From the NCBI RefSeq assembly GCF_018861905.1, contig NZ_JAHLDU010000008.1:124001-188000 (forward strand): a stretch of DNA of 64,000 nucleotides, read 5' to 3'. The stretch comes from Clostridium sp. DSM 17811 (GTDB lineage: Bacteria > Bacillota > Clostridia > Clostridiales > Clostridiaceae). A program made the position numbers and the translations under genes. Below the pieces are notes generated by a model that did not search any database, had not been told where the DNA came from, and saw only the letters and a list, made by a program, of their open reading frames with translations. Below, one piece after another: positions 1 to 64,000 of the stretch (position 1 is the first letter of the stretch; each line of letters starts with the position of its first letter).

Positions 1-31
1 AGGAAATGGTGGAGGTTTAGTTGGTAAATAA
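1..31 (+). CDS. 3' end of an upstream gene (partial)
   Basis: The first bases read in one frame as GNGGGLVGK followed by TAA at 29-31, and a strong terminator follows within 30 bases. This fits the tail of a gene that starts before the window. The glycine-rich end is too short to assign a family. It could also be chance, since only nine codons are visible. Confidence 0.35.
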   Translation, partial: GNGGGLVGK

Positions 32-59
32 TCTATAAGTAATACACAAATGAAAAAAT

Positions 60-112
60 CCCCTTAATTGTAGGAGAATAAAACTACGATTAAGGGGGCT
101 TTTATTTCTTTT
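60..112 (+). terminator. Rho-independent terminator
   Basis: A 14-bp inverted repeat (60-73 with 84-97, one G-T pair) begins with CCCC and ends with GGGG, and is followed by a T-rich run. It closes the gene upstream of the window. Confidence 0.85.
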
Positions 113-174
113 TCTTAAAAGAATTAACTTGAAATTTGTGGGAATATGATGAATAAATAAAGTCGAATCATAAA

Positions 175-252
175 ATCTTAACACAATCTTTATGTGAATG
201 GGCGTATCTTTATACTAATTTAGCATAAAATATATATTGAATTTGATATAAT
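175..252 (+). promoter_or_regulatory. Candidate KdpE-type repeats and promoter before the kimA operon
   Basis: ATCTTAAC (175), ATCTTTAT (186) and ATCTTTAT (206) are repeated in the same orientation, the first two 11 bp apart. A TATAAT box lies at 247-252, with no good -35 hexamer 17 bp upstream of it. A weak -35 with phased T-rich direct repeats upstream is what an OmpR-family activator such as KdpE would need. The link to KdpE is inference from the neighbouring genes. I see no ydaO-type riboswitch in the stretch 113-313. Confidence 0.35.
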
Positions 253-313
253 GTTTTAACTATCAAGTGCATGAATAATATAATGTGATTATAATAAGGG
301 GTGTGATTTTTTT

Positions 314-541
314 ATGGAGAAGGTTTTAAATGCAATTCGCGAGTTTTATAAAGAAAATGGATATGATTATGTAAAGCCAATATATATAAATAGTTTAGTT
401 GAAATTACAAAAGATGAAACATTAAAAATAGTAGAAGCACTTAAGGTTAAGGGTTATATAGTTGAGATAAGCTGGAAAGATGGAAACAAATGTGAATTTT
501 ATCTAAATGATCTTGGTAAACAAAAAATATTAGACATATAA
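314..541 (+). CDS. Small winged-helix-like hypothetical protein (75 aa)
   Basis: The product is not recognised as a named family. Its pattern (charged helix, second helix with ITKDETLKIVEAL, then GYIVEISWKDGNKCEFYLNDLGK as a likely beta hairpin) looks like a small winged helix-turn-helix. A RBS-like AAGGGG lies about 10 bases before the ATG. The gene sits 41 bp upstream of kimA in the same direction with no terminator between, so the two are probably co-transcribed. It may be a local regulator or an accessory protein of the potassium importer; neither is shown by sequence. Confidence 0.6.
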   Translation: MEKVLNAIREFYKENGYDYVKPIYINSLVEITKDETLKIVEALKVKGYIVEISWKDGNKCEFYLNDLGKQKILDI

Positions 542-582
542 TTTGACTATAATTATAATGTTGAAATTATGGAGGTGGGTTT

Positions 583-2421
583 GTGTTTTCTAAAATTAGA
601 GAACTATTAATAGGTAAAACACTTAAAACAGAAGAGTTAGAGGGAGAAAAATTAAATATTTTTTGGGGATTGCCTATATTATCTAGTGATGCTATTTCTT
701 CTGTTGCATATGCAGGGGAAGAAATTTTATATGTATTAATTGGAGTTATAGGTCTTATGGCATATAGATATATGTTTTATGCCGCAGTAGCTGTTATTTT
801 ATTATTAATTTTACTTGTTTTATCTTATCGGCAGACAATTGACGCATATCCAAATGGTGGTGGCTCATATATAGTTGCACAGGATAATCTGGGTATAAAG
901 CCTGGACTTATTGCTGGTGCATCACTTACTGTTGATTATATACTTACAGTTGCGGTTAGCATATGTGCTGGAACCGCTGCAATAACTTCGGCTGTTCCAT
1001 CACTACTTAATCATAAAGTAGCTATAGCTCTTGTAATGCTAATAATTTTAACAATTGGTAATTTAAGAGGAACCAAGGAATCATCTAAAATATTTGGAGT
1101 TCCAACATACTTGTTTATTGTTTCTTGTATAGTTCTTATTATAACTGGTGTTATAAGGCATTATGTTTTTGGATATTTACCAGCACAAATGTATTCAATT
1201 CCAAAGCAAATAGGTGACATAACATTATTCCTATTTCTTAGGGCATTTGCTTCAGGTTGTACTGCATTATCAGGGGTTGAAGCGGTAAGTAATGGGATTC
1301 CTAATTTTAAAGAACCATCTCAAAAAAATGCAAAAGCTGTTTTAGTTTTACTTGCTTGTTTAGTTCTTTTTATTTTTGGTGGGTTATCCTTCCTTGCAAC
1401 AATTTATCATCCAGTCCCTTCTGCGAATGTGACTGTGTTTGCTCAAATTGCTCAGCAAGTTTTTGGAAAAGGTATAATGTTTTATATTATTCAAGTTACT
1501 ACTGCATTTGTTTTAGTAATGGCTGCAAATACAGCTTATGCAGGTCTTCCGTTGTTACTTTCTTTAATGGCACAAGATGGATATGTTCCAAGGCAATTTT
1601 CACAAAGGGGAAAGAGGCTCAGTTTTTCAAATGGAATAATAGTACTTGCAGTAGCAGCTGGTATTTTAATTATTGTGTTTAAAGGTGATACTCATTTGCT
1701 TTTGCCATTATATGCAGTAGGTGTATTTTTATCTTTTACACTCTCGCAAGTTGGAATGTTCCTAAAATGGACAAGGAGCAAAGAAGAAGGGTGGAAACAT
1801 AAGGCAGTTATAAATGGATTAGGTGCTATTGTAACTTTTATTACAGTAATACTTATAGGTATTACAAAGTTTGTTCATGGTGCTTGGTTAGTTTTTATTA
1901 TAATACCTGTACTTGTATACAGTATGGGAAAGATAAAAAATCATTATAATAAAGTAGTAAAACAAATTAAATTATCTAATGATGAAAGACCTAATATTGG
2001 AATAAAGACAAATAACGATCAACATGTAATAATACTTTTAGGTACGTTAAATAAGACTTTTTTAAAGTCATTAAACTGTGCTAGATGCTTATCTAACAAC
2101 GTAGTTGCATTTCATGTATCAACTGATCCCGCAGCTACTGAAAAACTAAAAGTGAAATGGAAAGAATATAATCCGGGAATTCCATTGATAATCGAACACT
2201 CCGCATACAGAGACATTATAGAACCATTAATGAACTTTATAGAGTCTGAGGATCGTGCATCTAAACATGGAGAAACAGTAACGGTAGTAATATCACAATT
2301 TGTTATTACTAAGTGGTGGCATAACTTACTTCATAACCAAACAGGATATTTTGTAAAAAGCATGTTATATAAAAATAGAAATGTTGCAGTCCTCACTGTA
2401 CCGTATATAATAAAAGAGTAG
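583..2421 (+). CDS. kimA: KimA-type potassium importer (APC/KUP family)
   Basis: This 612-residue protein matches the Bacillus KimA (YdaO) family in length and layout: about 12 membrane segments in residues 25-450, then a soluble C-terminal domain of about 150 residues. The N-terminal motif LPILSSDAISSVAYAGEE and the segment YPNGGGSYIVAQDNLG are typical of this branch of the APC superfamily. Known members carry out high-affinity proton-coupled K+ uptake and are inhibited by c-di-AMP binding to the C-terminal domain. The GTG start at 583 has GGAGGTGG just upstream. The gene ends at a terminator (2428-2458) and is followed by a KdpDE-like two-component system, which supports a potassium role. 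It could instead be a generic amino-acid permease, but the length and motifs favour KimA. Confidence 0.78.
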   Translation: MFSKIRELLIGKTLKTEELEGEKLNIFWGLPILSSDAISSVAYAGEEILYVLIGVIGLMAYRYMFYAAVAVILLLILLVLSYRQTIDAYPNGGGSYIVAQDNLGIKPGLIAGASLTVDYILTVAVSICAGTAAITSAVPSLLNHKVAIALVMLIILTIGNLRGTKESSKIFGVPTYLFIVSCIVLIITGVIRHYVFGYLPAQMYSIPKQIGDITLFLFLRAFASGCTALSGVEAVSNGIPNFKEPSQKNAKAVLVLLACLVLFIFGGLSFLATIYHPVPSANVTVFAQIAQQVFGKGIMFYIIQVTTAFVLVMAANTAYAGLPLLLSLMAQDGYVPRQFSQRGKRLSFSNGIIVLAVAAGILIIVFKGDTHLLLPLYAVGVFLSFTLSQVGMFLKWTRSKEEGWKHKAVINGLGAIVTFITVILIGITKFVHGAWLVFIIIPVLVYSMGKIKNHYNKVVKQIKLSNDERPNIGIKTNNDQHVIILLGTLNKTFLKSLNCARCLSNNVVAFHVSTDPAATEKLKVKWKEYNPGIPLIIEHSAYRDIIEPLMNFIESEDRASKHGETVTVVISQFVITKWWHNLLHNQTGYFVKSMLYKNRNVAVLTVPYIIKE

Positions 2422-2427
2422 ATACTC

Positions 2428-2458
2428 AAAAATTCTTAGTCTAGGCTAAGAATTTTTT
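2428..2458 (+). terminator. Terminator after kimA
   Basis: A 12-bp perfect stem (AAAAATTCTTAG with CTAAGAATTTTT) around a 6-base loop is followed by T residues. It separates kimA from the sensor kinase gene, so the kinase is partly read-through or has its own promoter in the short 2459-2490 gap. Confidence 0.8.
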
Positions 2459-2490
2459 AAAGTAAAGGCATTAAATATATTGGGAGAGGG

Positions 2491-4122
2491 ATGGAAGATT
2501 TGAAAAAGGGTGAATTTGACGAGAAGGTTTTCAAAGCTTTTAGTGAACATAAATATGATGGGTATGAAGAAATTAAACGTATATTTACCAATGCACTTGA
2601 AACTATAGTAATTATGACTTTATTCACTATGTTATCTCTAATATTTAGAAAAATTGGATTTCATGAGTCAAATGTAATAATAGTATTTATTTTAGGGGTA
2701 CTATTTGTAGCAAGAAACACTGAGGGATATGTTTATGGTATTTTGGCTGCAATAATTGGAGTGTTAGCGTTTAATTATTTCTTTACTATACCATATTATA
2801 GTTTTTTAGTTTACAGATCAGACTACCCAGTAACTTTTGTTGTTATGTTGATAGCCGCAATTATTACAAGCACCCTAACTTCAAGAGTTAAAACACAAAT
2901 TAAGATATCCTTTGTACGCGAAAATAGGATGCGAATTTTATATAAAATTAACAACTTATTGCTTACAGGAAAAGATAAGAGACAAGTAGTGGAATCTTGT
3001 GGTAACAATTTAATTGATATGTTTAACAGAACTATTATGATAGCAATTGTAGATAATAAAAACGTTTTACAAAAACCAAATACTTATCTGTTTAATGATA
3101 AATATAATAAAAATATCTTTGAGGCAGGTATTGAGGTAGAAGGAGCGCAAAGATGTTTTAAAACAGGTAAATCAGTAGGGATTGAAGCTGAAAGTCCAAT
3201 AGATAGTGTTGGATACTATCATCCAATTACAGGACAAAACAAAATACTTGGAGTTATTGGGATAGCATGTTTTGAAAAAAATGCTTTATCAGAAAATGAA
3301 AAAATTCTTCTGCAGTCTGTTTCTACACAAATGGCCTTAGCTATTGAAAGAGAAGATTTATATGAAAAGAAAAGACAGATAAATGTAGAGAAGGATAGAG
3401 AAAGGCTTCGTGGCAATCTTTTGAGGTCAATATCACATGATTTAAGAACCCCACTAGCTGGAATACTAGGATCGGTTTCTACTATTAGTGACAATTATGA
3501 CGTGCTTGATAATGATACAAAAAAAGAACTTATACAAAATATTTATGAAGATACAAGTTGGCTAGTACATTCAGTTGAAAATATATTAAGTATGACGAGA
3601 TTAGATGAAGGTAGGCTTGAAATTAAGAAAGATGTGGAGATTGTTGAAGAAATTATTTCAGAATCTATATCTAAAGTTACTAAGTTTTCAGGAAAGCATA
3701 ATATTAAGACAGATTTACCAGAAAAAATGATTATATTATTTGTAGATGGATTATTAATAGAACAGGTGTTAATTAATTTAATTGATAATGCTATAAAATA
3801 TACACAAAGTGATTCTATTATAGAAATCAAGGTCACGCAAAAGGAAGAAAATGTATTGTTTGAAGTATCAGACAATGGAAAGGGGATACCCAAAGAAGAC
3901 ATAGAATATATATTTGATAGATTTTATACCAAAACTAATGGCATTTCCTTGAAAAAACGAGGTATAGGGCTAGGGCTTGCTATTTGTAAATCTATTATAG
4001 AAGCACATAATGGTTATATGGAAGCATTTAACAACTCAGCCGGTGGAGCAACTTTTAAATTTAGTTTACCTATAATAAGGAGTGATGGTAATGAATATAA
4101 AGCCTTTGATCTTAATAGTTGA
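2491..4122 (+). CDS. kdpD: Truncated KdpD-like sensor histidine kinase
   Basis: This 543-residue kinase starts directly at the KdpD transmembrane block: four closely packed helices (about residues 35-130, DUF4118 type), a GAF-like domain (about 165-285), HisKA with the phospho-acceptor His316 in SISHDLRTPLAG, and an HATPase domain with N box (NLIDNAIKY), DNGKGIP and GIGLGLAI. Standard KdpD is about 900 residues and begins with a KdpD domain plus a universal-stress-protein domain; both are absent here. The RBS GGGAGAGGG precedes the ATG. The 3' end overlaps kdpE by 32 bp. Known KdpD senses K+ limitation or salt stress. No kdpABC genes are present, so the nearby KimA is the obvious candidate target. 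Confidence 0.8.
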   Translation: MEDLKKGEFDEKVFKAFSEHKYDGYEEIKRIFTNALETIVIMTLFTMLSLIFRKIGFHESNVIIVFILGVLFVARNTEGYVYGILAAIIGVLAFNYFFTIPYYSFLVYRSDYPVTFVVMLIAAIITSTLTSRVKTQIKISFVRENRMRILYKINNLLLTGKDKRQVVESCGNNLIDMFNRTIMIAIVDNKNVLQKPNTYLFNDKYNKNIFEAGIEVEGAQRCFKTGKSVGIEAESPIDSVGYYHPITGQNKILGVIGIACFEKNALSENEKILLQSVSTQMALAIEREDLYEKKRQINVEKDRERLRGNLLRSISHDLRTPLAGILGSVSTISDNYDVLDNDTKKELIQNIYEDTSWLVHSVENILSMTRLDEGRLEIKKDVEIVEEIISESISKVTKFSGKHNIKTDLPEKMIILFVDGLLIEQVLINLIDNAIKYTQSDSIIEIKVTQKEENVLFEVSDNGKGIPKEDIEYIFDRFYTKTNGISLKKRGIGLGLAICKSIIEAHNGYMEAFNNSAGGATFKFSLPIIRSDGNEYKAFDLNS

Positions 4123-4792
4123 AGACGATAAACCTATTCAAAAATTTATGAAAATTTCGCTTGAGGCACAGGGCTATAAGTGTATGGAAACTGAGTCTGG
4201 GAATACGGCAATAACACTTATATTTTCGCATAATCCAGATATAATAGTTTTGGACTTAGGGCTACCGGATATTGATGGACTCGATGTTATAGAGAAGGTT
4301 AGGGAATTTACAAAAGCTAAAATTATAGTCGTTTCAGCTCGTGGACATGAAAGAGAAAAAGTTGAGGTCTTAGATAGAGGAGCAGATGATTATTTGACTA
4401 AGCCATTTAGTGTAGCAGAATTTTTAGCTAGAATTAGAGTGGCACTAAGACATTTCAATCAAAATATTAATTTACAAGGAAATGAGTTATCTGTATTTGA
4501 GGTTAAGAATCTAAAGATAGATTTTGAAAAACGCAGAGTTACGATTTTAGATAAAGAAATACATTTAACACCAATGGAATATAAATTAATTGAGTTAATG
4601 TCAAAATATTCAGGACGAGTTTTAACTCATAAGTTCATAGTTGATGAGATTTGGGGAAATTATTTTGAAAATGATACACATTCGCTTAGAGTATTCATGG
4701 CCAATATAAGAAGAAAAATAGAAAGTGATCCTGCTCAGCCGCAATACATATTAACGGAGGTTGGAGTAGGGTATCGTTTAATTGATGAATAA
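4091..4792 (+). CDS. kdpE: KdpE-like OmpR-family response regulator
   Basis: The product has a receiver domain (acidic pocket VEDD, phospho-acceptor Asp55 in VLDLGLPDIDG, Thr/Ser in VVSARG, Lys in TKPF) and an OmpR/PhoB winged-helix domain (LTPMEYKLIELM ... YILTEVGVGYRL). I chose the ATG at 4091 because AAGGAG at 4077-4082 is 8 bases upstream; the in-frame GTG at 4082 and ATG at 4085 overlap that site. It overlaps the kinase gene by 32 bp, which implies translational coupling. It should activate transcription under K+ limitation by analogy with KdpE. Confidence 0.85.
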   Translation: MNIKPLILIVEDDKPIQKFMKISLEAQGYKCMETESGNTAITLIFSHNPDIIVLDLGLPDIDGLDVIEKVREFTKAKIIVVSARGHEREKVEVLDRGADDYLTKPFSVAEFLARIRVALRHFNQNINLQGNELSVFEVKNLKIDFEKRRVTILDKEIHLTPMEYKLIELMSKYSGRVLTHKFIVDEIWGNYFENDTHSLRVFMANIRRKIESDPAQPQYILTEVGVGYRLIDE

Positions 4793-4977
4793 CAATTTAA
4801 ATATGTAACAAAGTTCATTCCACACCTTAACTTACTTTTTTACTAATAAATTATGCAGAGATAATTTAAAAGCCAATATTTGCTAAAGATAGCTCTGTGT
4901 GTTATTATGTTCAAATGATAAAAACTTTTGAACATAATGTATGTATAAATAGAATGTTATGTAGGGGGAATGGAGAA

Positions 4978-6084
4978 TTGAATAAAAAAATAAATTCGGT
5001 TATAATGGCACTTGTTGTAATTATGTGTTTTAGTTTTACTAGCGTATATGCGGATTCTGCGTCAGATAAGGCAAAAATTCAGCAGGTTCAGGTTCAAAGA
5101 AGAAATCTTGAAAATAAAGCAGAGCTGATGAATAATCAACGTAAAATAATTATGGCTAAAATCAATAAGAATGAAAGAAATATAACTATAGCGCAAAAAG
5201 ATATTAAGCAAACAAAAGTAAATCTTGTAAAAGCAGAGGTTGACATCAAAGCAGAACAAATAATTTTTGATAAAAGAATGAGAGCAATATATATGAATGG
5301 GTCAGCAAGTTACATAGACATTATGCTAGGTGCAGATGGTATGGATGATTTTATATCTAGATTGGAAAATATCAAAACCATAGTAACTTTCGATCAAAAG
5401 GCTATTGATGATATGAAAACAAAAGAGGCATCAATTAATTTAAAGAAGGTAGCGCTAGATAAAGGGAATACAAAGTTGCTTTCTTTAAGAGCTTATAATA
5501 AAGAGGATTTGGATATTTTGACAAAACAAAAATCTGACCAAAATGTATTAGTTTTAAAACTAGATGCTCTGGAAAATAAGTATGGCGCACAACTAGTAAT
5601 AGATGAAGCCATTGCAGCGAGACAAGCTTTAGCAGCAAAACAAGCTGGCAAAAGTATTAAGGCTGCTAGTTTTAATACATTACAAGATAGTAATATAGAA
5701 ATCAAAAATGCAGCAATTAAATACACAGCAAGTGATTTGGACTTGCTAGCTAGATTAATAACTGCAGAAGCTGGAGGAGAATCCTATAATGCTCAGGTTG
5801 CTGTTGGTGCAGTAGTTGTAAATAGGGTTAGAAGTGGCAGTTTTCCAAACTCTATAAGTGCTGTTATCAATGAGAAGGCAAATGGAGTATATCAATTTAC
5901 ACCAGTACTTAATGGGAACATTAATAGAACCCCACAGGCGGGAACTATGAAGGCTGCAATTGAAGCACTTAGCGGAACTGATCCGACTAATAATTCAATG
6001 TACTTTTATAGTGGAAGTACTCCTCCGGGTTCACCAAAATCAGCTTCTATAAGAATAGATCATTTAACATTTCTTGGCATGTAG
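4978..6084 (+). CDS. Secreted SleB/CwlJ-family cell-wall hydrolase with coiled coil
   Basis: From the TTG start at 4978 (RBS AGGGGG at 4963-4968) the product is 368 residues and begins with a classic signal peptide ending near VYA-DS. Residues about 30-230 form a long coiled coil rich in Lys, Gln and Ala, as in wall-anchored hydrolases with a PcsB-like N-terminus. The C-terminal 120 residues match the SleB/Hydrolase_2 fold: LLARLITAEAGGE, AQVAVGAVVVNRV, YQFTPV and a final segment ending HLTFLGM. Members are lytic peptidoglycan hydrolases used in spore germination or wall turnover. An upstream ATG at 4897 would hide the signal peptide and lacks an RBS. No promoter box was resolved in 4793-4977. 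Confidence 0.8.
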   Translation: MNKKINSVIMALVVIMCFSFTSVYADSASDKAKIQQVQVQRRNLENKAELMNNQRKIIMAKINKNERNITIAQKDIKQTKVNLVKAEVDIKAEQIIFDKRMRAIYMNGSASYIDIMLGADGMDDFISRLENIKTIVTFDQKAIDDMKTKEASINLKKVALDKGNTKLLSLRAYNKEDLDILTKQKSDQNVLVLKLDALENKYGAQLVIDEAIAARQALAAKQAGKSIKAASFNTLQDSNIEIKNAAIKYTASDLDLLARLITAEAGGESYNAQVAVGAVVVNRVRSGSFPNSISAVINEKANGVYQFTPVLNGNINRTPQAGTMKAAIEALSGTDPTNNSMYFYSGSTPPGSPKSASIRIDHLTFLGM

Positions 6085-6112
6085 TAAAACAACATATAAA
6101 ATACGGATAGTA

Positions 6113-6155
6113 TATACCTAAAGGGAGTTCACTTTGTGAACTCCCTTTAGGTATA
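6113..6155. terminator. Long hairpin after the wall hydrolase
   Basis: A 20-bp perfect inverted repeat centred on TTT (TATACCTAAAGGGAGTTCAC and its complement) lies 30 bp after the hydrolase stop. There is no clean T run, so termination is likely but less certain than for the other stems. Confidence 0.6.
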
Positions 6156-6327
6156 AATAAAAATGATATTAAATTTTATTAGCAGAAATATATTCAATAT
6201 CTTTATTGATTTTAAAAAGAATGAAAGTACATTAAAAATTTTAAATTGGGAAGTATAACTATAATATTAAGATTTTTTAGTATAAATAATTATTTAATAT
6301 CGAAAAGATATAAAGGGAGGAATATTT

Positions 6328-6534
6328 ATGGATTGTTCAAAAATAAAAGAAGTTAATGGAATAGATCATGTTGGAGATGTTCCAAGTGCTAAGAAAGGTA
6401 TAATTGATTTTCTTTCTGGTGAGGACAGATTTAAAGATTCAGTACCAAAAGAGACACTTAATTCATACAAAAAAGGTCGCGAAATAGCAGTAGAAATTGA
6501 AAATATGTTAAATGGTGATCAAAGAGCTTATTAA
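6328..6534 (+). CDS. Small hypothetical protein (68 aa)
   Basis: The gene has an excellent RBS (AAAGGGAGG, 8 bases before ATG) and its own terminator 20 bp downstream, so it is very likely real and monocistronic. The product is hydrophilic, with one cysteine near the start, a segment VGDVPSAKKGIIDFLSGEDRF and a helical C-terminus (KGREIAVEIENMLNG). It has no signal peptide or membrane segment. I do not recognise a family. Confidence 0.65.
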   Translation: MDCSKIKEVNGIDHVGDVPSAKKGIIDFLSGEDRFKDSVPKETLNSYKKGREIAVEIENMLNGDQRAY

Positions 6535-6554
6535 ATTTTAAGATTCCTCAAAAG

Positions 6555-6588
6555 TAGGTACAGAATTTTAATTCTGTACCTATTTTTA
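6555..6588 (+). terminator. Terminator after the 68-aa gene
   Basis: An 11-bp stem (TAGGTACAGAA with TTCTGTACCTA) is followed by ATTTTTA. It is convergent with the cold-shock gene. Confidence 0.8.
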
Positions 6589-6630
6589 TACAGCTAATAT
6601 ATTATACTACAAATCTATAAAATCATTTTA

Positions 6631-6834
6631 TTAAAATTTTTGAACGTTAGATGCTTGAGGTCCTTTTAGTCCATCTACTACATCAAATTGAACTTCCTCA
6701 CCCTCATGTAAATCTTTCCTTGGTCCTTCTTCTTTTATGGATAAATGATGAACAAACACATCTTCACCATCTTGAGCTGATATAAATCCATATCCTTTGC
6801 TAGCATCATACCATTTTACAATACCTGTTATCAT
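6631..6834 (-). CDS. Cold-shock domain protein (CspA family)
   Basis: The 67-residue product is a single cold-shock OB fold. RNP1 reads KGYGFI and RNP2 reads VFVHH, both positioned as in CspA/CspB, and the protein ends with GLKGPQASNVQKF as usual. These proteins bind single-stranded RNA and act as RNA chaperones. AAGGGGG lies 8 bases before the ATG. It is 17 bp downstream of a 54-aa gene on the same strand, so the two are probably one operon. Confidence 0.93.
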   Translation of the reverse strand: MITGIVKWYDASKGYGFISAQDGEDVFVHHLSIKEEGPRKDLHEGEEVQFDVVDGLKGPQASNVQKF

Positions 6835-6851
6835 AAATTTTATCCCCCTTG

Positions 6852-7016
6852 TTATTTATTATGAGATAATTTAGAACGTTTAGTAAATCTGTCATTATTT
6901 GCGTCTATTTTCTCGCCATTTTCAATTCCAATGTCACTTCCATCATGTGGGAACATCTTTCTTAGCTCAGCATTGCTTTTCTTATCAGATCTTAAGTGAC
7001 TTTTATTATTGTCCAT
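6852..7016 (-). CDS. Small hypothetical protein (54 aa) upstream of the cold-shock gene
   Basis: An ATG at 7016 preceded by GGAGGCG opens a 54-codon frame, MDNNKSHLRSDKKSNAELRK and onward, ending TAA at 6852. The product is very hydrophilic and basic at the N-terminus, with a central MFPHDGSDIGIENGEKID stretch. No family is recognised. The strong RBS, the 17-bp gap to the cold-shock gene and the shared strand are the evidence that it is a real gene. The divergent gap 7017-7197 should hold its promoter and that of hypF. Confidence 0.6.
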   Translation of the reverse strand: MDNNKSHLRSDKKSNAELRKMFPHDGSDIGIENGEKIDANNDRFTKRSKLSHNK

Positions 7017-7197
7017 AAATACGCCTCCTTTATTTTGTTATACAATATTAATATTTCCCTAATACTACAAAAATATATGTTCAAAAAAAATTATTAAAAA
7101 TGGTACTAAATCGAAAAAAAATGACATCTATTAAGATGAAAATCATATATTTAAGGGGAAATATAATTATAAGAATACAATAGGAAAGGTGCGTATT

Positions 7198-9483
7198 ATG
7201 GACAAAAGGAGAAGACTTATTGTGGTTGAAGGAATAGTTCAAGGGGTTGGCTTTCGTCCATTTGTATTTAAATTAGCAAAAACTTTTGGATTAAGAGGCT
7301 GGGTGAATAATAATTCTGAAGGTGTTTATATAGATGTTGAGGGGTTTGAGGAAGATATAAACAAGTTTATGCAAGCTCTTAAGAATGATCCTCCACCACT
7401 TTCTAGAATAGAAAAGATAACGATGAAAGCGGATAAAGTATTAAATTACTCTAATTTCCAAATTAAAAAGAGTGAACAGAGTTTAGATAAAATTACTTTA
7501 ATATCACCAGATATAGCTACTTGTAGTGAGTGCGAGGAAGATATACTAAATTTATATAATAGGAGAAGTGGGTACGCTTTTACAAATTGTACAAATTGTG
7601 GCCCAAGGTTTTCTATAATAAAAGAATTGCCTTATGATAGGGACAAAACCACAATGAATGATTTTAAAATGTGTTATCAGTGTAATGACGAATATTTAGA
7701 TCCTACCAATAGAAGATTTCATGCGCAACCTAATGGATGTAAGGCTTGTGGCCCTGAACTTTGGATAGAAGATTCTAAAGGTAATAGGTTAGAAATAGAA
7801 AATCCTATGAATTTTGCTCAAAACATGATTATGAAAGGGAAAATATTTGCAATAAAAGGGCTAGGAGGTTTTCATCTTGCTTGTGATGGATTGAATGAGA
7901 CTTCCGTGAGTAACTTAAGGGAGAGAAAAAAAAGACCATTTAAACCTCTTGCGGTTATGATGAAAGATATGGAAACAGTAAAGAAATATTGTTGGGTTAA
8001 CCAATTAGAAGAGAAGGTACTAACTGGAATTAAAAAACCAATAGTTATTTTAGATCAAAGGGAAGGCTACGATTTACCTATAAAAATTGCACCCAATCAA
8101 AAAACAATAGGGGTAATGCTTCCATATACACCTATTCATATTTTATTATTTTCAGAAAAAATTAAGGTTCTTATTATGACCAGCGCAAATGTTAATAGTT
8201 TGCCTATAGAGTATAAAGACGACTCTGCAAGAAAAGCCCTTTCAGGTATTGTAGATTATTTCCTCATGCATAACCGTAAAATACATGTCCCAGTTGATGA
8301 TTCCGTATTAAAGATTGTAAATAATAATCAAACAATTATAAGGAGGGCTCGTGGTTTTGTGCCAGAACCTTTTAAATGGGAAAGTACGGAAAATATATTA
8401 GCTTGCGGATCCAGTATGAAGAATACTTTCTGTATTAGTAAAGAAGGATTTTTGTTTTTAAGCCAATTCAATGGTGACTTAGAAAATTTAGAAACCTATG
8501 AACATTACAAGGAAAATGTTGAACATTTTAAAAATATATTTTCTTTTACACCGAAATTTATAGTTCATGATATGCATCCCGGATATATGTCAACTAAATA
8601 TGCGCTAGAATATGATTTGCCTAAGGTATCTGTGCAGCATCATCATGCTCATATAGTTAGTAACATGTTTGAAAACAATTTAAAAGAAAAAGTTATTGGA
8701 GTTTGTTTTGATGGAACTGGGTATGGCAGTGACGGCAAAATATGGGGTGGTGAATTCTTGATTTGTGATTACAGTAAGTTTACAAGAGTAGGTCATCTGG
8801 ATTATATTAAAATGCCAGGAGGAGAAAAGGTCATTAAAGAACCTTTTAGAATGGGAGTTTCCTATCTGTATAAGTCTTTAAGTATAAACAATAATAAAAA
8901 AGAAGTTAATGATATTATTTATGATTTATATGGTAGTAAAGGTATTAATATAATTAATCTTTTAAATTCAAACATTAATTGTATAGAGACCTCAAGTATG
9001 GGAAGGTTTTTTGATGCTGTGGCAAATATAATTGGAATTACAGATATAGTTACCTATGAGGGACAGGCATCTATTGAACTTGAAGCTATATCAGAAATGG
9101 ATATTGAAGAATCGTATACTTATAAAATAATAAAACAGGATATGTATATTATAGAGCCCTATGAAATAATTATCGAGGTTTTAAAAGATAAAAGGGAAGG
9201 AATATCTGCTAAAATCATAACATCAAAATTCCAAAATACTGTTGTAAATTTAACTGTGACTATGTGCAAATTCATTAGACAAAACTTTAATATAAATGAG
9301 GTCGTGCTGAGTGGAGGAGTTTTTCAAAATTGTTTTTTGCTTAAGAAGATATGTCGTAATCTAAAAATAAATAAGTTTAAGGTATATATTCATAAGGATT
9401 TACCTTCTAATGATGGAGGAATAGCAATTGGGCAGATAATTATAGCTAATGAAATAATTGAAAATAATCAAATAAGAAGTTAA
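7198..9483 (+). CDS. hypF: HypF carbamoyltransferase for [NiFe] hydrogenase maturation
   Basis: HypF makes the thiocarbamoyl group on HypE from carbamoyl phosphate, the source of the CN ligands of the active site. The 761-residue protein shows the full family layout: acylphosphatase domain (about 8-95, VQGVGFRPFVFKLA), two C4 zinc-finger halves (CSECEEDIL...CTNCGPRFS and CYQCNDEY...CKACGP, about 105-185), a YrdC/Sua5-like domain (about 200-385) and a Kae1-like domain with HHHAH and GVCFDGTGYG plus LSGGVFQNCFLL near the end. ATG at 7198 was chosen because AGGAAAGG ends 8 bases upstream; an in-frame GTG at 7189 lies inside that site. It is the first gene of the hydrogenase operon. Confidence 0.95.
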   Translation: MDKRRRLIVVEGIVQGVGFRPFVFKLAKTFGLRGWVNNNSEGVYIDVEGFEEDINKFMQALKNDPPPLSRIEKITMKADKVLNYSNFQIKKSEQSLDKITLISPDIATCSECEEDILNLYNRRSGYAFTNCTNCGPRFSIIKELPYDRDKTTMNDFKMCYQCNDEYLDPTNRRFHAQPNGCKACGPELWIEDSKGNRLEIENPMNFAQNMIMKGKIFAIKGLGGFHLACDGLNETSVSNLRERKKRPFKPLAVMMKDMETVKKYCWVNQLEEKVLTGIKKPIVILDQREGYDLPIKIAPNQKTIGVMLPYTPIHILLFSEKIKVLIMTSANVNSLPIEYKDDSARKALSGIVDYFLMHNRKIHVPVDDSVLKIVNNNQTIIRRARGFVPEPFKWESTENILACGSSMKNTFCISKEGFLFLSQFNGDLENLETYEHYKENVEHFKNIFSFTPKFIVHDMHPGYMSTKYALEYDLPKVSVQHHHAHIVSNMFENNLKEKVIGVCFDGTGYGSDGKIWGGEFLICDYSKFTRVGHLDYIKMPGGEKVIKEPFRMGVSYLYKSLSINNNKKEVNDIIYDLYGSKGINIINLLNSNINCIETSSMGRFFDAVANIIGITDIVTYEGQASIELEAISEMDIEESYTYKIIKQDMYIIEPYEIIIEVLKDKREGISAKIITSKFQNTVVNLTVTMCKFIRQNFNINEVVLSGGVFQNCFLLKKICRNLKINKFKVYIHKDLPSNDGGIAIGQIIIANEIIENNQIRS

Positions 9484-9566
9484 CAAAAATGAGCATATAA
9501 ACATTTTAGTGAAACATTTCACATATATATTAATTAAGAAGAATAGCAACTAATTAGGAGATAGAT

Positions 9567-9908
9567 ATGCATGAAGTTTCAATAATTGAAAATGTTATTA
9601 AAATAGTAACAGATAAAGCAAAGGAAAATAAACTAACTAAAGTTAAGAAGGTATCACTAAAAATAGGTGAGTTATCGGGCGTTAATGCAGAATGTTTAGA
9701 TTTTGCATTTAACATATGTATTATTGATACAATGCTTGAAGGATCAACTTTAGAGATAGAGAAAGTTGATGCAGTAGCTGAATGTTTTGATTGCAAACAA
9801 AAATTTCACATTGATCATTTTAATAAACTTTGTCCATGCTGTAACAAATTTTGTTCTAGTATTATTCGTGGATATGAGCTTTATGTAAATACAATAGAAG
9901 GAGATTAA
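9567..9908 (+). CDS. hypA: HypA nickel chaperone
   Basis: HypA delivers nickel to the hydrogenase large subunit together with HypB. The 113-residue protein begins with the invariant MHE (N-terminal Ni site, His2) and has the zinc loop as CFDCKQKF and CPCC (about residues 72-93). Length is normal. The gene follows hypF after 83 bp and ends 3 bp before hypB. Confidence 0.94.
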   Translation: MHEVSIIENVIKIVTDKAKENKLTKVKKVSLKIGELSGVNAECLDFAFNICIIDTMLEGSTLEIEKVDAVAECFDCKQKFHIDHFNKLCPCCNKFCSSIIRGYELYVNTIEGD

Positions 9909-9911
9909 AAT

Positions 9912-10601
9912 ATGAGTAAAATAAACATAGTTACGAACATTCTTCAAACAAATAATGAGATAACAGCTAAAAATAAAAAATTACTGGATGATAAGGGGAT
10001 CTATGTAATAAATCTAATGAGTTCGCCTGGGTCAGGTAAGACTTCGCTACTTGAAAGAATAATAACAAACCTTAAAGATAATATTAATATTGCTGTAATA
10101 GAAGGAGATATTTATACCACCAAAGATGCACAGAGGATAGAAGCACAGGGGGTTCCAGTGGTTCAAATCAACACTTGCGGAGCTTGCCATCTTGATGGGT
10201 CAATGATAAAAAGTGCATTAAATTCATTAACCATTGATAAACTTGATCTGCTTGTAATAGAAAATGTAGGTAATTTAGTTTGCCCCGCAGAATTTGAAAT
10301 TGGTGAAGACATAAAAATCTGTGTTTTGAGTACTGCAGAAGGGAATGATAAACCTTTGAAGTATCCACTAATGTTTGAAAAAAGCGGTGTTATTATTTTA
10401 AATAAATTAGATTTAATAGAATTTACTGATTTTGATAAAAAAGAGTTTTATAGAGATATAAAATCCCTAAATGCTAATGCCCATATATTTGAAACATCTT
10501 GTGTTAAAAATCAGGGTATAGATGAAGTATGTTCATGGTTAATGCAGAAAATTAAAAATAAAAAATTGAATAATATTAAAGCATCGCAGATGAGAATTTA
10601 A
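9912..10601 (+). CDS. hypB: HypB GTPase, metal-site copy
   Basis: HypB is the GTP-dependent nickel insertase partner of HypA. The 229-residue protein has the P loop SSPGSGKTSL, the NKLDL guanine-specificity motif and the G-domain metal-site residues in ACHLDG (Cys-His) and NLVCPAE (Cys). It lacks the N-terminal CxxCGC motif and the histidine-rich stretch seen in some HypBs, so it probably binds nickel only at the G-domain site. A paralogue without these metal residues is encoded at 15324-15986. Confidence 0.95.
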   Translation: MSKINIVTNILQTNNEITAKNKKLLDDKGIYVINLMSSPGSGKTSLLERIITNLKDNINIAVIEGDIYTTKDAQRIEAQGVPVVQINTCGACHLDGSMIKSALNSLTIDKLDLLVIENVGNLVCPAEFEIGEDIKICVLSTAEGNDKPLKYPLMFEKSGVIILNKLDLIEFTDFDKKEFYRDIKSLNANAHIFETSCVKNQGIDEVCSWLMQKIKNKKLNNIKASQMRI

Positions 10602-10627
10602 TTAAAGAAGAAAAAGGAGGAAAAAGA

Positions 10628-10837
10628 ATGTGCATTGCAGTCCCAGGAAAAGTATTAAAAATAGAAGGGAATAAAGGAATTGTAGAGATTGGCAATATGA
10701 AACGAGAAGTATTTATGCATCTTGTGCCAGATGTTTGCGTGGATGAATATGTACTTGTACATGCAGGGTGCGCAATTGAAACTATAGATGAAGAAGAAGC
10801 AAAAATAACTTTGAATATTTTTAAGGAGCTTCTTTAA
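10628..10837 (+). CDS. hypC: HypC/HybG chaperone
   Basis: The 69-residue protein starts MCIAVPGKV with the essential Cys2 and matches the HypC family throughout. HypC binds HypD and the large-subunit precursor and carries the Fe(CN)2CO unit. AAGGAGG precedes the ATG. Its TAA is directly followed by the hypD ATG, indicating tight coupling. Confidence 0.95.
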   Translation: MCIAVPGKVLKIEGNKGIVEIGNMKREVFMHLVPDVCVDEYVLVHAGCAIETIDEEEAKITLNIFKELL

Positions 10838-11929
10838 ATGGAGTTTGCTTATGAATTTAGAAATATCGAATATGCTAAGAAACTTGTAGAAAAGCTAAAC
10901 AATATTTCTACTGAAAAGATAAATATTATGGAGGTTTGCGGCACTCATACTATGGCTATATTCAGATATGGTATTAGGGACGTTCTACCACCAAATATAA
11001 ATCTGATATCAGGGCCAGGTTGTCCTGTGTGTGTTACACCTCAGAGCTATATTGATGCTGTACTAACACTTAGTACAAAGAAAGATGTAATTATTGCGAC
11101 TTTTGGAGATATGATGAGAGTTCCTGGAAAAAAGGGATCGCTGAATAAGAAAAAAGAAAAAGGTTTTGATATAAGAATAGTATACTCACCAATGGATTGT
11201 CTTACTATGGCTTCACAAAATCCTTCTAAAAAAGTAGTGTTTTTGTCAGTAGGCTTTGAAACCACAGCGCCGATGACTTCGCTTACTGTTATTGAGGCTA
11301 AAAAAAACAACATAAAAAATTTATTTTTTGCGATTGCCCATAAAATAGTTCCACCGGTCATGAAAATTTTAGCTCAGGATAAAGAATTAAATATAGATGG
11401 TTTTTTATTGCCAGGGCATATTTGTGTAATTAGCGGAACGAAACCATATGAATTTCTAAGTGAGGATTATAATATTCCTGGAGTAGTTACAGGGTTTGAA
11501 CCATTAGATATACTTCAAGGTTTAAATACATTAGTAAATTTAATAAGCAAAAAAAATTATAGGATTATGAATGAATATAAAAGAGTAGTTAAAACTGGTG
11601 GTAACCCCTATGCCTTAGAATATTTGAATAAAACATTTAGGATCGTGGATAGTAGTTGGAGAGGAATTGGAAGAATACATGCAAGTGGCATGGAATTTAA
11701 TAGTAAGTATGAGGATTTTGATGCATTTAAGCATTTTGAAATTGAGTATGAGGATTATGATGGTAGTCCTGGCTGCAAATGTGGAGAAATACTTAAGGGG
11801 AAAATTAAACCAACGGATTGTCCACTTTTCAAAAAAATCTGTAGCCCAGAAAATCCGGTTGGTTCCTGCATGGTTTCATCAGAAGGTGCCTGCGCTACAT
11901 ATTATAGATATCACAAAGAAACTATATAA
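10838..11929 (+). CDS. hypD: HypD iron-sulfur scaffold protein
   Basis: HypD, with HypC, is the scaffold on which the Fe(CN)2CO cofactor is built. The 363-residue protein shows the family motifs MEVCGTHT, GPGCPVCVTP, the glycine-rich GFETTAP and the C-terminal cysteines for the [4Fe-4S] cluster (GSPGCKCGEIL, CPLFKKIC, GSCMVSSEGAC). Length is normal. Confidence 0.95.
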   Translation: MEFAYEFRNIEYAKKLVEKLNNISTEKINIMEVCGTHTMAIFRYGIRDVLPPNINLISGPGCPVCVTPQSYIDAVLTLSTKKDVIIATFGDMMRVPGKKGSLNKKKEKGFDIRIVYSPMDCLTMASQNPSKKVVFLSVGFETTAPMTSLTVIEAKKNNIKNLFFAIAHKIVPPVMKILAQDKELNIDGFLLPGHICVISGTKPYEFLSEDYNIPGVVTGFEPLDILQGLNTLVNLISKKNYRIMNEYKRVVKTGGNPYALEYLNKTFRIVDSSWRGIGRIHASGMEFNSKYEDFDAFKHFEIEYEDYDGSPGCKCGEILKGKIKPTDCPLFKKICSPENPVGSCMVSSEGACATYYRYHKETI

Positions 11930-11965
11930 TAGTTACGTACTTATAAGGAATACAGGAGGGATTAG

Positions 11966-12973
11966 ATGAATGACACTATAACTTTAAGTCATGGAAGTGG
12001 CGGTTTACAATCAAATAAATTGATTAATGAAGTATTTTTAAAATATTTTGGCAATGATATTTTAAATCAAATGAATGATGCAGCACAACTAGAAATAGAT
12101 TTTAAAAAACTTGCGTTTACAACGGACTCTTTTGTAGTAAATCCACTTTTCTTTAATGGAGGTAATATTGGTAAATTAGCAGTTTGTGGTACTGTAAATG
12201 ATTTAGCAGTAAGTGGAGCAAAACCACTTTACATAACAAGTGCTTTTATTATCGAAGAGGGTTTCTCTATTAAAAAACTAGAGCAAATTGTGATGTCTAT
12301 GGCAAATGAAGCGAGAAAATCAGGGGTGAAAATTGTAGCTGGGGATACAAAAGTTGTAGAAAGAGGAAATGTGGATGGTATTTTTATTAACACCTCTGGC
12401 ATTGGTAGAATTTATGAAAATGTTAATATTAACTGCGCCAATGCAAGAGAAGGAGACATTGTTATAGTAAATGGAACCCTGGGAGACCATGGAATGACAA
12501 TAATGTGTGCACGAAACAAACTTGGGCTTGTTGGGGATTTAAGGAGCGATTGCGCATGCCTTAACTCATTAGTAGATACAATGCTTGAAGCATATGGGGG
12601 TATCCACGTTATTCGTGATGCTACAAGAGGTGGAATCGCAGCAGTGCTTAATGAAATTAGTGAATTTAGCAATGTAACCATAGCCCTTGAAGAGAATAAT
12701 TTACCAGTTAAAAAAGAGGTAAAAGGTGTTACTGAGATGCTTGGACTCGATCCATTATATATTGCTAATGAAGGGAAACTTTGTGCTTTCGTTCCGGAAT
12801 CACACGCGCAGAAGGTACTTAGTGCAATGCAAAAGCACCCACTAGGAGTTAATGCAACAATTATAGGAAAAGTAACGGAAGAAATAGGACAAATGGTTTA
12901 TTTAAATACAGTAGTAGGTGGGAAAAGATTAGTTGATATGCCATCTGGAATTCAGCTGCCAAGAATATGTTAA
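11966..12973 (+). CDS. hypE: HypE, cyanide-forming maturation enzyme
   Basis: HypE dehydrates its C-terminal thiocarboxamide to thiocyanate, giving CN to iron on HypC-HypD. The 335-residue protein begins with LSHGSGG and has the PurM-like ATP-binding fold (GDTKVVERG, RDATRGG). It ends in PRIC, with the terminal cysteine that accepts the carbamoyl group. The RBS AGGAGGG is 5-6 bases from ATG. Confidence 0.96.
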   Translation: MNDTITLSHGSGGLQSNKLINEVFLKYFGNDILNQMNDAAQLEIDFKKLAFTTDSFVVNPLFFNGGNIGKLAVCGTVNDLAVSGAKPLYITSAFIIEEGFSIKKLEQIVMSMANEARKSGVKIVAGDTKVVERGNVDGIFINTSGIGRIYENVNINCANAREGDIVIVNGTLGDHGMTIMCARNKLGLVGDLRSDCACLNSLVDTMLEAYGGIHVIRDATRGGIAAVLNEISEFSNVTIALEENNLPVKKEVKGVTEMLGLDPLYIANEGKLCAFVPESHAQKVLSAMQKHPLGVNATIIGKVTEEIGQMVYLNTVVGGKRLVDMPSGIQLPRIC

Positions 12974-12988
12974 ATAGGAGGGAATATT

Positions 12989-13819
12989 TTGCATGAAAGA
13001 AGACTTATAAATAGGGCCATAGATGAAATTCATAATGGAGAGGCTAAAAAGATTAATTTTGTATGGATGGAGGCTAATGGTTGTACGGGGAATATAATTT
13101 CTTTCCTCAATGCAGATCAACCGGATGTTCTTTATTTTCTGGAAGAAATGGTTAATTTGAAATTTAGCCCTAGCCTTATGCAGGCAGAAGGTGAAGTTGC
13201 ATATGAAGAGTTTTTAGAAGTTTTAGATACAAACTTTATATTAGGAGTAGAAGGTGCACTAACTAATATGGATGAGGGTTTCTATAACATATTTGCAACA
13301 TATAAAGGCGTACGGATACCTACAGTTGAAGCTATTAGTCTAGCATCAAAGAAAGCGAAAGCAATAATAGCTATTGGAACTTGTGCTTCATTCGGAGGAA
13401 TATCAGCAGCTAGACCTAATCCAACAGGATGCACAAGTTTAGGCGGGTTCCTTGGACGTGAAGTAATAAATATCCCGGGATGTCCTGCGAATCCACTGTG
13501 GGTTATGGGAACTATAGCTAGTATTATTCTTAATAAAAAGGTTGAGGTAGATGAAAAAGGACGTCCAATATTGTTTTTTAAAGAGACCAATCATACTAAT
13601 TGTTCAAGACGCTCATATTTTGATAATAAAGTATTTGCGCAGAAGCTAGGAGATAAAGAGTGTATGATAAAAGTTGGATGTAAAGGCCCTATTACAAAAG
13701 CTTATTGTCCACTTGGATTATGGAATTCAAGAATCAATTGGCCAGTAGAAGCTAATACACCCTGTATAGGTTGTGCTAGTGAATTTTTTCCGGATGGCAC
13801 AGAGCCATTTGTTAAGTAA
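12989..13819 (+). CDS. [NiFe] hydrogenase small subunit, no Tat signal
   Basis: The small subunit carries the electron-relay FeS clusters. The 276-residue product has all ligands for the distal cluster (His and Cys in NHTNCSRR, Cys in KECM, Cys in VGCKGP) and the medial cluster (AYCP and PCIGC at the canonical spacings of 9 and 19). The proximal site has GCTGN rather than CxxC, so one of four cysteines is asparagine, as I recall for cyanobacterial HupS-like enzymes. There is no twin-arginine signal peptide, so a cytoplasmic location is inferred. Start is TTG at 12989 with AGGAGGG 6 bases upstream; the nearby ATG is out of frame. It precedes the large-subunit gene. Confidence 0.9.
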   Translation: MHERRLINRAIDEIHNGEAKKINFVWMEANGCTGNIISFLNADQPDVLYFLEEMVNLKFSPSLMQAEGEVAYEEFLEVLDTNFILGVEGALTNMDEGFYNIFATYKGVRIPTVEAISLASKKAKAIIAIGTCASFGGISAARPNPTGCTSLGGFLGREVINIPGCPANPLWVMGTIASIILNKKVEVDEKGRPILFFKETNHTNCSRRSYFDNKVFAQKLGDKECMIKVGCKGPITKAYCPLGLWNSRINWPVEANTPCIGCASEFFPDGTEPFVK

Positions 13820-13887
13820 TGAGATGAGCTAAACATAGTTATGTAAATATTGTTATTTAAAATATATTTTAGAGTGAGGTGATTGTG

Positions 13888-15288
13888 GTGACTACCAAGA
13901 TAACTATAGACCCTATAACTAGAATTATGGGGCCTTTAAGTATAGAAGTTGAAATTAAGAAAAATAAAATAGTAGAAGCTAAAAGTGGTGGAATTCAATT
14001 TAGAGGTTTTGAAAAGATGTTAATAGGACGTCAACCTTTAGATGCGGTATATTTTACGCAGAGGATATGTGGTATATGTTCTACATCGCATGGCCTGGTA
14101 GCAAGTCTTGCACTAGAAGATGCATTAAAAGTAAAGCCAAATGAGAACGGAGTAAAAATCAGAGATTTTGCACATGGGGCTGAGTTTCTTCAAAATATTA
14201 TGAGGCAAATTTGTATTTTTGTATTTCCTGATTATGTAGATATAACACTTACTCCAGGAAATGTGGGTTATGATTTTAGAATACCTAAGAATTATACAGA
14301 AAAAATCAATAAAGACTATGTGAAGGCGCTAGAATGTAGCCGTCTTGCCCATGAAATTATAGCTCTAATAGGTGGGAAGGTACCACATACCCACGGCGTA
14401 TTCGTGGGTGGTACAACTGCAAATATGGATGCTTCTAAAATTATGAGATTGAAATCTATACTACATTCTATAAGTGAATTTATGTGCAAAAATATGGTCG
14501 AGGATATAAATATTATAGCTCATTGTTATCCAGAGTACTTCAATATTGGTGGTGGGACAAAAAATCTTCTAACCTATGGATTATTTCATGATTTACCAAA
14601 TAAAGAAATGCAGTACGTTTTGCCTTCAAGTTATATTGATGGTGAGGCAGCTACTTTAAACCCAAAAGCAATAACAGAGAGCTCAGCATTTTCTTGGTAT
14701 AAAGAATCTAAACCTACTGAGGTTCCAGCAAATTATCCATCTGAAACAGATATTAAAAAGCCGGGAGCATATACATTTATTAAAGCACCTAGGTATGAAG
14801 GTAAAGTTGTACAGGTTGGTCCACTTGCTCGTATGATTTTATCAGGGTCATATAAAAATAGTATATCTACTATGGATAGACTTATTGCTCGGGTGCTAGA
14901 GGGGAAAAAGCTTTGTGAAAAAATGCTTATAATACTTGAGTCTATAGAGCCGATACCAGCAGTTCAGAAAAAGTATATTATTCCAGAGAGTGCACAGGGG
15001 GTAGGACTTTGTGATGCTGTTAGGGGAGCTCTCGGACACTTTCTTACAATAGAAAAAGGGGTTATAAAAAATTGCGATATAGTTACACCTACTGCTTGGA
15101 ACCTTTCACCAATAGATGAGATGGGTCAACATGGAGCCCTTGAGAGCGCTCTTATTGGTACTGAAATCGATAATCTTAAAAATCCAGCTGAGATAGGGCG
15201 TATAGTTCGCTCTTTTGATCCTTGCATATCTTGTGCTACACATGTTATTACGGAATATGGTGAACCATATTATATAAATATTATTTGA
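13888..15288 (+). CDS. [NiFe] hydrogenase large subunit (catalytic)
   Basis: This subunit binds the NiFe(CN)2CO site. The 466-residue product has the N-terminal L1 motif RICGIC and the C-terminal L2 motif DPCISCATH, which supply the four nickel/iron cysteines. After that histidine, a tail of about 14 residues (VITEYGEPYYINII) remains; in this family it is removed by a specific endopeptidase after nickel insertion, and such a protease is encoded two genes later. The GTG at 13888 is used, with GAGGTG 6 bases upstream; the in-frame GTGs at 13879 and 13885 are less well placed. The protein is compact for a group 1/2 large subunit. Confidence 0.93.
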   Translation: MTTKITIDPITRIMGPLSIEVEIKKNKIVEAKSGGIQFRGFEKMLIGRQPLDAVYFTQRICGICSTSHGLVASLALEDALKVKPNENGVKIRDFAHGAEFLQNIMRQICIFVFPDYVDITLTPGNVGYDFRIPKNYTEKINKDYVKALECSRLAHEIIALIGGKVPHTHGVFVGGTTANMDASKIMRLKSILHSISEFMCKNMVEDINIIAHCYPEYFNIGGGTKNLLTYGLFHDLPNKEMQYVLPSSYIDGEAATLNPKAITESSAFSWYKESKPTEVPANYPSETDIKKPGAYTFIKAPRYEGKVVQVGPLARMILSGSYKNSISTMDRLIARVLEGKKLCEKMLIILESIEPIPAVQKKYIIPESAQGVGLCDAVRGALGHFLTIEKGVIKNCDIVTPTAWNLSPIDEMGQHGALESALIGTEIDNLKNPAEIGRIVRSFDPCISCATHVITEYGEPYYINII

Positions 15289-15323
15289 TCCAGTTGAAAT
15301 AAAATGGTTAGGGGAATAGTAAA

Positions 15324-15986
15324 ATGAGCGAAATAAAGATTAGTATTAATATGTTAAATACTAATGAAGAGATTCACGCGGAAAACAAAAATTTATTTGA
15401 TGAAGAGGGCATATTTGTTATAAATCTAATGGGATCTCCAGGAGCTGGTAAAACATCTATACTTGAGAAATTAATTCCAAAGATTAAACAAAACTTGAAT
15501 ATGGCGGTTATTGAAGGAGACTTATATACTACTAAAGATGCACAGAGAATTGAAGCTAATGGAGTTCCAGTAGTACAAGTCAATACTGTTAGAACTTCGT
15601 ATTTAGAAGGAGCTAAGGTAAGGGAAGCATCATTAAATTTTGATTTAAGAGATATAGATCTTATTATTATAGAGAATGTAGGAAGTTTAGTATCTCCCGC
15701 TGAATTTGAAATTGGTGAGGATATTAAAATTTGTCTTCTTAGTGTTACAGAAGGTAATGACAAGCCTTTAAAATACCCATTGATGTTTGAAAAAAGCAGC
15801 GCGATAATTTTAAATAAAATTGATTTACTTACATTTACTGATTTTAAGGTAGAAGAGTTTTATGAGGATATTAAATTGTTGAATAATAAGGCAAAGATTT
15901 TTCAAACTTCTTGCACTAGAAATGATGGAATAGATGAATTAAGTGAATGGATTTTGAAACAAGTAAAAGAAAAAGTAAGGGGCTGA
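15324..15986 (+). CDS. Second HypB paralogue lacking the metal-site residues
   Basis: The 220-residue protein is clearly homologous to the HypB at 9912 over its full length: P loop GSPGAGKTSIL, IEGDLYTTKDAQRIEA, NKIDLL and the FEIGEDIKIC segment are all kept. However the Cys-His pair (ACHLDG in the other copy) reads TSYLEG, and the third ligand (LVCPAE) reads LVSPAE. The GTPase core therefore looks intact while the nickel/zinc site at the dimer interface is gone. It lies between the large subunit and the maturation protease. It may regulate or heterodimerise with HypB, or serve only this hydrogenase; that is inference. Confidence 0.9.
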   Translation: MSEIKISINMLNTNEEIHAENKNLFDEEGIFVINLMGSPGAGKTSILEKLIPKIKQNLNMAVIEGDLYTTKDAQRIEANGVPVVQVNTVRTSYLEGAKVREASLNFDLRDIDLIIIENVGSLVSPAEFEIGEDIKICLLSVTEGNDKPLKYPLMFEKSSAIILNKIDLLTFTDFKVEEFYEDIKLLNNKAKIFQTSCTRNDGIDELSEWILKQVKEKVRG

Positions 15987-16429
15987 GCTCTATTATAGGT
16001 AAAAAGGTTATAGCTATAGGTAATAGTTTAATGATGGATGATGGAGTAGCACTTCTGATTTTAGATAAAATAAGGAAAAGATTAGAGGATAAAGGTATTG
16101 AAAGTATTATGGGAGAAACGGATGTAGAATTTTGTTTCTCTTTATTAAATGAGATAGATGTATTTTATATTATGGACTCAACGTATTATGGTAATGTCCC
16201 AGGTACATTGACTTTTAAAAATTTAGATGACATAAAGAAAACTAAGGATTACAGTATGTCTATTCATTCTCTAGGGTTAATGGATCTCATAAACATGTAC
16301 AATATGGATATAAAAGGTTATTTTATAGGGATAGAAATTTCTAAAATAGATATAAATCTTGGCTTAAGCAATGTTTTACAGGGAAAAGTGAAAGATATAT
16401 CCCAAAAGGTAATGAGTTTTATTATATAA
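15947..16429 (+). CDS. [NiFe] hydrogenase maturation protease (HyaD/HycI family)
   Basis: This endopeptidase family trims the large-subunit C-terminal tail after nickel insertion. Motifs are VIAIGNSLMMDDGVAL (with the nickel-sensing Asp/Glu position), the ETDVEF and MDSTYYG segments with the second acidic ligand, and SIHSLGL with the conserved His. The ATG at 15947 overlaps hypB2 by 40 bp and has no good RBS; family members normally begin only a few residues before the VIAIGN strand. An AAGGGG at 15977-15982 is 9 bases before an ATT codon at 15992, which may be the true start. Confidence 0.85.
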   Translation: MDFETSKRKSKGLSSIIGKKVIAIGNSLMMDDGVALLILDKIRKRLEDKGIESIMGETDVEFCFSLLNEIDVFYIMDSTYYGNVPGTLTFKNLDDIKKTKDYSMSIHSLGLMDLINMYNMDIKGYFIGIEISKIDINLGLSNVLQGKVKDISQKVMSFII

Positions 16430-16470
16430 TTATAGCAAGTTATGTATGATAATAAGTTAATTATTCTGTG

Positions 16471-16521
16471 CTCCACTCCATTAATAAGTATTAGTACTTA
16501 TTAATGGAGTGGAGTTTTTAT
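16471..16521 (+). terminator. Strong terminator ending the hydrogenase operon
   Basis: A near-perfect 20-bp stem (CTCCACTCCATTAATAAGTA and its complement) is followed by TTTTTATTTTAT. It closes the ten-gene hyp/hydrogenase operon. Confidence 0.92.
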
Positions 16522-16540
16522 TTTATATTAATATTGAAAT

Positions 16541-16573
16541 CCTTATAGAATCCTTATAAATTCTTAGTATTAT
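16541..16573 (+). promoter_or_regulatory. Promoter with 11-bp direct repeats before the LanFEG-like operon
   Basis: CCTTATA at 16541 and 16552, then CTTAG at 16563, repeat with an 11-bp period and run straight into a TATTAT -10 box at 16568-16573. No consensus -35 is present. This is the geometry of class II activation by an OmpR-family regulator. The regulator encoded at 18902 is the natural candidate. Confidence 0.5.
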
Positions 16574-16609
16574 AAAACTATAGTAAATGAAAGGAAGATG
16601 ATTAAGATT

Positions 16610-17317
16610 ATGAATAATTATATTTTACAAACAAAAAATCTTTGCAAATCTTTTAAAAAACAGTGTGCGGTAAACAAGATTTCACTATCTATTGAGAAAA
16701 ATTCTGTCTATGGATTGTTAGGACCAAATGGGGCCGGAAAATCAACTCTATTAAAAATGATTACGGGAATGCTTCATCCAACATCAGGAGAAATTATTTT
16801 TGAGGATCATCCTTGGAGTAGAGATGATCTTTATAATATAGGAGTTTTGATTGAATCTCCACCTCTTTATGAAAATCTTACGGCGGTTGAAAACCTTAAA
16901 GTACGAACTATTCTTTTAGGCCTTCCAGATTCTCGTATTAAAGAAGTACTGGAAATTGTGGATTTGACAAACACAAAGAAAAAGCAAGCAGGACAGTTTT
17001 CTATGGGAATGAAGCAAAGGCTTGGAATTGCAATTGCACTTCTGAACAAACCCAAATTGCTAATTTTGGATGAGCCTACAAATGGACTAGATCCTCTTGG
17101 AATACAAGACTTAAGGGAGCTAATACGTTCTTTTCCAGAGCAGGGAATAACGGTCATTCTATCAAGTCATATATTGTCCGAGGTTGAACTTATTGCAGAC
17201 CATATCGGTATCATAAGCAATGGGGTACTCGGGTATAACGGCAAGATTAATCCTGGAGAAGATTTGGAAGTACTTTTCACAGAGGTTGTGAAAAATAACA
17301 GGAAGGAGGATTTATAA
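16610..17317 (+). CDS. Lantibiotic/peptide-resistance ABC transporter ATPase (LanF/CprA-like)
   Basis: The ATPase of a LanFEG-type exporter that expels cationic antimicrobial peptides from the membrane. The 235-residue protein has Walker A (GPNGAGKSTLL), a Q loop replaced by GVLIESPP as is typical of the BcrA/LanF branch, the signature FSMGMKQRLG, Walker B (LLILDEPTNGLDP) and the H loop (SSHIL). The ATG at 16610 is preferred, since the ATG at 16598 abuts the AAGGAAG site. It overlaps the next gene by 1 bp. No lantibiotic structural gene is seen nearby, so this looks like a resistance rather than a self-immunity module. Confidence 0.85.
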   Translation: MNNYILQTKNLCKSFKKQCAVNKISLSIEKNSVYGLLGPNGAGKSTLLKMITGMLHPTSGEIIFEDHPWSRDDLYNIGVLIESPPLYENLTAVENLKVRTILLGLPDSRIKEVLEIVDLTNTKKKQAGQFSMGMKQRLGIAIALLNKPKLLILDEPTNGLDPLGIQDLRELIRSFPEQGITVILSSHILSEVELIADHIGIISNGVLGYNGKINPGEDLEVLFTEVVKNNRKEDL

Positions 17318-18042
17318 TGCTTAAATATTTACAAGCAGAAAATTTGAAATGTAAGAGAACATTTATAAAAAAACTGATTCTTATCGCACCTATAGTTACT
17401 TTGTTAGTTGGATTTATGACTGGAAAATATTTTGAAGCTGATAGCTTCAATTGGTGGTACATGATGATACTACCAGGATATATTTCAATAATGGCAGTAA
17501 TGACTAACGAAAAGGAGCAAAAAAAGTTACACTATAGGGCTGTATTTGGTCTGCCAATTTCTCTAAAAAAAGTGTGGATTTCAAAAGTTTTGGTAAATGG
17601 GATTTATATGACTTTCTCATGTATGGTTTTTATAGTTGGAATTTTTTTAGGAAGTTATCTAAGGATCACTCCCGTACCGGTTTTTAGTGCATTTGCCGGA
17701 GCTGTTTTGATTGCAGTTACATTTTTGTGGCAGATTCCACTTTGTATGTTTTTAGCGAAGAAACTGGGAATGCTAGGGACGGTTTTGATAAATGTTGGAG
17801 TTGGAATGGTATTAAATGTTATGGTTGTAAGTACATCAATGTGGTGGATTTCTCCTTATAGTTGGACAGCACGTATTATGTGTCCCATTCTTGGGATTTT
17901 GCCAAATGGAACTCTAGCGGAAATAGGATCTCCAATGCTAGATCAAAGCGTGATTCCAATTGGAATTATTCTGTCCCTTATTCTATTTGCCTTATTACTG
18001 ATTGTTACCGCTAATTGGTTTAAAAAACAGGAGGTTAATTAA
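17317..18042 (+). CDS. Lantibiotic-resistance ABC permease subunit 1 (LanE/CprB-like)
   Basis: The 241-residue protein has six predicted membrane helices and begins with the MLKYLQAENLKCKRTFIKK cytoplasmic stretch typical of MutE/EpiE-family permeases. The EKEQKKLHYRAVFGLPISLKKVWISK segment between helices 2 and 3 is also characteristic. It overlaps the ATPase gene by 1 bp and has GGAGGA upstream. It should pair with the next permease to form the channel. Confidence 0.82.
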   Translation: MLKYLQAENLKCKRTFIKKLILIAPIVTLLVGFMTGKYFEADSFNWWYMMILPGYISIMAVMTNEKEQKKLHYRAVFGLPISLKKVWISKVLVNGIYMTFSCMVFIVGIFLGSYLRITPVPVFSAFAGAVLIAVTFLWQIPLCMFLAKKLGMLGTVLINVGVGMVLNVMVVSTSMWWISPYSWTARIMCPILGILPNGTLAEIGSPMLDQSVIPIGIILSLILFALLLIVTANWFKKQEVN

Positions 18043-18043
18043 T

Positions 18044-18787
18044 ATGATTGCTTTACTTAGGTGTATAAAATCTGATTTTTATAAATTAAGACATACTTCT
18101 ATTCTGTGGATTCATTTACTCATTCCACTAGCGGGAGCATTTATATTTTTATTATATTATCATACCACAGCAAAAAACTCAATCACGGATATAGAAACGT
18201 ATCTGGAGGCACTGGCAATTGCTTTTCCTTTGCTCATAGGATTAATCAGTGGGATAGTTATTGAGCAGGAGGAATTAGCTGGAAATTTTCAAGTAATGCT
18301 ATGTACTTCAAAGTCAAAATGTACTCCGTATTTAAGCAAGTCAATTCTTTTGATTTTATTGGGAACTTTTTCTATTACAATTGCTGTAGGAGTATTTGCA
18401 CTTGGATTTCACGTATTGCCCTACTTATTTTATTTAAAAGCAGGTGTAGCATTAATTATAGGAAACATATTTCTTTATATCTTGCATGTGTTCATTAGTC
18501 TTCAATTTGGAAAGGGAGCATCTACAGGGCTTGGAGTTTCCGGAAGTCTGATTTCTGCTCTTATGCTTACAGGTCTTGGTGATTATATATGGTACTTTGT
18601 TCCATGGGCATGGAGCGTCAGGTTTTGCCATCGTATGTTTGAAAAGTTGAACAATCCTGCTTTCAGTGCTGAAATAGCACTTGATATGCAAAAGGGCGCA
18701 CTTATCATGTTATTTGCCCTATGTATAACCTTCGTTGTTAGTTTGTTTTGGTTCAAAAAGTGGGAAGGAAGAAAGTCATATGAATAA
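18044..18787 (+). CDS. Lantibiotic-resistance ABC permease subunit 2 (LanG/CprC-like)
   Basis: The 247-residue protein has six likely membrane helices and the MutG-family opening MIALLRCIKSDFYKLRHTSILWIHLLIP. The ATG at 18044 has AGGAGG 9 bases upstream; an earlier in-frame ATG at 18002 lies inside the previous gene without an RBS. It is the third gene of the transporter operon, followed by a 114-bp gap that holds the promoter of the cognate two-component system. Confidence 0.82.
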   Translation: MIALLRCIKSDFYKLRHTSILWIHLLIPLAGAFIFLLYYHTTAKNSITDIETYLEALAIAFPLLIGLISGIVIEQEELAGNFQVMLCTSKSKCTPYLSKSILLILLGTFSITIAVGVFALGFHVLPYLFYLKAGVALIIGNIFLYILHVFISLQFGKGASTGLGVSGSLISALMLTGLGDYIWYFVPWAWSVRFCHRMFEKLNNPAFSAEIALDMQKGALIMLFALCITFVVSLFWFKKWEGRKSYE

Positions 18788-18842
18788 GGAAATATGTTAA
18801 TTAGAATCAGCATTTTGTTTTGAAATTTATGGATAATAGAAG

Positions 18843-18871
18843 TTGATTTGATAATATTTTGACGTTATACT
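18843..18871 (+). promoter_or_regulatory. Sigma-A promoter for the peptide-sensing two-component genes
   Basis: TTGATT at 18843-18848 and TATACT at 18866-18871 are separated by exactly 17 bp, with the regulator ATG about 30 bp further on. This suggests constitutive expression independent of the transporter operon. Confidence 0.6.
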
Positions 18872-18901
18872 ATTTATATAAAAGATAAAGGGGTTGGTAA
18901 C

Positions 18902-19561
18902 ATGGCAAAAATTCTGGTTATCGATGATGAACCTGATATTTTGGCTTTAATTAAAAATATTCTTCATAAGGATAATCATTTGGTAACTACGGTTGTAAAT
19001 CCTAAAAAAATTTTAACTAGTGAATTTTCAAATTTCGATTTGATTTTACTTGATGTCATGATGCCGGGTATGGATGGATTTACCTTTTGTAAGGAAAATC
19101 GTGGCATTGTGGACTGCCCCATTATTTTTCTTACAGCAAAAACTATGGAAGCAGATATTATGTACGGACTAGGCCTTGGCGCGGATGATTACATTACAAA
19201 ACCCTTTGGTATGGGGGAACTTAGAGCTAGAGTAAATGCTTACTTAAGGCGAGAAAATCGTGAAAAGTATAGTTCGCTTTGTATATCGGGAGTAAAGTTT
19301 AATTTATCAGGTAAAGAAATTTTAGTGGATGATAAAAAAATTCCATTTACTAAAAGTGAATACAATATCTGCGAATTTCTTGCAAGAAACCAAGGACAGG
19401 TTTTTTCAAAGGATAAAATATATGAAGGTGTTTATGGGTATGACGGTGTAAGTGATAGCTCAGCTATTACGGAACATATTAAAAACATACGGGCAAAACT
19501 CGCCGTTTTTAACATGCTCCCGATTGAGACAGTATGGGGGATAGGATACAAATGGAAATGA
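18902..19561 (+). CDS. OmpR-family response regulator of the LanFEG-like locus
   Basis: The 219-residue regulator has a receiver domain (DDEPD, phospho-acceptor Asp in LLDVMMPGMDG, FLTAK, TKPFG) and an OmpR/PhoB winged helix (FTKSEYNICEFLARN, ETVWGIGYKWK). It resembles the NisR/CprR type that controls peptide-resistance exporters. AAAGGGG lies about 7 bases before the ATG. It overlaps the kinase gene by about 10 bp and should bind the 11-bp repeats before the ATPase gene. Confidence 0.85.
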   Translation: MAKILVIDDEPDILALIKNILHKDNHLVTTVVNPKKILTSEFSNFDLILLDVMMPGMDGFTFCKENRGIVDCPIIFLTAKTMEADIMYGLGLGADDYITKPFGMGELRARVNAYLRRENREKYSSLCISGVKFNLSGKEILVDDKKIPFTKSEYNICEFLARNQGQVFSKDKIYEGVYGYDGVSDSSAITEHIKNIRAKLAVFNMLPIETVWGIGYKWK

Positions 19562-20916
19562 AAAAAGCTTTTACGTTAAAGGCGGTCTTTTTTAAGTATT
19601 TATTAACTTTAGGAGTTACGTTTATTGTTTTCGCCGGACTTTATTTGGGGATTTTTGGTCTGGCACAAAGAAGTGTGATTCTTCCACCGAATTACAGTGA
19701 GGATTTGGCTAGAAACGCTAAACCATTGCTTGCAAAGGCCCCTGAAATTACAGAGAATATGATACCATATGGATGTAAATTTGTTGTCCTTAACAAAAAA
19801 TACAAAGTTATAAAAACAAATTTAGAGGGTAAGGATTTGCTGACCTCAATAGAATATGCTAAGGGTACTTACTCAAAAAATGGAGGTAAAAAGAACTACT
19901 ACTTTATTGAAAGGCAAGATGGGTTTTGTGTTTTGCAGTACTATCTTCAAATGAGTTATCAATCTGAGGTTTTAAATAAACATTTACCAGATCCAGAAAA
20001 AACCATGGTTGTAATTTTTGCTATAATATATTTTTTTATTGTTTTTATTATTACTGCTATATGTGCAAAAAAACTAAATAAACAGCTAAGTCCTCTATTG
20101 CAGGCTACTGAAAAAATCAAGAAGCAGGATTTGGACTTTGACATAAAATATTCAGGAATTAAAGAATTTAATGATGTGCTTTTATCAATATCAGAGATGA
20201 AAATGGAATTAAAAAAGTCACTAGAGAAGCAATGGAATATTGAAGGAGCAAAGAAGGAGCAAATTTCAGCTCTTGCACATGATCTTAAAACTCCATTAAC
20301 AATTATCAAAGGAAATACTGAATTGTTATCTGATTCAACAATAAGTGAGGAGCAGCAAGAATACGTCAACTATATTTTGAAAAACAGCATACAGATTGAG
20401 AAGTATATTAAAATCTTAATAGAGATTTCAAATTCAGAAAAACCTCTATTTCTACAACTTGAAGAAATAGATTCTATGAATTTTATTAATACAATTAAGG
20501 ACCAGCTTGAAGCAATTGCAAATACAAAGGGACTTAAAGTTGAATTTATTAAAACTGGTGTACCTAAGTCAATTATGATTGATAAGTCATTGATTTACCG
20601 TGCAATTATGAATGTCATATCAAATGCAGTTAATTATTGCCCAAATAATGGGAAAATTTGTTTTGAGGTAAAGTCAGTAGATAATAAAATCAAATTCATT
20701 ACAACAGACAGTGGTAATGGTTTTTCAAGTGAAGATATTAAATCCGCCACAAAACAATTTTACATGGGTGATTCTAGCAGGGCATCAAAAATTCATTTTG
20801 GAATAGGATTATATATTACTGAATCATTCGTAAATCTGCATGGTGGGAGACTTTATATAGCTAACTCGTCTATCACTGGTGGAGCACAGGTGACAATAGA
20901 AATCCCAATTCGTTAA
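19552..20916 (+). CDS. Sensor histidine kinase of the LanFEG-like locus
   Basis: The 454-residue kinase has a first membrane helix at about 12-34, an extracytoplasmic region of about 130 residues, a second helix near 150, a HAMP-like linker, HisKA with SALAHDLKTPLTIIKGNTELL and an HATPase domain (NVISNAVNY, TDSGNGF, FGIGLYI). This is the NisK/CprK-like layout with a large external sensor. Start is ATG at 19552 or 19558, both within the overlap with the regulator gene. It probably senses lantibiotic-like peptides, as inferred from its position. Confidence 0.83.
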   Translation: MEMKKAFTLKAVFFKYLLTLGVTFIVFAGLYLGIFGLAQRSVILPPNYSEDLARNAKPLLAKAPEITENMIPYGCKFVVLNKKYKVIKTNLEGKDLLTSIEYAKGTYSKNGGKKNYYFIERQDGFCVLQYYLQMSYQSEVLNKHLPDPEKTMVVIFAIIYFFIVFIITAICAKKLNKQLSPLLQATEKIKKQDLDFDIKYSGIKEFNDVLLSISEMKMELKKSLEKQWNIEGAKKEQISALAHDLKTPLTIIKGNTELLSDSTISEEQQEYVNYILKNSIQIEKYIKILIEISNSEKPLFLQLEEIDSMNFINTIKDQLEAIANTKGLKVEFIKTGVPKSIMIDKSLIYRAIMNVISNAVNYCPNNGKICFEVKSVDNKIKFITTDSGNGFSSEDIKSATKQFYMGDSSRASKIHFGIGLYITESFVNLHGGRLYIANSSITGGAQVTIEIPIR

Positions 20917-20972
20917 TTTGCTGCATGTTAGCGATAGGGTAAATTAACAAATTGTTTTTTTTATATTTTATT

Positions 20973-21506
20973 TTAGTCTGTATCTTTTAAAATTTCTATA
21001 ACTGCATTTACAATTCGATCAATTGCCGGAAAATAAGACGGGTGCTGCGGATTACCATTTTCGATAAAAATAAAACCATCATTTTTCAATGTCTGCACAT
21101 TACGAAGTACGCTTGGGCTATTGTACATCATGTCGTTGATATGTGTGGCAATGACTTTTGGTCCACGCATGGACATAATTTTAGTTGATAGTAAATCATC
21201 CGAAATTCCATTAGCAGCTTTCCCTAAAATATTAGCGGAAGCGGGAGCAATCAAAAGTAAATCTGTCTTTTGGGAAAGTGATTTATGGCTATTGTCCCAT
21301 GTTTTAGGGAGATCAAAGGAGTGTATTTGGATGGGATGATCAACACTTCGTTGCAACATGAGTGGTGTAACAAAATTTGTGGCATTTTCAGTCATAATAA
21401 CATATACGTCCGCATGGTGTTTTTTTAGTTCACTAATTACATTCAAAGATTGCACGGCAGGGCTACAACCAGTAACACAAACTACAATCCTTTTGCCATT
21501 TAACAT
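20973..21506 (-). CDS. HFCD-family flavoprotein (phosphopantothenoylcysteine decarboxylase/EpiD-like)
   Basis: Members of this family bind FMN and decarboxylate C-terminal or pantothenoyl cysteine. The 177-residue protein has the Rossmann-like start RIVVCVTGC, a His in the position of the catalytic histidine (DNSHKSLS), the motif APASANILGKAANGISDDLLS and a degenerate substrate motif THINDMMYNSP where the family has PxMNxxMW. It is a free-standing domain with no CoaB fusion, so it is not a normal CoaBC. It stands alone, convergent with the kinase gene. Function may be a peptide-modifying or ubiX-like flavin role; I cannot decide. Confidence 0.75.
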   Translation of the reverse strand: MLNGKRIVVCVTGCSPAVQSLNVISELKKHHADVYVIMTENATNFVTPLMLQRSVDHPIQIHSFDLPKTWDNSHKSLSQKTDLLLIAPASANILGKAANGISDDLLSTKIMSMRGPKVIATHINDMMYNSPSVLRNVQTLKNDGFIFIENGNPQHPSYFPAIDRIVNAVIEILKDTD

Positions 21507-21551
21507 ATTTACACATCCTTTTTATATTTATTGTTTTCTTAATTTTGTCAA

Positions 21552-21580
21552 TATTAACACTATAATGACAATATTGTCAA
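21552..21580 (-). promoter_or_regulatory. Promoter and palindromic operator of the flavoprotein gene
   Basis: Read on the minus strand, TTGACA (21575-21580) and TTAATA (21552-21557) are 17 bp apart. A perfect 14-bp palindrome TGACAATATTGTCA (21566-21579) covers the -35 box. This looks like a repressor site for a dimeric regulator that is not encoded next to it. Confidence 0.55.
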
Positions 21581-21824
21581 GGTTGTAAAGTAACCAAAGG
21601 TCAAAGATATAATAAATGCAAATATGGTGGCTACTGATATAATTATTAATGATTTTAAACAAGTTTAAGTCTCTATATTTCATAGAATTGAATGAAAAAT
21701 GAAAATATTCTTCCAATTGACTGAATTTGTGATATAATTCATTAATATAACAAATTGAATTAAAAATACTCTTATAATTTTAGCTTAACAAAATAATAAA
21801 TAAGTAAAGTGAGGAAAAAGTGAT

Positions 21825-22853
21825 ATGAATATTAAATATATAAAGAAAATGCCTACTGAGAAGGAAATTATGGAAGAAATGCCTCTACCCAATAATATTA
21901 AAGAAATTAAAAAAAACAGAGATGCTGAAATAAGGAAAGTTTTTGAGAATGAATCTGATAAGTTTCTCCTTATAGTTGGACCATGTTCAGCTGATAACGA
22001 AGATTCGGTGTGCGAATATATAGGAAAGCTTGCAGAAGTTCAGGAAAAGGTAAAAGATTCTATCATTATTATACCTAGAATTTACACAAACAAACCTCGA
22101 ACTACTGGTGAAGGATATAAAGGTATGGCCTCTCAACCAGATCCAAGTAAGGAACCTGATATGGATGCAGGATTAAGAGCTATTAGAAAACTCCATTTAA
22201 AAGCATTAAGTGAATATCACATGCCTGCTGCAGACGAAATGTTATATCCAGAAAATTATACATATCTATCAGATTTGTTAGGGTACATTGCTGTTGGAGC
22301 CCGCTCAGTAGAAAATCAGCAACATAGATTTACAGTAAGTGGTGTTGATATGCCTGTAGGTATGAAGAACCCAACTGGTGGAGATCTGACTGTAATGCTA
22401 AATTCAATTAAAGCAGCACAGGATGGTCATACTTTTATATATAGTGGATGGCAGGTTGAAACATCAGGAAACCCACTTGCACATGCTGTTTTAAGAGGGG
22501 CTGTGGATTCTTATGGTAAAAATATTCCAAACTATCATTATGAAGATTTGATAAATATTGCTAAAGAATATGAAAAACAGAAATTTGCAAATCCTTCTAT
22601 TATTGTAGATACTAATCATGCAAATTCAATGAAGCTTTATAAAGAACAACCAAGAATAGCTAGAGAAGTATTAATGAGTAGGAAAGATGACTCTCTACTT
22701 AAAAAAATGATAAAAGGATTTATGATTGAAAGTTATATTGTAGAAGGTAAACAAGATGTGGGGCGAGGCACTTATGGTAAATCTATAACAGATGCATGTT
22801 TAGGATGGGAAGAAACTGAAAAATTAATTTATAATATTGCTGAAAATTTATAG
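21825..22853 (+). CDS. 3-deoxy-7-phosphoheptulonate synthase (DAHP synthase), copy 1
   Basis: Catalyses the first step of the shikimate pathway, from phosphoenolpyruvate and erythrose 4-phosphate. The 342-residue protein matches the type I (AroF/AroG/AroH) family: LLIVGPCSADNEDSV, PRIYTNKPRTTGEGYKG, GARSVENQQHR, VGMKNPTGG, VDTNHANSMK, MIESYIVEGKQ and the C-terminal YGKSITDACLGWEET. A GAGGAAAAAG RBS precedes ATG. It ends at a terminator. A paralogue with about 15 differences lies at 25806, beyond a divergent operon. No T-box or trp-type leader was seen upstream. Confidence 0.93.
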   Translation: MNIKYIKKMPTEKEIMEEMPLPNNIKEIKKNRDAEIRKVFENESDKFLLIVGPCSADNEDSVCEYIGKLAEVQEKVKDSIIIIPRIYTNKPRTTGEGYKGMASQPDPSKEPDMDAGLRAIRKLHLKALSEYHMPAADEMLYPENYTYLSDLLGYIAVGARSVENQQHRFTVSGVDMPVGMKNPTGGDLTVMLNSIKAAQDGHTFIYSGWQVETSGNPLAHAVLRGAVDSYGKNIPNYHYEDLINIAKEYEKQKFANPSIIVDTNHANSMKLYKEQPRIAREVLMSRKDDSLLKKMIKGFMIESYIVEGKQDVGRGTYGKSITDACLGWEETEKLIYNIAENL

Positions 22854-22877
22854 AAGTTTTATATTTTATTATTTAGT

Positions 22878-22914
22878 AAGGAGGTAACTTTTAATAGTTA
22901 CCTCCTTTGTTTAT
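22878..22914 (+). terminator. Terminator after DAHP synthase copy 1
   Basis: A 12-bp stem (AAGGAGGTAACT with AGTTACCTCCTT) around TTTAAT is followed by TGTTT. Confidence 0.8.
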
Positions 22915-23022
22915 CTTTCACGTTATTTTTTTCATTATAATATAACTTCCATATTTATAAATGTGTGTATAAAATGACATAATAGTAAAGAGATGTCAGT
23001 TTTTAGTATGCATTGAATTGAA

Positions 23023-25011
23023 TTATATTTTAAAATTCTTTTCTTGAACAATCATGGTTTTAGTCATACTATTTAAGGTAATAGCTGTTGAAGCTACTTC
23101 AGCAGCTAAATTATTCATCTCATCTGTAGAAGCAGTTATCTCTTGAGAAGAAGCTGATATTTCTTCAGCTAGAGCAGATACACTTTCTACCTTGCTAAGT
23201 ATGTTATCTTTTTCTATTTTTACATCTAGGGCGGATGAATTTATGGATTGTACCTTTGGAATTATAATTTTAATTACTTCTATAATTTTTTCAAAAGAAT
23301 TCATTGTTTTATTTATTATGGTTATTTGGTCGCCAAGTTCTGTTTTCATAGTGGTAGTATTTCCTGTAACAATTTCAGTATTTTTGGAAATATTAGATAT
23401 TAGTTGAGTAATATGCGTTGAAGAAGTCTTTGTTTGTTCAGCTAGTTTTTTAACTTCATTTGCAACTACCGAAAAACCTTTGCCGGCTTCTCCAGCATTT
23501 GCTGCTTCAATAGAAGCATTCAAGGCTAATAGACTAGTTTGATTAGCAATAGAATTGATTATATTAATTATACTATGAACTTCCTTTATACTACTGCTAA
23601 AGGTAATTATTTTATCTGATAAATCTTTAAAGGATAAACTTATACCATTTACGGCCTGCATTAATAACTTCATATTATTACTACTGTCAGTTGCAAGGCC
23701 ACTCATTGTTAAAGTGTTTTTATCTACATCTTCAATGTATGCAACTATATCTTCAATTTTACTACTAAACCTATTTAATATATAAGTTGTTTCTACTAAA
23801 TCTTCTGCTTGAGCACTGATACCACTAGCAACCTCTTGAACTGAATGGGCTACATTATTTGATGAGGAAACCATCTTTTGAGATATACTAGATAATACTG
23901 TAGAGTCTGTATCTATACTTGCGGAAGTCTTCTTTGAAACGGTAATCATCTGTTTAATTGAGGTTTGCATTGTGCTCATAGAATTAGCCATATCACCTAT
24001 TTCATCTTTGTAACCTAAATATAGGGTACTTACTTCATTAGTAAAGTCTCCAGTTGATAATACATTTAGAGATTTTGAGGAATATTTAATTCTTTTGGAT
24101 AGGCTTTGAGCAATAATATAAACTATTAAAAGTCCAATAATTAAAAACAGTAAGGAGGACATCACTATAGATGATTTTAAAGAATCAAGCTCTGATAATA
24201 GTTCACTTTTATCTAATATAACTACTATGGACCAATTTTCTTTTTTTACTGGTGCGTATCCTCCGTAGGATTTTTTTTCACCAAAACTATATGCACTTAA
24301 ACCTGTTTGTCCTGCTATCATCTTTTTTTGCATAGCTGCAATAGCGTTAAGACTTGGATTTTTTTTAGCCTCTTCTATAGAATTATATTGATTTAATGGC
24401 ATGTTTTTATCCATAAAAGCAATACTATTGCTTTTACTGTTTATCATGTAGGCACTGCCAGTTTTACCAAAGGTGATTTTTTTAATCATTTCACTTAGTT
24501 CTAACCCATTTCGAACGGAAACTAATACACCTACTACTGAATTATTCTTTTTTACTGGCACTGAATATGTCATAGTTATTGTGGTTTTATCTTTGTTAAC
24601 AACGGGGTCAGCTATATAACTTCCTCCGGAAATGGATTTTTGAAATGAAATAGTATCTTTTATGTTACCTTTTTCTCCAGTTGTATATAAAATATTGCCA
24701 TGGATATCTGCATATCCCATTTTTAAACTTTTACTTCTGGCAGTTTCACCCTGTAATATAGATTTTGTTTTTTCAGGTGTAGTAATACTATTAGTTGATG
24801 CAATTACTTCCATTGAATTCAATTGACTGTCTAGAGAAGCTTGAACTGTGTTTGAAGCTTGAGTAGCTATTTGTGGTAGTGTTTTCTCTATATTTGACAC
24901 CAAGGCATTAGAGGCATTTATGTAAGAAATAATTCCTAGACCTGAACATATAATTATTAATAATATGCCAATTAAAATAATTAATTTTGATTTTATACTT
25001 TTTGTAATCAT
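23023..25011 (-). CDS. Methyl-accepting chemotaxis protein
   Basis: The 662-residue chemoreceptor has a first membrane helix (about 9-29), a large external dCache-like sensor (about 35-280, with the [28 protein letters not shown] and GVLVSVRNG features), a second helix (about 284-302), HAMP, and a long signalling coiled coil with the hairpin tip [39 protein letters not shown]. It signals to CheA through the tip. It follows a MarR-type regulator by 17 bp on the same strand, so its expression is probably under that regulator. Confidence 0.93.
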
Positions 25012-25028
25012 TTATTAAATCAACTCCC

Positions 25029-25499
25029 TTATTTGTTTTGATTGCTAATATTCAAATCGCGCATTTTTATAAGTAGATTTTGTATTGAAATAAAAGAATA
25101 AGAAAGTTCTTCTATTTCTTCAGAAGATAGTACATTGAATTTTTTTAGAAGCATTTCTTCTGAATTAGACATAGTTTTAGAAACAAGTTCTACAGCCTTT
25201 TTAGACAGAGATAAATATGTAATTCGTTTATCTATAGAATCTTGTCTTTTATTTATGTAACCCATTAAATTTAATGTATTAATACTTCTACTTACATTCG
25301 AAGAAGAGATATTAAGTTTTTTGCTTAAAAATGATGAAGTAGTGTTACCCTCCATATGAATTGTATTTAAAATTTTTGAGAGCAAAGGGCTAACTCCTAA
25401 ATTACTAAGGTCTGGGATAAGGTCTATAAATTCAATATTGAATATGCTATAAAAGTTAACCATACTTAATATTAGTTTTTGATGTTCTTTACTATTCAT
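25029..25499 (-). CDS. MarR-family transcriptional regulator
   Basis: The 156-residue protein has the winged-helix core SFLSKKLNISSSNVSRSINTLNLMGYINKRQDSIDKRITYLSLSKKA, the MarR recognition helix and wing. AAGGAGAA precedes the ATG. It is the first gene of an operon with a chemoreceptor and has a dyad operator over its own promoter, consistent with autorepression. Its ligand is not evident. Confidence 0.87.
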   Translation of the reverse strand: MNSKEHQKLILSMVNFYSIFNIEFIDLIPDLSNLGVSPLLSKILNTIHMEGNTTSSFLSKKLNISSSNVSRSINTLNLMGYINKRQDSIDKRITYLSLSKKAVELVSKTMSNSEEMLLKKFNVLSSEEIEELSYSFISIQNLLIKMRDLNISNQNK

Positions 25500-25805
25500 C
25501 TTATTCTCCTTTATTTTGTAAATTGTAATGAAATTATTATAACAATATATGTATCAAATGACAACTATCATACGATACATATTTTTTAGGCAATTATTTA
25601 TTAAAAAAATAATTAAAGCAGAAATTTAAAATAAAAAGAAAATAATAATTGAAAATGTATGGAGTTATAAGTATAATGAGACCTATTAACTAATGATTCG
25701 TAACTTTCAGATATCGTTCAATAAATGTATTATTGATGTCGTGGCTATTTTTAAGAATCCAAGAGTGAAGTTAATAATAAATAAGCAAAGTGGGGGAAAA
25801 GTGAA
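25500..25805. promoter_or_regulatory. Divergent intergenic region with MarR operator (25549-25580) and promoter
   Basis: On the minus strand TTGTCA (25559-25564) and TATAAT (25536-25541) are separated by 17 bp and drive the MarR gene. A 32-bp dyad at 25549-25580 has ATGTATC at one edge and GATACAT at the other, with 12 of 15 positions symmetric, and it covers the -35. The rest of the gap (25581-25805) is AT-rich and shows no clear structure; its last 45 bases resemble the leader of DAHP synthase copy 1. Confidence 0.6.
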
Positions 25806-26834
25806 ATGAATATTAAATATATAAAAAAGATGACTACTTCAAAGGAAATTATGGAAGAAATGCCTCTGTCAAATAAAATTAAAGAAATTAAAAAAAACAG
25901 AGATGCTGAAATAAGGAAAGTTTTTGAGAATAAATCTGATAAGTTTCTACTTATAGTTGGACCATGCTCGGCTGATAACGAAGACTCGGTGTGTGAATAC
26001 ATAGGGAAGCTTGCAAAAGTTCAGGAAAAAGTAAAAGACTCTATAATAATTATACCTAGGATTTATACAAATAAACCTAGAACTACTGGTGAAGGATATA
26101 AAGGCATGGCCTCTCAACCAGACCCAAATAAAGCACCTGATATGGATGCAGGATTAAGAGCTATTAGAAAACTTCATTTAAAAGCATTAAGTGAATATCA
26201 TATGCCTGCTGCAGATGAAATGTTATATCCAGAAAACTATACATATCTTTCAGATTTATTAAGTTATCATGCAGTTGGAGCTCGCTCTGTAGAAAATCAG
26301 CAACATAGATTTACCGTAAGTGGTATTGATATGCCTGTAGGTATGAAGAATCCAACTGGTGGAGATCTAACTGTAATGCTAAATTCAATTAAAGCAGCAC
26401 AGGGTGCTCATACTTTTATATATAGCGGATGGCAGGTTGAAACATCAGGAAACCCACTTGCACATGCTGTTTTAAGAGGAGCCGTGGATTCTTATGGTAA
26501 AAATATTCCAAACTATCATTATGAAGATTTAATAAATATTGCTAAAGAATATGAAAAACAGAAGTTTTTAAATCCTTCTATTATTGTGGATACTAATCAT
26601 GCAAATTCAATGAAGCTTTACAAAGAGCAACCAAGAATAGCTAGAGAAGTGTTAATGAGTAGGAAAGATGACTCTCTACTTAAAAAAATGATAAAAGGAT
26701 TTATGATTGAAAGTTATATTGTAGAAGGTAAACAAGATGTAGGGTCTGGCACTTACGGTAAATCCATAACAGATGCATGTTTAGGATGGGAAGAAACTGA
26801 AAAATTAATTTATAATATTGCTGAAAATTTATAG
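25806..26834 (+). CDS. DAHP synthase, copy 2
   Basis: The 342-residue protein is a paralogue of the product at 21825, with about 15 substitutions by eye (for example P10T, E12S, G152S, I154H, D199G, G200A, R315S), or about 96% identity. All catalytic motifs are the same. The similarity extends into the RBS region (AATAAATAAG...AAAGTG) but not further upstream, so the promoters differ. The two copies may differ in feedback control, as E. coli AroF/G/H do; the changes at 152-154 and 199-200 are the ones to look at. It ends at its own terminator. Confidence 0.93.
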   Translation: MNIKYIKKMTTSKEIMEEMPLSNKIKEIKKNRDAEIRKVFENKSDKFLLIVGPCSADNEDSVCEYIGKLAKVQEKVKDSIIIIPRIYTNKPRTTGEGYKGMASQPDPNKAPDMDAGLRAIRKLHLKALSEYHMPAADEMLYPENYTYLSDLLSYHAVGARSVENQQHRFTVSGIDMPVGMKNPTGGDLTVMLNSIKAAQGAHTFIYSGWQVETSGNPLAHAVLRGAVDSYGKNIPNYHYEDLINIAKEYEKQKFLNPSIIVDTNHANSMKLYKEQPRIAREVLMSRKDDSLLKKMIKGFMIESYIVEGKQDVGSGTYGKSITDACLGWEETEKLIYNIAENL

Positions 26835-26847
26835 AAGCTTTTATAGT

Positions 26848-26880
26848 AAAAACTCTGAGTTAAAGCACTCAGAGTTTTTA
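26848..26880 (+). terminator. Terminator after DAHP synthase copy 2
   Basis: An 11-bp stem (AAAACTCTGAG with CTCAGAGTTTT) is followed by TTTATGTTTTT. It is convergent with the enoate-reductase-like gene. Confidence 0.85.
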
Positions 26881-26910
26881 TGTTTTTGTACAAATTTAAA
26901 AATAATTTAA

Positions 26911-28905
26911 TTAAATATGATTTGCAACTTCATAAGCATCCCAAATACCATACATGATATTAGAAACTTTACGTGCATCTCCTAAAAGATAAATTTCAGG
27001 AACTTCAAATTCTAATTCTTTATATAAAGAATTTTCCTCTTTATAGCCTACTGAAAGTATTACTGAATCACATTTAATTTTCTCAATTCCATTTTCTGTT
27101 TCCATTTCAAGTAATCCATCTTTATATGCTTTAACTTTTGAATTTGTTTTTACAGCAATCTTATTAAATGGAATTAATTTCTCAAGCATTTCACTGTTTG
27201 CAGAACATAAAGGTCCATTTAATGCAAGTATTTTGTTTAATGCCTCTACTATAGTTACACTTTTGCCTTCTTTAGCAAGGTGAAGTGCAAGTTCACATCC
27301 AACCAATCCTCCGCCAACTATAACTGTTGTATCTTTACAGTCTTTCTTTCCTAGTAAAACATCTGCGGCTGTAAATACTTTTGCGTCATCTCCAAGTGGA
27401 AATACTTTTGGAGTAGAGCCTGTAGCAATTATTACACTATCAAAATCAGCTTTTAAAATTTGATCTTTTGTAACCTCAGTATTTAAATTAACCTTAACCT
27501 TTAATTCTTTTAATGTATGTTCAAACCAATTAGCTAAAGCGATATCGTCTTCTTTAAAGTCTGGAACTCCACCTGGTATAAGATTTCCACCTAATTTATT
27601 ATTCTTTTCAAAAATAACGGCTTCGTGCCCTCTAAGAGTCAAAACTCTTGCGGCTTCACATCCTGCTACTCCACCTCCAACTATTAAAACTTTTTTCTTC
27701 TTTAATATTGGTGTAAGTGCATTATCTTTTTCTTTACATGCCTGAGGATTTACAGCACAGTTAAGCATTGAATAATGTTGTATACGTCCCATACATCCTT
27801 CTTGACATGATATGCAAGGTCTAATTGATTTAAGATTGTTGCATCGCAATTTATTTACATAATCAGGATCTGCAAGAAGTGGTCTACCAAGACTTATAAT
27901 ATCACATGTTCCATTTTCGATAGCATCTAGTGCCATATCTGGATTATCCATTCTTCCAGCACACATAATAGGTACATCTACAGTTTCTTTCATTAATTTA
28001 GCGTATGGTCTGTATAATCCCTTATCTTGATACATTGGGGGATGACTCCACCACCATGAATCGTAAGATCCAACGTCTGTGTCTAATGAATCATATCCAT
28101 AGGATACAAGTAATTTAGCAGCCTTAATTCCTTCTTCAAGATCTCTACCTTTTTCAGTAAATACTTCTCCTGGAAGTGCTCCGTCTCTGAGATCTTTAAT
28201 AAAGCTCTTTGGTGAATATCTAAGAACTACAGGATAATCTTCTCCACATCTATCTTTGATTTCTTCAACTATTTCACGAGCAAAACGAAGTCTATTATCT
28301 AAGCTTCCACCATATTCATCAGTTCTATGATTAAATAATGACATAGCGAATTGGTCTATAAGATATCCTTCATGAACAGCATGAATTTCTATTCCGTCAA
28401 AACCAGCTCTCTTTGCATTATAAGCTCCATCTCCAAATTTTTTAACTATAGACTTAATTTCATCTATTGTAATTGCACGGCAAGTTTTATCGAGCCATCT
28501 GTGCTGAATTGGTGATGGTGCAACTGGTGGAAATTCCCCAAGGTTAGTGGGAATAGTAACTCTACCAAATCCTCCTGACATTTGAATAAACACCTTTGCA
28601 TTATATGCATGTATTCTTTCGGTTAGTTCTTTACCTGTTCTAACAAATTGAACTGGATTATATGTAGAGCATGGACAATTTGGCATACCGTGTTCTTCAA
28701 CTTCATTATCTACAAAAGTAACTCCTGTAATAATTAACCCTGTACCGCCTTTTGCTCTCTCGGTATAATAATCAATTCCTCTTTGATTAAATCCACCTTC
28801 ACTATCGGCTAGTCCGAGTGGTCCCATTGGTGCTAATGCAAAACGATTTTTAATTTCACATTTACCAATTTTAATTGGTTCAAACAATTTTTTATACTTG
28901 TTCAT
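26911..28905 (-). CDS. 2-enoate reductase-like FMN/FAD/FeS flavoenzyme
   Basis: The 664-residue protein has the 2,4-dienoyl-CoA reductase/enoate reductase layout: an OYE-type FMN barrel (about 1-370, FEPIKIGKCEIKNRFALAPMGP), a [4Fe-4S] motif (CISCQEGCMGRI), then FAD/NADH-binding Rossmann domains (VLIVGGGVAGCEAARVL and VIVGGGLVGCELALHLA). Clostridial enoate reductases of similar length reduce alpha,beta-unsaturated acids such as cinnamate with NADH. Start is ATG at 28905 with AAGGAGGG upstream. The gene is divergent from a PadR regulator. Bile-acid or other dienoyl reductase roles cannot be excluded. Confidence 0.8.
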   Translation of the reverse strand: MNKYKKLFEPIKIGKCEIKNRFALAPMGPLGLADSEGGFNQRGIDYYTERAKGGTGLIITGVTFVDNEVEEHGMPNCPCSTYNPVQFVRTGKELTERIHAYNAKVFIQMSGGFGRVTIPTNLGEFPPVAPSPIQHRWLDKTCRAITIDEIKSIVKKFGDGAYNAKRAGFDGIEIHAVHEGYLIDQFAMSLFNHRTDEYGGSLDNRLRFAREIVEEIKDRCGEDYPVVLRYSPKSFIKDLRDGALPGEVFTEKGRDLEEGIKAAKLLVSYGYDSLDTDVGSYDSWWWSHPPMYQDKGLYRPYAKLMKETVDVPIMCAGRMDNPDMALDAIENGTCDIISLGRPLLADPDYVNKLRCNNLKSIRPCISCQEGCMGRIQHYSMLNCAVNPQACKEKDNALTPILKKKKVLIVGGGVAGCEAARVLTLRGHEAVIFEKNNKLGGNLIPGGVPDFKEDDIALANWFEHTLKELKVKVNLNTEVTKDQILKADFDSVIIATGSTPKVFPLGDDAKVFTAADVLLGKKDCKDTTVIVGGGLVGCELALHLAKEGKSVTIVEALNKILALNGPLCSANSEMLEKLIPFNKIAVKTNSKVKAYKDGLLEMETENGIEKIKCDSVILSVGYKEENSLYKELEFEVPEIYLLGDARKVSNIMYGIWDAYEVANHI

Positions 28906-28960
28906 ATATACCCTCCTTAAATTATCTATAGTAAGACAATTATGTAATGCCTTTATATAC

Positions 28961-28999
28961 ATTATGCGCTTTTATATTTATATATGTCAATGATAACAT
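28961..28999 (-). promoter_or_regulatory. Promoter with PadR-type operator
   Basis: On the minus strand TTGACA (28985-28990) and CATAAT (28961-28966) are 18 bp apart. ATGTCAATGATAACAT (28984-28999) fits the PadR site form ATGT-N8-ACAT exactly and covers the -35. A 12-bp palindrome ATAACATGTTAT (28993-29004) overlaps it. Confidence 0.65.
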
Positions 29000-29074
29000 G
29001 TTATATATACTATGTTGTACTTTACTTTTCAATTAATTATGGTAAAATTATAAGAAAGAATGAGGTGTTGTTAA

Positions 29075-29620
29075 ATGAGAACTTTAAAATATGCAATTTT
29101 AGGATTGATAAATAGAAAACCATTAACTGGGTACGATATAACTAAAGAATTTAATAGTGGATTAGTGGAGTTTTGGTATGCTAATCATAGTCAAATCTAT
29201 CCTGAATTAAGGAAATTAACTGATGAATGTCTAATTTCATATGAAATAATTATCCAAGGTGAAAAACTTGAAAAAAAATTATATACAATAACCCAAGAGG
29301 GAAAGGTATGTTTACAAAAATGGCTAGTGAAAGATGAACCCTTAGAACACACTCCTAAAGATGTTTTTAGACTTAAAGCATATTTTTGTGATGAAATATC
29401 TAATGAAGATTTAGTAAAACAATTTCAAAGCGCATTAATCAAACATTCCGAGAGATTAGAATATCTTGAAAATACTATGAAAGAGCTTTTAAAGATAAAT
29501 GATATATCAAAAGTATCTTCTCCAAGATTTGGAGAGTATATTGTTTTAAATGGTGCAATTATGAGAGAAAAAGATTACATAGACTGGATTGAAGATTCTA
29601 TAAAAAAGATCTTAATATAA
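29075..29620 (+). CDS. PadR-family transcriptional regulator
   Basis: The 181-residue protein has the PadR winged helix (MRTLKYAILGLINRKPLTGYDITKEF...HSQIYPELRKL) and a C-terminal helical dimerisation domain (about 95-180). PadR proteins repress phenolic-acid or drug detoxification genes and let go on ligand binding. It is divergent from the enoate-reductase-like gene with an ATGT-N8-ACAT site between them, so cinnamate-like phenolic acids are a reasonable ligand guess. Confidence 0.88.
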   Translation: MRTLKYAILGLINRKPLTGYDITKEFNSGLVEFWYANHSQIYPELRKLTDECLISYEIIIQGEKLEKKLYTITQEGKVCLQKWLVKDEPLEHTPKDVFRLKAYFCDEISNEDLVKQFQSALIKHSERLEYLENTMKELLKINDISKVSSPRFGEYIVLNGAIMREKDYIDWIEDSIKKILI

Positions 29621-29705
29621 ATAGTTTAGGTTAATAAAATACAAGGAAGATGCCTTTCGGAAAACTCCCTTGCATAGGGTATAAAATGAATATTAATGTA
29701 TTTTG

Positions 29706-30650
29706 TTAATCATTGCATTTTCGAGCCCATGTAGCAATAGCTTTAATATCGTCAGGGGTTGTTCGACAGCAACCACCAATTAGCTGAGCACCTTTGTCAA
29801 ACCAGCCTTTGGCACTACGACTATAAATTTCACTAGAGGAATTACCATGCCAAGTTTTAGAAGAGGCATCATATTCTTCTCCTGAGTTTGGATAAACTAC
29901 TATAGGTTTTTTTGTATTGTTTTTGATTTCTTCAATTAATGATTGTATATGGTTAGGTGCGCTGCAATTTATTCCTATGGCAGCCACTTGAGTAAAGGAA
30001 TCTAAATATTTGGCACAATCAGAAATTAATGTACCATCACTTATCTGAAAATCATTTTTAGCACTAAAGCTCATCCAACAATATACATTGGGAAATTCTT
30101 TAAGTAGTTTAGTAATAGCTTTAGCTTCTATAAGACTAGGTATTGTTTCGCAAGCAAGAATATCTACACCTGCGTCTACTAAGATTTTTATTCGTGGTCT
30201 ATGAAATTCAATTAATTCTTCTTCACCAATTTCATAATCTCCAAGGTATTCAGAACCATCTGCAAGATAAGCACCATAGGGGCCTACAGAACCTGCAACT
30301 AAGGGGAGTGGTCTATTTATTCTATGTAGTGGTTCCTTCCAAAAATCATCCCTAGCCTTTATAGCAATAGTAGCAGATTTCTTAATAAGGGATATTGCTT
30401 CGAGTTTGGTGAAACCTTTTTCTACATATCCTTCAATAGTAGCTTGATAACTTGAGGTAATTGCACAGTCAGCTCCAGAAGCAAAATAGTCATAGTGTAC
30501 TTTCTCTATTATTTCAGGATTCTGAGCAAGTATTTTTGCTGACCAGAGAGAATCGTTAATGTCGCACCCTAATCGTTCAAGTTCTGTAGCTAATGCACCG
30601 TCTAAAATGATTAATGGAAAATCTTTTAAAATATTCGTTATTGGATTCAT
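29706..30650 (-). CDS. mmuM: Homocysteine S-methyltransferase
   Basis: The 314-residue enzyme matches the MmuM family: ILDGALATELERLG at the start, CETIPSLIEAKA with a zinc-ligand-region Cys, GINCSAP and the zinc motif GGCCRTTP near the end. It methylates homocysteine from S-methylmethionine or S-adenosylmethionine. AGGAGAG precedes ATG. It lies 39 bp downstream of a permease gene on the same strand, the arrangement of mmuP-mmuM. Confidence 0.9.
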   Translation of the reverse strand: MNPITNILKDFPLIILDGALATELERLGCDINDSLWSAKILAQNPEIIEKVHYDYFASGADCAITSSYQATIEGYVEKGFTKLEAISLIKKSATIAIKARDDFWKEPLHRINRPLPLVAGSVGPYGAYLADGSEYLGDYEIGEEELIEFHRPRIKILVDAGVDILACETIPSLIEAKAITKLLKEFPNVYCWMSFSAKNDFQISDGTLISDCAKYLDSFTQVAAIGINCSAPNHIQSLIEEIKNNTKKPIVVYPNSGEEYDASSKTWHGNSSSEIYSRSAKGWFDKGAQLIGGCCRTTPDDIKAIATWARKCND

Positions 30651-30689
30651 AATAACTCTCCTTCTTTTTATAGATTAATTTTTAAGTGT

Positions 30690-32198
30690 TTATTCTGTTT
30701 CTTGATATTCTTTATGTTCAAAATCACATTCCATAAGAGGAACTATCTTGGTTTTCTTTATAAACTTATAACCAAAATAGAAAATTGCGAATAATGGAAT
30801 AGTCATATAATTTGTAATAAAACTAAACCAATCGAATTTGGGTTCTTGAAATATCCATATGTTTGAGCCAAATATAACAATAGTACAAAGTATCATAGCC
30901 ATAATTGGGCCGAATGGAAACCACTTAGCTCGATATTTTAAATCTTCAAGTTTTCTTCCTTGTGCAATATATGCTTTTCTAAATCTATAGTGGCATATTG
31001 CTATGCCTAACCATGCAAAGAAAGCTGTAATACCAGAAATATTAACTAGTGCATAGTATATTTTACCATCACCAACGAGAGATGCAAAAAAAGCTGAACA
31101 AGCAACAAGAGTTGTAAGGTAAAGCGCATTCATTGGAACCCCCCTCTTATTTACTTTCCCAAAAAGTTTAGGTGCCTTTCCTTCCTTTGCCATTGAATAA
31201 AGCATACGTGATGAAGCATATAATCCCGAGTTTCCTGCTGAAAGCACAGCTGTAAGAATAACTGCATTCATGAGGCTTGCAGCAAATGCTAAGCCTGACC
31301 TTTCAAACACCATAGTGAAAGGACTAAAAGCTATTTGGTCTGTACCACTTTTTAAAAGGTTGGGATCATTAAAAGGAACGAGGAACCCAATTACTATAAT
31401 TGCACCAAGATAAAATAAAAGGATACGCCAGAATACCATCTTGATGGCTTTTGGAACATTAACCTGTGGATTTTCACACTCACCTGCAGCAAGGCCTACA
31501 AGTTCAGTACCAGAGAAAGAAAAGCCTGCGAGTAGAAACACATTTACCATTCCAAATATGCCACCTATGAAGGGGCCCTTATTACCATTAACGTCAGATA
31601 GTGTAAAGTTAGAGAAACCTGGCGAATGACCACCCATTATACCAAATATCATCAGAGTACCTACTATTATGAATGCTATTATGGTAATAACTTTAATACT
31701 GGAAAACCAATATTCACCTTCTCCATAAGCTCTTGCTGATGTAAGATTAAGTATAAATAGAACAACTAAGAATAATACACTCCACAAAGTTGCATTAGTA
31801 TTCGGAAGCCAGAATTTTATAATGATGGATCCTGCCACTAATTCACAAGCAACGCATGTAGCCCAGCAAAACCAATAGTTCCAACCTAAAGCAAATCCAA
31901 ATGCAGGATCTACAAACCTTGTAGCATATGTTTCAAAGGAACCCGAAACTGGTAATAGTGTTGCCATCTCTCCAAGAGATGTCATTAAAAAATATACTAA
32001 AATACCCATAACACAATATGCGACAATTGCGCCACCGGGACCCGCTTTGCTTATTGTGCCGCCACTAAGTAAAAATAACCCAGTACCAATTGCACCACCA
32101 ATTGCAATCATATTTAAATGCCTGGCTTGTAAACTCCTTTTGAGTTCACCATGGTGCTCCACTTCATTCTTTGTCTTTATTTCGACTTTTGTGCTCAT
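30690..32198 (-). CDS. Amino-acid permease (APC family), probable S-methylmethionine transporter
   Basis: The 502-residue protein has 12 membrane helices and the APC opening LQARHLNMIAIGGAIGTGLFLLSG. By eye the sequence follows lysine permease LysP (FGFALGWNYWFCWATCVACELVAG, GEYWFSSIKV). Its place directly upstream of mmuM suggests S-methylmethionine as substrate instead. AAGGAGG precedes ATG. No SAM riboswitch or methionine T-box is visible in the 32199-32396 leader. Confidence 0.8.
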   Translation of the reverse strand: MSTKVEIKTKNEVEHHGELKRSLQARHLNMIAIGGAIGTGLFLLSGGTISKAGPGGAIVAYCVMGILVYFLMTSLGEMATLLPVSGSFETYATRFVDPAFGFALGWNYWFCWATCVACELVAGSIIIKFWLPNTNATLWSVLFLVVLFILNLTSARAYGEGEYWFSSIKVITIIAFIIVGTLMIFGIMGGHSPGFSNFTLSDVNGNKGPFIGGIFGMVNVFLLAGFSFSGTELVGLAAGECENPQVNVPKAIKMVFWRILLFYLGAIIVIGFLVPFNDPNLLKSGTDQIAFSPFTMVFERSGLAFAASLMNAVILTAVLSAGNSGLYASSRMLYSMAKEGKAPKLFGKVNKRGVPMNALYLTTLVACSAFFASLVGDGKIYYALVNISGITAFFAWLGIAICHYRFRKAYIAQGRKLEDLKYRAKWFPFGPIMAMILCTIVIFGSNIWIFQEPKFDWFSFITNYMTIPLFAIFYFGYKFIKKTKIVPLMECDFEHKEYQETE

Positions 32199-32396
32199 TT
32201 GAAACCTCCTTGTTTTAAATGTTTATAAATTCTGAACATTTAACTATACTGATAAGTTTACCATTAATATGTAATCATGCAATACATATATGCTTAATAC
32301 TTTTAAAAATAACACTGTATGATTCGTAAAAGGGTTTGTCCACTATATTAGCGAATTATGTAATGAAGTTAAATATAGTTGTCGCAATTTATAGAA

Positions 32397-32434
32397 ATAT
32401 AGCTAGGTAATAAATATTTATCACCTAGCTATAT
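32397..32434 (-). terminator. Terminator after the cystatin-like gene
   Basis: A 12-bp stem (ATATAGCTAGGT with ACCTAGCTATAT) lies 20 bp after the stop of the minus-strand gene and could work in both directions. Confidence 0.65.
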
Positions 32435-32454
32435 TGTTTTGTATTATATTTTAT

Positions 32455-32721
32455 TTATACTATTGTCTCAATATTAACGAGCTTAGGTTCCGTGCCAGCA
32501 GGTGTTGCAGAAACATATATTTTTACTAGGCCAGTTTTAGGTGGTAATGTTACAGTGGTAGACTTAGCTATAAATACATAGTTAACTCCATTTACAATTT
32601 GAGTAGCAACTACTATAGGTTCAAAAGTAGAGCCTACGAATCCTTTTAGAGCAATATCAAGTACTTTTTTATTTTCTTTACTAACAGGTTCTTGAATTGT
32701 CCATCCCCCACAAATTTTCAT
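32455..32721 (-). CDS. Stefin/cystatin-like small protein (88 aa)
   Basis: The 88-residue product opens MKICGGWTIQEP, then a helix NKKVLDIALKGF, the strand-loop TQIVNGVNYVF and a further strand VKIYVSATPAG. This order mirrors stefins (cystatin A/B): an N-terminal Gly, an alpha helix, the QVVAG-type first hairpin loop (here QIVNG, followed by NY as in stefins) and an LKVFxSLPG-like strand. Known cystatins wedge these elements into papain-like cysteine proteases. There is no signal peptide, so it would be cytoplasmic, as stefins are. AAGGAGGG precedes ATG and a terminator follows, so it is monocistronic. The family call is by eye. Confidence 0.65.
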   Translation of the reverse strand: MKICGGWTIQEPVSKENKKVLDIALKGFVGSTFEPIVVATQIVNGVNYVFIAKSTTVTLPPKTGLVKIYVSATPAGTEPKLVNIETIV

Positions 32722-32868
32722 CTTATTCCCTCCTTATTATTTTTTTATTTGAATGTACCTAAACAATTATATATCTTTGATAGGTTTTCTATATACAAAT
32801 AATATATGGAGTTTGTTGATTAAGTGTGATTGGAGAAAGTTGAAAATATTTTATGAATATTTGAGATT

Positions 32869-33678
32869 TTATTTATTTAAAGGGTGAGAGTATAATGCAG
32901 ACATCCTAATATAAATTGATTCCTGTTGTAACATTTTTGAATCCTTTGCATAAGCACTTATTCCACCTATTTTAAACAATCCATCTATTGAACTTGTTGC
33001 TGATGAGTACTCTTTCATAAAATTGCTATATACAATTGACTTTGCATCATCTACTTTTTCTATAGATTTTTGAACTGGATTTAATATTCTTTCTTCAATT
33101 ATAGAAGGGTTCTTAAGTAAAGTTGTTACACTAACATTGTTTGAAAAGTGCTTATCATTATTTGTTTTGTCTGTATTATCTGGTTTAGTGTCATCTAATT
33201 TTCCAAAATCAAGTGTTATATTAAGACTCTTAGACAATATAACACTGGTTTTACCATCAGATCCATTTATCTTAATTGTCTTATCTCCTACTATATTATT
33301 TTCTTCTTTTTGATTCATAAGACTGCCTAAATTATTTAATAATTCATCTGCTTGCTTTTCAATTTTTGACTTATCATTTTCACTCAAATCAGAACTTGCA
33401 TATTGCTTTGACAGTTCTTTGATTTGGTTGCCTATATCTTTTATATTGTCTAATCCTACCTCTTTTTCTTGTAAAGTGGACATTCCAATTTCTATTTGTT
33501 GTTCTGAATTTTGACTAAGTGCCAATTGACTATTCATATTCCTTATTTTCTGTTTCATAATTTCTTCAGAACTTGATTTTTTGGCATTGGTAATAATATT
33601 ATTGTTACTCAGTACCTTTTTAAGTTGTTGGTTACTAATATTATTTATATATGGATTTTTTATATTCCCAATAATCAT
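32869..33678 (-). CDS. Flagellin-like hypothetical protein (269 aa)
   Basis: Residues about 45-120 resemble the flagellin N-terminal D1 helices: SEQQIEIGMSTLQEKEVGL, then DIGNQIKELSKQYASSDLSENDKSKIEKQADELLNNLG. The remainder has a Thr/Asn/Asp-rich middle and a helical C-terminus (VQKSIEKVDDAKSIVYSNFMKEYSSATSS) but no proper flagellin C-terminal domain. There is no signal peptide. No flagellar genes are nearby. It may be a spore, sheath or secreted structural protein derived from flagellin. RBS GGGAG is present upstream. Confidence 0.55.
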   Translation of the reverse strand: MIIGNIKNPYINNISNQQLKKVLSNNNIITNAKKSSSEEIMKQKIRNMNSQLALSQNSEQQIEIGMSTLQEKEVGLDNIKDIGNQIKELSKQYASSDLSENDKSKIEKQADELLNNLGSLMNQKEENNIVGDKTIKINGSDGKTSVILSKSLNITLDFGKLDDTKPDNTDKTNNDKHFSNNVSVTTLLKNPSIIEERILNPVQKSIEKVDDAKSIVYSNFMKEYSSATSSIDGLFKIGGISAYAKDSKMLQQESIYIRMSALYSHPLNK

Positions 33679-33913
33679 TTTATGTTTTCTCCCTTCAAAT
33701 AAGATTAAAAAAATAAATCATACTATTGTTATCGAGATTAAAAGATAAAAAGTTAGTTTTTGAGAAAGAAATGTTTAAATGAAATACCTTATAATTGAAA
33801 TTATGATTTCATATAGTATGAAACGAACTAGGTTTTAGTAAACACTTATAGATTATGGTGCTGTAATATAGTTATGATAAAATTGATAAACATATTTTAA
33901 AGGAGTAATAATT

Positions 33914-33970
33914 ATGATTAATTTTAAAAAACATAAAAAATGTATATTATTTTTTATCTTTTGCATTTGA
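33914..33970 (+). pseudogene. Short reading frame with good RBS, possible gene remnant
   Basis: AAAGGAG precedes an ATG at 33914 that opens MINFKKHKKCILFFIFCI and then stops at 33968. It looks like the start of a signal peptide or lipoprotein leader cut off after 18 codons, and it runs into the 3' end of the opposite-strand MFS gene. It may be the head of a gene whose body was deleted, or chance. Confidence 0.3.
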
Positions 33971-35200
33971 AAATATGTTAATTTTCAATGACCCAAGTAC
34001 TGTAACCATCAAAACTAGTGCCACGAAACCACAACCGAAAAATCCTAAATTAGGTCCAAATTTTTCTGTAATGGTGCCTGCAAAAAGATTCCCAAGAGGA
34101 GTGGTTCCATTATTAGCCAAGGAATAAACGCTCATTACTCTACCCCTGTAATCATCACTTGTGTTTAACTGGATTGTTGAATTTACTGAAGTTGAAAAAG
34201 CTACAGTGAAAAACCCGACTAATGCAAGCATTACAGAAGATATTAAGTAAGAATGTGTAAATAGCAAAACAGTTTGAGACAAACAAACTAATATTGAACT
34301 ACCATAGAGTAATTTCTTATTTGGACCTTTTCTAGTTGTAGTTATAACGGTTAAAGCGGCGATAAGAGAACCTACTCCCATGACTGATAAAAGAGTACTA
34401 TATCCACCAGCTCCTTGATGTAGAACTATTGTAGAAAAGACAGGAATAATGACATCAGAATTCATAGAGAAGGTTCCTACTGCAAACATGGATAACACTG
34501 CTGCTAAAATTGTTTTATTTGATATAATATATTTTAAACCCTCAGAAATACCTAAAAATATGTTACCACTTTGTTTTCTTATATATGAATGAGTTGGTTT
34601 AATCAAAACTATACCTATAATTACAGCTATAAAGCTTAAACCATTAAAAAAGAAGCACAGTGCGGTTCCAAAACGTATCATTAAATAGCCTGCAATTGCG
34701 GGTCCTATAATTCTTGCCATATTAAATACAGAGGAATTTAGTCCAATGGCATTTATTATGTTTTTCTTTTCAACCAATTCTGGTATAAAAGATTGTCTTG
34801 TAGGCATATCTAGCGTATTTACAAAACCCATTATGATTGCAATAACAAGTACGTGCCAATAGTGTACTTTACCACTCCATACTAGAAAGGATAGTGTAAA
34901 TGCTAGCATCATTAAAATGCTTTGAGTAAATATAAGCACTTTTTTCTTGTTAAATCTATCTATAAACACACCTGCAAATAGAGAGAAGAAAAGAACGGGG
35001 GTAAATTGGGCCACACCTAAAAGCCCTAATAATAATGGGGATTTTGTAATACTATATACTAACCATTGCTGAGCTGTTCGCTGCACCCAAGTGCCGAGTA
35101 GAGATATACACTGTCCGGTCCAAAAATACATAAAGTTTTTTTCCTTAAGTGCTGGAAAAGTATTACCTAAATTTCTTCTAACTACAGATAAGCTACTCAT
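33947..35200 (-). CDS. MFS transporter (EntS-like)
   Basis: The 417-residue protein has 12 predicted helices. The N-terminal FWTGQCISLLGTWVQRTAQQWLVYSITKSP and the loop GVFIDRFNKKKVLIFTQS are hallmarks of the MFS_3/EntS branch of exporters for siderophores or drugs. GGGAG lies before the ATG. A 12-bp perfect inverted repeat in the upstream region (35303-35331) is a candidate regulator site. Substrate cannot be told from sequence. Confidence 0.85.
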   Translation of the reverse strand: MSSLSVVRRNLGNTFPALKEKNFMYFWTGQCISLLGTWVQRTAQQWLVYSITKSPLLLGLLGVAQFTPVLFFSLFAGVFIDRFNKKKVLIFTQSILMMLAFTLSFLVWSGKVHYWHVLVIAIIMGFVNTLDMPTRQSFIPELVEKKNIINAIGLNSSVFNMARIIGPAIAGYLMIRFGTALCFFFNGLSFIAVIIGIVLIKPTHSYIRKQSGNIFLGISEGLKYIISNKTILAAVLSMFAVGTFSMNSDVIIPVFSTIVLHQGAGGYSTLLSVMGVGSLIAALTVITTTRKGPNKKLLYGSSILVCLSQTVLLFTHSYLISSVMLALVGFFTVAFSTSVNSTIQLNTSDDYRGRVMSVYSLANNGTTPLGNLFAGTITEKFGPNLGFFGCGFVALVLMVTVLGSLKINIFSNAKDKK

Positions 35201-35302
35201 TAATATCTCCCTTTTCAGATAAAAACTTTTTTTATTAACAGTTCAAATTCATAATCATAATATGCTTTGGTTTTAATAAATTAAATTTTACATTTGACAA
35301 CA

Positions 35303-35331
35303 TATTATTAATATAACTAATATTAATAATA
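35303..35331. promoter_or_regulatory. Perfect 12-bp inverted repeat between MFS and GNAT genes
   Basis: TATTATTAATAT and its exact complement flank AACTA. A TTGACA hexamer (35294-35299) lies just left, with TAATAT (35318-35323) 18 bp on, so the dyad covers a possible rightward promoter. It could be a dyad operator for the divergent pair. The rest of 35201-35457 shows nothing clear. Confidence 0.45.
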
Positions 35332-35457
35332 GTACTGGCATTAATATTAGTCAATTAATTGAAAATTATAAATTGTAATTATAAAACATATATGGTATTT
35401 TAAAATTGACTGTATATTAATATAAATAAATTATTCATATAAAAAGGAGATTAGAAA

Positions 35458-36345
35458 ATGTCAGAAAAAATATTAAATCAAACTATTTGTTTAAAACAAT
35501 ACATATCAGAAAGGGAGTATAAAGAAATAAATCAACTAGAAGTACTTTGTAGTTTGAAAGACAAAACCAATTTAAAATTAGAATTAGATTATAAAGTAAG
35601 TGTAACCAAAAATGATTATATAGGTTTAAAGGAAATTAATGAATATTTATATTATGTAGAAGATGTTTTAGTGGCCTACCTTGGTATTTCAAGCTTTGGA
35701 GGTAATAATGGTGAAATTAACGGTATGACTCATCCAGACTTTCGTAGAAAAGGCTTATTTACAAAGCTTTTTAAACTTGCAACAGAGGAGTGCCAGAAAA
35801 GAAACTTTAATAATATATTTTTATTATCAGATGGTAAATCTAGATCGGGAACCTTTTTTATAAAGGCTGTATGTGGGAAATATGATTTTTCAGAGTATAG
35901 AATGAAGTTATTTAACAAAACTATTTTAGAAAACATAAATTCAATCAGTTTAAGAAAAGCTGAGAAAGCAGACAAAAGGGAAATAGCGAGACAAAATGCA
36001 ATATTTTTCTATGGTTCAGAAGAGGGTGAAAGTTTTCCAGAGGAAGAGGAAATCATAAATATGACAACATATATGATTGAATTAAATAAAGCTATTATAG
36101 GTAAAATTAGGATAGAACATAGCGATAATTCTGCCTTTATATGTGGCTTTGGAATATTGCCAAATTTTAGAGGTAAAGGTTATGGGAAACAAGCTTTAAA
36201 AGAAGTTTTACGTATAATTAAGGAAGAAAACATAAGTGATGTAGAGTTGGATGTGGAATCTAAAAACAACACTGCACTTAATTTATACAAAGTTTGTGGC
36301 TTTGAAGAAATGTCTGTAATGAATTATTATAGGGTTAGCATATAA
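35458..36345 (+). CDS. Tandem GNAT N-acetyltransferase
   Basis: The 295-residue protein has two GNAT folds. The first (about 60-150) holds MTHPDFRRKGLFTKLFKLATEE; the second (about 165-295) holds ILPNFRGKGYGKQALKEVLRII and LDVESKNNTALNLYKVCGFEE. Both acetyl-CoA loops (R/Q-x-x-G-x-G/A) look intact in the second copy; the first reads RRKGLF. The acceptor is unknown. AAAGGAG precedes ATG. Confidence 0.83.
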   Translation: MSEKILNQTICLKQYISEREYKEINQLEVLCSLKDKTNLKLELDYKVSVTKNDYIGLKEINEYLYYVEDVLVAYLGISSFGGNNGEINGMTHPDFRRKGLFTKLFKLATEECQKRNFNNIFLLSDGKSRSGTFFIKAVCGKYDFSEYRMKLFNKTILENINSISLRKAEKADKREIARQNAIFFYGSEEGESFPEEEEIINMTTYMIELNKAIIGKIRIEHSDNSAFICGFGILPNFRGKGYGKQALKEVLRIIKEENISDVELDVESKNNTALNLYKVCGFEEMSVMNYYRVSI

Positions 36346-36421
36346 TAGTTTCAAATATTTTATGACAAATTTATAAAAAATCGTATAATAATGATTTGAA
36401 AATGTAGAGGAGAGAATTAAT

Positions 36422-37117
36422 TTGAAAACAATTGGTTTAATAGGTGGAATGAGCTGGGAATCATCACTTGAATATTACAGAATTATAAATCAAACAGTCA
36501 AATTAAAATTAGGAGGACTTCATTCGGCACAATGCTTAATGTATTCAGTAGATTTTGAAGAAATAGAAGTATTACAGCATGAAAATAAATGGGATGAATT
36601 AACTAATATTATGGTTAATGCTGCTGAAAAGCTTAAAAATGGCGGTGCTGATTTTATTATAATATGTACTAATACAATGCATAAAATGGCAAGTGATATA
36701 GAGAATAAAGTAGGAATAAAAGTTTTACATATAGCCGAGGTAACAGGTGAAAAAATAATTGAAAAGGGAATGAAAAAGGTAGGATTACTTGGAACTAAAT
36801 TTACTATGGAACAAGATTTTTATAAACAAGTGCTAAAGAGGAAATGTAATATTGATGTAATTATTCCAGATGAAAATGAGAGAGAAATCATTCATGAAAT
36901 TATTTATAATGAATTATGTAAGGGTATAATAAATGAGGCTTCAAAGGAAAAATATATAAGTGTTATAAAGAACTTAGCATTGAAGGGTGCTGAGGGAATA
37001 GTGCTAGGGTGTACAGAAATACCTTTATTGATAAAGCAAGAAGATGTTAATATACCAGTTTTTGATACAACAACAATACATGCTATCTCTGCGGTTGAAT
37101 TTGCTTTAGAGAAATAG
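36422..37117 (+). CDS. Aspartate/glutamate racemase family protein
   Basis: The 231-residue protein matches cofactor-free Asp/Glu racemases: MKTIGLIGGMSWESS at the start, the first catalytic cysteine in CTNTMHKM and the second in GCTEIPLL, at the usual spacing. It makes D-aspartate or a related D-amino acid. TTG at 36422 is the start, with GAGGAGAG 7-8 bases upstream. It follows the acetyltransferase gene by 76 bp. Confidence 0.88.
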   Translation: MKTIGLIGGMSWESSLEYYRIINQTVKLKLGGLHSAQCLMYSVDFEEIEVLQHENKWDELTNIMVNAAEKLKNGGADFIIICTNTMHKMASDIENKVGIKVLHIAEVTGEKIIEKGMKKVGLLGTKFTMEQDFYKQVLKRKCNIDVIIPDENEREIIHEIIYNELCKGIINEASKEKYISVIKNLALKGAEGIVLGCTEIPLLIKQEDVNIPVFDTTTIHAISAVEFALEK

Positions 37118-37263
37118 GCTACAAATTATTGTGATGTTACCATATATATTAAAAAAAAATATTAAACAGGTCCTAGCAAAACTGCTAGAATCTTTGACTT
37201 TGGCAAAAATGGATTTGAACTCGTGGCTGGTGACTCTTGCAAAGGATTGTATAAGAGGAGATC

Positions 37264-38643
37264 TTAATCGCCTCTTATCTTTATCATAACATTCATACTG
37301 AATTTATTCTTTTCTAGTACTATGTCCATAATTCCATCATATTTTTTAATAGCCATTTTTATATTAGAAATTCCAATACCATGATTACGTTTATCCAGTT
37401 TAGTACTGGTAATTTGGTTTTCACTATATTGAAGTTTACCCGTAGTAGTATTTGAAACTTCAATAATCAAGTACATACCTCTAATATAAGATTTAACCGC
37501 AATTACTTTATCGATAGTATTATCTGTGATTTTTCTGCAAGCCTCTATTGCATTATCTAAAGAGTTACCTAAAATCACACATAAATCTATAGGTTGAAAC
37601 AAGCTTTCCGTAGGAAGTATAAAATCACATATAAATTCTATTCCTTCCCCTTGTGCAATATTGTATTTTTCATTTATTACTGCATCAGATATAGAATTGC
37701 CTGTCTTAATTTTAAAATCTAATTTACTTACAGTATTCCCTATATTATTCAGATATTTTTTTATTTCTTCAATATTGTTGTCTTCAGTCAAAGATTTTAA
37801 ACAAGCAAGATGATTGTTTAAATCATGGATTACACTGCTTATGCCACTATAAAATTGTGCTATATTTTTGCTATGTTCTAACTGCAGCTTAAATTGTTGT
37901 TCCATAATCATATTTCTTTGTTTTTCATCTTCTCCTTCTAGCATTTTTTTAAAGGTATAAGCAGTAATTACTATAGAAAATAGCAATGTAAAGCTTACAA
38001 AGGGCAACGCATAATAAATTTTAGGGAATAGGTAAGGTAAATAATATTGTTTATCTCCAATTTTAATAGTTTGAATCATAAAAAAAATAATTGCTAAGCT
38101 ATAACTTGCTAAGCAGGGAATGAGTAAATATAAACTTTGATATATATTTATTGATTTTTCTTTTAAATTTAAGAACTTACAAATATTTTTTAAAAATAGA
38201 AAGAGCGCTATATAGCGTATGCTATCAGTGACCACATTTTTTGTGAAATAGAGTATCACATTTTCACGAAATAATATATTCATATTACTTACCATAGGAA
38301 TCAATCCGAAATCAAAAGTTAAGAAACTTAAGCTAATTAGTAATAGTATGGTATCATTTACAAGAACAGCATAAAGCTTTATGAAAAAATCACCATTACA
38401 TAAAATGTAAATAATAATAAACCAAACCACATTATATATAAGTATTCGCCATATTAATCCCTGTAGTTTCATACTAAAAAAGTCTATTGCCGTTATAAAT
38501 GCAAAACCCAAGATGAATCTCCAAGCTTTATTTTTAAATCCTAAAAAATTCTTATAAAAGTAGTATTCAACTACATATTGCAAAGGTAGGACACAGTATA
38601 TAGATAAAAGATTAGCTATTTGAAATATTTGCTGATTTTCCAT
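37264..38643 (-). CDS. AgrC-like GHKL sensor histidine kinase
   Basis: The 459-residue kinase has six or seven membrane helices (about 5-230), a coiled linker, a GHKL-type phospho-acceptor region with HDLNNHLACL and an HATPase domain (LGNSLDNAIEAC, NHGIGISNIK). This is the AgrC/ComD-like layout used to sense peptides. It begins 2 bp after the response regulator gene. No agrB or agrD candidate is seen near it, so its signal is unknown. Confidence 0.83.
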   Translation of the reverse strand: MENQQIFQIANLLSIYCVLPLQYVVEYYFYKNFLGFKNKAWRFILGFAFITAIDFFSMKLQGLIWRILIYNVVWFIIIYILCNGDFFIKLYAVLVNDTILLLISLSFLTFDFGLIPMVSNMNILFRENVILYFTKNVVTDSIRYIALFLFLKNICKFLNLKEKSINIYQSLYLLIPCLASYSLAIIFFMIQTIKIGDKQYYLPYLFPKIYYALPFVSFTLLFSIVITAYTFKKMLEGEDEKQRNMIMEQQFKLQLEHSKNIAQFYSGISSVIHDLNNHLACLKSLTEDNNIEEIKKYLNNIGNTVSKLDFKIKTGNSISDAVINEKYNIAQGEGIEFICDFILPTESLFQPIDLCVILGNSLDNAIEACRKITDNTIDKVIAVKSYIRGMYLIIEVSNTTTGKLQYSENQITSTKLDKRNHGIGISNIKMAIKKYDGIMDIVLEKNKFSMNVMIKIRGD

Positions 38644-38645
38644 GG

Positions 38646-39347
38646 TTACTGCTCCTCATTTTTTAAATAGTACATAAATTTCCTGGAGAAATCAGCTGAC
38701 TTATATTTTGATAAATAAATTTTTTCACAGTTTCTTAAAGTAATGGAGCCGCTATCAAAGCTTTGAACATATTTTAAATTCACAATATAACTCTTATGAC
38801 ATCTAAAAAAATCGCACCCTTGCAGTTCATGTTCCATGTTAGATATTTTATAATAATATTCAATTACATTATAGGTGGTATGCACCTTTAATTTTCTTTG
38901 TTCTGATTCTATGTACAGTATATCTTTAATAAAAATCTTATTTAGATTACCCATAATTTTTGTAATAATAAATTTATCATTCTTCTCAAACTGTGTTAAA
39001 GCAGAACGTAAAATTTCTTTGAACTTTTCTTCTTGAACTGGTTTTAAAATATAATGAAAAGCTCTTACGTCAAATGCCTCAAATACATAGCCTTTAAAAC
39101 CTGTTATAAATATAATGACTGAAATTTCATTTATAGACCTAATTTTTTTAGCGACTTCTATTCCAGTAAGTCCATTCATTTGGATATCTAAAAAGTACAT
39201 ATCAAATTTTTTTATACTAAGAAGTAATTCTTCTCCGCTACTAAATTCAGATATGTCATATTGCTCTTTATTTAGATTTCTTTCAAGCATTTTCACCAAG
39301 TCTTGTCTTTGATTTTGATCATCTTCACAAACAGCTATTTTCAACAT
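38646..39347 (-). CDS. LytTR-family response regulator (AgrA-like)
   Basis: The 233-residue protein has a receiver domain (CEDD, phospho-acceptor Asp in FLDIQMNGLTG, Lys in LKPV) and a C-terminal LytTR DNA-binding domain (KIFIKDILYIESEQRKL, FFRCHKSYIVNLKYV). This family binds direct repeats through beta strands. GAGGTG lies before the ATG. It is co-directional with the kinase and with the upstream 277-aa gene, 37 bp away. Confidence 0.88.
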   Translation of the reverse strand: MLKIAVCEDDQNQRQDLVKMLERNLNKEQYDISEFSSGEELLLSIKKFDMYFLDIQMNGLTGIEVAKKIRSINEISVIIFITGFKGYVFEAFDVRAFHYILKPVQEEKFKEILRSALTQFEKNDKFIITKIMGNLNKIFIKDILYIESEQRKLKVHTTYNVIEYYYKISNMEHELQGCDFFRCHKSYIVNLKYVQSFDSGSITLRNCEKIYLSKYKSADFSRKFMYYLKNEEQ

Positions 39348-39384
39348 AGAAACACCTCAGCTTTTATTATAACATGAATTATTT

Positions 39385-40218
39385 TTAAGCTGTAGCGTCT
39401 ACATTCTGGCCATCATGCGTGGCATTCTCAGGCATATTATCATTATAATACTGAATATTTTTAACAATTTGTTGTTGCTGTGGTGATAATTTATCTTCAC
39501 CTTTTATATTAACAGTGCTTTTATTTTGTTTATTTTTATCAATTACCTCATTAGAAGTGGTTTTTTCTCTAATATCCTTAAGGCCATTGTTTATGGTACT
39601 TAAGTTGTTTCCAATATTTTCAGCAATATTGACCATTTGATCCGCTAATTTTGCAACTTGTTTTTTTTTGGCAATGGGGTTTAGTCCTCTCCCTATATCT
39701 AGCTTTATTTCACTTTCCAAAACATTTGTTTCTCCTGTCATAGACTTTTTTTCAGAAGATAGAACATGGATTTTTGCTAGATTCCCTGAAAGGTTTAACA
39801 GGCTGTCCATCTGATCACAAACAACATCTGTTTTTATATTATTAGAAGAATTAGTCTTTGATTTTTCTTTTTTCTTTTTAGTTTCCTTACTTTTTTCATC
39901 GGTATCAAGAAGCTTGCGCTGATCTTCCATCTGAATTTTACTTATTTGTGCATCAATTTTTTTAATTTGACTATCGATATTTTCCAATTTATCTTTTATT
40001 GAAGATATGCTCTCACCACTTTTTAAAGCTCGATCTACAAGATCATTTTTACTGTCTGTTAAATTTTGTTTTTGCTTCATTAGTTGGTCCAATATTTTAT
40101 TTTTATTAGTTCCTCCCAAAGATGAATTTCTATTTTTCTTTATATTATTTGATTTTTCAGTTTTCGCTATATTATCCTTAGAAGCAGGACTTGTAGTTAA
40201 TGAATTAGAAATATTCAT
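39385..40218 (-). CDS. Coiled-coil hypothetical protein (277 aa) upstream of LytTR system
   Basis: I do not recognise a family. The protein is very hydrophilic, Lys/Asn/Ser-rich, with a strong coiled coil (about 45-125: KILDQLMKQKQNLTDSKNDL and onward), a second helical part (about 130-230) and a polar tail ending in NVDATA. It has one cysteine and no signal peptide or membrane segment. Its N-terminus and Asn-rich style loosely recall the flagellin-like protein at 32869. AGGGAGG precedes ATG. It is the first gene of a likely operon with the LytTR regulator and the AgrC-like kinase, so it may be the system's output or partner. Confidence 0.6.
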   Translation of the reverse strand: MNISNSLTTSPASKDNIAKTEKSNNIKKNRNSSLGGTNKNKILDQLMKQKQNLTDSKNDLVDRALKSGESISSIKDKLENIDSQIKKIDAQISKIQMEDQRKLLDTDEKSKETKKKKEKSKTNSSNNIKTDVVCDQMDSLLNLSGNLAKIHVLSSEKKSMTGETNVLESEIKLDIGRGLNPIAKKKQVAKLADQMVNIAENIGNNLSTINNGLKDIREKTTSNEVIDKNKQNKSTVNIKGEDKLSPQQQQIVKNIQYYNDNMPENATHDGQNVDATA

Positions 40219-40452
40219 ATGTAATCCTCCCTATACTATATTTTAGGATGTATTTATATGAAATAATTATTTAAATAATAACATAAATAATCCCGTCAAT
40301 GATTGTATCGTAATAAATGCTAGATAGTTTATTGTATTGTATTAACAGGTGCTTAAAATGTAATGAATAGATTTTATATCACCTGTTTCATATGCGAATA
40401 AAACGATATATAATTAAATTGAGATTAAAAAAACTGTATTAGGAGGAATAAT

Positions 40453-41202
40453 ATGAAAATACAATTATTGGGGAACTGTACAATATTATTATCAAGTAAA
40501 AATTCACAAATATTGTTCGACCCATATTTTAATAATTTTGGGAATCTATTATATAAAAGAACTACTAATGTTTCCAATTATTATAAAGATATTAAGCATC
40601 TAGATGCAATTCTACTTAGTCATGATCATTTTGATCATATGGATATTAAGTTTTTGAGCAAATTTAAAGATAAATGTAGTATATATGCTCCGAAGTGGTC
40701 ATTAAAACCACTAATATTTAGGAGTAAGCCAGTTTGGATAGGTGATAAATTTGTTGTTGGCGATTTTTCAATAACTGTTGTACGGGCTAATCACATATGT
40801 CCAGCGGTTGGATATATCATTAAGTCAGAGGATTTAACATTATATTTTGCTGGCGATACTTATTATGGGAAATTTATGAAAGATATATCTGAAAAGTATA
40901 CAATTAATATTGCAATGTTACCTATAACACATTATCTTCCTCCAATGACGATGGGAGAAAGAGGTGCATTATTATGTTTAAGAGAGTTAAATCCAAGATT
41001 TTTAATACCAATGCATCAAGATATTATTCAAAGATTTCAATTCGCTAATTCAACAATAGCCATAAACGAGTTAAATGATAAAATTAGGTCGAAAAAATTA
41101 TCAACTAAATTAATTCATTTGAACAATGGAGAAATTTTCAATATAAACAGTAATGAAATAGAAAATAAAAAAGCTATTTCAACCTTTAAAAGATTGGAAT
41201 AG
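40453..41202 (+). CDS. Metallo-beta-lactamase-fold hydrolase (UlaG-like)
   Basis: The 249-residue protein has the zinc motif SHDHFDHMD (HxHxDH), a following His in VRANHICPAVG, Asp in FAGDTYYG and a final His in PMHQD, as in UlaG-like lactonases and related hydrolases. It begins MKIQLLGNCTILL, a typical beta-strand start. AGGAGGAA precedes ATG. It is monocistronic with its own terminator. The substrate is unknown. Confidence 0.85.
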   Translation: MKIQLLGNCTILLSSKNSQILFDPYFNNFGNLLYKRTTNVSNYYKDIKHLDAILLSHDHFDHMDIKFLSKFKDKCSIYAPKWSLKPLIFRSKPVWIGDKFVVGDFSITVVRANHICPAVGYIIKSEDLTLYFAGDTYYGKFMKDISEKYTINIAMLPITHYLPPMTMGERGALLCLRELNPRFLIPMHQDIIQRFQFANSTIAINELNDKIRSKKLSTKLIHLNNGEIFNINSNEIENKKAISTFKRLE

Positions 41203-41209
41203 CTTTTTT
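41167..41209 (+). terminator. Terminator overlapping the end of the hydrolase gene
   Basis: AAAAAAGCTATT pairs with AATAGCTTTTTT; the right arm includes the stop codon, and the T run follows directly. Confidence 0.75.
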
Positions 41210-41244
41210 ATATAACCAACAACCTGGCTTACGGGTGGATTGGT

Positions 41245-41646
41245 TTATATATATAGTGAGAATGTTTCAGGCTGAGCTGTAAAAGAAGAAATAGTAGCTG
41301 TTCCTTTTGTAAAGTATAAAACTGCAAAAATTCCATCATCAATGTTATACATAGTTTTTAAAGATGGAACAGCTTGAAGTGCCAATTCTTTTACTTCACG
41401 TCTCTCATCATTTGCGACTTCTCCAGTAACACGAATCCATTGTCCTTTTTTATTCATACCAGACATCTCAACTTTAGGATTTTCTAACATTTGTTTAAAA
41501 CATTTTTTTGTGTTGTTTGTGACAATGTACAATTTTTCTTCATATTCAAAAACAGCACCAAATGGTCTAACTCTTGGTTGGTTACCTTCAGTAGTTGCTA
41601 AGTAAAAAATACCACTTTCTTGTAAAAATTCTAATGCTTTATTCAT
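41245..41646 (-). CDS. Pyridoxamine 5'-phosphate oxidase-fold flavoprotein
   Basis: The 133-residue protein has the split-barrel PPOX fold: LQESGIFYLATTEGNQPRVRPFG, YIVTNNTKKCFKQM and VEMSGMNKKGQWIRVTGE. Such proteins bind FMN or F420-like flavins and act as small reductases. ATG at 41646 has GAGAGGAG upstream. It is divergent from an HxlR regulator, the usual pairing for this class. Confidence 0.85.
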   Translation of the reverse strand: MNKALEFLQESGIFYLATTEGNQPRVRPFGAVFEYEEKLYIVTNNTKKCFKQMLENPKVEMSGMNKKGQWIRVTGEVANDERREVKELALQAVPSLKTMYNIDDGIFAVLYFTKGTATISSFTAQPETFSLYI

Positions 41647-41771
41647 AATTGTTGCTCCTCTCATATATGTGTGTTAAGATTGATTACACACTAATAATAC
41701 CATGTATATCTAAAATAACAAGTACGATCTTTTGTTAATGTTAGTATATAAAAGATACTATGGAGGGAACT

Positions 41772-42110
41772 ATGATGGAGAGTAAAAATAGTCTTTTTGG
41801 GAAATGCCCATATTTTACAGCGCAAAAAATATTTTCGGGAAAATGGTCAATACTAATTTTGTATCATTTGAGTGATGGAGCATTACGGTATGGCGAGTTA
41901 CAAAGAGGAATAGGCGATATAACACAGGCTACATTAACAAAGCAATTAAGAATGTTAGAAGATTATGGATTGATTAGTCGACATGTTTATTCGGAAATTC
42001 CACCAAAGGTGGAGTATTCACTAACAGACCTAGGAAAAGCGTTCGATCCAGTATTAGAACAGTTTAGAATTTGGGGAGATAAGTATATTGAATCGCTTAA
42101 AAATGAATAG
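41772..42110 (+). CDS. HxlR-family transcriptional regulator
   Basis: The 112-residue winged helix has the family signature CPYFTAQKIFSGKWSILILYHLSDGALRYGELQR and LTKQLRMLEDYGLISRHVY...PPKVEYSLT. A single Cys near the N-terminus (CPYF) is the redox/electrophile-sensing position in relatives such as YodB. ATG at 41772 is 4-5 bases after GGAGGG; an ATG at 41760 lies before the RBS. It probably represses the divergent PPOX gene. Confidence 0.88.
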   Translation: MMESKNSLFGKCPYFTAQKIFSGKWSILILYHLSDGALRYGELQRGIGDITQATLTKQLRMLEDYGLISRHVYSEIPPKVEYSLTDLGKAFDPVLEQFRIWGDKYIESLKNE

Positions 42111-42230
42111 GTATAAAAAAGCAATAAAACATACTATTAGTATATAATATAACATATTTATAATGCAATTGACAGTTAATGGGCGGTATGCTATTCTTTT
42201 ACCAAGTATGTAAAAGGGTAGGTGAGAACA

Positions 42231-43838
42231 TTGAGAAAGATTAATGCTCTAATTAAATATGAAATTACTAATTTTAAAAGAGGAAAACTTATATGGGTTA
42301 TTGCTGCTTTATATGCTTTTGGTATTCAGCAAACAATAAGTAGCATGAAATTAGGAGATGTTACATTTTTATCAGTAGTTGGGTTAATTAAATTTTCTTG
42401 GCTACCATTAAATTTGATAATGGTACCTATTTTGCTATTGTGCATGAAAATTGGACAAAGTCACAATGATATTTTTGAAATCATGGATATTTCTCATAAA
42501 AGAATAATGTTAAGCAAGCTTCTAACATTATCAATAATTGAGGGATTCCTTTTGATTTTAAATATAATAGTACTTGTGGTATTTGGGGTTATTTGTAAAG
42601 TTTCTATAGGGTATTTTTTGTATCAAAGCATAGGATATATTATTAATACTATAGTTTTCTTAGTGGTATGCACTTGTGTTGGGCTATTTATAGGACAAAC
42701 TATTAGCAAGTATCTGGGTGAGGTAATAGGGTTCATATCCGTAATTTTAGTATTTTTAATATTATGTAATTTTTATAAAACATCAAATATTATAGTTCCT
42801 CTTATTAATATAAGAACATTTCCAGGTGTTTTTGATGTTATAAGTTATGATAAGAGTTATTTATATCATAATATTTTATGGCTAATGATTTCATTTAGTT
42901 TATTAATATTACCTTATGCTTACCAATACAGAAAAAAGGAAAATATAAAAAACACTTTATTTCGGATAGGTGTTTTAGGTTTAATTGCTATTTCTTGTAT
43001 ATATTTGGGTAGGAGTATATATTTAATGAGGCCCAGTTATTATGATATAACATCAAGAAATAATGGTATGGCGGCTAAATATAGTAACAATAAACATGAA
43101 ACTTTCTTTAGTGAAAATAAATGCGGCTATTATATTGATAAATATAATATGAATCTCGATATTACTAATAAATTAAAGAATGATTGTGAAATGGAGATAA
43201 AAGTTAATGGATCTGGAGTTAATTCTTTAGAATTAGGATTATATGAAAAATTAGATATATCCAAAATAGAAGTTCAGGGAAAAAAATTGAAATTTAAAAG
43301 GACTAACCATAGCTTTATAGTAACGCTTCCAAGAGAATATAAAAACAATGAAATAATAAACATGAAAGTATCTTATGAAGGAGAAATAAACACAAGTTGG
43401 TTACAAGGTCAAAAGTTATTTTATGTGAGGAATAATTCGTTTTTTTTGGCTGATGCTTTTGAATGGTACCCAAAATTAAACGATGATACAGATAAAGAAT
43501 ATAATATAAATATAAAGTATGCTGGAAAAAACAAAATATATTCTAATCTAAATGAAAAAAGCAAAGCAAATCAAAAAAGCAAAGCAAATCAATATGAATT
43601 TCAAGGGAAAGATAGGGAAGTTGTTTTAATTAGTGGTAATATATCAGATAGAACGTATAAAGGGTATTTATTTATTGGTAATGAAGAATATATTAATAGC
43701 AACGATAAATGTAATGATTTAATTGATTATCTTAAAACAAAAAACAACCCAATAAATAAGATTTTACTATCACCGTTTATTCCAGAAGCTAAAATGGATA
43801 AGCCTTATGAAAAAATGTTTTTATATTCAGCAGAATGA
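42231..43838 (+). CDS. ABC-2-type permease fused to an M1-aminopeptidase-like external domain (truncated)
   Basis: The 535-residue protein has six or seven membrane helices (about 12-245 plus one near 260) and then a long external beta-rich domain (about 275-535) that reads like the N-terminal beta domain of M1-type proteins (NNEIINMKVSYEGEINTSW, FFLADAFEWYPKLND). The HExxH zinc-protease core found in full-length ABC-2/M1 fusions is absent, and the protein ends where it would begin. A perfect tandem 18-bp repeat (43555-43590) adds KSKANQ twice. TTG at 42231 fits the AGGTGA site; GTG at 42222 is an alternative. The ATPase gene follows. Confidence 0.65.
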   Translation: MRKINALIKYEITNFKRGKLIWVIAALYAFGIQQTISSMKLGDVTFLSVVGLIKFSWLPLNLIMVPILLLCMKIGQSHNDIFEIMDISHKRIMLSKLLTLSIIEGFLLILNIIVLVVFGVICKVSIGYFLYQSIGYIINTIVFLVVCTCVGLFIGQTISKYLGEVIGFISVILVFLILCNFYKTSNIIVPLINIRTFPGVFDVISYDKSYLYHNILWLMISFSLLILPYAYQYRKKENIKNTLFRIGVLGLIAISCIYLGRSIYLMRPSYYDITSRNNGMAAKYSNNKHETFFSENKCGYYIDKYNMNLDITNKLKNDCEMEIKVNGSGVNSLELGLYEKLDISKIEVQGKKLKFKRTNHSFIVTLPREYKNNEIINMKVSYEGEINTSWLQGQKLFYVRNNSFFLADAFEWYPKLNDDTDKEYNINIKYAGKNKIYSNLNEKSKANQKSKANQYEFQGKDREVVLISGNISDRTYKGYLFIGNEEYINSNDKCNDLIDYLKTKNNPINKILLSPFIPEAKMDKPYEKMFLYSAE

Positions 43839-43858
43839 TAGAGTGAGGAGTAGTGGGA

Positions 43859-44746
43859 ATGAATACTTTAAATGTAAGTAATTTAAATTATAAATATGGA
43901 AATGTAGAGGCACTAAGAGATATTTCTTTTGAAGTGAAAGAGGGTCTAGTAGGAATACTCGGACCTAATGGCGCAGGTAAAACTACAACACTTAAGCTTC
44001 TAACAACGCTATTTGCGATTCAGGGTGGAGATATTTTTTTAAATGATTTAAATTATAAAAAAGATTTAAAAGAAGTAAGAAAAAATATAGGGTATTTACC
44101 TCAGGATTTTTCTACCTATGAAAATTTAAAAGGTCGAGAGTTTTTAGAAATAATAGGTAGTTTAAAACTTGATTGGAATAAAAAGAACATAAAAAAACAT
44201 CTTGATGAAATTATAGATAAGTTAGATATGAATGAGTATATAGATAGGAAGATTAAACAATATTCAGGCGGAATGAAACAAAAATTAGGGTTTGCACAGG
44301 TGCTCATTGGTGACCCTAACTTAATCATAGTAGATGAACCTACTGTGGGACTTGACCCGGAACAAAGAAATATTATTAGAGAACTATTTCCAGTTATAAG
44401 TAAAAATAGAATAGTATTAGTTACAACTCATATAGTTGAAGATATTGAATACTATTGCAATTACTTACTAGTAATAAAAGCAGGTGAATTAATTTATAAG
44501 GGTACAAAAGAAAATTTTATAAATGAAGTAAGTGAATTGTTATGGGAAAGTGATGTAGATGTTGATACACTTAATAAAATAAATGCTTCTGGTAATATTC
44601 TTACAACATTAAATTCTTCGAATTTCTCACACATAAAATATATAAGTGAAGAGCCTTTAACACCTGATTCTGTAAAAGTTAAGGTGAATTTACAGGATGC
44701 GTATATAATACATAGTAGGCTAAAAGGAAATGGAGTAAAGAAATGA
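43859..44746 (+). CDS. ABC transporter ATPase
   Basis: The 295-residue protein has Walker A (GPNGAGKTTTL), Q loop (YLPQDFSTY), signature (YSGGMKQKLGFAQ), Walker B (LIIVDEPTVGLDPEQR) and H loop (THIVED). The last 70 residues are an accessory domain. It belongs with ATPases of ABC-2/M1-type permeases. ATG at 43859 follows GAGGAG. It overlaps the next permease gene by 4 bp (ATGA). Confidence 0.88.
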   Translation: MNTLNVSNLNYKYGNVEALRDISFEVKEGLVGILGPNGAGKTTTLKLLTTLFAIQGGDIFLNDLNYKKDLKEVRKNIGYLPQDFSTYENLKGREFLEIIGSLKLDWNKKNIKKHLDEIIDKLDMNEYIDRKIKQYSGGMKQKLGFAQVLIGDPNLIIVDEPTVGLDPEQRNIIRELFPVISKNRIVLVTTHIVEDIEYYCNYLLVIKAGELIYKGTKENFINEVSELLWESDVDVDTLNKINASGNILTTLNSSNFSHIKYISEEPLTPDSVKVKVNLQDAYIIHSRLKGNGVKK

Positions 44747-45474
44747 TTAAATTCTATTTAAAGTTTCAAAATAATATGCTAACTAAGAATTTACTGTATA
44801 TAATAACTTACCTTGTGCTATTTTTTAATATAATTATAAGAATAATGCCAGATAAATTTATTCCTTCATACAATGGGCCTGCAGGGGTTGGAAATATAAT
44901 TCCACAAAATCTATACGTTTATTGTGATGTATATCTTCTAATGTTATTTATAATACTGATATTTTTCTTTTTAGGTTCAGATTTTAATAACAGCATGGAA
45001 GAAATAGCTTTAGTGGTTGGTGGAAGTAAGCCTAACAAATTTATGATAAGGAAGTTGGGTTCAATATTAATAATGTATACAATTTTGTATCTTATTTCCT
45101 TCTTCAATATTTACTTTTTATATAAAGGAATGATTAGGGCAAATGAAACACTACCTCCAATAAATGAAATACTTCTATATTCAATCACCACTAATATTTT
45201 TGTTATATCATTAAGTATATTTATATTGCTTATCTCAAGAGACATAGCAGTAAGTACATGTTTAATTACTGCTTATTACTTAATTGAAGAGGGTTTATGG
45301 AGATGTAAGATTACAAAAACAAATGGGATATTAGGACATATATATTCTTACTATGATTATGAGAAAGGTGGAATATTAAAGGTTAAATTAATATATATGC
45401 TTATCTCAATAATTTTATTGTTTTTATCCTATAAGATTTCTCAAAGGAAAATAAATTTTAGAATTCGTCATTAA
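44743..45474 (+). CDS. ABC-2-type membrane protein
   Basis: The 243-residue protein has six likely membrane helices and no catalytic motif. It overlaps the ATPase gene by 4 bp, so it is a subunit of the same system. An NSMEEIALVVGGSKPNKFMIRKLG segment after helix 2 is the probable coupling region. Substrate unknown. Confidence 0.72.
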   Translation: MIKFYLKFQNNMLTKNLLYIITYLVLFFNIIIRIMPDKFIPSYNGPAGVGNIIPQNLYVYCDVYLLMLFIILIFFFLGSDFNNSMEEIALVVGGSKPNKFMIRKLGSILIMYTILYLISFFNIYFLYKGMIRANETLPPINEILLYSITTNIFVISLSIFILLISRDIAVSTCLITAYYLIEEGLWRCKITKTNGILGHIYSYYDYEKGGILKVKLIYMLISIILLFLSYKISQRKINFRIRH

Positions 45475-45550
45475 TAGTCTTCATGTAGTTTTTAAGTTAA
45501 GGGGGCTGGCCTTATAATATTTAGATGGTGGAACTTAAATATATTTATAA

Positions 45551-45595
45551 AAAATAACAAGCTAACACCTATAGTAGGTATTAGCTTGTTATTTT
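45551..45595. terminator. Bidirectional terminator between the ABC operon and brnQ
   Basis: A 15-bp perfect stem (AAAATAACAAGCTAA and its complement) has A runs on one side and T runs on the other, so it can end transcripts from both directions. Its right edge overlaps the brnQ stop codon. Confidence 0.88.
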
Positions 45596-46931
45596 ATTTG
45601 TTATATTCATTTAAAGGGGTTTCTTTTGAAAAAGAAACTTCTTTTATAATGCTATATAGCAATCCCAATAGAGTACCAACTAAAGCTGGTATTACCCAAA
45701 CAAGACCTTGTTTTGCTAAAGGCATAGAACTTAAAAATGATATTTTAAGTCCAACTTGATTTAATGAATCAGATATACTAAAAACAGCAGTAAATAGCAT
45801 GCTGAATGAATATACTGAGTTATAACCTTTAAATAAGTTATGGGTGAATGCTAGTATAATAAGCACTATTGCCATAGGATATATAGCTGATAAAACAGGT
45901 ACCGATATCTTTAATATGTTAGTTAAGCCTACGTTTGCAAATAGCATACTAGATAGTGTTATTGTAGTAACCCAAACTTTATAACTAACCTTTGGAATTA
46001 TCCTTGAAAAATATTCACTGCATGATGTTATAAGACCAACGCAGGTTGTAAGGCAAGCTAATCCAAAAGTTAATCCAAGTATTATTAGGCCATTTGTATT
46101 AAAAAGATAAGAAACTACCTTTGTTAATGTTTGTGCTCCATTTGTTGTATTGCCAAATTTAGTTTGAGCAGCAGCGCCTAGGCAGGAAAGCATTAAATAT
46201 ATTACAGTTAAAACAAGACCAGCTATAAGTCCAGCTTTTATTGTATAAGTGCTTAAAGCTTTTTTATCTGTAATGCCTTGTTTCTTTAAAACTAATGCAA
46301 CAACTATCCCGAAATTAAGTGCAGCGATGGCATCCATAGTCATGTATCCATCCAAAAATCCCTTTAAAACAGGGAAGCTAGCATAATCTCCAATTGGGGC
46401 ACTAAAACTACCAAGAGGGTTAACTAAACTACCTATGAATATTATAAATATTAGTATTAAGATAGCAGGGGTTAGTATCTTTCCAAAACGATCTACTAAT
46501 TTATTAGGATTCATACTTAGCCAAAATGATAAACCAAAGAAGCACACTGTATATAAAAAAAGAGGTAAAGCTCCACCAGTAACTGATGTAGGTAAAAATG
46601 GTGCTATGCTAGTTTCAAAAGATAAACTAGCGGCACGAGGTATGCCTAAAAATGGTCCTATTGATAAATAGATTAATAATGTGAAAATAAGTGCGAAGGG
46701 TTTATTAATTCTACTAGCTAAATTTTGAAGACCATCAGCTTTTGCAACAACAGCTACAGCAAGAATTGGTAGACCTACTGCCGAGGCAAGGAAGCCGGAG
46801 AGCGAAAGTAAAAGATTTGTACCAGACATTTGTCCGAGGACTGGTGGGAAGATTAAGTTTCCAGCTCCAAAAAACATTGAAAATAACATTAAACTAACTA
46901 GCAGTAAATTTTTTCTTGATAATTTATTCAT
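45594..46931 (-). CDS. brnQ: Branched-chain amino-acid transporter BrnQ (LIVCS family)
   Basis: The 445-residue protein has 12 membrane helices and the LIVCS start LLLVSLMLFSMFFGAGNLIFPP. It imports Leu, Ile and Val with a cation. ATG at 46931 has GGAGGA 6-8 bases upstream; longer in-frame starts run into the leader terminator. The leader carries a T-box with an ATC (Ile) specifier, so it is induced when charged tRNA-Ile is scarce. Confidence 0.93.
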   Translation of the reverse strand: MNKLSRKNLLLVSLMLFSMFFGAGNLIFPPVLGQMSGTNLLLSLSGFLASAVGLPILAVAVVAKADGLQNLASRINKPFALIFTLLIYLSIGPFLGIPRAASLSFETSIAPFLPTSVTGGALPLFLYTVCFFGLSFWLSMNPNKLVDRFGKILTPAILILIFIIFIGSLVNPLGSFSAPIGDYASFPVLKGFLDGYMTMDAIAALNFGIVVALVLKKQGITDKKALSTYTIKAGLIAGLVLTVIYLMLSCLGAAAQTKFGNTTNGAQTLTKVVSYLFNTNGLIILGLTFGLACLTTCVGLITSCSEYFSRIIPKVSYKVWVTTITLSSMLFANVGLTNILKISVPVLSAIYPMAIVLIILAFTHNLFKGYNSVYSFSMLFTAVFSISDSLNQVGLKISFLSSMPLAKQGLVWVIPALVGTLLGLLYSIIKEVSFSKETPLNEYNK

Positions 46932-47014
46932 ATTAATTCCTCCAAAAATTTTATTTTTTGTGTATGTTATTATATCGCTAATGTCACTGTCCACTAAACC
47001 ACCCCCTTTAAAAT

Positions 47015-47046
47015 AAAAAAAGCCCGTCCCTATAAAAGGGACGAGC
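47015..47046 (-). terminator. T-box-controlled terminator
   Basis: On the minus strand GCTCGTCCC pairs with GGGACGGGC around TTTTATA and is followed by TTTTTTATTTT. It is the terminator that uncharged tRNA binding prevents. Confidence 0.88.
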
Positions 47047-47290
47047 AAAATATGCACGTGTTACCACCCAAAATCCATTAAAATTATAATGTCTAACTTT
47101 AATAGCACTTAGCAAGATACCAATCAATATCTGTTCCTTTTAATGGTGGACGACCATTAAACCTTATTATACTTCAGGTTTACTTCTCAGAGATGATTTT
47201 CGATTATAGACTGAACGTTGACTCTCACCAATTGTCAACTCTCTTTAGAACAGATACTAAAACGTACTCTTTCTCGTCATCAAATTTGTT
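47015..47290 (-). ncRNA. T-box riboswitch (Ile) in the brnQ leader
   Basis: On the minus strand the leader starts with GACGAGAAAGAG-type stem I sequence, has the specifier region with ATCATC (about 47192-47197) just before TCTGAGAAGTA, and the antiterminator core GGGTGGTAACACG (about 47056-47070) followed by a terminator. The U in the bulge TGGT would pair with discriminator A of tRNA-Ile. Codon ATC encodes Ile, which matches the downstream BrnQ gene. The exact specifier register (either of two adjacent ATC triplets) is uncertain. Confidence 0.9.
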
Positions 47291-47306
47291 ATTTATGTTG
47301 TAATGA

Positions 47307-47335
47307 AATATACCATATTATAAATAATTTGTCAA
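47307..47335 (-). promoter_or_regulatory. Promoter of the brnQ T-box transcript
   Basis: On the minus strand TTGACA (47330-47335) and TATATT (47307-47312) are 17 bp apart, placing the transcript start near 47300, just upstream of T-box stem I. Confidence 0.7.
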
Positions 47336-47384
47336 TAAACAATTAATTTTATTTATTATTTTTTATTATTATAATCAAAAAAGA

Positions 47385-47413
47385 TTGACGATATTACTAG
47401 TTAGTAGTATATT
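47385..47413 (+). promoter_or_regulatory. MarR promoter with embedded dyad operator
   Basis: TTGACG (47385-47390) and TATATT (47408-47413) are 17 bp apart. The spacer holds TACTAGTTAGTA (47395-47406), a TACTA-N2-TAGTA dyad that recurs before the pirin gene. The -10 box ends only 6 bases before the ATG, so the mRNA would be nearly leaderless. Confidence 0.6.
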
Positions 47414-47419
47414 ATAAAT

Positions 47420-47866
47420 ATGGATAAAGAAAAAAATACTTATGGTGAATTAGTAGATTTAAATTTAAAGGCATTAATAGCATTAAGTAGATGTACTCAT
47501 GATGTTCATAAAAAAGAATATAAAACTATCAAAGGGGGAGGGTTAACAGTTTCTCAGTTTGCAGTGCTTGAGATATTATATCATAAAGGAGATTTAAGAA
47601 TTAGTGAAATAATGGATAAGATCCTTTCAACAGGTGGAAATATGACTGTTGTTATAGATAATTTAGCTAAGGTAAATCTTGTTAAGAGATGTTCTGACCC
47701 AAAAGATCGACGAGTTAATTTGATAAGTATTACTGAGGAAGGAAGAAACCTCATAAGCAATATATTCCCAAAACATATAAAAAATATAAATGAAATTTTC
47801 AGTAACTTAACATCAGAAGAAAAGATAAATTTAATAAGTTTATTGAAAAAATTATCAGGTGTATAA
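47420..47866 (+). CDS. MarR-family regulator upstream of pirin
   Basis: The 148-residue protein has the MarR core VSQFAVLEILYHKGDLRISEIMDKILSTGGNMTVVIDNLAKVNLVKRCSDPKDRRVNLISITEEG. The winged-helix DPKDRR motif is intact. There is no Shine-Dalgarno before the ATG at 47420. It is 65 bp upstream of the pirin gene with a repeated operator motif in both promoters, so it likely represses itself and pirin, as MarR-pirin pairs do elsewhere. Confidence 0.87.
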   Translation: MDKEKNTYGELVDLNLKALIALSRCTHDVHKKEYKTIKGGGLTVSQFAVLEILYHKGDLRISEIMDKILSTGGNMTVVIDNLAKVNLVKRCSDPKDRRVNLISITEEGRNLISNIFPKHIKNINEIFSNLTSEEKINLISLLKKLSGV

Positions 47867-47896
47867 ATATATACACCATATATTTCGATTAAATAG

Positions 47897-47908
47897 TACT
47901 AATTAGTA
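47897..47908 (+). promoter_or_regulatory. Second copy of the TACTA-N2-TAGTA operator
   Basis: TACTAATTAGTA is a perfect 12-bp palindrome between the MarR and pirin genes, the same motif as in the MarR promoter. GAAAGGAGAGG, the pirin RBS, begins about 8 bp later. Confidence 0.55.
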
Positions 47909-47931
47909 ATAAACTGAAAGGAGAGGTTACA

Positions 47932-48630
47932 ATGTTAAGAAAATTAGAAAGCGGAAAAATGGGGTCAAGTAATTTAGGATGGTTAAGGAGCAAATTTCAC
48001 TTTTCATTTGCAGAGTATTATAACCCAAATAACATGGGATTTGGAGTATTAAGAGTGATAAATGATGATTTAATTAATCCTAATACTGGATTTGATATGC
48101 ATCCTCATCAAAATATGGAGATTATATCCTATGTTGTTAAAGGAGAGTTAACTCACGGTGATAGTATGGGTAATAAAGGTAAACTAAAGCGTGGTGATGT
48201 GCAATATATGAGCGCAGGTACAGGAGTTTATCACAGTGAGCATAATTTAGGAAAAGAGGTAGCGAGATTTCTTCAAATATGGATATTGCCTGATAAAGAA
48301 GGACATAAACCCAATTATGGTGAATATAAATTTGAATGGAATGATAGAAAAAACAAATGGCTTCATATGGTATCAAGTAACCAAGGTGAAGCAGTTGTAA
48401 AGGTAAACCAGGATATAAATATATTTACATTAGAATTAGATGAGAGAAGTGTAATTGATTATTGTGTAAAAGCAGATAGGCAAGCTTATTTAGTTCAAAT
48501 AGAAGGAAAATCAAATATTAATGGTATTATTCTAAATGAAAGAGATGCCATGGAAATTGTTGAAGAGGATATAAAGATAAAGGCAGATGCGCTTTCACAT
48601 TTTATTATTGTAGAGATGAAAAAAGCTTAG
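47932..48630 (+). CDS. Pirin family protein (YhhW-like)
   Basis: The 232-residue bicupin begins with the RSKFHFSFAEYYNPNNMGFG stretch. The metal-binding cupin motif GFDMHPHQNMEII with later HGD and E/H positions (YHSEH) is intact, as in bacterial pirins with quercetin 2,3-dioxygenase activity. Pirins are often redox- or flavonoid-responsive. It is probably controlled by the upstream MarR protein. Confidence 0.9.
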   Translation: MLRKLESGKMGSSNLGWLRSKFHFSFAEYYNPNNMGFGVLRVINDDLINPNTGFDMHPHQNMEIISYVVKGELTHGDSMGNKGKLKRGDVQYMSAGTGVYHSEHNLGKEVARFLQIWILPDKEGHKPNYGEYKFEWNDRKNKWLHMVSSNQGEAVVKVNQDINIFTLELDERSVIDYCVKADRQAYLVQIEGKSNINGIILNERDAMEIVEEDIKIKADALSHFIIVEMKKA

Positions 48631-48660
48631 GAGACGGCTAGATTAATAATAGAAAAATTA

Positions 48661-48696
48661 TAATAGGCTTTAGGATGACAATCCTAAAGCCTATTA
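48661..48696. terminator. Bidirectional terminator after pirin
   Basis: A 16-bp perfect stem (TAATAGGCTTTAGGAT and its complement) around GACA lies between convergent genes. Confidence 0.85.
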
Positions 48697-48699
48697 ATC

Positions 48700-49758
48700 T
48701 TATTTATTATTTTTCTCAAATATAACCTTACCTGCACAAACCTTAGACTGACCAAACCACATACATTTTGCACATTTCAAACATTTGCCGGTATCTTTTC
48801 CTTCCTTGGCATCATTTGCCCAATTAGGATTTATAAGAAATCCTCTAGCAATATCTACAATGTCAACATTTGTATCAGTTAATATTTGTTCTGCAATTTC
48901 ACCTGAATTAATTCCATCAACTGCAAATACTGGAATTGAAACTACTTCTTTAATCCTCTGGGCTGCATAAACAGCATTAGAGTATTTATATTCCTCATTT
49001 ACGTGCATTTCCTGTTCGCTCATAAATCCATAAGAAATGTCAAGGAAATCTATTCCACTTTTTTCTAATATTTTAGCGTAATGTATTCCGTCTTCTATTA
49101 GTGGTTCAAATCCTCCCAAACGAATTCCGACAATAAATTCTTTCGGTGTTGTTTTTCTAATTTCATCTAGTATTTCTATCACAAATTTTTCAGGGTTAGT
49201 GCCATATTTGTCAGTTCGTTTATTTACTTTTTTATCTAAAAATTGGCTTATTAAATATGCATGACATCCATGAAGTTCAATACCATCATATCCGGCTTTG
49301 TAAGCTCTTCCTGCAGCTTTCACAAAATCATTTTGTATAGATTTTATATCTTCACTAGTCATAACGCGTCCAACAACTATATTTCCTGCATAATTTTTAT
49401 ATTCATAAGGACTTGGACACATTGGGTCGTTTGATATTCCAACAACTCCTGCATGATGAATTTGAAGAAATATTGGACAGTTTTCTTCGTGAACTACATC
49501 TACAATTTTTTTTAGTCCTTCAATCTGATCATCTTCCCATATTCCAAGTTGATTTCCAGATAATTTTCCATCATTATTAACACAAGTAGCCTCTTGAATT
49601 ATAAGTCCTGCTCCACCTTTAGCTAACTTTTCATAACGTTCTACATTTTCAACTGCTACATATCCATCAGGTCTGAATCCAACAACCATTGGAGGAACAC
49701 AAATACGATTCTTCAATTTTATATTTTTAATATTAAATTCGGTAAATAATTTTTTCAA
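48700..49758 (-). CDS. Old yellow enzyme-family NADH:flavin oxidoreductase
   Basis: The 352-residue FMN barrel has LKNRICVPPMVVGF, GRAYKAGYDGIELHGCHAYLISQFL and NKRTDKYG, all typical of OYE-like enoate/nitro reductases. The C-terminus adds cysteines (CLKCAKCMWFGQSKVCAGK), unusual for plain OYEs and suggestive of a metal or FeS site. TTG at 49758 lies 10 bases after AGGAG; a GTG at 49767 abuts that site. It is divergent from an HxlR regulator. Confidence 0.86.
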   Translation of the reverse strand: MKKLFTEFNIKNIKLKNRICVPPMVVGFRPDGYVAVENVERYEKLAKGGAGLIIQEATCVNNDGKLSGNQLGIWEDDQIEGLKKIVDVVHEENCPIFLQIHHAGVVGISNDPMCPSPYEYKNYAGNIVVGRVMTSEDIKSIQNDFVKAAGRAYKAGYDGIELHGCHAYLISQFLDKKVNKRTDKYGTNPEKFVIEILDEIRKTTPKEFIVGIRLGGFEPLIEDGIHYAKILEKSGIDFLDISYGFMSEQEMHVNEEYKYSNAVYAAQRIKEVVSIPVFAVDGINSGEIAEQILTDTNVDIVDIARGFLINPNWANDAKEGKDTGKCLKCAKCMWFGQSKVCAGKVIFEKNNK

Positions 49759-49889
49759 AAATAACACGCTCCTATTTCACTATTTCATTTACATATAACC
49801 CTTTATATGTTATGTTGTTATTATATCTTACTAAGGAACATAATATCAAGTACGCACATTTTTGTGCCCTGAATTTGGAGGTATTATTT

Positions 49890-50249
49890 ATGAAAGATCA
49901 ACTAAAGAAAACACCACATATTTATTCTAAGCAGTGTCCTGTTGTTCATGCACTTGAGATTATTGGCGGTAAGTGGAGAATCGCTATTATATGGGAATTA
50001 TCCTCTGAAAAAAGCGTTAGATATAATGAACTTAAACGAAGAATACCTGGAATCACTAATATTATGTTAACACGTTCTTTGAAGGCTTTGCACGAGCATG
50101 GTCTTGTAGAAAGAATCGAATATAATAAAATTCCACCTCATGTAGAGTACTCTTTAACAGATACCTGTCATGATTTGCTACCTGCATTAGTAATTATAAA
50201 TGAGTGGGGAAAAAAGTTGAGTAGTTATCATGCATTTTTAGAAGTTTAA
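49890..50249 (+). CDS. HxlR-family transcriptional regulator
   Basis: The 119-residue winged helix has CPVVHALEIIGGKWRIAIIWELSSEKSVRYNELKRRIPGITNIMLTRSLKALHEHGLVER. The N-terminal Cys (KQCPVV) is the sensing position in relatives. ATG at 49890 has GGAGG upstream; the earlier frame start at 49812 has none. It probably represses the divergent OYE gene in response to electrophiles or quinones. Confidence 0.88.
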   Translation: MKDQLKKTPHIYSKQCPVVHALEIIGGKWRIAIIWELSSEKSVRYNELKRRIPGITNIMLTRSLKALHEHGLVERIEYNKIPPHVEYSLTDTCHDLLPALVIINEWGKKLSSYHAFLEV

Positions 50250-50253
50250 GTAG

Positions 50254-50296
50254 AACCCATATGAGGTAACTAAAAGTTACTTTATATGGGTTTTTA
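50254..50296 (+). terminator. Terminator after the HxlR gene
   Basis: AACCCATATGAGGTAACT pairs with AGTTACTTTATATGGGTT (two G-U style mismatches) and is followed by TTTT. Confidence 0.8.
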
Positions 50297-50447
50297 TAAT
50301 CAAGGCGAATTTGTTATAAAAATCTGTTACTATAAAGAGGGGTATTTGCATTTTCTTAATAAATTTGTAAGAATTATGATAAGTATTTTGTAAAAAGTGT
50401 CCTGTATAATTGGTTATAGTAACTGATATTAAAGGGGGAAATACCAA

Positions 50448-51011
50448 ATGAAAAAAGTTATGCTCATTTTACTTGTTCTAGTTTTTACGAGTATAGTAGT
50501 AATATTTTTAAAAAATAATATTATACAAAATAAATATCCACACTTAAACGAAAATATATATAATTTTCTACAAGATAAAGGGAAGCGAACAGATATTTAT
50601 AATACATCCGTAAAATTAAATAAGGGCAGTTCAAAAAATACTTGTGTTTATTTTTTATCTGAAGTTTTAAGGAAAAACAATTTTAGCGTGCCGTTAGAAA
50701 CAAGTAATACAGAGCAAATGATATCTTTACTTTCCGATAAAGGTTTTAAAAAACAAAGCAACTATAAAAAATTAATGCCTGGAGATATATGCTTTACTAC
50801 AGATGCTAATGGACAGCAAAGTGGTTTTCCAACTCATACTTATGTATTTATGAAATGGGTAAAAGAAGGAAGTTATGATTATGCATATATATGTGATAAT
50901 CAAGCAAAAGATTATAAGGGTAAAATTTATCACATTCGGAATATAAACATTACGGTTAAATCTAATGGTTTAGCTAAGGATCCTTTTGCATTCTTTATGA
51001 GAAAGGCTTAG
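50448..51011 (+). CDS. Secreted NlpC/P60- or CHAP-like protein
   Basis: The 187-residue protein has an N-terminal helix (about 3-24) that is a signal anchor. The remainder carries a Cys in NTCVYFLSEVLRKN, a GDICFTTD strand and a His in PTHTYVFMKW, the order of catalytic Cys-His in NlpC/P60- or CHAP-type peptidases. These cleave peptidoglycan peptides or similar amides. The call is by motif order only. AAGGGGGAAA precedes ATG. It lies 53 bp upstream of a two-component system. Confidence 0.6.
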   Translation: MKKVMLILLVLVFTSIVVIFLKNNIIQNKYPHLNENIYNFLQDKGKRTDIYNTSVKLNKGSSKNTCVYFLSEVLRKNNFSVPLETSNTEQMISLLSDKGFKKQSNYKKLMPGDICFTTDANGQQSGFPTHTYVFMKWVKEGSYDYAYICDNQAKDYKGKIYHIRNINITVKSNGLAKDPFAFFMRKA

Positions 51012-51064
51012 TTGTAAAGTTCTCATATTAACATATATAATATATATATAATGGGGTGATTGGA

Positions 51065-51757
51065 GTGACTAAATTTAATGTTTTGGTTGTAGATGATGAA
51101 TATGAAATAAGGGAAGCTATTGAGATATATTTGAAAAATGAAGGGATAAAAGTGTTTCAAGCGGTGGATGGTATAGAGGCCTTGGAGGTTTTGAAAGAAG
51201 AAGAAATTCACCTTATATTAATGGATATAATGATGCCTAGAATGGATGGAATTAAGGCTACCTTTAAAATTAGGGAAAATAAAAATATTCCAATAATAAT
51301 GCTTTCAGCTAAATCAGAAGATACAGACAAAATACTAGGTCTTAATATAGGTGCGGATGATTACATTACAAAACCGTTTAATCCAATGGAACTTATAGCA
51401 AGAGTTAAATCTGGACTTAGAAGATATACAAGCCTTGGTAATTATAAAGAATGCGATGATGAGATAAATGTGCGAGGACTTATATTAAATAAAAGTTCGA
51501 AAATGGTAACAGTGGATGAAAAAGAAATGAGTCTTACTCCCATAGAGTATAGAATATTGAAACTTTTGATGGAAAATAAAGGGAGAGTGTTTTCAATTGA
51601 AGAAATATACGAGAGAGTTTGGGAAGAAACATTTTATAATGGAGAAAATACTGTGTCAGTTCATATAAGGAGAATAAGAGAGAAGATAGAGATAAATCCA
51701 AAGGAACCTGAATACTTAAAGGTGGTGTGGGGGATTGGGTATAAAATCGAAAAATAA
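51065..51757 (+). CDS. OmpR-family response regulator
   Basis: The 230-residue protein has DDEYE, phospho-acceptor Asp in LMDIMMPRMDG, LSAK and TKPFN in the receiver, and an OmpR/PhoB winged helix (LTPIEYRILKLLMENKGRV, VVWGIGYKIEK). GTG at 51065 is the start, 6 bases after GGGGTG. It overlaps the kinase gene by 23 bp. Confidence 0.87.
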   Translation: MTKFNVLVVDDEYEIREAIEIYLKNEGIKVFQAVDGIEALEVLKEEEIHLILMDIMMPRMDGIKATFKIRENKNIPIIMLSAKSEDTDKILGLNIGADDYITKPFNPMELIARVKSGLRRYTSLGNYKECDDEINVRGLILNKSSKMVTVDEKEMSLTPIEYRILKLLMENKGRVFSIEEIYERVWEETFYNGENTVSVHIRRIREKIEINPKEPEYLKVVWGIGYKIEK

Positions 51758-53882
51758 ATATTGGGTCATAGCCTTTATTATAGGCGCATATATGTTGGCT
51801 CTTTCAAACTTGTCAGTAATGGATATTATAAAAAATAAAAATTATTTAAGAATGGAGCCCTATTTTACTAGTTCAGAGTTCAAGACTGAAATAGTTGGTT
51901 ATTTTAATAATATAGAAGCGTTAAATGTTATATATAAAGACTATTCACACAAGTCAGATGACGAAAAAGTTACAAATGAAGAAATAATGCCATCAAAAAC
52001 AACATATGATGCTAATTTGAGAACTAAGGAAGATCAATTAAGTAATAAGTATAAAAATGATCTATTAGCAGCAGAGAAAAAAGGTAATAATGTTGAGATT
52101 AGTAGATTAACTGATGCAAAAGATAAGGAGCTTAATGAATTTAAAAAGGAAAATGAAAAAACGTTAGATAATGCGAAAAAGAAAATTGCTCTATATAAAA
52201 ATCAAGACTATGAAAATATTAAAAGAGCTGTAGAGGGGAAAACTATAATAAAATATTATATAACAAAGGGTAAAAACAATGTTATATATACAAACATAGT
52301 AAATGTTTCAGATATAAATTTATATGTAAAAAATAGTGCATTTTATAGTATGAAATTTCCGGATAAATCTTTAAAGATTAATAATGATATGTTTACAATA
52401 AATCAGTGGGTAGGTACTAGCGGAGAAGCATATTTCATTATTCCAAAGGATATAGATAAAACGAGTTATATATATGAAAATTACAATTATTATAATTCTG
52501 TGAGACAAAGAATTATTAAAGAGATTATCATAGGCTTTGTGGCATTTATTATAGGGATTACCATGCTTTTTCTTATATTAAAGAAAAATAAAGAGCAGAT
52601 GCCTTTTATTAAAAAACTGAAAAAGAGGTACAATAAAATACCGTTAGATGTGAGAATATTTATATTCATAATATTTTCTTTTATAATGACTATATATACA
52701 GATAAGGTGTCATTTTTCTACAAACCATATAATTACGCACAATTTTACACATTCACTATTATGGCATTTTATACGGTTTATTCTATTTCCAATATTATTA
52801 TGGCATATAGGTTATATAAAAATAGAGAAGAATTTAGAGAACAAGTAAAAAAATGTGCTTTTTATCAATTATCTAAAAGAGGCATTATTATACTTACAAT
52901 GTTCGCTGGAGTAGCGATATTTGGAGCATATATCACCCTCATGCTATCCCCTAGGATTATAATAATACCGATGATGTATATACTTTGTTACTTGATATTT
53001 ATATTCATTTATTCCTTTAATAAAATAAGATTTTTGAGAAGTATTATAAAAGGAACGGAAGAAATAGTTTCAGGAAATCTTAATTATACAATAGTAGAAA
53101 AAGGGGGAGGAGATCTTTTTAAGCTTGCCCACAATATAAATAATATGAAGGCTGGGTTTAAAAAGTCTCTTGAGAATGAGATAAAAAGTGAAAGACTTAA
53201 GTCTGAACTCATAACTAATGTATCTCATGATTTAAAAACTCCACTCACTTCCATTATAAATTATGTTGATTTTCTAAAAAAAGAAGGTTTATCTAAAGAA
53301 GAATCACAAGGGTATATAGATGTAGTAGATAGGAAATCCCAGAGACTTAAGATACTAATAGATGACTTATTTGAAGCTTCTAAGATGGCAAGTGGTGCGG
53401 TGGAACTTAATGTAGAAAAAGTAGATATAACTGCACTTTTGCAACAATCATTAGCTGAACTTCATGATAAAATTAATAATTCATCTTTAATATTTAAAGT
53501 GAAAGTTCCAAAGCAAAAGATTTATGCTAATTTAGATGGAAAAAAGACCTGGAGAGTATTTGAAAACCTCATAAATAATATATTAAAGTATACACTTCCT
53601 AAAACTAGAGTATATATTGATTTAATTGAACGGGATAATCAAATAATTATAAATATGAAAAACATCTCATCTTATGAGATGGATTTTGATAATGAAGAAA
53701 TATTTGAGAGATTTATTAGGGGAGATAAGTCCAGAAACACTGAAGGCTCAGGACTTGGACTTTCAATTGCTAAAAGCATCATTGAGCTTCAGGGGGGGAG
53801 ACTTAGTATTGAAATTGACGGAGACCTATTTAAAGCTAAGGTTATAATTCCATCGTTTTCTCAGCTGCTTATTGAGCCGTAA
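51735..53882 (+). CDS. Large multi-pass sensor histidine kinase
   Basis: The 715-residue kinase starts at a TTG in the overlap with its regulator. It has one membrane helix (about 8-26), an external domain of about 230 residues with a coiled coil (about 85-145), then a helix near 265-283 and four more membrane helices (about 303-420), a HAMP-like region, HisKA with SHDLKTPLTSIINYVDFLKKEG and an HATPase domain (NLINNILKYT, GSGLGLSIAKS). The N box reads LINNILKY and the G box GSGLGLS. It senses the outer face of the membrane; ligand unknown. Confidence 0.83.
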   Translation: MGIKSKNKYWVIAFIIGAYMLALSNLSVMDIIKNKNYLRMEPYFTSSEFKTEIVGYFNNIEALNVIYKDYSHKSDDEKVTNEEIMPSKTTYDANLRTKEDQLSNKYKNDLLAAEKKGNNVEISRLTDAKDKELNEFKKENEKTLDNAKKKIALYKNQDYENIKRAVEGKTIIKYYITKGKNNVIYTNIVNVSDINLYVKNSAFYSMKFPDKSLKINNDMFTINQWVGTSGEAYFIIPKDIDKTSYIYENYNYYNSVRQRIIKEIIIGFVAFIIGITMLFLILKKNKEQMPFIKKLKKRYNKIPLDVRIFIFIIFSFIMTIYTDKVSFFYKPYNYAQFYTFTIMAFYTVYSISNIIMAYRLYKNREEFREQVKKCAFYQLSKRGIIILTMFAGVAIFGAYITLMLSPRIIIIPMMYILCYLIFIFIYSFNKIRFLRSIIKGTEEIVSGNLNYTIVEKGGGDLFKLAHNINNMKAGFKKSLENEIKSERLKSELITNVSHDLKTPLTSIINYVDFLKKEGLSKEESQGYIDVVDRKSQRLKILIDDLFEASKMASGAVELNVEKVDITALLQQSLAELHDKINNSSLIFKVKVPKQKIYANLDGKKTWRVFENLINNILKYTLPKTRVYIDLIERDNQIIINMKNISSYEMDFDNEEIFERFIRGDKSRNTEGSGLGLSIAKSIIELQGGRLSIEIDGDLFKAKVIIPSFSQLLIEP

Positions 53883-53932
53883 CAGTAATGAGTGTGTTAA
53901 AGAATATTATTACATAATGTTCACATATTTCT

Positions 53933-53962
53933 TTGACATTTATAAAGTATTATTAGTATTAT
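53933..53962 (+). promoter_or_regulatory. Promoter of the subtilase gene
   Basis: TTGACA (53933-53938) and TATTAT (53957-53962) are 18 bp apart. A 9-bp unit AGTATTATT is repeated at 53946 and 53955, with a partial third unit, across the spacer and -10. It may be regulatory or just low-complexity sequence. Confidence 0.55.
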
Positions 53963-54002
53963 TAGTAATAAGTGTTAAAAGAAATTAAAGGGGTGGGGTA
54001 GA

Positions 54003-55481
54003 GTGAAGTCAAAAAAGCTATTTACAATATTTTTAGCGACAACATTATTTATTATATTAACTTGTGGGACAGTTTTTGCGGCGACCACAGTGCAGAGTGG
54101 TACGAAAAGATACATAGTTAAATTTAAGACAAGCAGTATTAATGAAAGCCAAACTGTAGCAAAGCATAGTGGAAAATTAAAACATCAATTTAAACATGTT
54201 AATGCAGTTGTAGCTGATATGACTACCCAAAGTCTTGCAAGTTTAAAAAAGGATTCAAACGTAGCCTACGTTGAAGAAGATAAAGTAGTTAAAATGTCAT
54301 CAACTACCTATGCTGATTGGGGCATAAGTGATATAAATGCAGCGGCCTCCTTTCAATCTGGATTAACTGGTAAAGGAGTAAAAATTGGAATTATAGATTC
54401 AGGAGTAGCTACGCATACGGATTTGACAGTTGCTGGTGGGACTAATGTAATAAATGGTTCAAAGACAACATCATATGCTGATGATAATGGACATGGTACA
54501 GTTGTAACAGGAATTATTGCTGGTCAAGGATTAAATGGTGGAGTTAAAGGAGTAGCACCGGATGCGTCAATATATGCTGTAAAAGCACTTGACTCAACGG
54601 GTATTGGTTATACTTCAGACATAATATCTGGTATAGATTGGGCTATAGAAAATAAAATGGATATCATATCCATGAGTTTGGGATCAGATCAGTCAGATGT
54701 TACTCTACAAAATGCTGTTGATACAGCTTATAAAGCGGGAATACTGATAGTGGCAGCAGCTGGTAATGATGGAAATGCTAAAGGAACCGGGACTAATGTT
54801 GAATACCCTGCTAATTATGATTCCGTTATTGCAGTTGGTGCAGTGGATTCTACAAATACTAGAGCATATTTTTCGTCAACTGGAAATAAGGTTGAAGTAA
54901 GCGCACCAGGGGTTAATATAATGAGTACTTACTTAAATGGTGCATATGAAGAAATGAGTGGTACATCTATGGCAACCCCTTTTGTAGCAGGGGATTTGGC
55001 TATTTTAAAACAAAAATATCCAGAGTATACTAATGTTCAATTAAGAAAATTACTGGATACTAATGTGGCAGATCTTGGAGTGGTAGGTAGAGATTCTTTA
55101 TACGGATATGGCTTAATACAAGGTATAAGTAGTACAACCTCTGTTATTACGCCTGTTACGGTACCAGTTACTGTAACAACACCTATAACATTGCCTACAC
55201 TATTACCTACATTAATACCTACACCGATAGCTAGTATGGCTTCAGGCTCATATAATAGGGGCATAATGGTTCAACTTTATGCTAGGTATTCACAACCGTT
55301 GAGGGCATTTTATACTTTAGATGGTAGTACTCCAACAACTAAAAGTACACCTTATAGGGGATATATTAAGATAAATTCTACCAAAACTTTAAAAGTTATA
55401 GCGGTAGATTCTGATGGGAATATTTCTGGAGTATTAAGTAACACCTATAATATAAGTAAATATGTGAAAAGAAAAATTTAA
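54003..55481 (+). CDS. Subtilisin-like serine protease (S8) with C-terminal chitobiase-type domain
   Basis: The 492-residue secreted protease has a signal peptide (about 1-27, TCGTVFA-AT), an I9 inhibitor propeptide (about 35-95), and a catalytic domain with Asp132 (GIIDSGVATHTDL), His164 (NGHGTVV) and Ser322 (GTSMATPF). A Thr/Pro-rich linker (about 380-405) leads to a chitobiase-like C-terminal domain (YTLDGSTPTTKSTPY, about 410-490). GTG is the start, with GGGGTGGGG upstream. Its mature start is probably near residue 100. It follows the two-component system and may be its target. Confidence 0.92.
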   Translation: MKSKKLFTIFLATTLFIILTCGTVFAATTVQSGTKRYIVKFKTSSINESQTVAKHSGKLKHQFKHVNAVVADMTTQSLASLKKDSNVAYVEEDKVVKMSSTTYADWGISDINAAASFQSGLTGKGVKIGIIDSGVATHTDLTVAGGTNVINGSKTTSYADDNGHGTVVTGIIAGQGLNGGVKGVAPDASIYAVKALDSTGIGYTSDIISGIDWAIENKMDIISMSLGSDQSDVTLQNAVDTAYKAGILIVAAAGNDGNAKGTGTNVEYPANYDSVIAVGAVDSTNTRAYFSSTGNKVEVSAPGVNIMSTYLNGAYEEMSGTSMATPFVAGDLAILKQKYPEYTNVQLRKLLDTNVADLGVVGRDSLYGYGLIQGISSTTSVITPVTVPVTVTTPITLPTLLPTLIPTPIASMASGSYNRGIMVQLYARYSQPLRAFYTLDGSTPTTKSTPYRGYIKINSTKTLKVIAVDSDGNISGVLSNTYNISKYVKRKI

Positions 55482-55520
55482 ATTAAAAGGTAGAGGCTAA
55501 AAAAGTCTCTACCTTTTAAT
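55482..55520 (+). terminator. Terminator after the subtilase gene
   Basis: A 14-bp stem (ATTAAAAGGTAGAG with CTCTACCTTTTAAT) reaches into the last bases of the convergent cysteine-desulfidase gene. Confidence 0.8.
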
Positions 55521-56793
55521 CTTCCATCATAATTTTGATGATTTCCTTGTCGGTTTCTTTCATTCCTTCTTTTGCAAGTTTACCTACATTTGATATAGTA
55601 GATTCAATACCTTTTTTCACAATACCATCGCCACCCTTAAACTGTTGCCCCTGCTTAAACATATGATAGCCTAGAATTCCAGCATCTACAGATGTAGCAA
55701 TTTTAGCCGCACAGGATGCTTTGGCACCATCACAAATTATTCCAGAAACTATTGATAATGCATTAACAATTGTATGAGAAATATCTCTATACCCTCCACC
55801 ATACAAGTAAGTAATGCCTGCTCCACTTCCAGCGCCTGCACAAACAGCGCCACAATAAGCTGAAAGTCTTCCTATACCAGTCTTTTGATGTATTGTAACT
55901 AAATTTGAAATAACCAAAGCTCTATAAAGTTTTTCTTTTGAAACCTTTAATTCATTACCATATTCAATGACGGGAAGTGAAGCTGTCATTCCCTGATTAC
56001 CACTACCGGAAACTATAATGACAGGTAGTTCACATCCATTCATCCTGGCATCTGACCCTGCAGCTGCTTTCGCCTTTGCTCTTACTTTAACATCAGAGCC
56101 ATATGTCGAAATTAGAACACTTCCTATATTGGCACCATAACTGTTTTTTAATCCTTCTTCTGCAATTTTGGAATTATATTCAATCTGTCTACCAATAATA
56201 TCTTCTATATCTTTTATATCCACAGAATCTGCAAAATCAACAATATCTTTTACGCTTAATAATTCTTTACCACTAAGACCTTCTTCTTTTGATGATGTTG
56301 ATTCTTTGTGGTAAAGTATCTCACCATTCTTTTCAATTAAAATAATATTGGTATGATAGTTTACAATTCTTACTTTTACATATGTTTCTTTATAAAATAC
56401 AGTTATCTGTATATCAAATATAAATGGCGTATCTATAAGTTTAACTTCTATAGGAAAAGTAGATAAGTATTCTTTAATTTTTTCTTTATCTTCATTAGAT
56501 ACATCTGAAATAACTTCTAGTTTCTTTTCAGGGTTGCCTGCTATAATACCAGCTGCTGTTGCAGCAGCAATTCCTTTTAAATGACCTGTATTAGGAACTA
56601 TAACACTTTTAACATTTTTAATAATGTTGCCGCTCACTTCTACAATAGTTCTATCAGGCGTATGACCTAATACTTCTTTAGCTTTTGCCGACGCATATGC
56701 AATTGCAATTGGTTCAGTACATCCCATTGCAGGTACTAGTTCTTCTTTTAAAATCTGTAAATAAGTTTTATAAATCAAATCACTATTTTTAAT
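55516..56793 (-). CDS. cyuA: L-cysteine desulfidase (CyuA/UPF0597 family)
   Basis: The enzyme degrades cysteine to pyruvate, ammonia and sulfide using a [4Fe-4S] cluster. Family motifs are LKEELVPAMGCTEPIAIAYASAKA, GKELLSVKDIV, GSGNQGMTASLPV and AGAGSGAGITYL, with cysteines CGAVC and CDGAKASCAAK. Length is about 420-425 residues, as usual. The TTG at 56778 is 22 bases after the RBS AAGGAGGGG (56800-56808), while an in-frame ATT at 56791-56793 is 6 bases after it; I used the ATT. The gene stands alone and ends at the subtilase terminator. Confidence 0.87.
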   Translation of the reverse strand: MKNSDLIYKTYLQILKEELVPAMGCTEPIAIAYASAKAKEVLGHTPDRTIVEVSGNIIKNVKSVIVPNTGHLKGIAAATAAGIIAGNPEKKLEVISDVSNEDKEKIKEYLSTFPIEVKLIDTPFIFDIQITVFYKETYVKVRIVNYHTNIILIEKNGEILYHKESTSSKEEGLSGKELLSVKDIVDFADSVDIKDIEDIIGRQIEYNSKIAEEGLKNSYGANIGSVLISTYGSDVKVRAKAKAAAGSDARMNGCELPVIIVSGSGNQGMTASLPVIEYGNELKVSKEKLYRALVISNLVTIHQKTGIGRLSAYCGAVCAGAGSGAGITYLYGGGYRDISHTIVNALSIVSGIICDGAKASCAAKIATSVDAGILGYHMFKQGQQFKGGDGIVKKGIESTISNVGKLAKEGMKETDKEIIKIMMED

Positions 56794-57080
56794 TTCATTC
56801 CCCTCCTTGTATCTACTGTATTAGGGAATGGGTCTCCCACGCATACATATAATAAATTATACCATTATAATTAGTGGTAGAGTGTTTTTGATTTTATAAA
56901 GTTTTTATTGTTATATATGGTTCTACGACTTTAGACACATTAAATTTTATTAAATTCTATATTATTTAAATTGTTACCAATTAAGTATATAATTACAATT
57001 ATAACAGTTGAATATTGCAGCGACCCAGGAGATGATTTAACTCAAACTGGTTGATTAGAGAATAAAAGAGGTGGCTTACT
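56794..57080. other. Divergent intergenic region, cyuA / BcrRSAB-like locus
   Basis: About 287 bp of AT-rich sequence. It contains the cyuA RBS (56800-56808) and a GGGAGACCC element (about 56831-56839 on the cyuA strand), a small possible hairpin in that leader. On the other strand I see no clear sigma-A promoter or riboswitch for the regulator gene at 57081. Confidence 0.4.
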
Positions 57081-57782
57081 ATGGAAGATATTAAAATTTT
57101 AATAGTTGAGGATGATAAGGACATAAGCAATATGATAAAAAGAGCTTTGATTAAAGAAGGTTATGGAGTTTCATGTGCATTTGACGGACAAGAAGCATTT
57201 AATGTCTGGGGAAAAGAAAATTTTAAATTATTTATTTTAGATATAATGCTTCCCAAAATTGATGGAATAGAGGTTATGAGAAGAATACGAATGAAAAGTA
57301 TGGTACCTATACTTATGGTATCTGCAAAAGCCGAAGAGAGTGATAGAATCATAGGTTTAGGGCTTGGCGCAGATGATTATTTAGTAAAGCCTTTTGCAAT
57401 AGCAGAGCTTATTGCAAGAGTAAAAGCTCTGCTTAGAAGATATATGTATTATAGTTCAAGGGATGATATTATGGGGAATATCATAGAGTATGGAGAAATA
57501 AAGTTTGATTTAGATAATTATACAGCTATAAAAAAGGACAAAACAATTAATCTTAGGGCAAAGGAATATGAGCTATTAAAGTTATTTTTTAAAAATCCCA
57601 ATAAAGTCTTTACGAAGTCCCAAATATTCAGTTCTGTATGGAGAGAAGAATATTTGGGAGATGATAATACTGTGATGGTTCATATCAGGAGATTAAGAAA
57701 TAAAATTGAAGACAACCCTGACAAACCCAAATATATAGAGACTGTCTGGGGAATAGGGTATAGGTTGGGGAGTTTAAAATGA
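57081..57782 (+). CDS. OmpR-family response regulator of the Bcr-like locus
   Basis: The 233-residue protein has VEDDKDI, phospho-acceptor Asp in ILDIMLPKIDG, MVSAKAEE, VKPF and an OmpR winged helix (LRAKEYELLKLFFKNP, TVWGIGYRLG). AGAGGTGG lies before the ATG. The 3' end overlaps the kinase start by 4 bp. It most likely controls the BcrAB-like transporter downstream through the phased repeats at 58708-58745. Confidence 0.87.
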   Translation: MEDIKILIVEDDKDISNMIKRALIKEGYGVSCAFDGQEAFNVWGKENFKLFILDIMLPKIDGIEVMRRIRMKSMVPILMVSAKAEESDRIIGLGLGADDYLVKPFAIAELIARVKALLRRYMYYSSRDDIMGNIIEYGEIKFDLDNYTAIKKDKTINLRAKEYELLKLFFKNPNKVFTKSQIFSSVWREEYLGDDNTVMVHIRRLRNKIEDNPDKPKYIETVWGIGYRLGSLK

Positions 57783-58690
57783 TATACATATTTGTGCTCA
57801 CAACTATTATTCTAGCTTTAGTTATAGTATTTCAAAATATAAAAATACATAGTATTTCAGATAATATAAAAGAAGTTATGGATGGAAATTTTAATGAAAG
57901 AATTAGGATTTATGACTATAATCCTAGAGTTAAAGATTTAATTATTAATTTGAATAAACTTATAGATGAATTTCAAAAAATAGTATCATTGAATAAACAA
58001 TATGAAGAGGCTAGGAAAAAGATGATATCAAATATATCCCATGATTTTAGGACTCCACTCACAACTATGCTAGGATATATTGAAATGCTAAGGGATGATA
58101 ATAGCTTAGATGATGAAGAATGCATGGAATATTTAGAGATAATAAGTACAAAGGGAGAAATCTTAAGGGGGCTAATTGAAGAATTTTTTAGTTTATCAAA
58201 GTTTGACTCTAGTGATGTTGTACTAACTTTTGAAAGAGTTAATATCAGTGAAATTATGAGACAGTGTATATTATCCTTCATAAAGGATTTTGAAGTTAAT
58301 GGTATTGAATTAGTAATAGATATTTCTAGTGTGGATTTATTTATCCGAGCTGATGAAGGGGCTATTTATAGAGTAATACAAAATCTAATAGCTAATGCTC
58401 TAAGGTACGGAGCAGAGGGAAAAGTAATTGGAGTGAGTTTAGAGGGGGAAATGGATAGCGTGGTCTTGGAAATATGGGATATGGGTAGAGGAATACCCCA
58501 GGAGGAAATACCATATATTTTTAAACGCTTATATTCAGTGGATAAATCAAAAAATAATAGAAAAACAGGTAGTGGTCTGGGCTTAGCTATAGTAAAAAAA
58601 CTAGTAGAAAAGCATGAAGGAACCATTGAAGTTAGTAGTAAGCCCTATGAAAAAACAACGTTTAAGATAACACTTAGGAATATTCCTTAA
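57779..58690 (+). CDS. Short sensor histidine kinase of the Bcr-like locus
   Basis: The 303-residue kinase has only one membrane helix at the N-terminus (about 2-20), then HisKA with SHDFRTPLTTMLGYIEMLRDD and an HATPase domain (NLIANALRYG, DMGRGIP, GSGLGLAIVKK). It lacks an external sensor domain, as do the intramembrane-sensing kinases of bacitracin-type resistance loci, which rely on the transporter for stimulus. Confidence 0.86.
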   Translation: MIYIFVLTTIILALVIVFQNIKIHSISDNIKEVMDGNFNERIRIYDYNPRVKDLIINLNKLIDEFQKIVSLNKQYEEARKKMISNISHDFRTPLTTMLGYIEMLRDDNSLDDEECMEYLEIISTKGEILRGLIEEFFSLSKFDSSDVVLTFERVNISEIMRQCILSFIKDFEVNGIELVIDISSVDLFIRADEGAIYRVIQNLIANALRYGAEGKVIGVSLEGEMDSVVLEIWDMGRGIPQEEIPYIFKRLYSVDKSKNNRKTGSGLGLAIVKKLVEKHEGTIEVSSKPYEKTTFKITLRNIP

Positions 58691-58707
58691 GATTTATTAT
58701 TAAAAAG

Positions 58708-58745
58708 TTAAGAAACGTGTAAGAAGCGTGTTAGTGAGAGTTAAG
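58708..58745 (+). promoter_or_regulatory. Four 11-bp-phased TTAAG-like repeats before bcrA-like gene
   Basis: TTAAG (58708), GTAAG (58719), GTTAG (58730) and TTAAG (58741) repeat with an exact 11-bp period, one helical turn apart. This is the pattern bound by OmpR-family dimers. A -10-like TATTAT lies a short distance downstream. Confidence 0.5.
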
Positions 58746-58779
58746 GATTATGGTTTATTATTAAAGCATAGTCCTTTTT
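58743..58779 (+). terminator. Hairpin with T run between kinase and bcrA-like gene
   Basis: AAGGATTATG pairs with CATAGTCCTT (one G-U) and is followed by TTTT. It can end the two-component transcript, or act as an attenuator before the transporter genes; I cannot tell which. Confidence 0.6.
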
Positions 58780-58800
58780 AATATGTAATGAGGTGATTTT

Positions 58801-59721
58801 GTGGAATATGCAATAAGAACGCATAATTTAACTAAAAAATACAAGGGCGTGTCCGTAGTAGATAATTTAAATATTAATATAGAAAAGGGAGAGATATATG
58901 GATTTTTAGGACAAAATGGTGCGGGAAAAACTACAACTTTAAGAATGCTTATGGGACTTATAAGAATTTCAGAAGGGGAAGTTGAACTGTTTGGACAGAA
59001 TAATTATTCAAAGAAAATATATAAAAAAATAGGTTCATTAATAGAGTATCCTGGATTCTATCCAAATTTAACTGCAGAGGAAAATTTAGAGATACATAGA
59101 AGAATGGCGGGTATAGAAAATATAGAGTATATAAAGGAAGCCTTAGAAATAGTGGGACTAAATTATGACGAAATTAAGAATAAAAAGGTTAAAAATTATT
59201 CTCTAGGTATGAAGCAGAGACTTGGCATATCAAGGGCGATACTGCATAAGCCAGAACTACTTATTTTAGATGAACCAACTAATGGGTTAGATCCTCTTGG
59301 CATAAGAGATATTAGAGAAATATTGTTAGAACTAAAAAATAAAAAGGGTATAACTATTATTATATCAAGCCATATTTTAAGTGAGATTGAATATTTAGCA
59401 ACAAAGATAGGAGTTATTCATAGGGGGAAACTACTTGAAGAAATAGACTATAGGGAACTTCAGAGAAGAAACAGAAAATATCTTAGGGTAAAAGTAAGTG
59501 ATGATAAAAAAGCTTGTTTCTTGCTTGAAAACAAACTTAATATTAAGGATTTTGATGTATTAGAAAAAAATGTTCTAAGAATTTATGAAAATCTTGATAA
59601 GGGGTCACAAATAGCTAAACTTTTCATTAACAATGATCTGGAACTTCATGAGATGCAGCTTAGTGTGGACAATCTAGAAGATTATTTTGTAAGGCTAACA
59701 GGGGGAGAGGGTAATGTTTAA
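58801..59721 (+). CDS. Bacitracin/lantibiotic-type ABC transporter ATPase (BcrA-like)
   Basis: The 306-residue protein has the same length as BcrA. It has Walker A (GQNGAGKTTTL), signature YSLGMKQRLG, Walker B (LLILDEPTNGLDP) and H loop (SSHILSE), and the IEYPGFYPNLTAEENLEIHRR segment seen in Bcr/Lan ATPases. A GTG start at 58801 follows a GAGGTGAT site. It overlaps the permease gene by 8 bp. The product should pump a cell-wall-targeting peptide or protect its target. Confidence 0.86.
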   Translation: MEYAIRTHNLTKKYKGVSVVDNLNINIEKGEIYGFLGQNGAGKTTTLRMLMGLIRISEGEVELFGQNNYSKKIYKKIGSLIEYPGFYPNLTAEENLEIHRRMAGIENIEYIKEALEIVGLNYDEIKNKKVKNYSLGMKQRLGISRAILHKPELLILDEPTNGLDPLGIRDIREILLELKNKKGITIIISSHILSEIEYLATKIGVIHRGKLLEEIDYRELQRRNRKYLRVKVSDDKKACFLLENKLNIKDFDVLEKNVLRIYENLDKGSQIAKLFINNDLELHEMQLSVDNLEDYFVRLTGGEGNV

Positions 59722-60478
59722 TCTTATTCATTGTGAATTTCTAAAATTAAAGAAATCATATTTGTTTTTAACCATAGCGATAATAATTTTGATTCCCCCG
59801 ATATTGTTATATATAAAATGGCATTCTGAGTATAATTTAATAATCTGGGATATGTATCTTTTTCAAGAAGAAATAAGCTCAACAGCATTGATTAATTTGC
59901 CTATGTATGTATTTATTTCTTCATATATTTACACAAGAGAATTCTCTTATAATACTGCTCAGACCTTATTTTCCTATTCTATTAGCAGGCCCCAAATATT
60001 TATATCAAAGTTTTTAACTATAGTAATAATGACATCATGTATTATGATTTTGCAGCTTTTATTTGCTGTTTTGGCAGGGTTATTACTTCCTCATGAGCCC
60101 CTTACTATGGGAATAGTCCTAGGTTATTTGAAAATAAATATATACATTTTAGTTGCCCAATATGCAATTTTACCAATTGCTATTTTTATAGCACAAGTAA
60201 GTAGAAATATTATTTTGCCAATGGTTTATGGGGGGATTATAACCGTATTTAATATATGTGTACCCCAGCTTAAGTCAGGAATTATAGAATACCTGCCAAT
60301 TACTTATCCTATACAAATAATGACCAATTCTTTCAAAACTAATATTTATAGGCAAGATATAATGATAATAAATAATTCAATTCCATTATCAAGTGTAAGC
60401 ATAGTGCTTGCAATTTTAACTTTTATAATTGGAATTACAATGTGTATTACTTATTATTTAAAGACGGATATTACTTAG
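59714..60478 (+). CDS. ABC permease of the Bcr-like transporter
   Basis: The 254-residue protein has six membrane helices and the Bcr/LanE-like N-terminal cytoplasmic segment HCEFLKLKKSYLFLTIAI, with the coupling helix region TREFSYNTAQTLFSYSISRPQIFISKFL. The 8-bp overlap with the ATPase gene shows they form one system. Confidence 0.8.
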   Translation: MFNLIHCEFLKLKKSYLFLTIAIIILIPPILLYIKWHSEYNLIIWDMYLFQEEISSTALINLPMYVFISSYIYTREFSYNTAQTLFSYSISRPQIFISKFLTIVIMTSCIMILQLLFAVLAGLLLPHEPLTMGIVLGYLKINIYILVAQYAILPIAIFIAQVSRNIILPMVYGGIITVFNICVPQLKSGIIEYLPITYPIQIMTNSFKTNIYRQDIMIINNSIPLSSVSIVLAILTFIIGITMCITYYLKTDIT

Positions 60479-60519
60479 CTAAATAGGAATTATGAATAGA
60501 CAAAACAGGGGGGATAAAC

Positions 60520-61407
60520 ATGTTCATAGAAATATCTAATTTAAAAAAGCAATATAATAATGGACCAATGGCGCTTAATGACATATCTCTACCCATTGGA
60601 GAAGGAGTTTTTGGACTTTTGGGAGAAAATGGTGCAGGGAAAACTACATTAATGCGAATTCTTGTAACGTTAATGAATCAAACTAGTGGTACAGTTAATA
60701 TGGATGGTACAATTATTAGTTCAAAAAACGCCTCAAAAATAAAATGTAAAATTGGTTATTTACCTCAAGAACTGGGATTACATCCTAACCTAACAGTTCG
60801 TGAAACCTTGGATTACTTCGGAATATTATCTTTAATGAGTCTTTCAGATAGGAAGCAGCAAATTGATAAATTACTGGTTGAAACAAATCTAGAAGAACAT
60901 GCCAATAAGAAAATCAAGCATTTATCAGGCGGAATGAAGCGTAGAGTAGGATTAGCTCAAGCAATGCTAAATAATCCTTCACTATTAGTAGTAGATGAAC
61001 CAACTACTGGTCTTGATCCAGAAGAACGTATTAGAATTCGAATGCTTTTAAGCAAGGTTTCTAAAGGGCGAACTATAATCTTATCGACCCATGTAGTGGA
61101 AGACGTCGCAAGTATTTGCAATAAGCTAGCTATCATGGAAAAAAGTAAAATAATATTTACTGGATCGGTTCCTGAATTAATTAATATTGCAAACAATCAT
61201 GTTTTTACAAAAAATGTTCAGAATGAAGCTGAACTAATTCAATTTAGCAAACAACATACTATTACAAATAGTGTTTACACCAGCAAAGGTATATGTGTTC
61301 GTTTTATAAGTGATTTTAAAGTAGAAGATTCGGTAACTGAAAATCCTAACATAGAGGACGCTTATATTTATGTAAGAAATATAATACAGAAGAAGGTGAG
61401 TAAATGA
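60520..61407 (+). CDS. ABC transporter ATPase
   Basis: The 295-residue protein has Walker A (GENGAGKTTLM), Q loop (YLPQELGLHPNLTV), signature (LSGGMKRRVGLAQ), Walker B (LLVVDEPTTGLDPEER) and H loop (STHVVED). It is closer to the ATPase at 43859 than to the BcrA-like one (same LPQ and THxVED patterns). It overlaps the permease gene by 4 bp. Confidence 0.88.
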   Translation: MFIEISNLKKQYNNGPMALNDISLPIGEGVFGLLGENGAGKTTLMRILVTLMNQTSGTVNMDGTIISSKNASKIKCKIGYLPQELGLHPNLTVRETLDYFGILSLMSLSDRKQQIDKLLVETNLEEHANKKIKHLSGGMKRRVGLAQAMLNNPSLLVVDEPTTGLDPEERIRIRMLLSKVSKGRTIILSTHVVEDVASICNKLAIMEKSKIIFTGSVPELINIANNHVFTKNVQNEAELIQFSKQHTITNSVYTSKGICVRFISDFKVEDSVTENPNIEDAYIYVRNIIQKKVSK

Positions 61408-63305
61408 AATCTTGGTTAGAAATTGTTGGTTTTGAAATAAAGATTCAAGCTAAAAGCAAATTCTTTTGGCTATTAACTTGTATGCTATTGGTGTTATCTA
61501 TTGGTGCTAGTATTAAATATTTTAATCATTATCAACTTAAGACGCCAGCAGATTTAACTAGTATATTAAGTTCTAGTACAGCAGGTGATGTTTCAATACC
61601 TGTTTCAGGTAAAGATCGAAATACCTATTTTATAAAAGGAATTTCCAATAGATTTATAGAGAATAACAAGCAGGATTCAGATAAAATTATTAAATGGCTA
61701 TCACTAAAAATTTACTCGCGCGAAACATGGACAAGGGATAGTCTTATAGATCTTCAGAGCCAGCTGTATCAGAAATTTCCCTCAGTTAACCAAAATGAAT
61801 ACAGTCAGGATATGCTTTATAAGAATTATACATTGAGTGCGGATAAACTGGACGCAACATATACTGAATTTATGAGTTATTTACATAAAACGAATCAAAC
61901 ATTTTCTAATTCTTTTGCACGTCAATATGCCCAAGATACTGCTATGTATGTATCAATTATCTTTATACTCTTTTTTGCATTTCTTTTCCAAAAGGAACTG
62001 CAACCATCGCTGCATGATCTGTTACTTTCAAAGTCAATATCAAATTTAACGTATATTACAGGAAAATTTGCAGGTGCATTTTCAATGTGTTTATTTGCAA
62101 TAGCATTTGATACTCTGATTTTTAGTGTATGGGATATAATATTTTGTTCTAAATTGGGAATGCCCTTATATCTAGGTGCATTATGGACAAATATATTATT
62201 CTATACCGTTCCAACCATTTTATTTTACGCAAGTCTTATGGTTTTAGTTTCTCTTTTATTTAGAAATGGATTTGCTGCAATACCACTTTTTTTTATAACT
62301 ATATTATCTTCTATGATGACAACAACATTATCAGATGGTACTTCAGTGCAATGGATGTGGCTTGCCCCAATTATATCATATGATAATTTTTATCAGTTAG
62401 TTCCACATAGTCAAATGCAAGCCTATATTATCAATCGTATTGGGCTTTGTATTTTAAGTGTGATTTTCCTTTTAACATCTTGTCATATTTGGGCTAGAAC
62501 TAGCGAGGCTGGAAAACAAAGTAAAAAGTTTAAATTTTTTCATACTAGCTTAGTAAGAGATTCAAAACCACAAAAAAAGAGTGGAGCTTTTGCGTTTGTA
62601 AAATATAATGCCAAGATAGCGGCCTCACCAATTCAATTATCTGTTGCATTTATATTACTAATTTTTACTATAACCACAATACTTACTGAAAACAGGGGAG
62701 TAACAGAAATAGGCATGTCAATTTTAGGGAATATAGCATGGGCATCGGTAATTGTATTTTCAAATATTTACAGTATAGAATATTCACATAAAACTATGGA
62801 TAATTTTTATTTAACTAATAGAAATAAATTGGGAATCATGGCTAGGAGAATATTCATCAACTTATGTTTTATATTTATAATGGTCAGTGTTGTATTTTTT
62901 ATTGATTTATTCTTAGTTGATAAACCAGGTAGTGTTATAGGTACAGTTATTTTAATTAGCTATTTTAAGACGGTTATTACTTGCATGTCATGTTCGCTTT
63001 TTTTCGGGGTGTGTTCCATGACAATTTCTAATTTTTTCTGTACTGGTATAGGAGGCATAGTTGGAGGCTTTTTAATTAATTTTCTTTTTACTTCCACTGC
63101 AGTTGCTAATAGATATTCCATATTTAATATTTATATTTCAAATTTATATTATACAAATATTAATCAAGATCGTGAACTATGGTGGAAAAGCGCAATTATT
63201 TTCATAGGAATATCACTTATGATATTTATGTTAAACAAATGGACGATTTATCGTTCAAATAAAGTTGAATTAAGAGTTAAGCATAGCACTATAAAGCCAA
63301 AATAG
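61404..63305 (+). CDS. Large ABC-2-type permease (633 aa)
   Basis: The 633-residue protein carries twelve or so membrane helices in two blocks (about 20-360 and 415-620) with a long external loop after the first helix. It has no protease or other catalytic motif. It is the fused, double-length permease partner of the ATPase above. The 3' end overlaps the convergent regulator gene by 36 bp. Substrate unknown. Confidence 0.75.
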   Translation: MKSWLEIVGFEIKIQAKSKFFWLLTCMLLVLSIGASIKYFNHYQLKTPADLTSILSSSTAGDVSIPVSGKDRNTYFIKGISNRFIENNKQDSDKIIKWLSLKIYSRETWTRDSLIDLQSQLYQKFPSVNQNEYSQDMLYKNYTLSADKLDATYTEFMSYLHKTNQTFSNSFARQYAQDTAMYVSIIFILFFAFLFQKELQPSLHDLLLSKSISNLTYITGKFAGAFSMCLFAIAFDTLIFSVWDIIFCSKLGMPLYLGALWTNILFYTVPTILFYASLMVLVSLLFRNGFAAIPLFFITILSSMMTTTLSDGTSVQWMWLAPIISYDNFYQLVPHSQMQAYIINRIGLCILSVIFLLTSCHIWARTSEAGKQSKKFKFFHTSLVRDSKPQKKSGAFAFVKYNAKIAASPIQLSVAFILLIFTITTILTENRGVTEIGMSILGNIAWASVIVFSNIYSIEYSHKTMDNFYLTNRNKLGIMARRIFINLCFIFIMVSVVFFIDLFLVDKPGSVIGTVILISYFKTVITCMSCSLFFGVCSMTISNFFCTGIGGIVGGFLINFLFTSTAVANRYSIFNIYISNLYYTNINQDRELWWKSAIIFIGISLMIFMLNKWTIYRSNKVELRVKHSTIKPK

Positions 63306-64000
63306 GTCAGTGTAGTTTCTAGGGTTTTTATTTGTAATTTTGTGAATTTTATTTAAACGATATCTAATGGTATTTCTATGAATGAATAACCTATTTGATA
63401 CATTGTTAAGCTCTCCATTTTCTTCTATTAAAACTTTTAAAGTTTCTCTTAATACTCCATCATTATCATTTGAAGCTACTAATTTGTAGGTTTCTGCTAA
63501 TTCATCGATCTTCCATTTTTCATTGTTTTGAGAGAATAACATCTCAGATTTTAGTGAATTAAAAAAATAAATATTATGGTTAGGGTAGATTTTTTCACCA
63601 AATATAAGTGTTTCTTTAGCAATACTATAAGATTTATACATGTCATTTAAGTTGTCATACGTTTTTCCAACTGATATCTTTACAGTAATTCCTAGTTGAA
63701 CACATATTTTTTGATTGATTTCCTTTATTTTTTCATTATAATCTTCAATTTCATTGTTAATATGCAGACATTTATGTAATACAACAATGGTTTGCGAATT
63801 AATTATTGTTGCTAATGATTCCATAAATGTTACTTCTAATAGGTTTATTATTACATTTAGTATATTTAAATCAATTTTATCTGAATTATCGTCAAAATTT
63901 ACTTCAATTATAAATATAAACATAGGATAATTGTATGGAATTTCAAATCCCTTTATATGTTTTTTTAATAAAGAAAGAGAATCTTGTTTATTATATATAA
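63270..64000 (-). CDS. PucR/CdaR-type transcriptional regulator (partial, 5' end beyond window)
   Basis: The reading frame stays open from the stop at 63270 to the window edge: upstream of the first ATG it continues YNKQDSLSLLKKHIKGFE and on, so the gene starts outside. The visible 243 codons contain a GGDEF-like region (VKISVGKTYDNLNDMYKSY) and the C-terminal PucR helix-turn-helix with NVSNRLFIHRNTIRYRLNKI. CdaR-type proteins control sugar-acid, purine or polyol use. The gene is incomplete, so its effector domain is unseen. Confidence 0.82.
   Translation of the reverse strand, partial: IYNKQDSLSLLKKHIKGFEIPYNYPMFIFIIEVNFDDNSDKIDLNILNVIINLLEVTFMESLATIINSQTIVVLHKCLHINNEIEDYNEKIKEINQKICVQLGITVKISVGKTYDNLNDMYKSYSIAKETLIFGEKIYPNHNIYFFNSLKSEMLFSQNNEKWKIDELAETYKLVASNDNDGVLRETLKVLIEENGELNNVSNRLFIHRNTIRYRLNKIHKITNKNPRNYTDLFWLYSAMLNS

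Follow-up and report, generated by a model that had tools for sequence, protein, structure and literature searches.

In the G3E GTPase HypB (TIGR00073; solved structures 4lps, 2hf8 and 2wsm), the residues of the CHxnC motif bind Ni/Zn at the dimer interface and are required for maturation, according to passages of PMC3262836 and PMC7055735, the former of which calls the motif invariant. In the M. jannaschii dimer, as described in part of PMC7055735, three Cys coordinate one of the zinc ions: the two of one protomer and only the first of its partner. The other zinc is coordinated by the Cys, His and Cys of a single protomer. Passages of PMC3262836 also report that A. fulgidus HypB needs the Asp72-Lys148 salt bridge to dimerize in a GTP-dependent way, and two hydrophobic N-terminal residues are needed for HypA docking in the text seen from PMC3287977. 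Since mutating either the metal site or the GTP switch damages hydrogenase maturation, metal binding and switching are hard to separate in HypB.

Several described systems come close to the locus considered here. The Thermococcus kodakarensis HypB, an ATPase of the Mrp/MinD family and the sole HypB discussed in that context, has revealed no nickel site of its own; the high-affinity site arises on HypA within the HypA-HypB complex (passages of PMC7055735). Extra hypB genes per genome occur in Synechocystis and as hypB2/hypB3 in Cupriavidus, and in the excerpts of PMC4517062 and PMC3702609 they are comparable by gene count. The second HypA/HypB of Synechocystis is described in part of PMC4517062 as dispensable for the hydrogenase and probably serving other metalloproteins; hence a surplus HypB does not have to act in maturation. 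A nine-gene cluster 'hypABCDEFGHB', whose last gene is a second B, was reported for Clostridium estertheticum and C. tagluense in passages of PMC8996182. Its presence was linked to meat spoilage without pack swelling, and the authors propose hydrogen uptake. Those passages say nothing on a metal site or on the role of the last gene, and HypB is absent from the main text of that paper.

We analyzed a 64,000-nucleotide stretch of the genome of Clostridium sp. DSM 17811 (the window), which carries two hypB genes beside one hydrogenase. HypB1 has an intact Cys-His...Cys, and HypB2 shares with described HypBs the whole-length homology, the GTP motifs, the salt-bridge pair and the HypA dock, and differs from them in having no CHxnC. 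Like the T. kodakarensis protein it would act as a HypB in which no nickel site is seen, but here an intact HypB is encoded as well. The operon of the window is very probably 'hypABCDEFGHB' of the same species group, so that the existence of the second B gene is very probably already in print (PMC8996182, in part) and the hydrogenase of the window is probably a working one. In the passages of open-licence PMC literature, no HypB without CHxnC beside an intact HypB was found.

Gene cluster and metal site of HypB2

The genes from hypF to the protease lie on one strand and are tightly spaced (Table 1), and from this spacing we infer a single operon. The small ORF between hypB1 and hypD is presumably hypC-like, judging by its start and location. 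HydL is related to NiFeSe-type large subunits, with 4kl8 and 1cc1 as the closest solved chains. Only one hypA match was found in the genome, namely that of the cluster, which gives one HypA and two HypBs. In the protease ORF, the sole ATG falls within hypB2 (window 15947-16030), and the segment matching its relatives starts near the hypB2 stop, past AAGGGG at 15977-15982. Its start may therefore be non-standard or coupled, perhaps after the hypB2 stop. The hairpin scan returned five sites in the region against 3.9 expected from shuffles; these included two weak plus-strand hairpins (six and seven pairs) within the gene run. An Rfam scan of positions 6000-17000 gave zero matches.

Table 1. Features of the hydrogenase cluster, in window coordinates.
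Feature	Position	Strand	Evidence
hypF	7189..9483	+	TIGR00143, 802 bits
hypA	9567..9908	+	TIGR00100, 93.6 bits
hypB1 (HypB with intact Cys-His...Cys)	9912..10601	+	TIGR00073, 255.7 bits; triad CHC
Small ORF	10628..10837	+	starts MCIAVPG
hypD	10838..11929	+	TIGR00075, 490 bits
hypE	11966..12973	+	TIGR02124, 480 bits
Hydrogenase small subunit (hydS)	12989..13819	+	TIGR00391, 198.7 bits (cut-off 179.5)
Hydrogenase large subunit (hydL)	13879..15288	+	NF033181, 444.8 bits (under cut-off 600)
hypB2 (HypB-family GTPase without G-domain metal ligands)	15324..15986	+	TIGR00073; triad SYS
Ser92-Tyr93 codons replacing ligands Cys-His	15597..15602	+	alignment to HypB1, DNA
Ser124 codon replacing second Cys ligand	15693..15695	+	alignment to HypB1, DNA
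Hydrogenase maturation protease ORF, start uncertain	15947..16429	+	TIGR00072, 83.9 bits
Terminator-like hairpin 3' of protease	16470..16515	+	20 pairs, then T-rich

The hypB2 ORF encodes 220 amino acids, starts with ATG and has AGGGG nine bases upstream. Its product matches the NCBIfam HypB profile with 233.6 bits (cut-off 121.2) over residues 2-215, i.e., the whole length, while the UreG profile TIGR00101 gave 61 bits, under its cut-off of 204.2. Mrp/MinD was absent from the NCBIfam scan, and the 11 families listed were GTPases of the HypB/UreG/Era/Obg/MeaB kind. HypB2 is a HypB by descent, and a nickel chaperone role is only putative. AlphaFold gave a mean pLDDT of 38 for nine HypB2 sequences, and this model was set aside.

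The first-pass annotation, made by eye, had read ACHLDG as changed to TSYLEG and LVCPAE to LVSPAE with the GTPase core retained, and pairwise alignment to the HypB at 9912 bears this out. INTCGACHLDG of HypB1 stands against VNTVRTSYLEG of HypB2, and NLVCPAE against SLVSPAE, so that Cys-His...Cys is replaced by Ser92-Tyr93...Ser124; the P loop, GDLYTTKDAQRIEA, ENVG and NKID are retained. Alignment to 4lps, 2hf8 and 2wsm places the three substituted residues at ligand positions, and the reading of the lost residues as the Ni/Zn ligands of the G domain agrees with the passages of PMC3262836 and PMC7055735.

Outside the metal site, functional positions are kept throughout the 11 orthologues found in the genus. 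All of them have the P-loop Gly40, Gly42, Lys43 and Thr44, together with Asp66, Asp72, Arg75, ENxG, Lys150 and NKxDL, and thus hold all the GTP-binding motifs sought (P loop, Asp66, ENxG, NKxD), and all lack CHxnC. Glu48 is kept in all nine rows of alignment A1. By alignment, Asp72 and Lys150 correspond to the GTP-dimer pair of A. fulgidus, and both are present in 11/11. Position 4 (Ile, Leu or Met) and position 6 (Ile) are likewise hydrophobic in every orthologue. Furthermore, some residues are fixed in all 11 HypB2s and in neither HypB1 nor the HypB of another genus, g9, e.g., Tyr93 and Ser103. Read as predicted functions, the conserved positions show a GTP switch, a dimer lock and a HypA dock in a protein whose metal site has been given up.

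Distribution and origin of HypB2

Among the 17 genus genomes searched, 11 contain HypB2, and the same 11 contain hydL of the window type (at least 84% identity), with HypB2 directly after hydL in each. The triad is SYS in four (G000, G001, G006, G007), CYS in five (G005, G009, G012, G014, G016), CYT in G002 and CYI in G008; two distant matches of the genus search (G012:C3 and G008:C1, weaker than E 1e-50) were left out of these readings. Thus, His is replaced by Tyr in 11/11, the second Cys by Ser, Thr or Ile in 11/11, and the first Cys by Ser in 4/11. The earlier claim that all three ligands are lost holds for these four, in the subclade of the window, whereas the other seven keep the first Cys. 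Because all 11 orthologues are affected and each is an open full-length frame, the loss is beyond chance. HypB1 and hypA share the cluster with hypB2 in 10/11 genomes, the remaining contig (G014) being only 3586 bases long. The placement of hypB2 between the large subunit and the protease, also noted at first pass, recurs in 8/11; the protease lies on other contigs in G012 and G016, and the contig ends in G009.

In a scan with one genome per species, 17 loci comprised eight HypB2 orthologues and nine intact HypBs, and the hosts of L003-L010 are Clostridium frigoris, C. algoriphilum, C. psychrophilum, C. sp. CF012, C. tagluense, C. bowmanii, C. lacusfryxellense and one MAG. Judging by these named relatives and PMC8996182, the window probably stems from the C. 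estertheticum complex. A metal-less second HypB beside one hydrogenase is a trait of cold-loving clostridia.

Several irregular loci were noted in the genus. G012 carries a second, truncated hydL-hypB2 stretch adjoining a hypF-like piece (L102:3212-5137, contig C51), with hypB2 77% identical over 132 amino acids, which seems to be a degenerate duplicate of the cluster. G004 has a protease of 70% identity (G004:C1:645123-645554) and neither such a hydL nor HypB2; it looks like the survivor of a cluster whose other genes have disappeared. In G008, G012 and G016 (GCLVSPA and alike), a new Cys stands at HypB2 position 121, three residues N-terminal of where the second ligand used to be, and the first Cys is kept in all three; the new Cys is possibly a moved ligand.

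Outside the genus, a search of 206 genomes of the family (E ≤ 1e-50) gave 84 matches, all of them CHC. In the wider sample, 72/72 loci were also CHC: two from the class search and 70 phylum matches, the latter a non-random sample of 30 top-scoring loci and 40 chosen because they were second copies or scored low, drawn from a phylum search in which at least 168 of 398 genomes had a HypB match among the matches listed. A metal-less HypB as a common variant was thus not found in these samples of family, class and phylum. Searching for paralogues without Cys-His/Cys, as had been suggested, yielded only the HypB2s of this genus, and the impression that an intact and a metal-less HypB in one operon are unusual was sustained, the pairing having been found in this lineage alone among the HypBs examined.

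The best family matches outside the genus came from g9 (G093, G094, G096). These genomes have the same hydrogenase, with hydL 70% identical and the order hydL-hypA-hypB-protease. The g9 HypB (L097, L098, L099) is 68-72% identical to HypB2 and likewise follows hydL. Unlike HypB2, it keeps Cys-His...Cys, has its own hypA directly upstream, and is the sole HypB match in each of the three genomes, which thus have no HypB1. In a 49-row tree, HypB2 forms a clade (100/98) joined to the g9 HypBs (100/99), and HypB1 branches in another clade, among HypBs that belong to a second type of hydrogenase locus in the genus. It follows that HypB2 is the hydrogenase locus's own HypB and not a copy of HypB1; the view of it as a copy derived from the HypB at 9912 must be given up, its sister being an intact HypB of another genus. 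A recent drifting duplicate of HypB1 was rejected by the tree and by dN/dS, and the frameshifts in relatives that had been envisaged for such a duplicate did not appear: all 11 orthologues are open and without stops, by which a pseudogene was also rejected.

Since in g9 this hydrogenase is accompanied by a sister HypB with all three ligands, the metal site was lost stepwise in the genus lineage. The triads show that His and the second Cys were changed before the sampled genus genomes diverged and that the first Cys was changed later, in the subclade G001/G007/G000/G006 (support 99/93). The most parsimonious course would comprise the arrival of a hypA-hypB1 pair in the cluster, the disappearance of the original hypA and the loss of the metal ligands from the original HypB; their sequence in time is our inference.

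Selection on HypB2

Pairwise dN/dS (Nei-Gojobori, own script) was calculated for the 45 pairs of the 10 genomes having both HypB1 and HypB2; it should be noted that genome pairs share branches and are hence non-independent. The median was 0.162 for HypB2 and 0.108 for HypB1, and dN was higher in HypB2 in 40/45 pairs (median ratio 1.56). In the SYS subclade, without any ligand, the six HypB2 pairs gave 0.111-0.194, and the 21 pairs of the other seven genomes gave 0.122-0.272. For comparison, the medians of hydL and hydS were 0.109 and 0.102 (36 pairs of nine genomes each; G012 and G005 were left out for hydL, hydS, hypA and the protease). One hypA pair (G000-G006) reached 1.48 at a dS of 0.02, with too few changes to weigh. 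Between G000 and G001, hypB2 has 33 nonsynonymous differences per 525 sites and 48 synonymous per 129 (Fisher 2e-17).

Constraint is unevenly spread along the protein. In the metal loops (positions 88-99 and 119-128, 22 positions, limits chosen by us), dN/dS was 0.306 for HypB2 vs. 0.055 for HypB1, and in the rest 0.146 vs. 0.112. HypB2 varies at 34 sites that HypB1-type proteins conserve; 10 of them lie within the 22 loop positions (Fisher 0.0004), and 158 of 39,800 placements in a two-window test reached at least 10 of these sites. HypB2 is under purifying selection, with relaxed metal loops, and this selection on the orthologues gives substance to the retained GTPase core pointed out at first pass.

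These values bear on two other explanations. One is that HypB2 is a relic: HypB1 made the old HypB of the locus redundant, the metal site went first, and slow decay follows while the operon position preserves the gene. The raised dN of HypB2 and the truncated second copy in G012 (L102) fit this, but all 11 HypB2s are open, constraint persists after the loss of all ligands (dN/dS 0.11-0.19), the G000-G001 differences are far denser at synonymous sites, and residues such as Tyr93 and Ser103 are fixed specifically in HypB2. The relic reading is thereby weakened, and we regard it as unlikely. The other is that HypB2 still binds metal through other ligands, or binds a different metal. The first Cys, kept in 7/11, and the new Cys at position 121, seen in 3/11, would suit this idea, but no replacement ligand is conserved, the HypB2 of the window has neither Cys, and the metal loops are the very part that is relaxed, so it appears highly improbable.

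Possible role of HypB2

Based on the above results, we suggest, with about an even chance of being right, that HypB2 is a GTP switch dedicated to this hydrogenase, acting beside HypB1 and HypA, which would carry the nickel. Its ancestor would have been a complete HypB serving the hydrogenase beside its own HypA, an arrangement that g9 has kept. In the ancestor of the genus, the hypA-hypB1 pair of another hydrogenase locus would have joined the cluster and taken over nickel handling; HypB2 then shed its metal ligands and, by its sequence, retained the positions for GTP binding, the dimer lock and HypA docking. GTP may dimerize HypB2 with HypB1 or with itself, and the dimer may contact HypA as well as the large subunit in its apo form, nickel transport being the task of HypB1 and HypA. 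HypB2 would be left with a step specific to the hydrogenase, for instance docking or a release gated by GTP; both this step and the partner (HypB1, HypA or the large subunit) are proposed from sequence comparison. The roles suggested at first pass, a partner of HypB or a quality-control factor, are likewise hypothetical. The shared occurrence and constant adjacency of hydL and HypB2 speak for a dedicated switch, as do the intact HypB1 and HypA in the cluster, the purifying selection, the kept GTP, dimer and HypA-docking positions, and the g9 locus, which is without HypB1 and keeps an intact HypB in three genomes. The faster evolution of HypB2 relative to HypB1 speaks against it.

HypB2 alone might instead activate HypA without any metal of its own, a mode of action considered for the T. 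kodakarensis ATPase-type protein. The docking positions 4 and 6 kept in 11/11 and the precedent in the passages of PMC7055735 favor such an activator, but that precedent comes from a different NTPase family (Mrp/MinD), and a HypB1 with intact ligands, present in all 10 long loci, would already do the job; we consider this quite unlikely.

A narrower form of the dedicated switch, which we put forward only tentatively, is that HypB1 and HypB2 form an obligate heterodimer in which HypB2 is the partner without metal. HypB2 lost first exactly what the second protomer of the M. jannaschii dimer does not give to the shared zinc, namely His and the second Cys, and the first Cys, which the second protomer would give, remains in 7/11. 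A site shared in this way is weakened as an explanation by the loss of the first Cys in the subclade of the window. Arg occurs at HypB2 position 90 in 3/4 of the SYS subclade and in 0/7 of the others, and in the subclade of the window it perhaps stands in for the metal at the HypB1-HypB2 interface. If the asymmetric pair exists, one of its faces would bind metal and the other would serve docking, and one large subunit would be loaded per GTP cycle.

In HypB2, the metal site alone has been lost in the course of evolution, with an intact copy in the same cluster and the earlier state displayed by g9. This makes testable what the GTP-driven dimerization of HypB does besides holding nickel.

Elsewhere in the window, two nearly identical 342-aa ORFs (21825-22853 and 25806-26834) lie about 3 kb apart. 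We take them to be DAHP synthases of aromatic amino acid synthesis, and the ORFs between them are presumably chemoreceptor-like and MarR-like.
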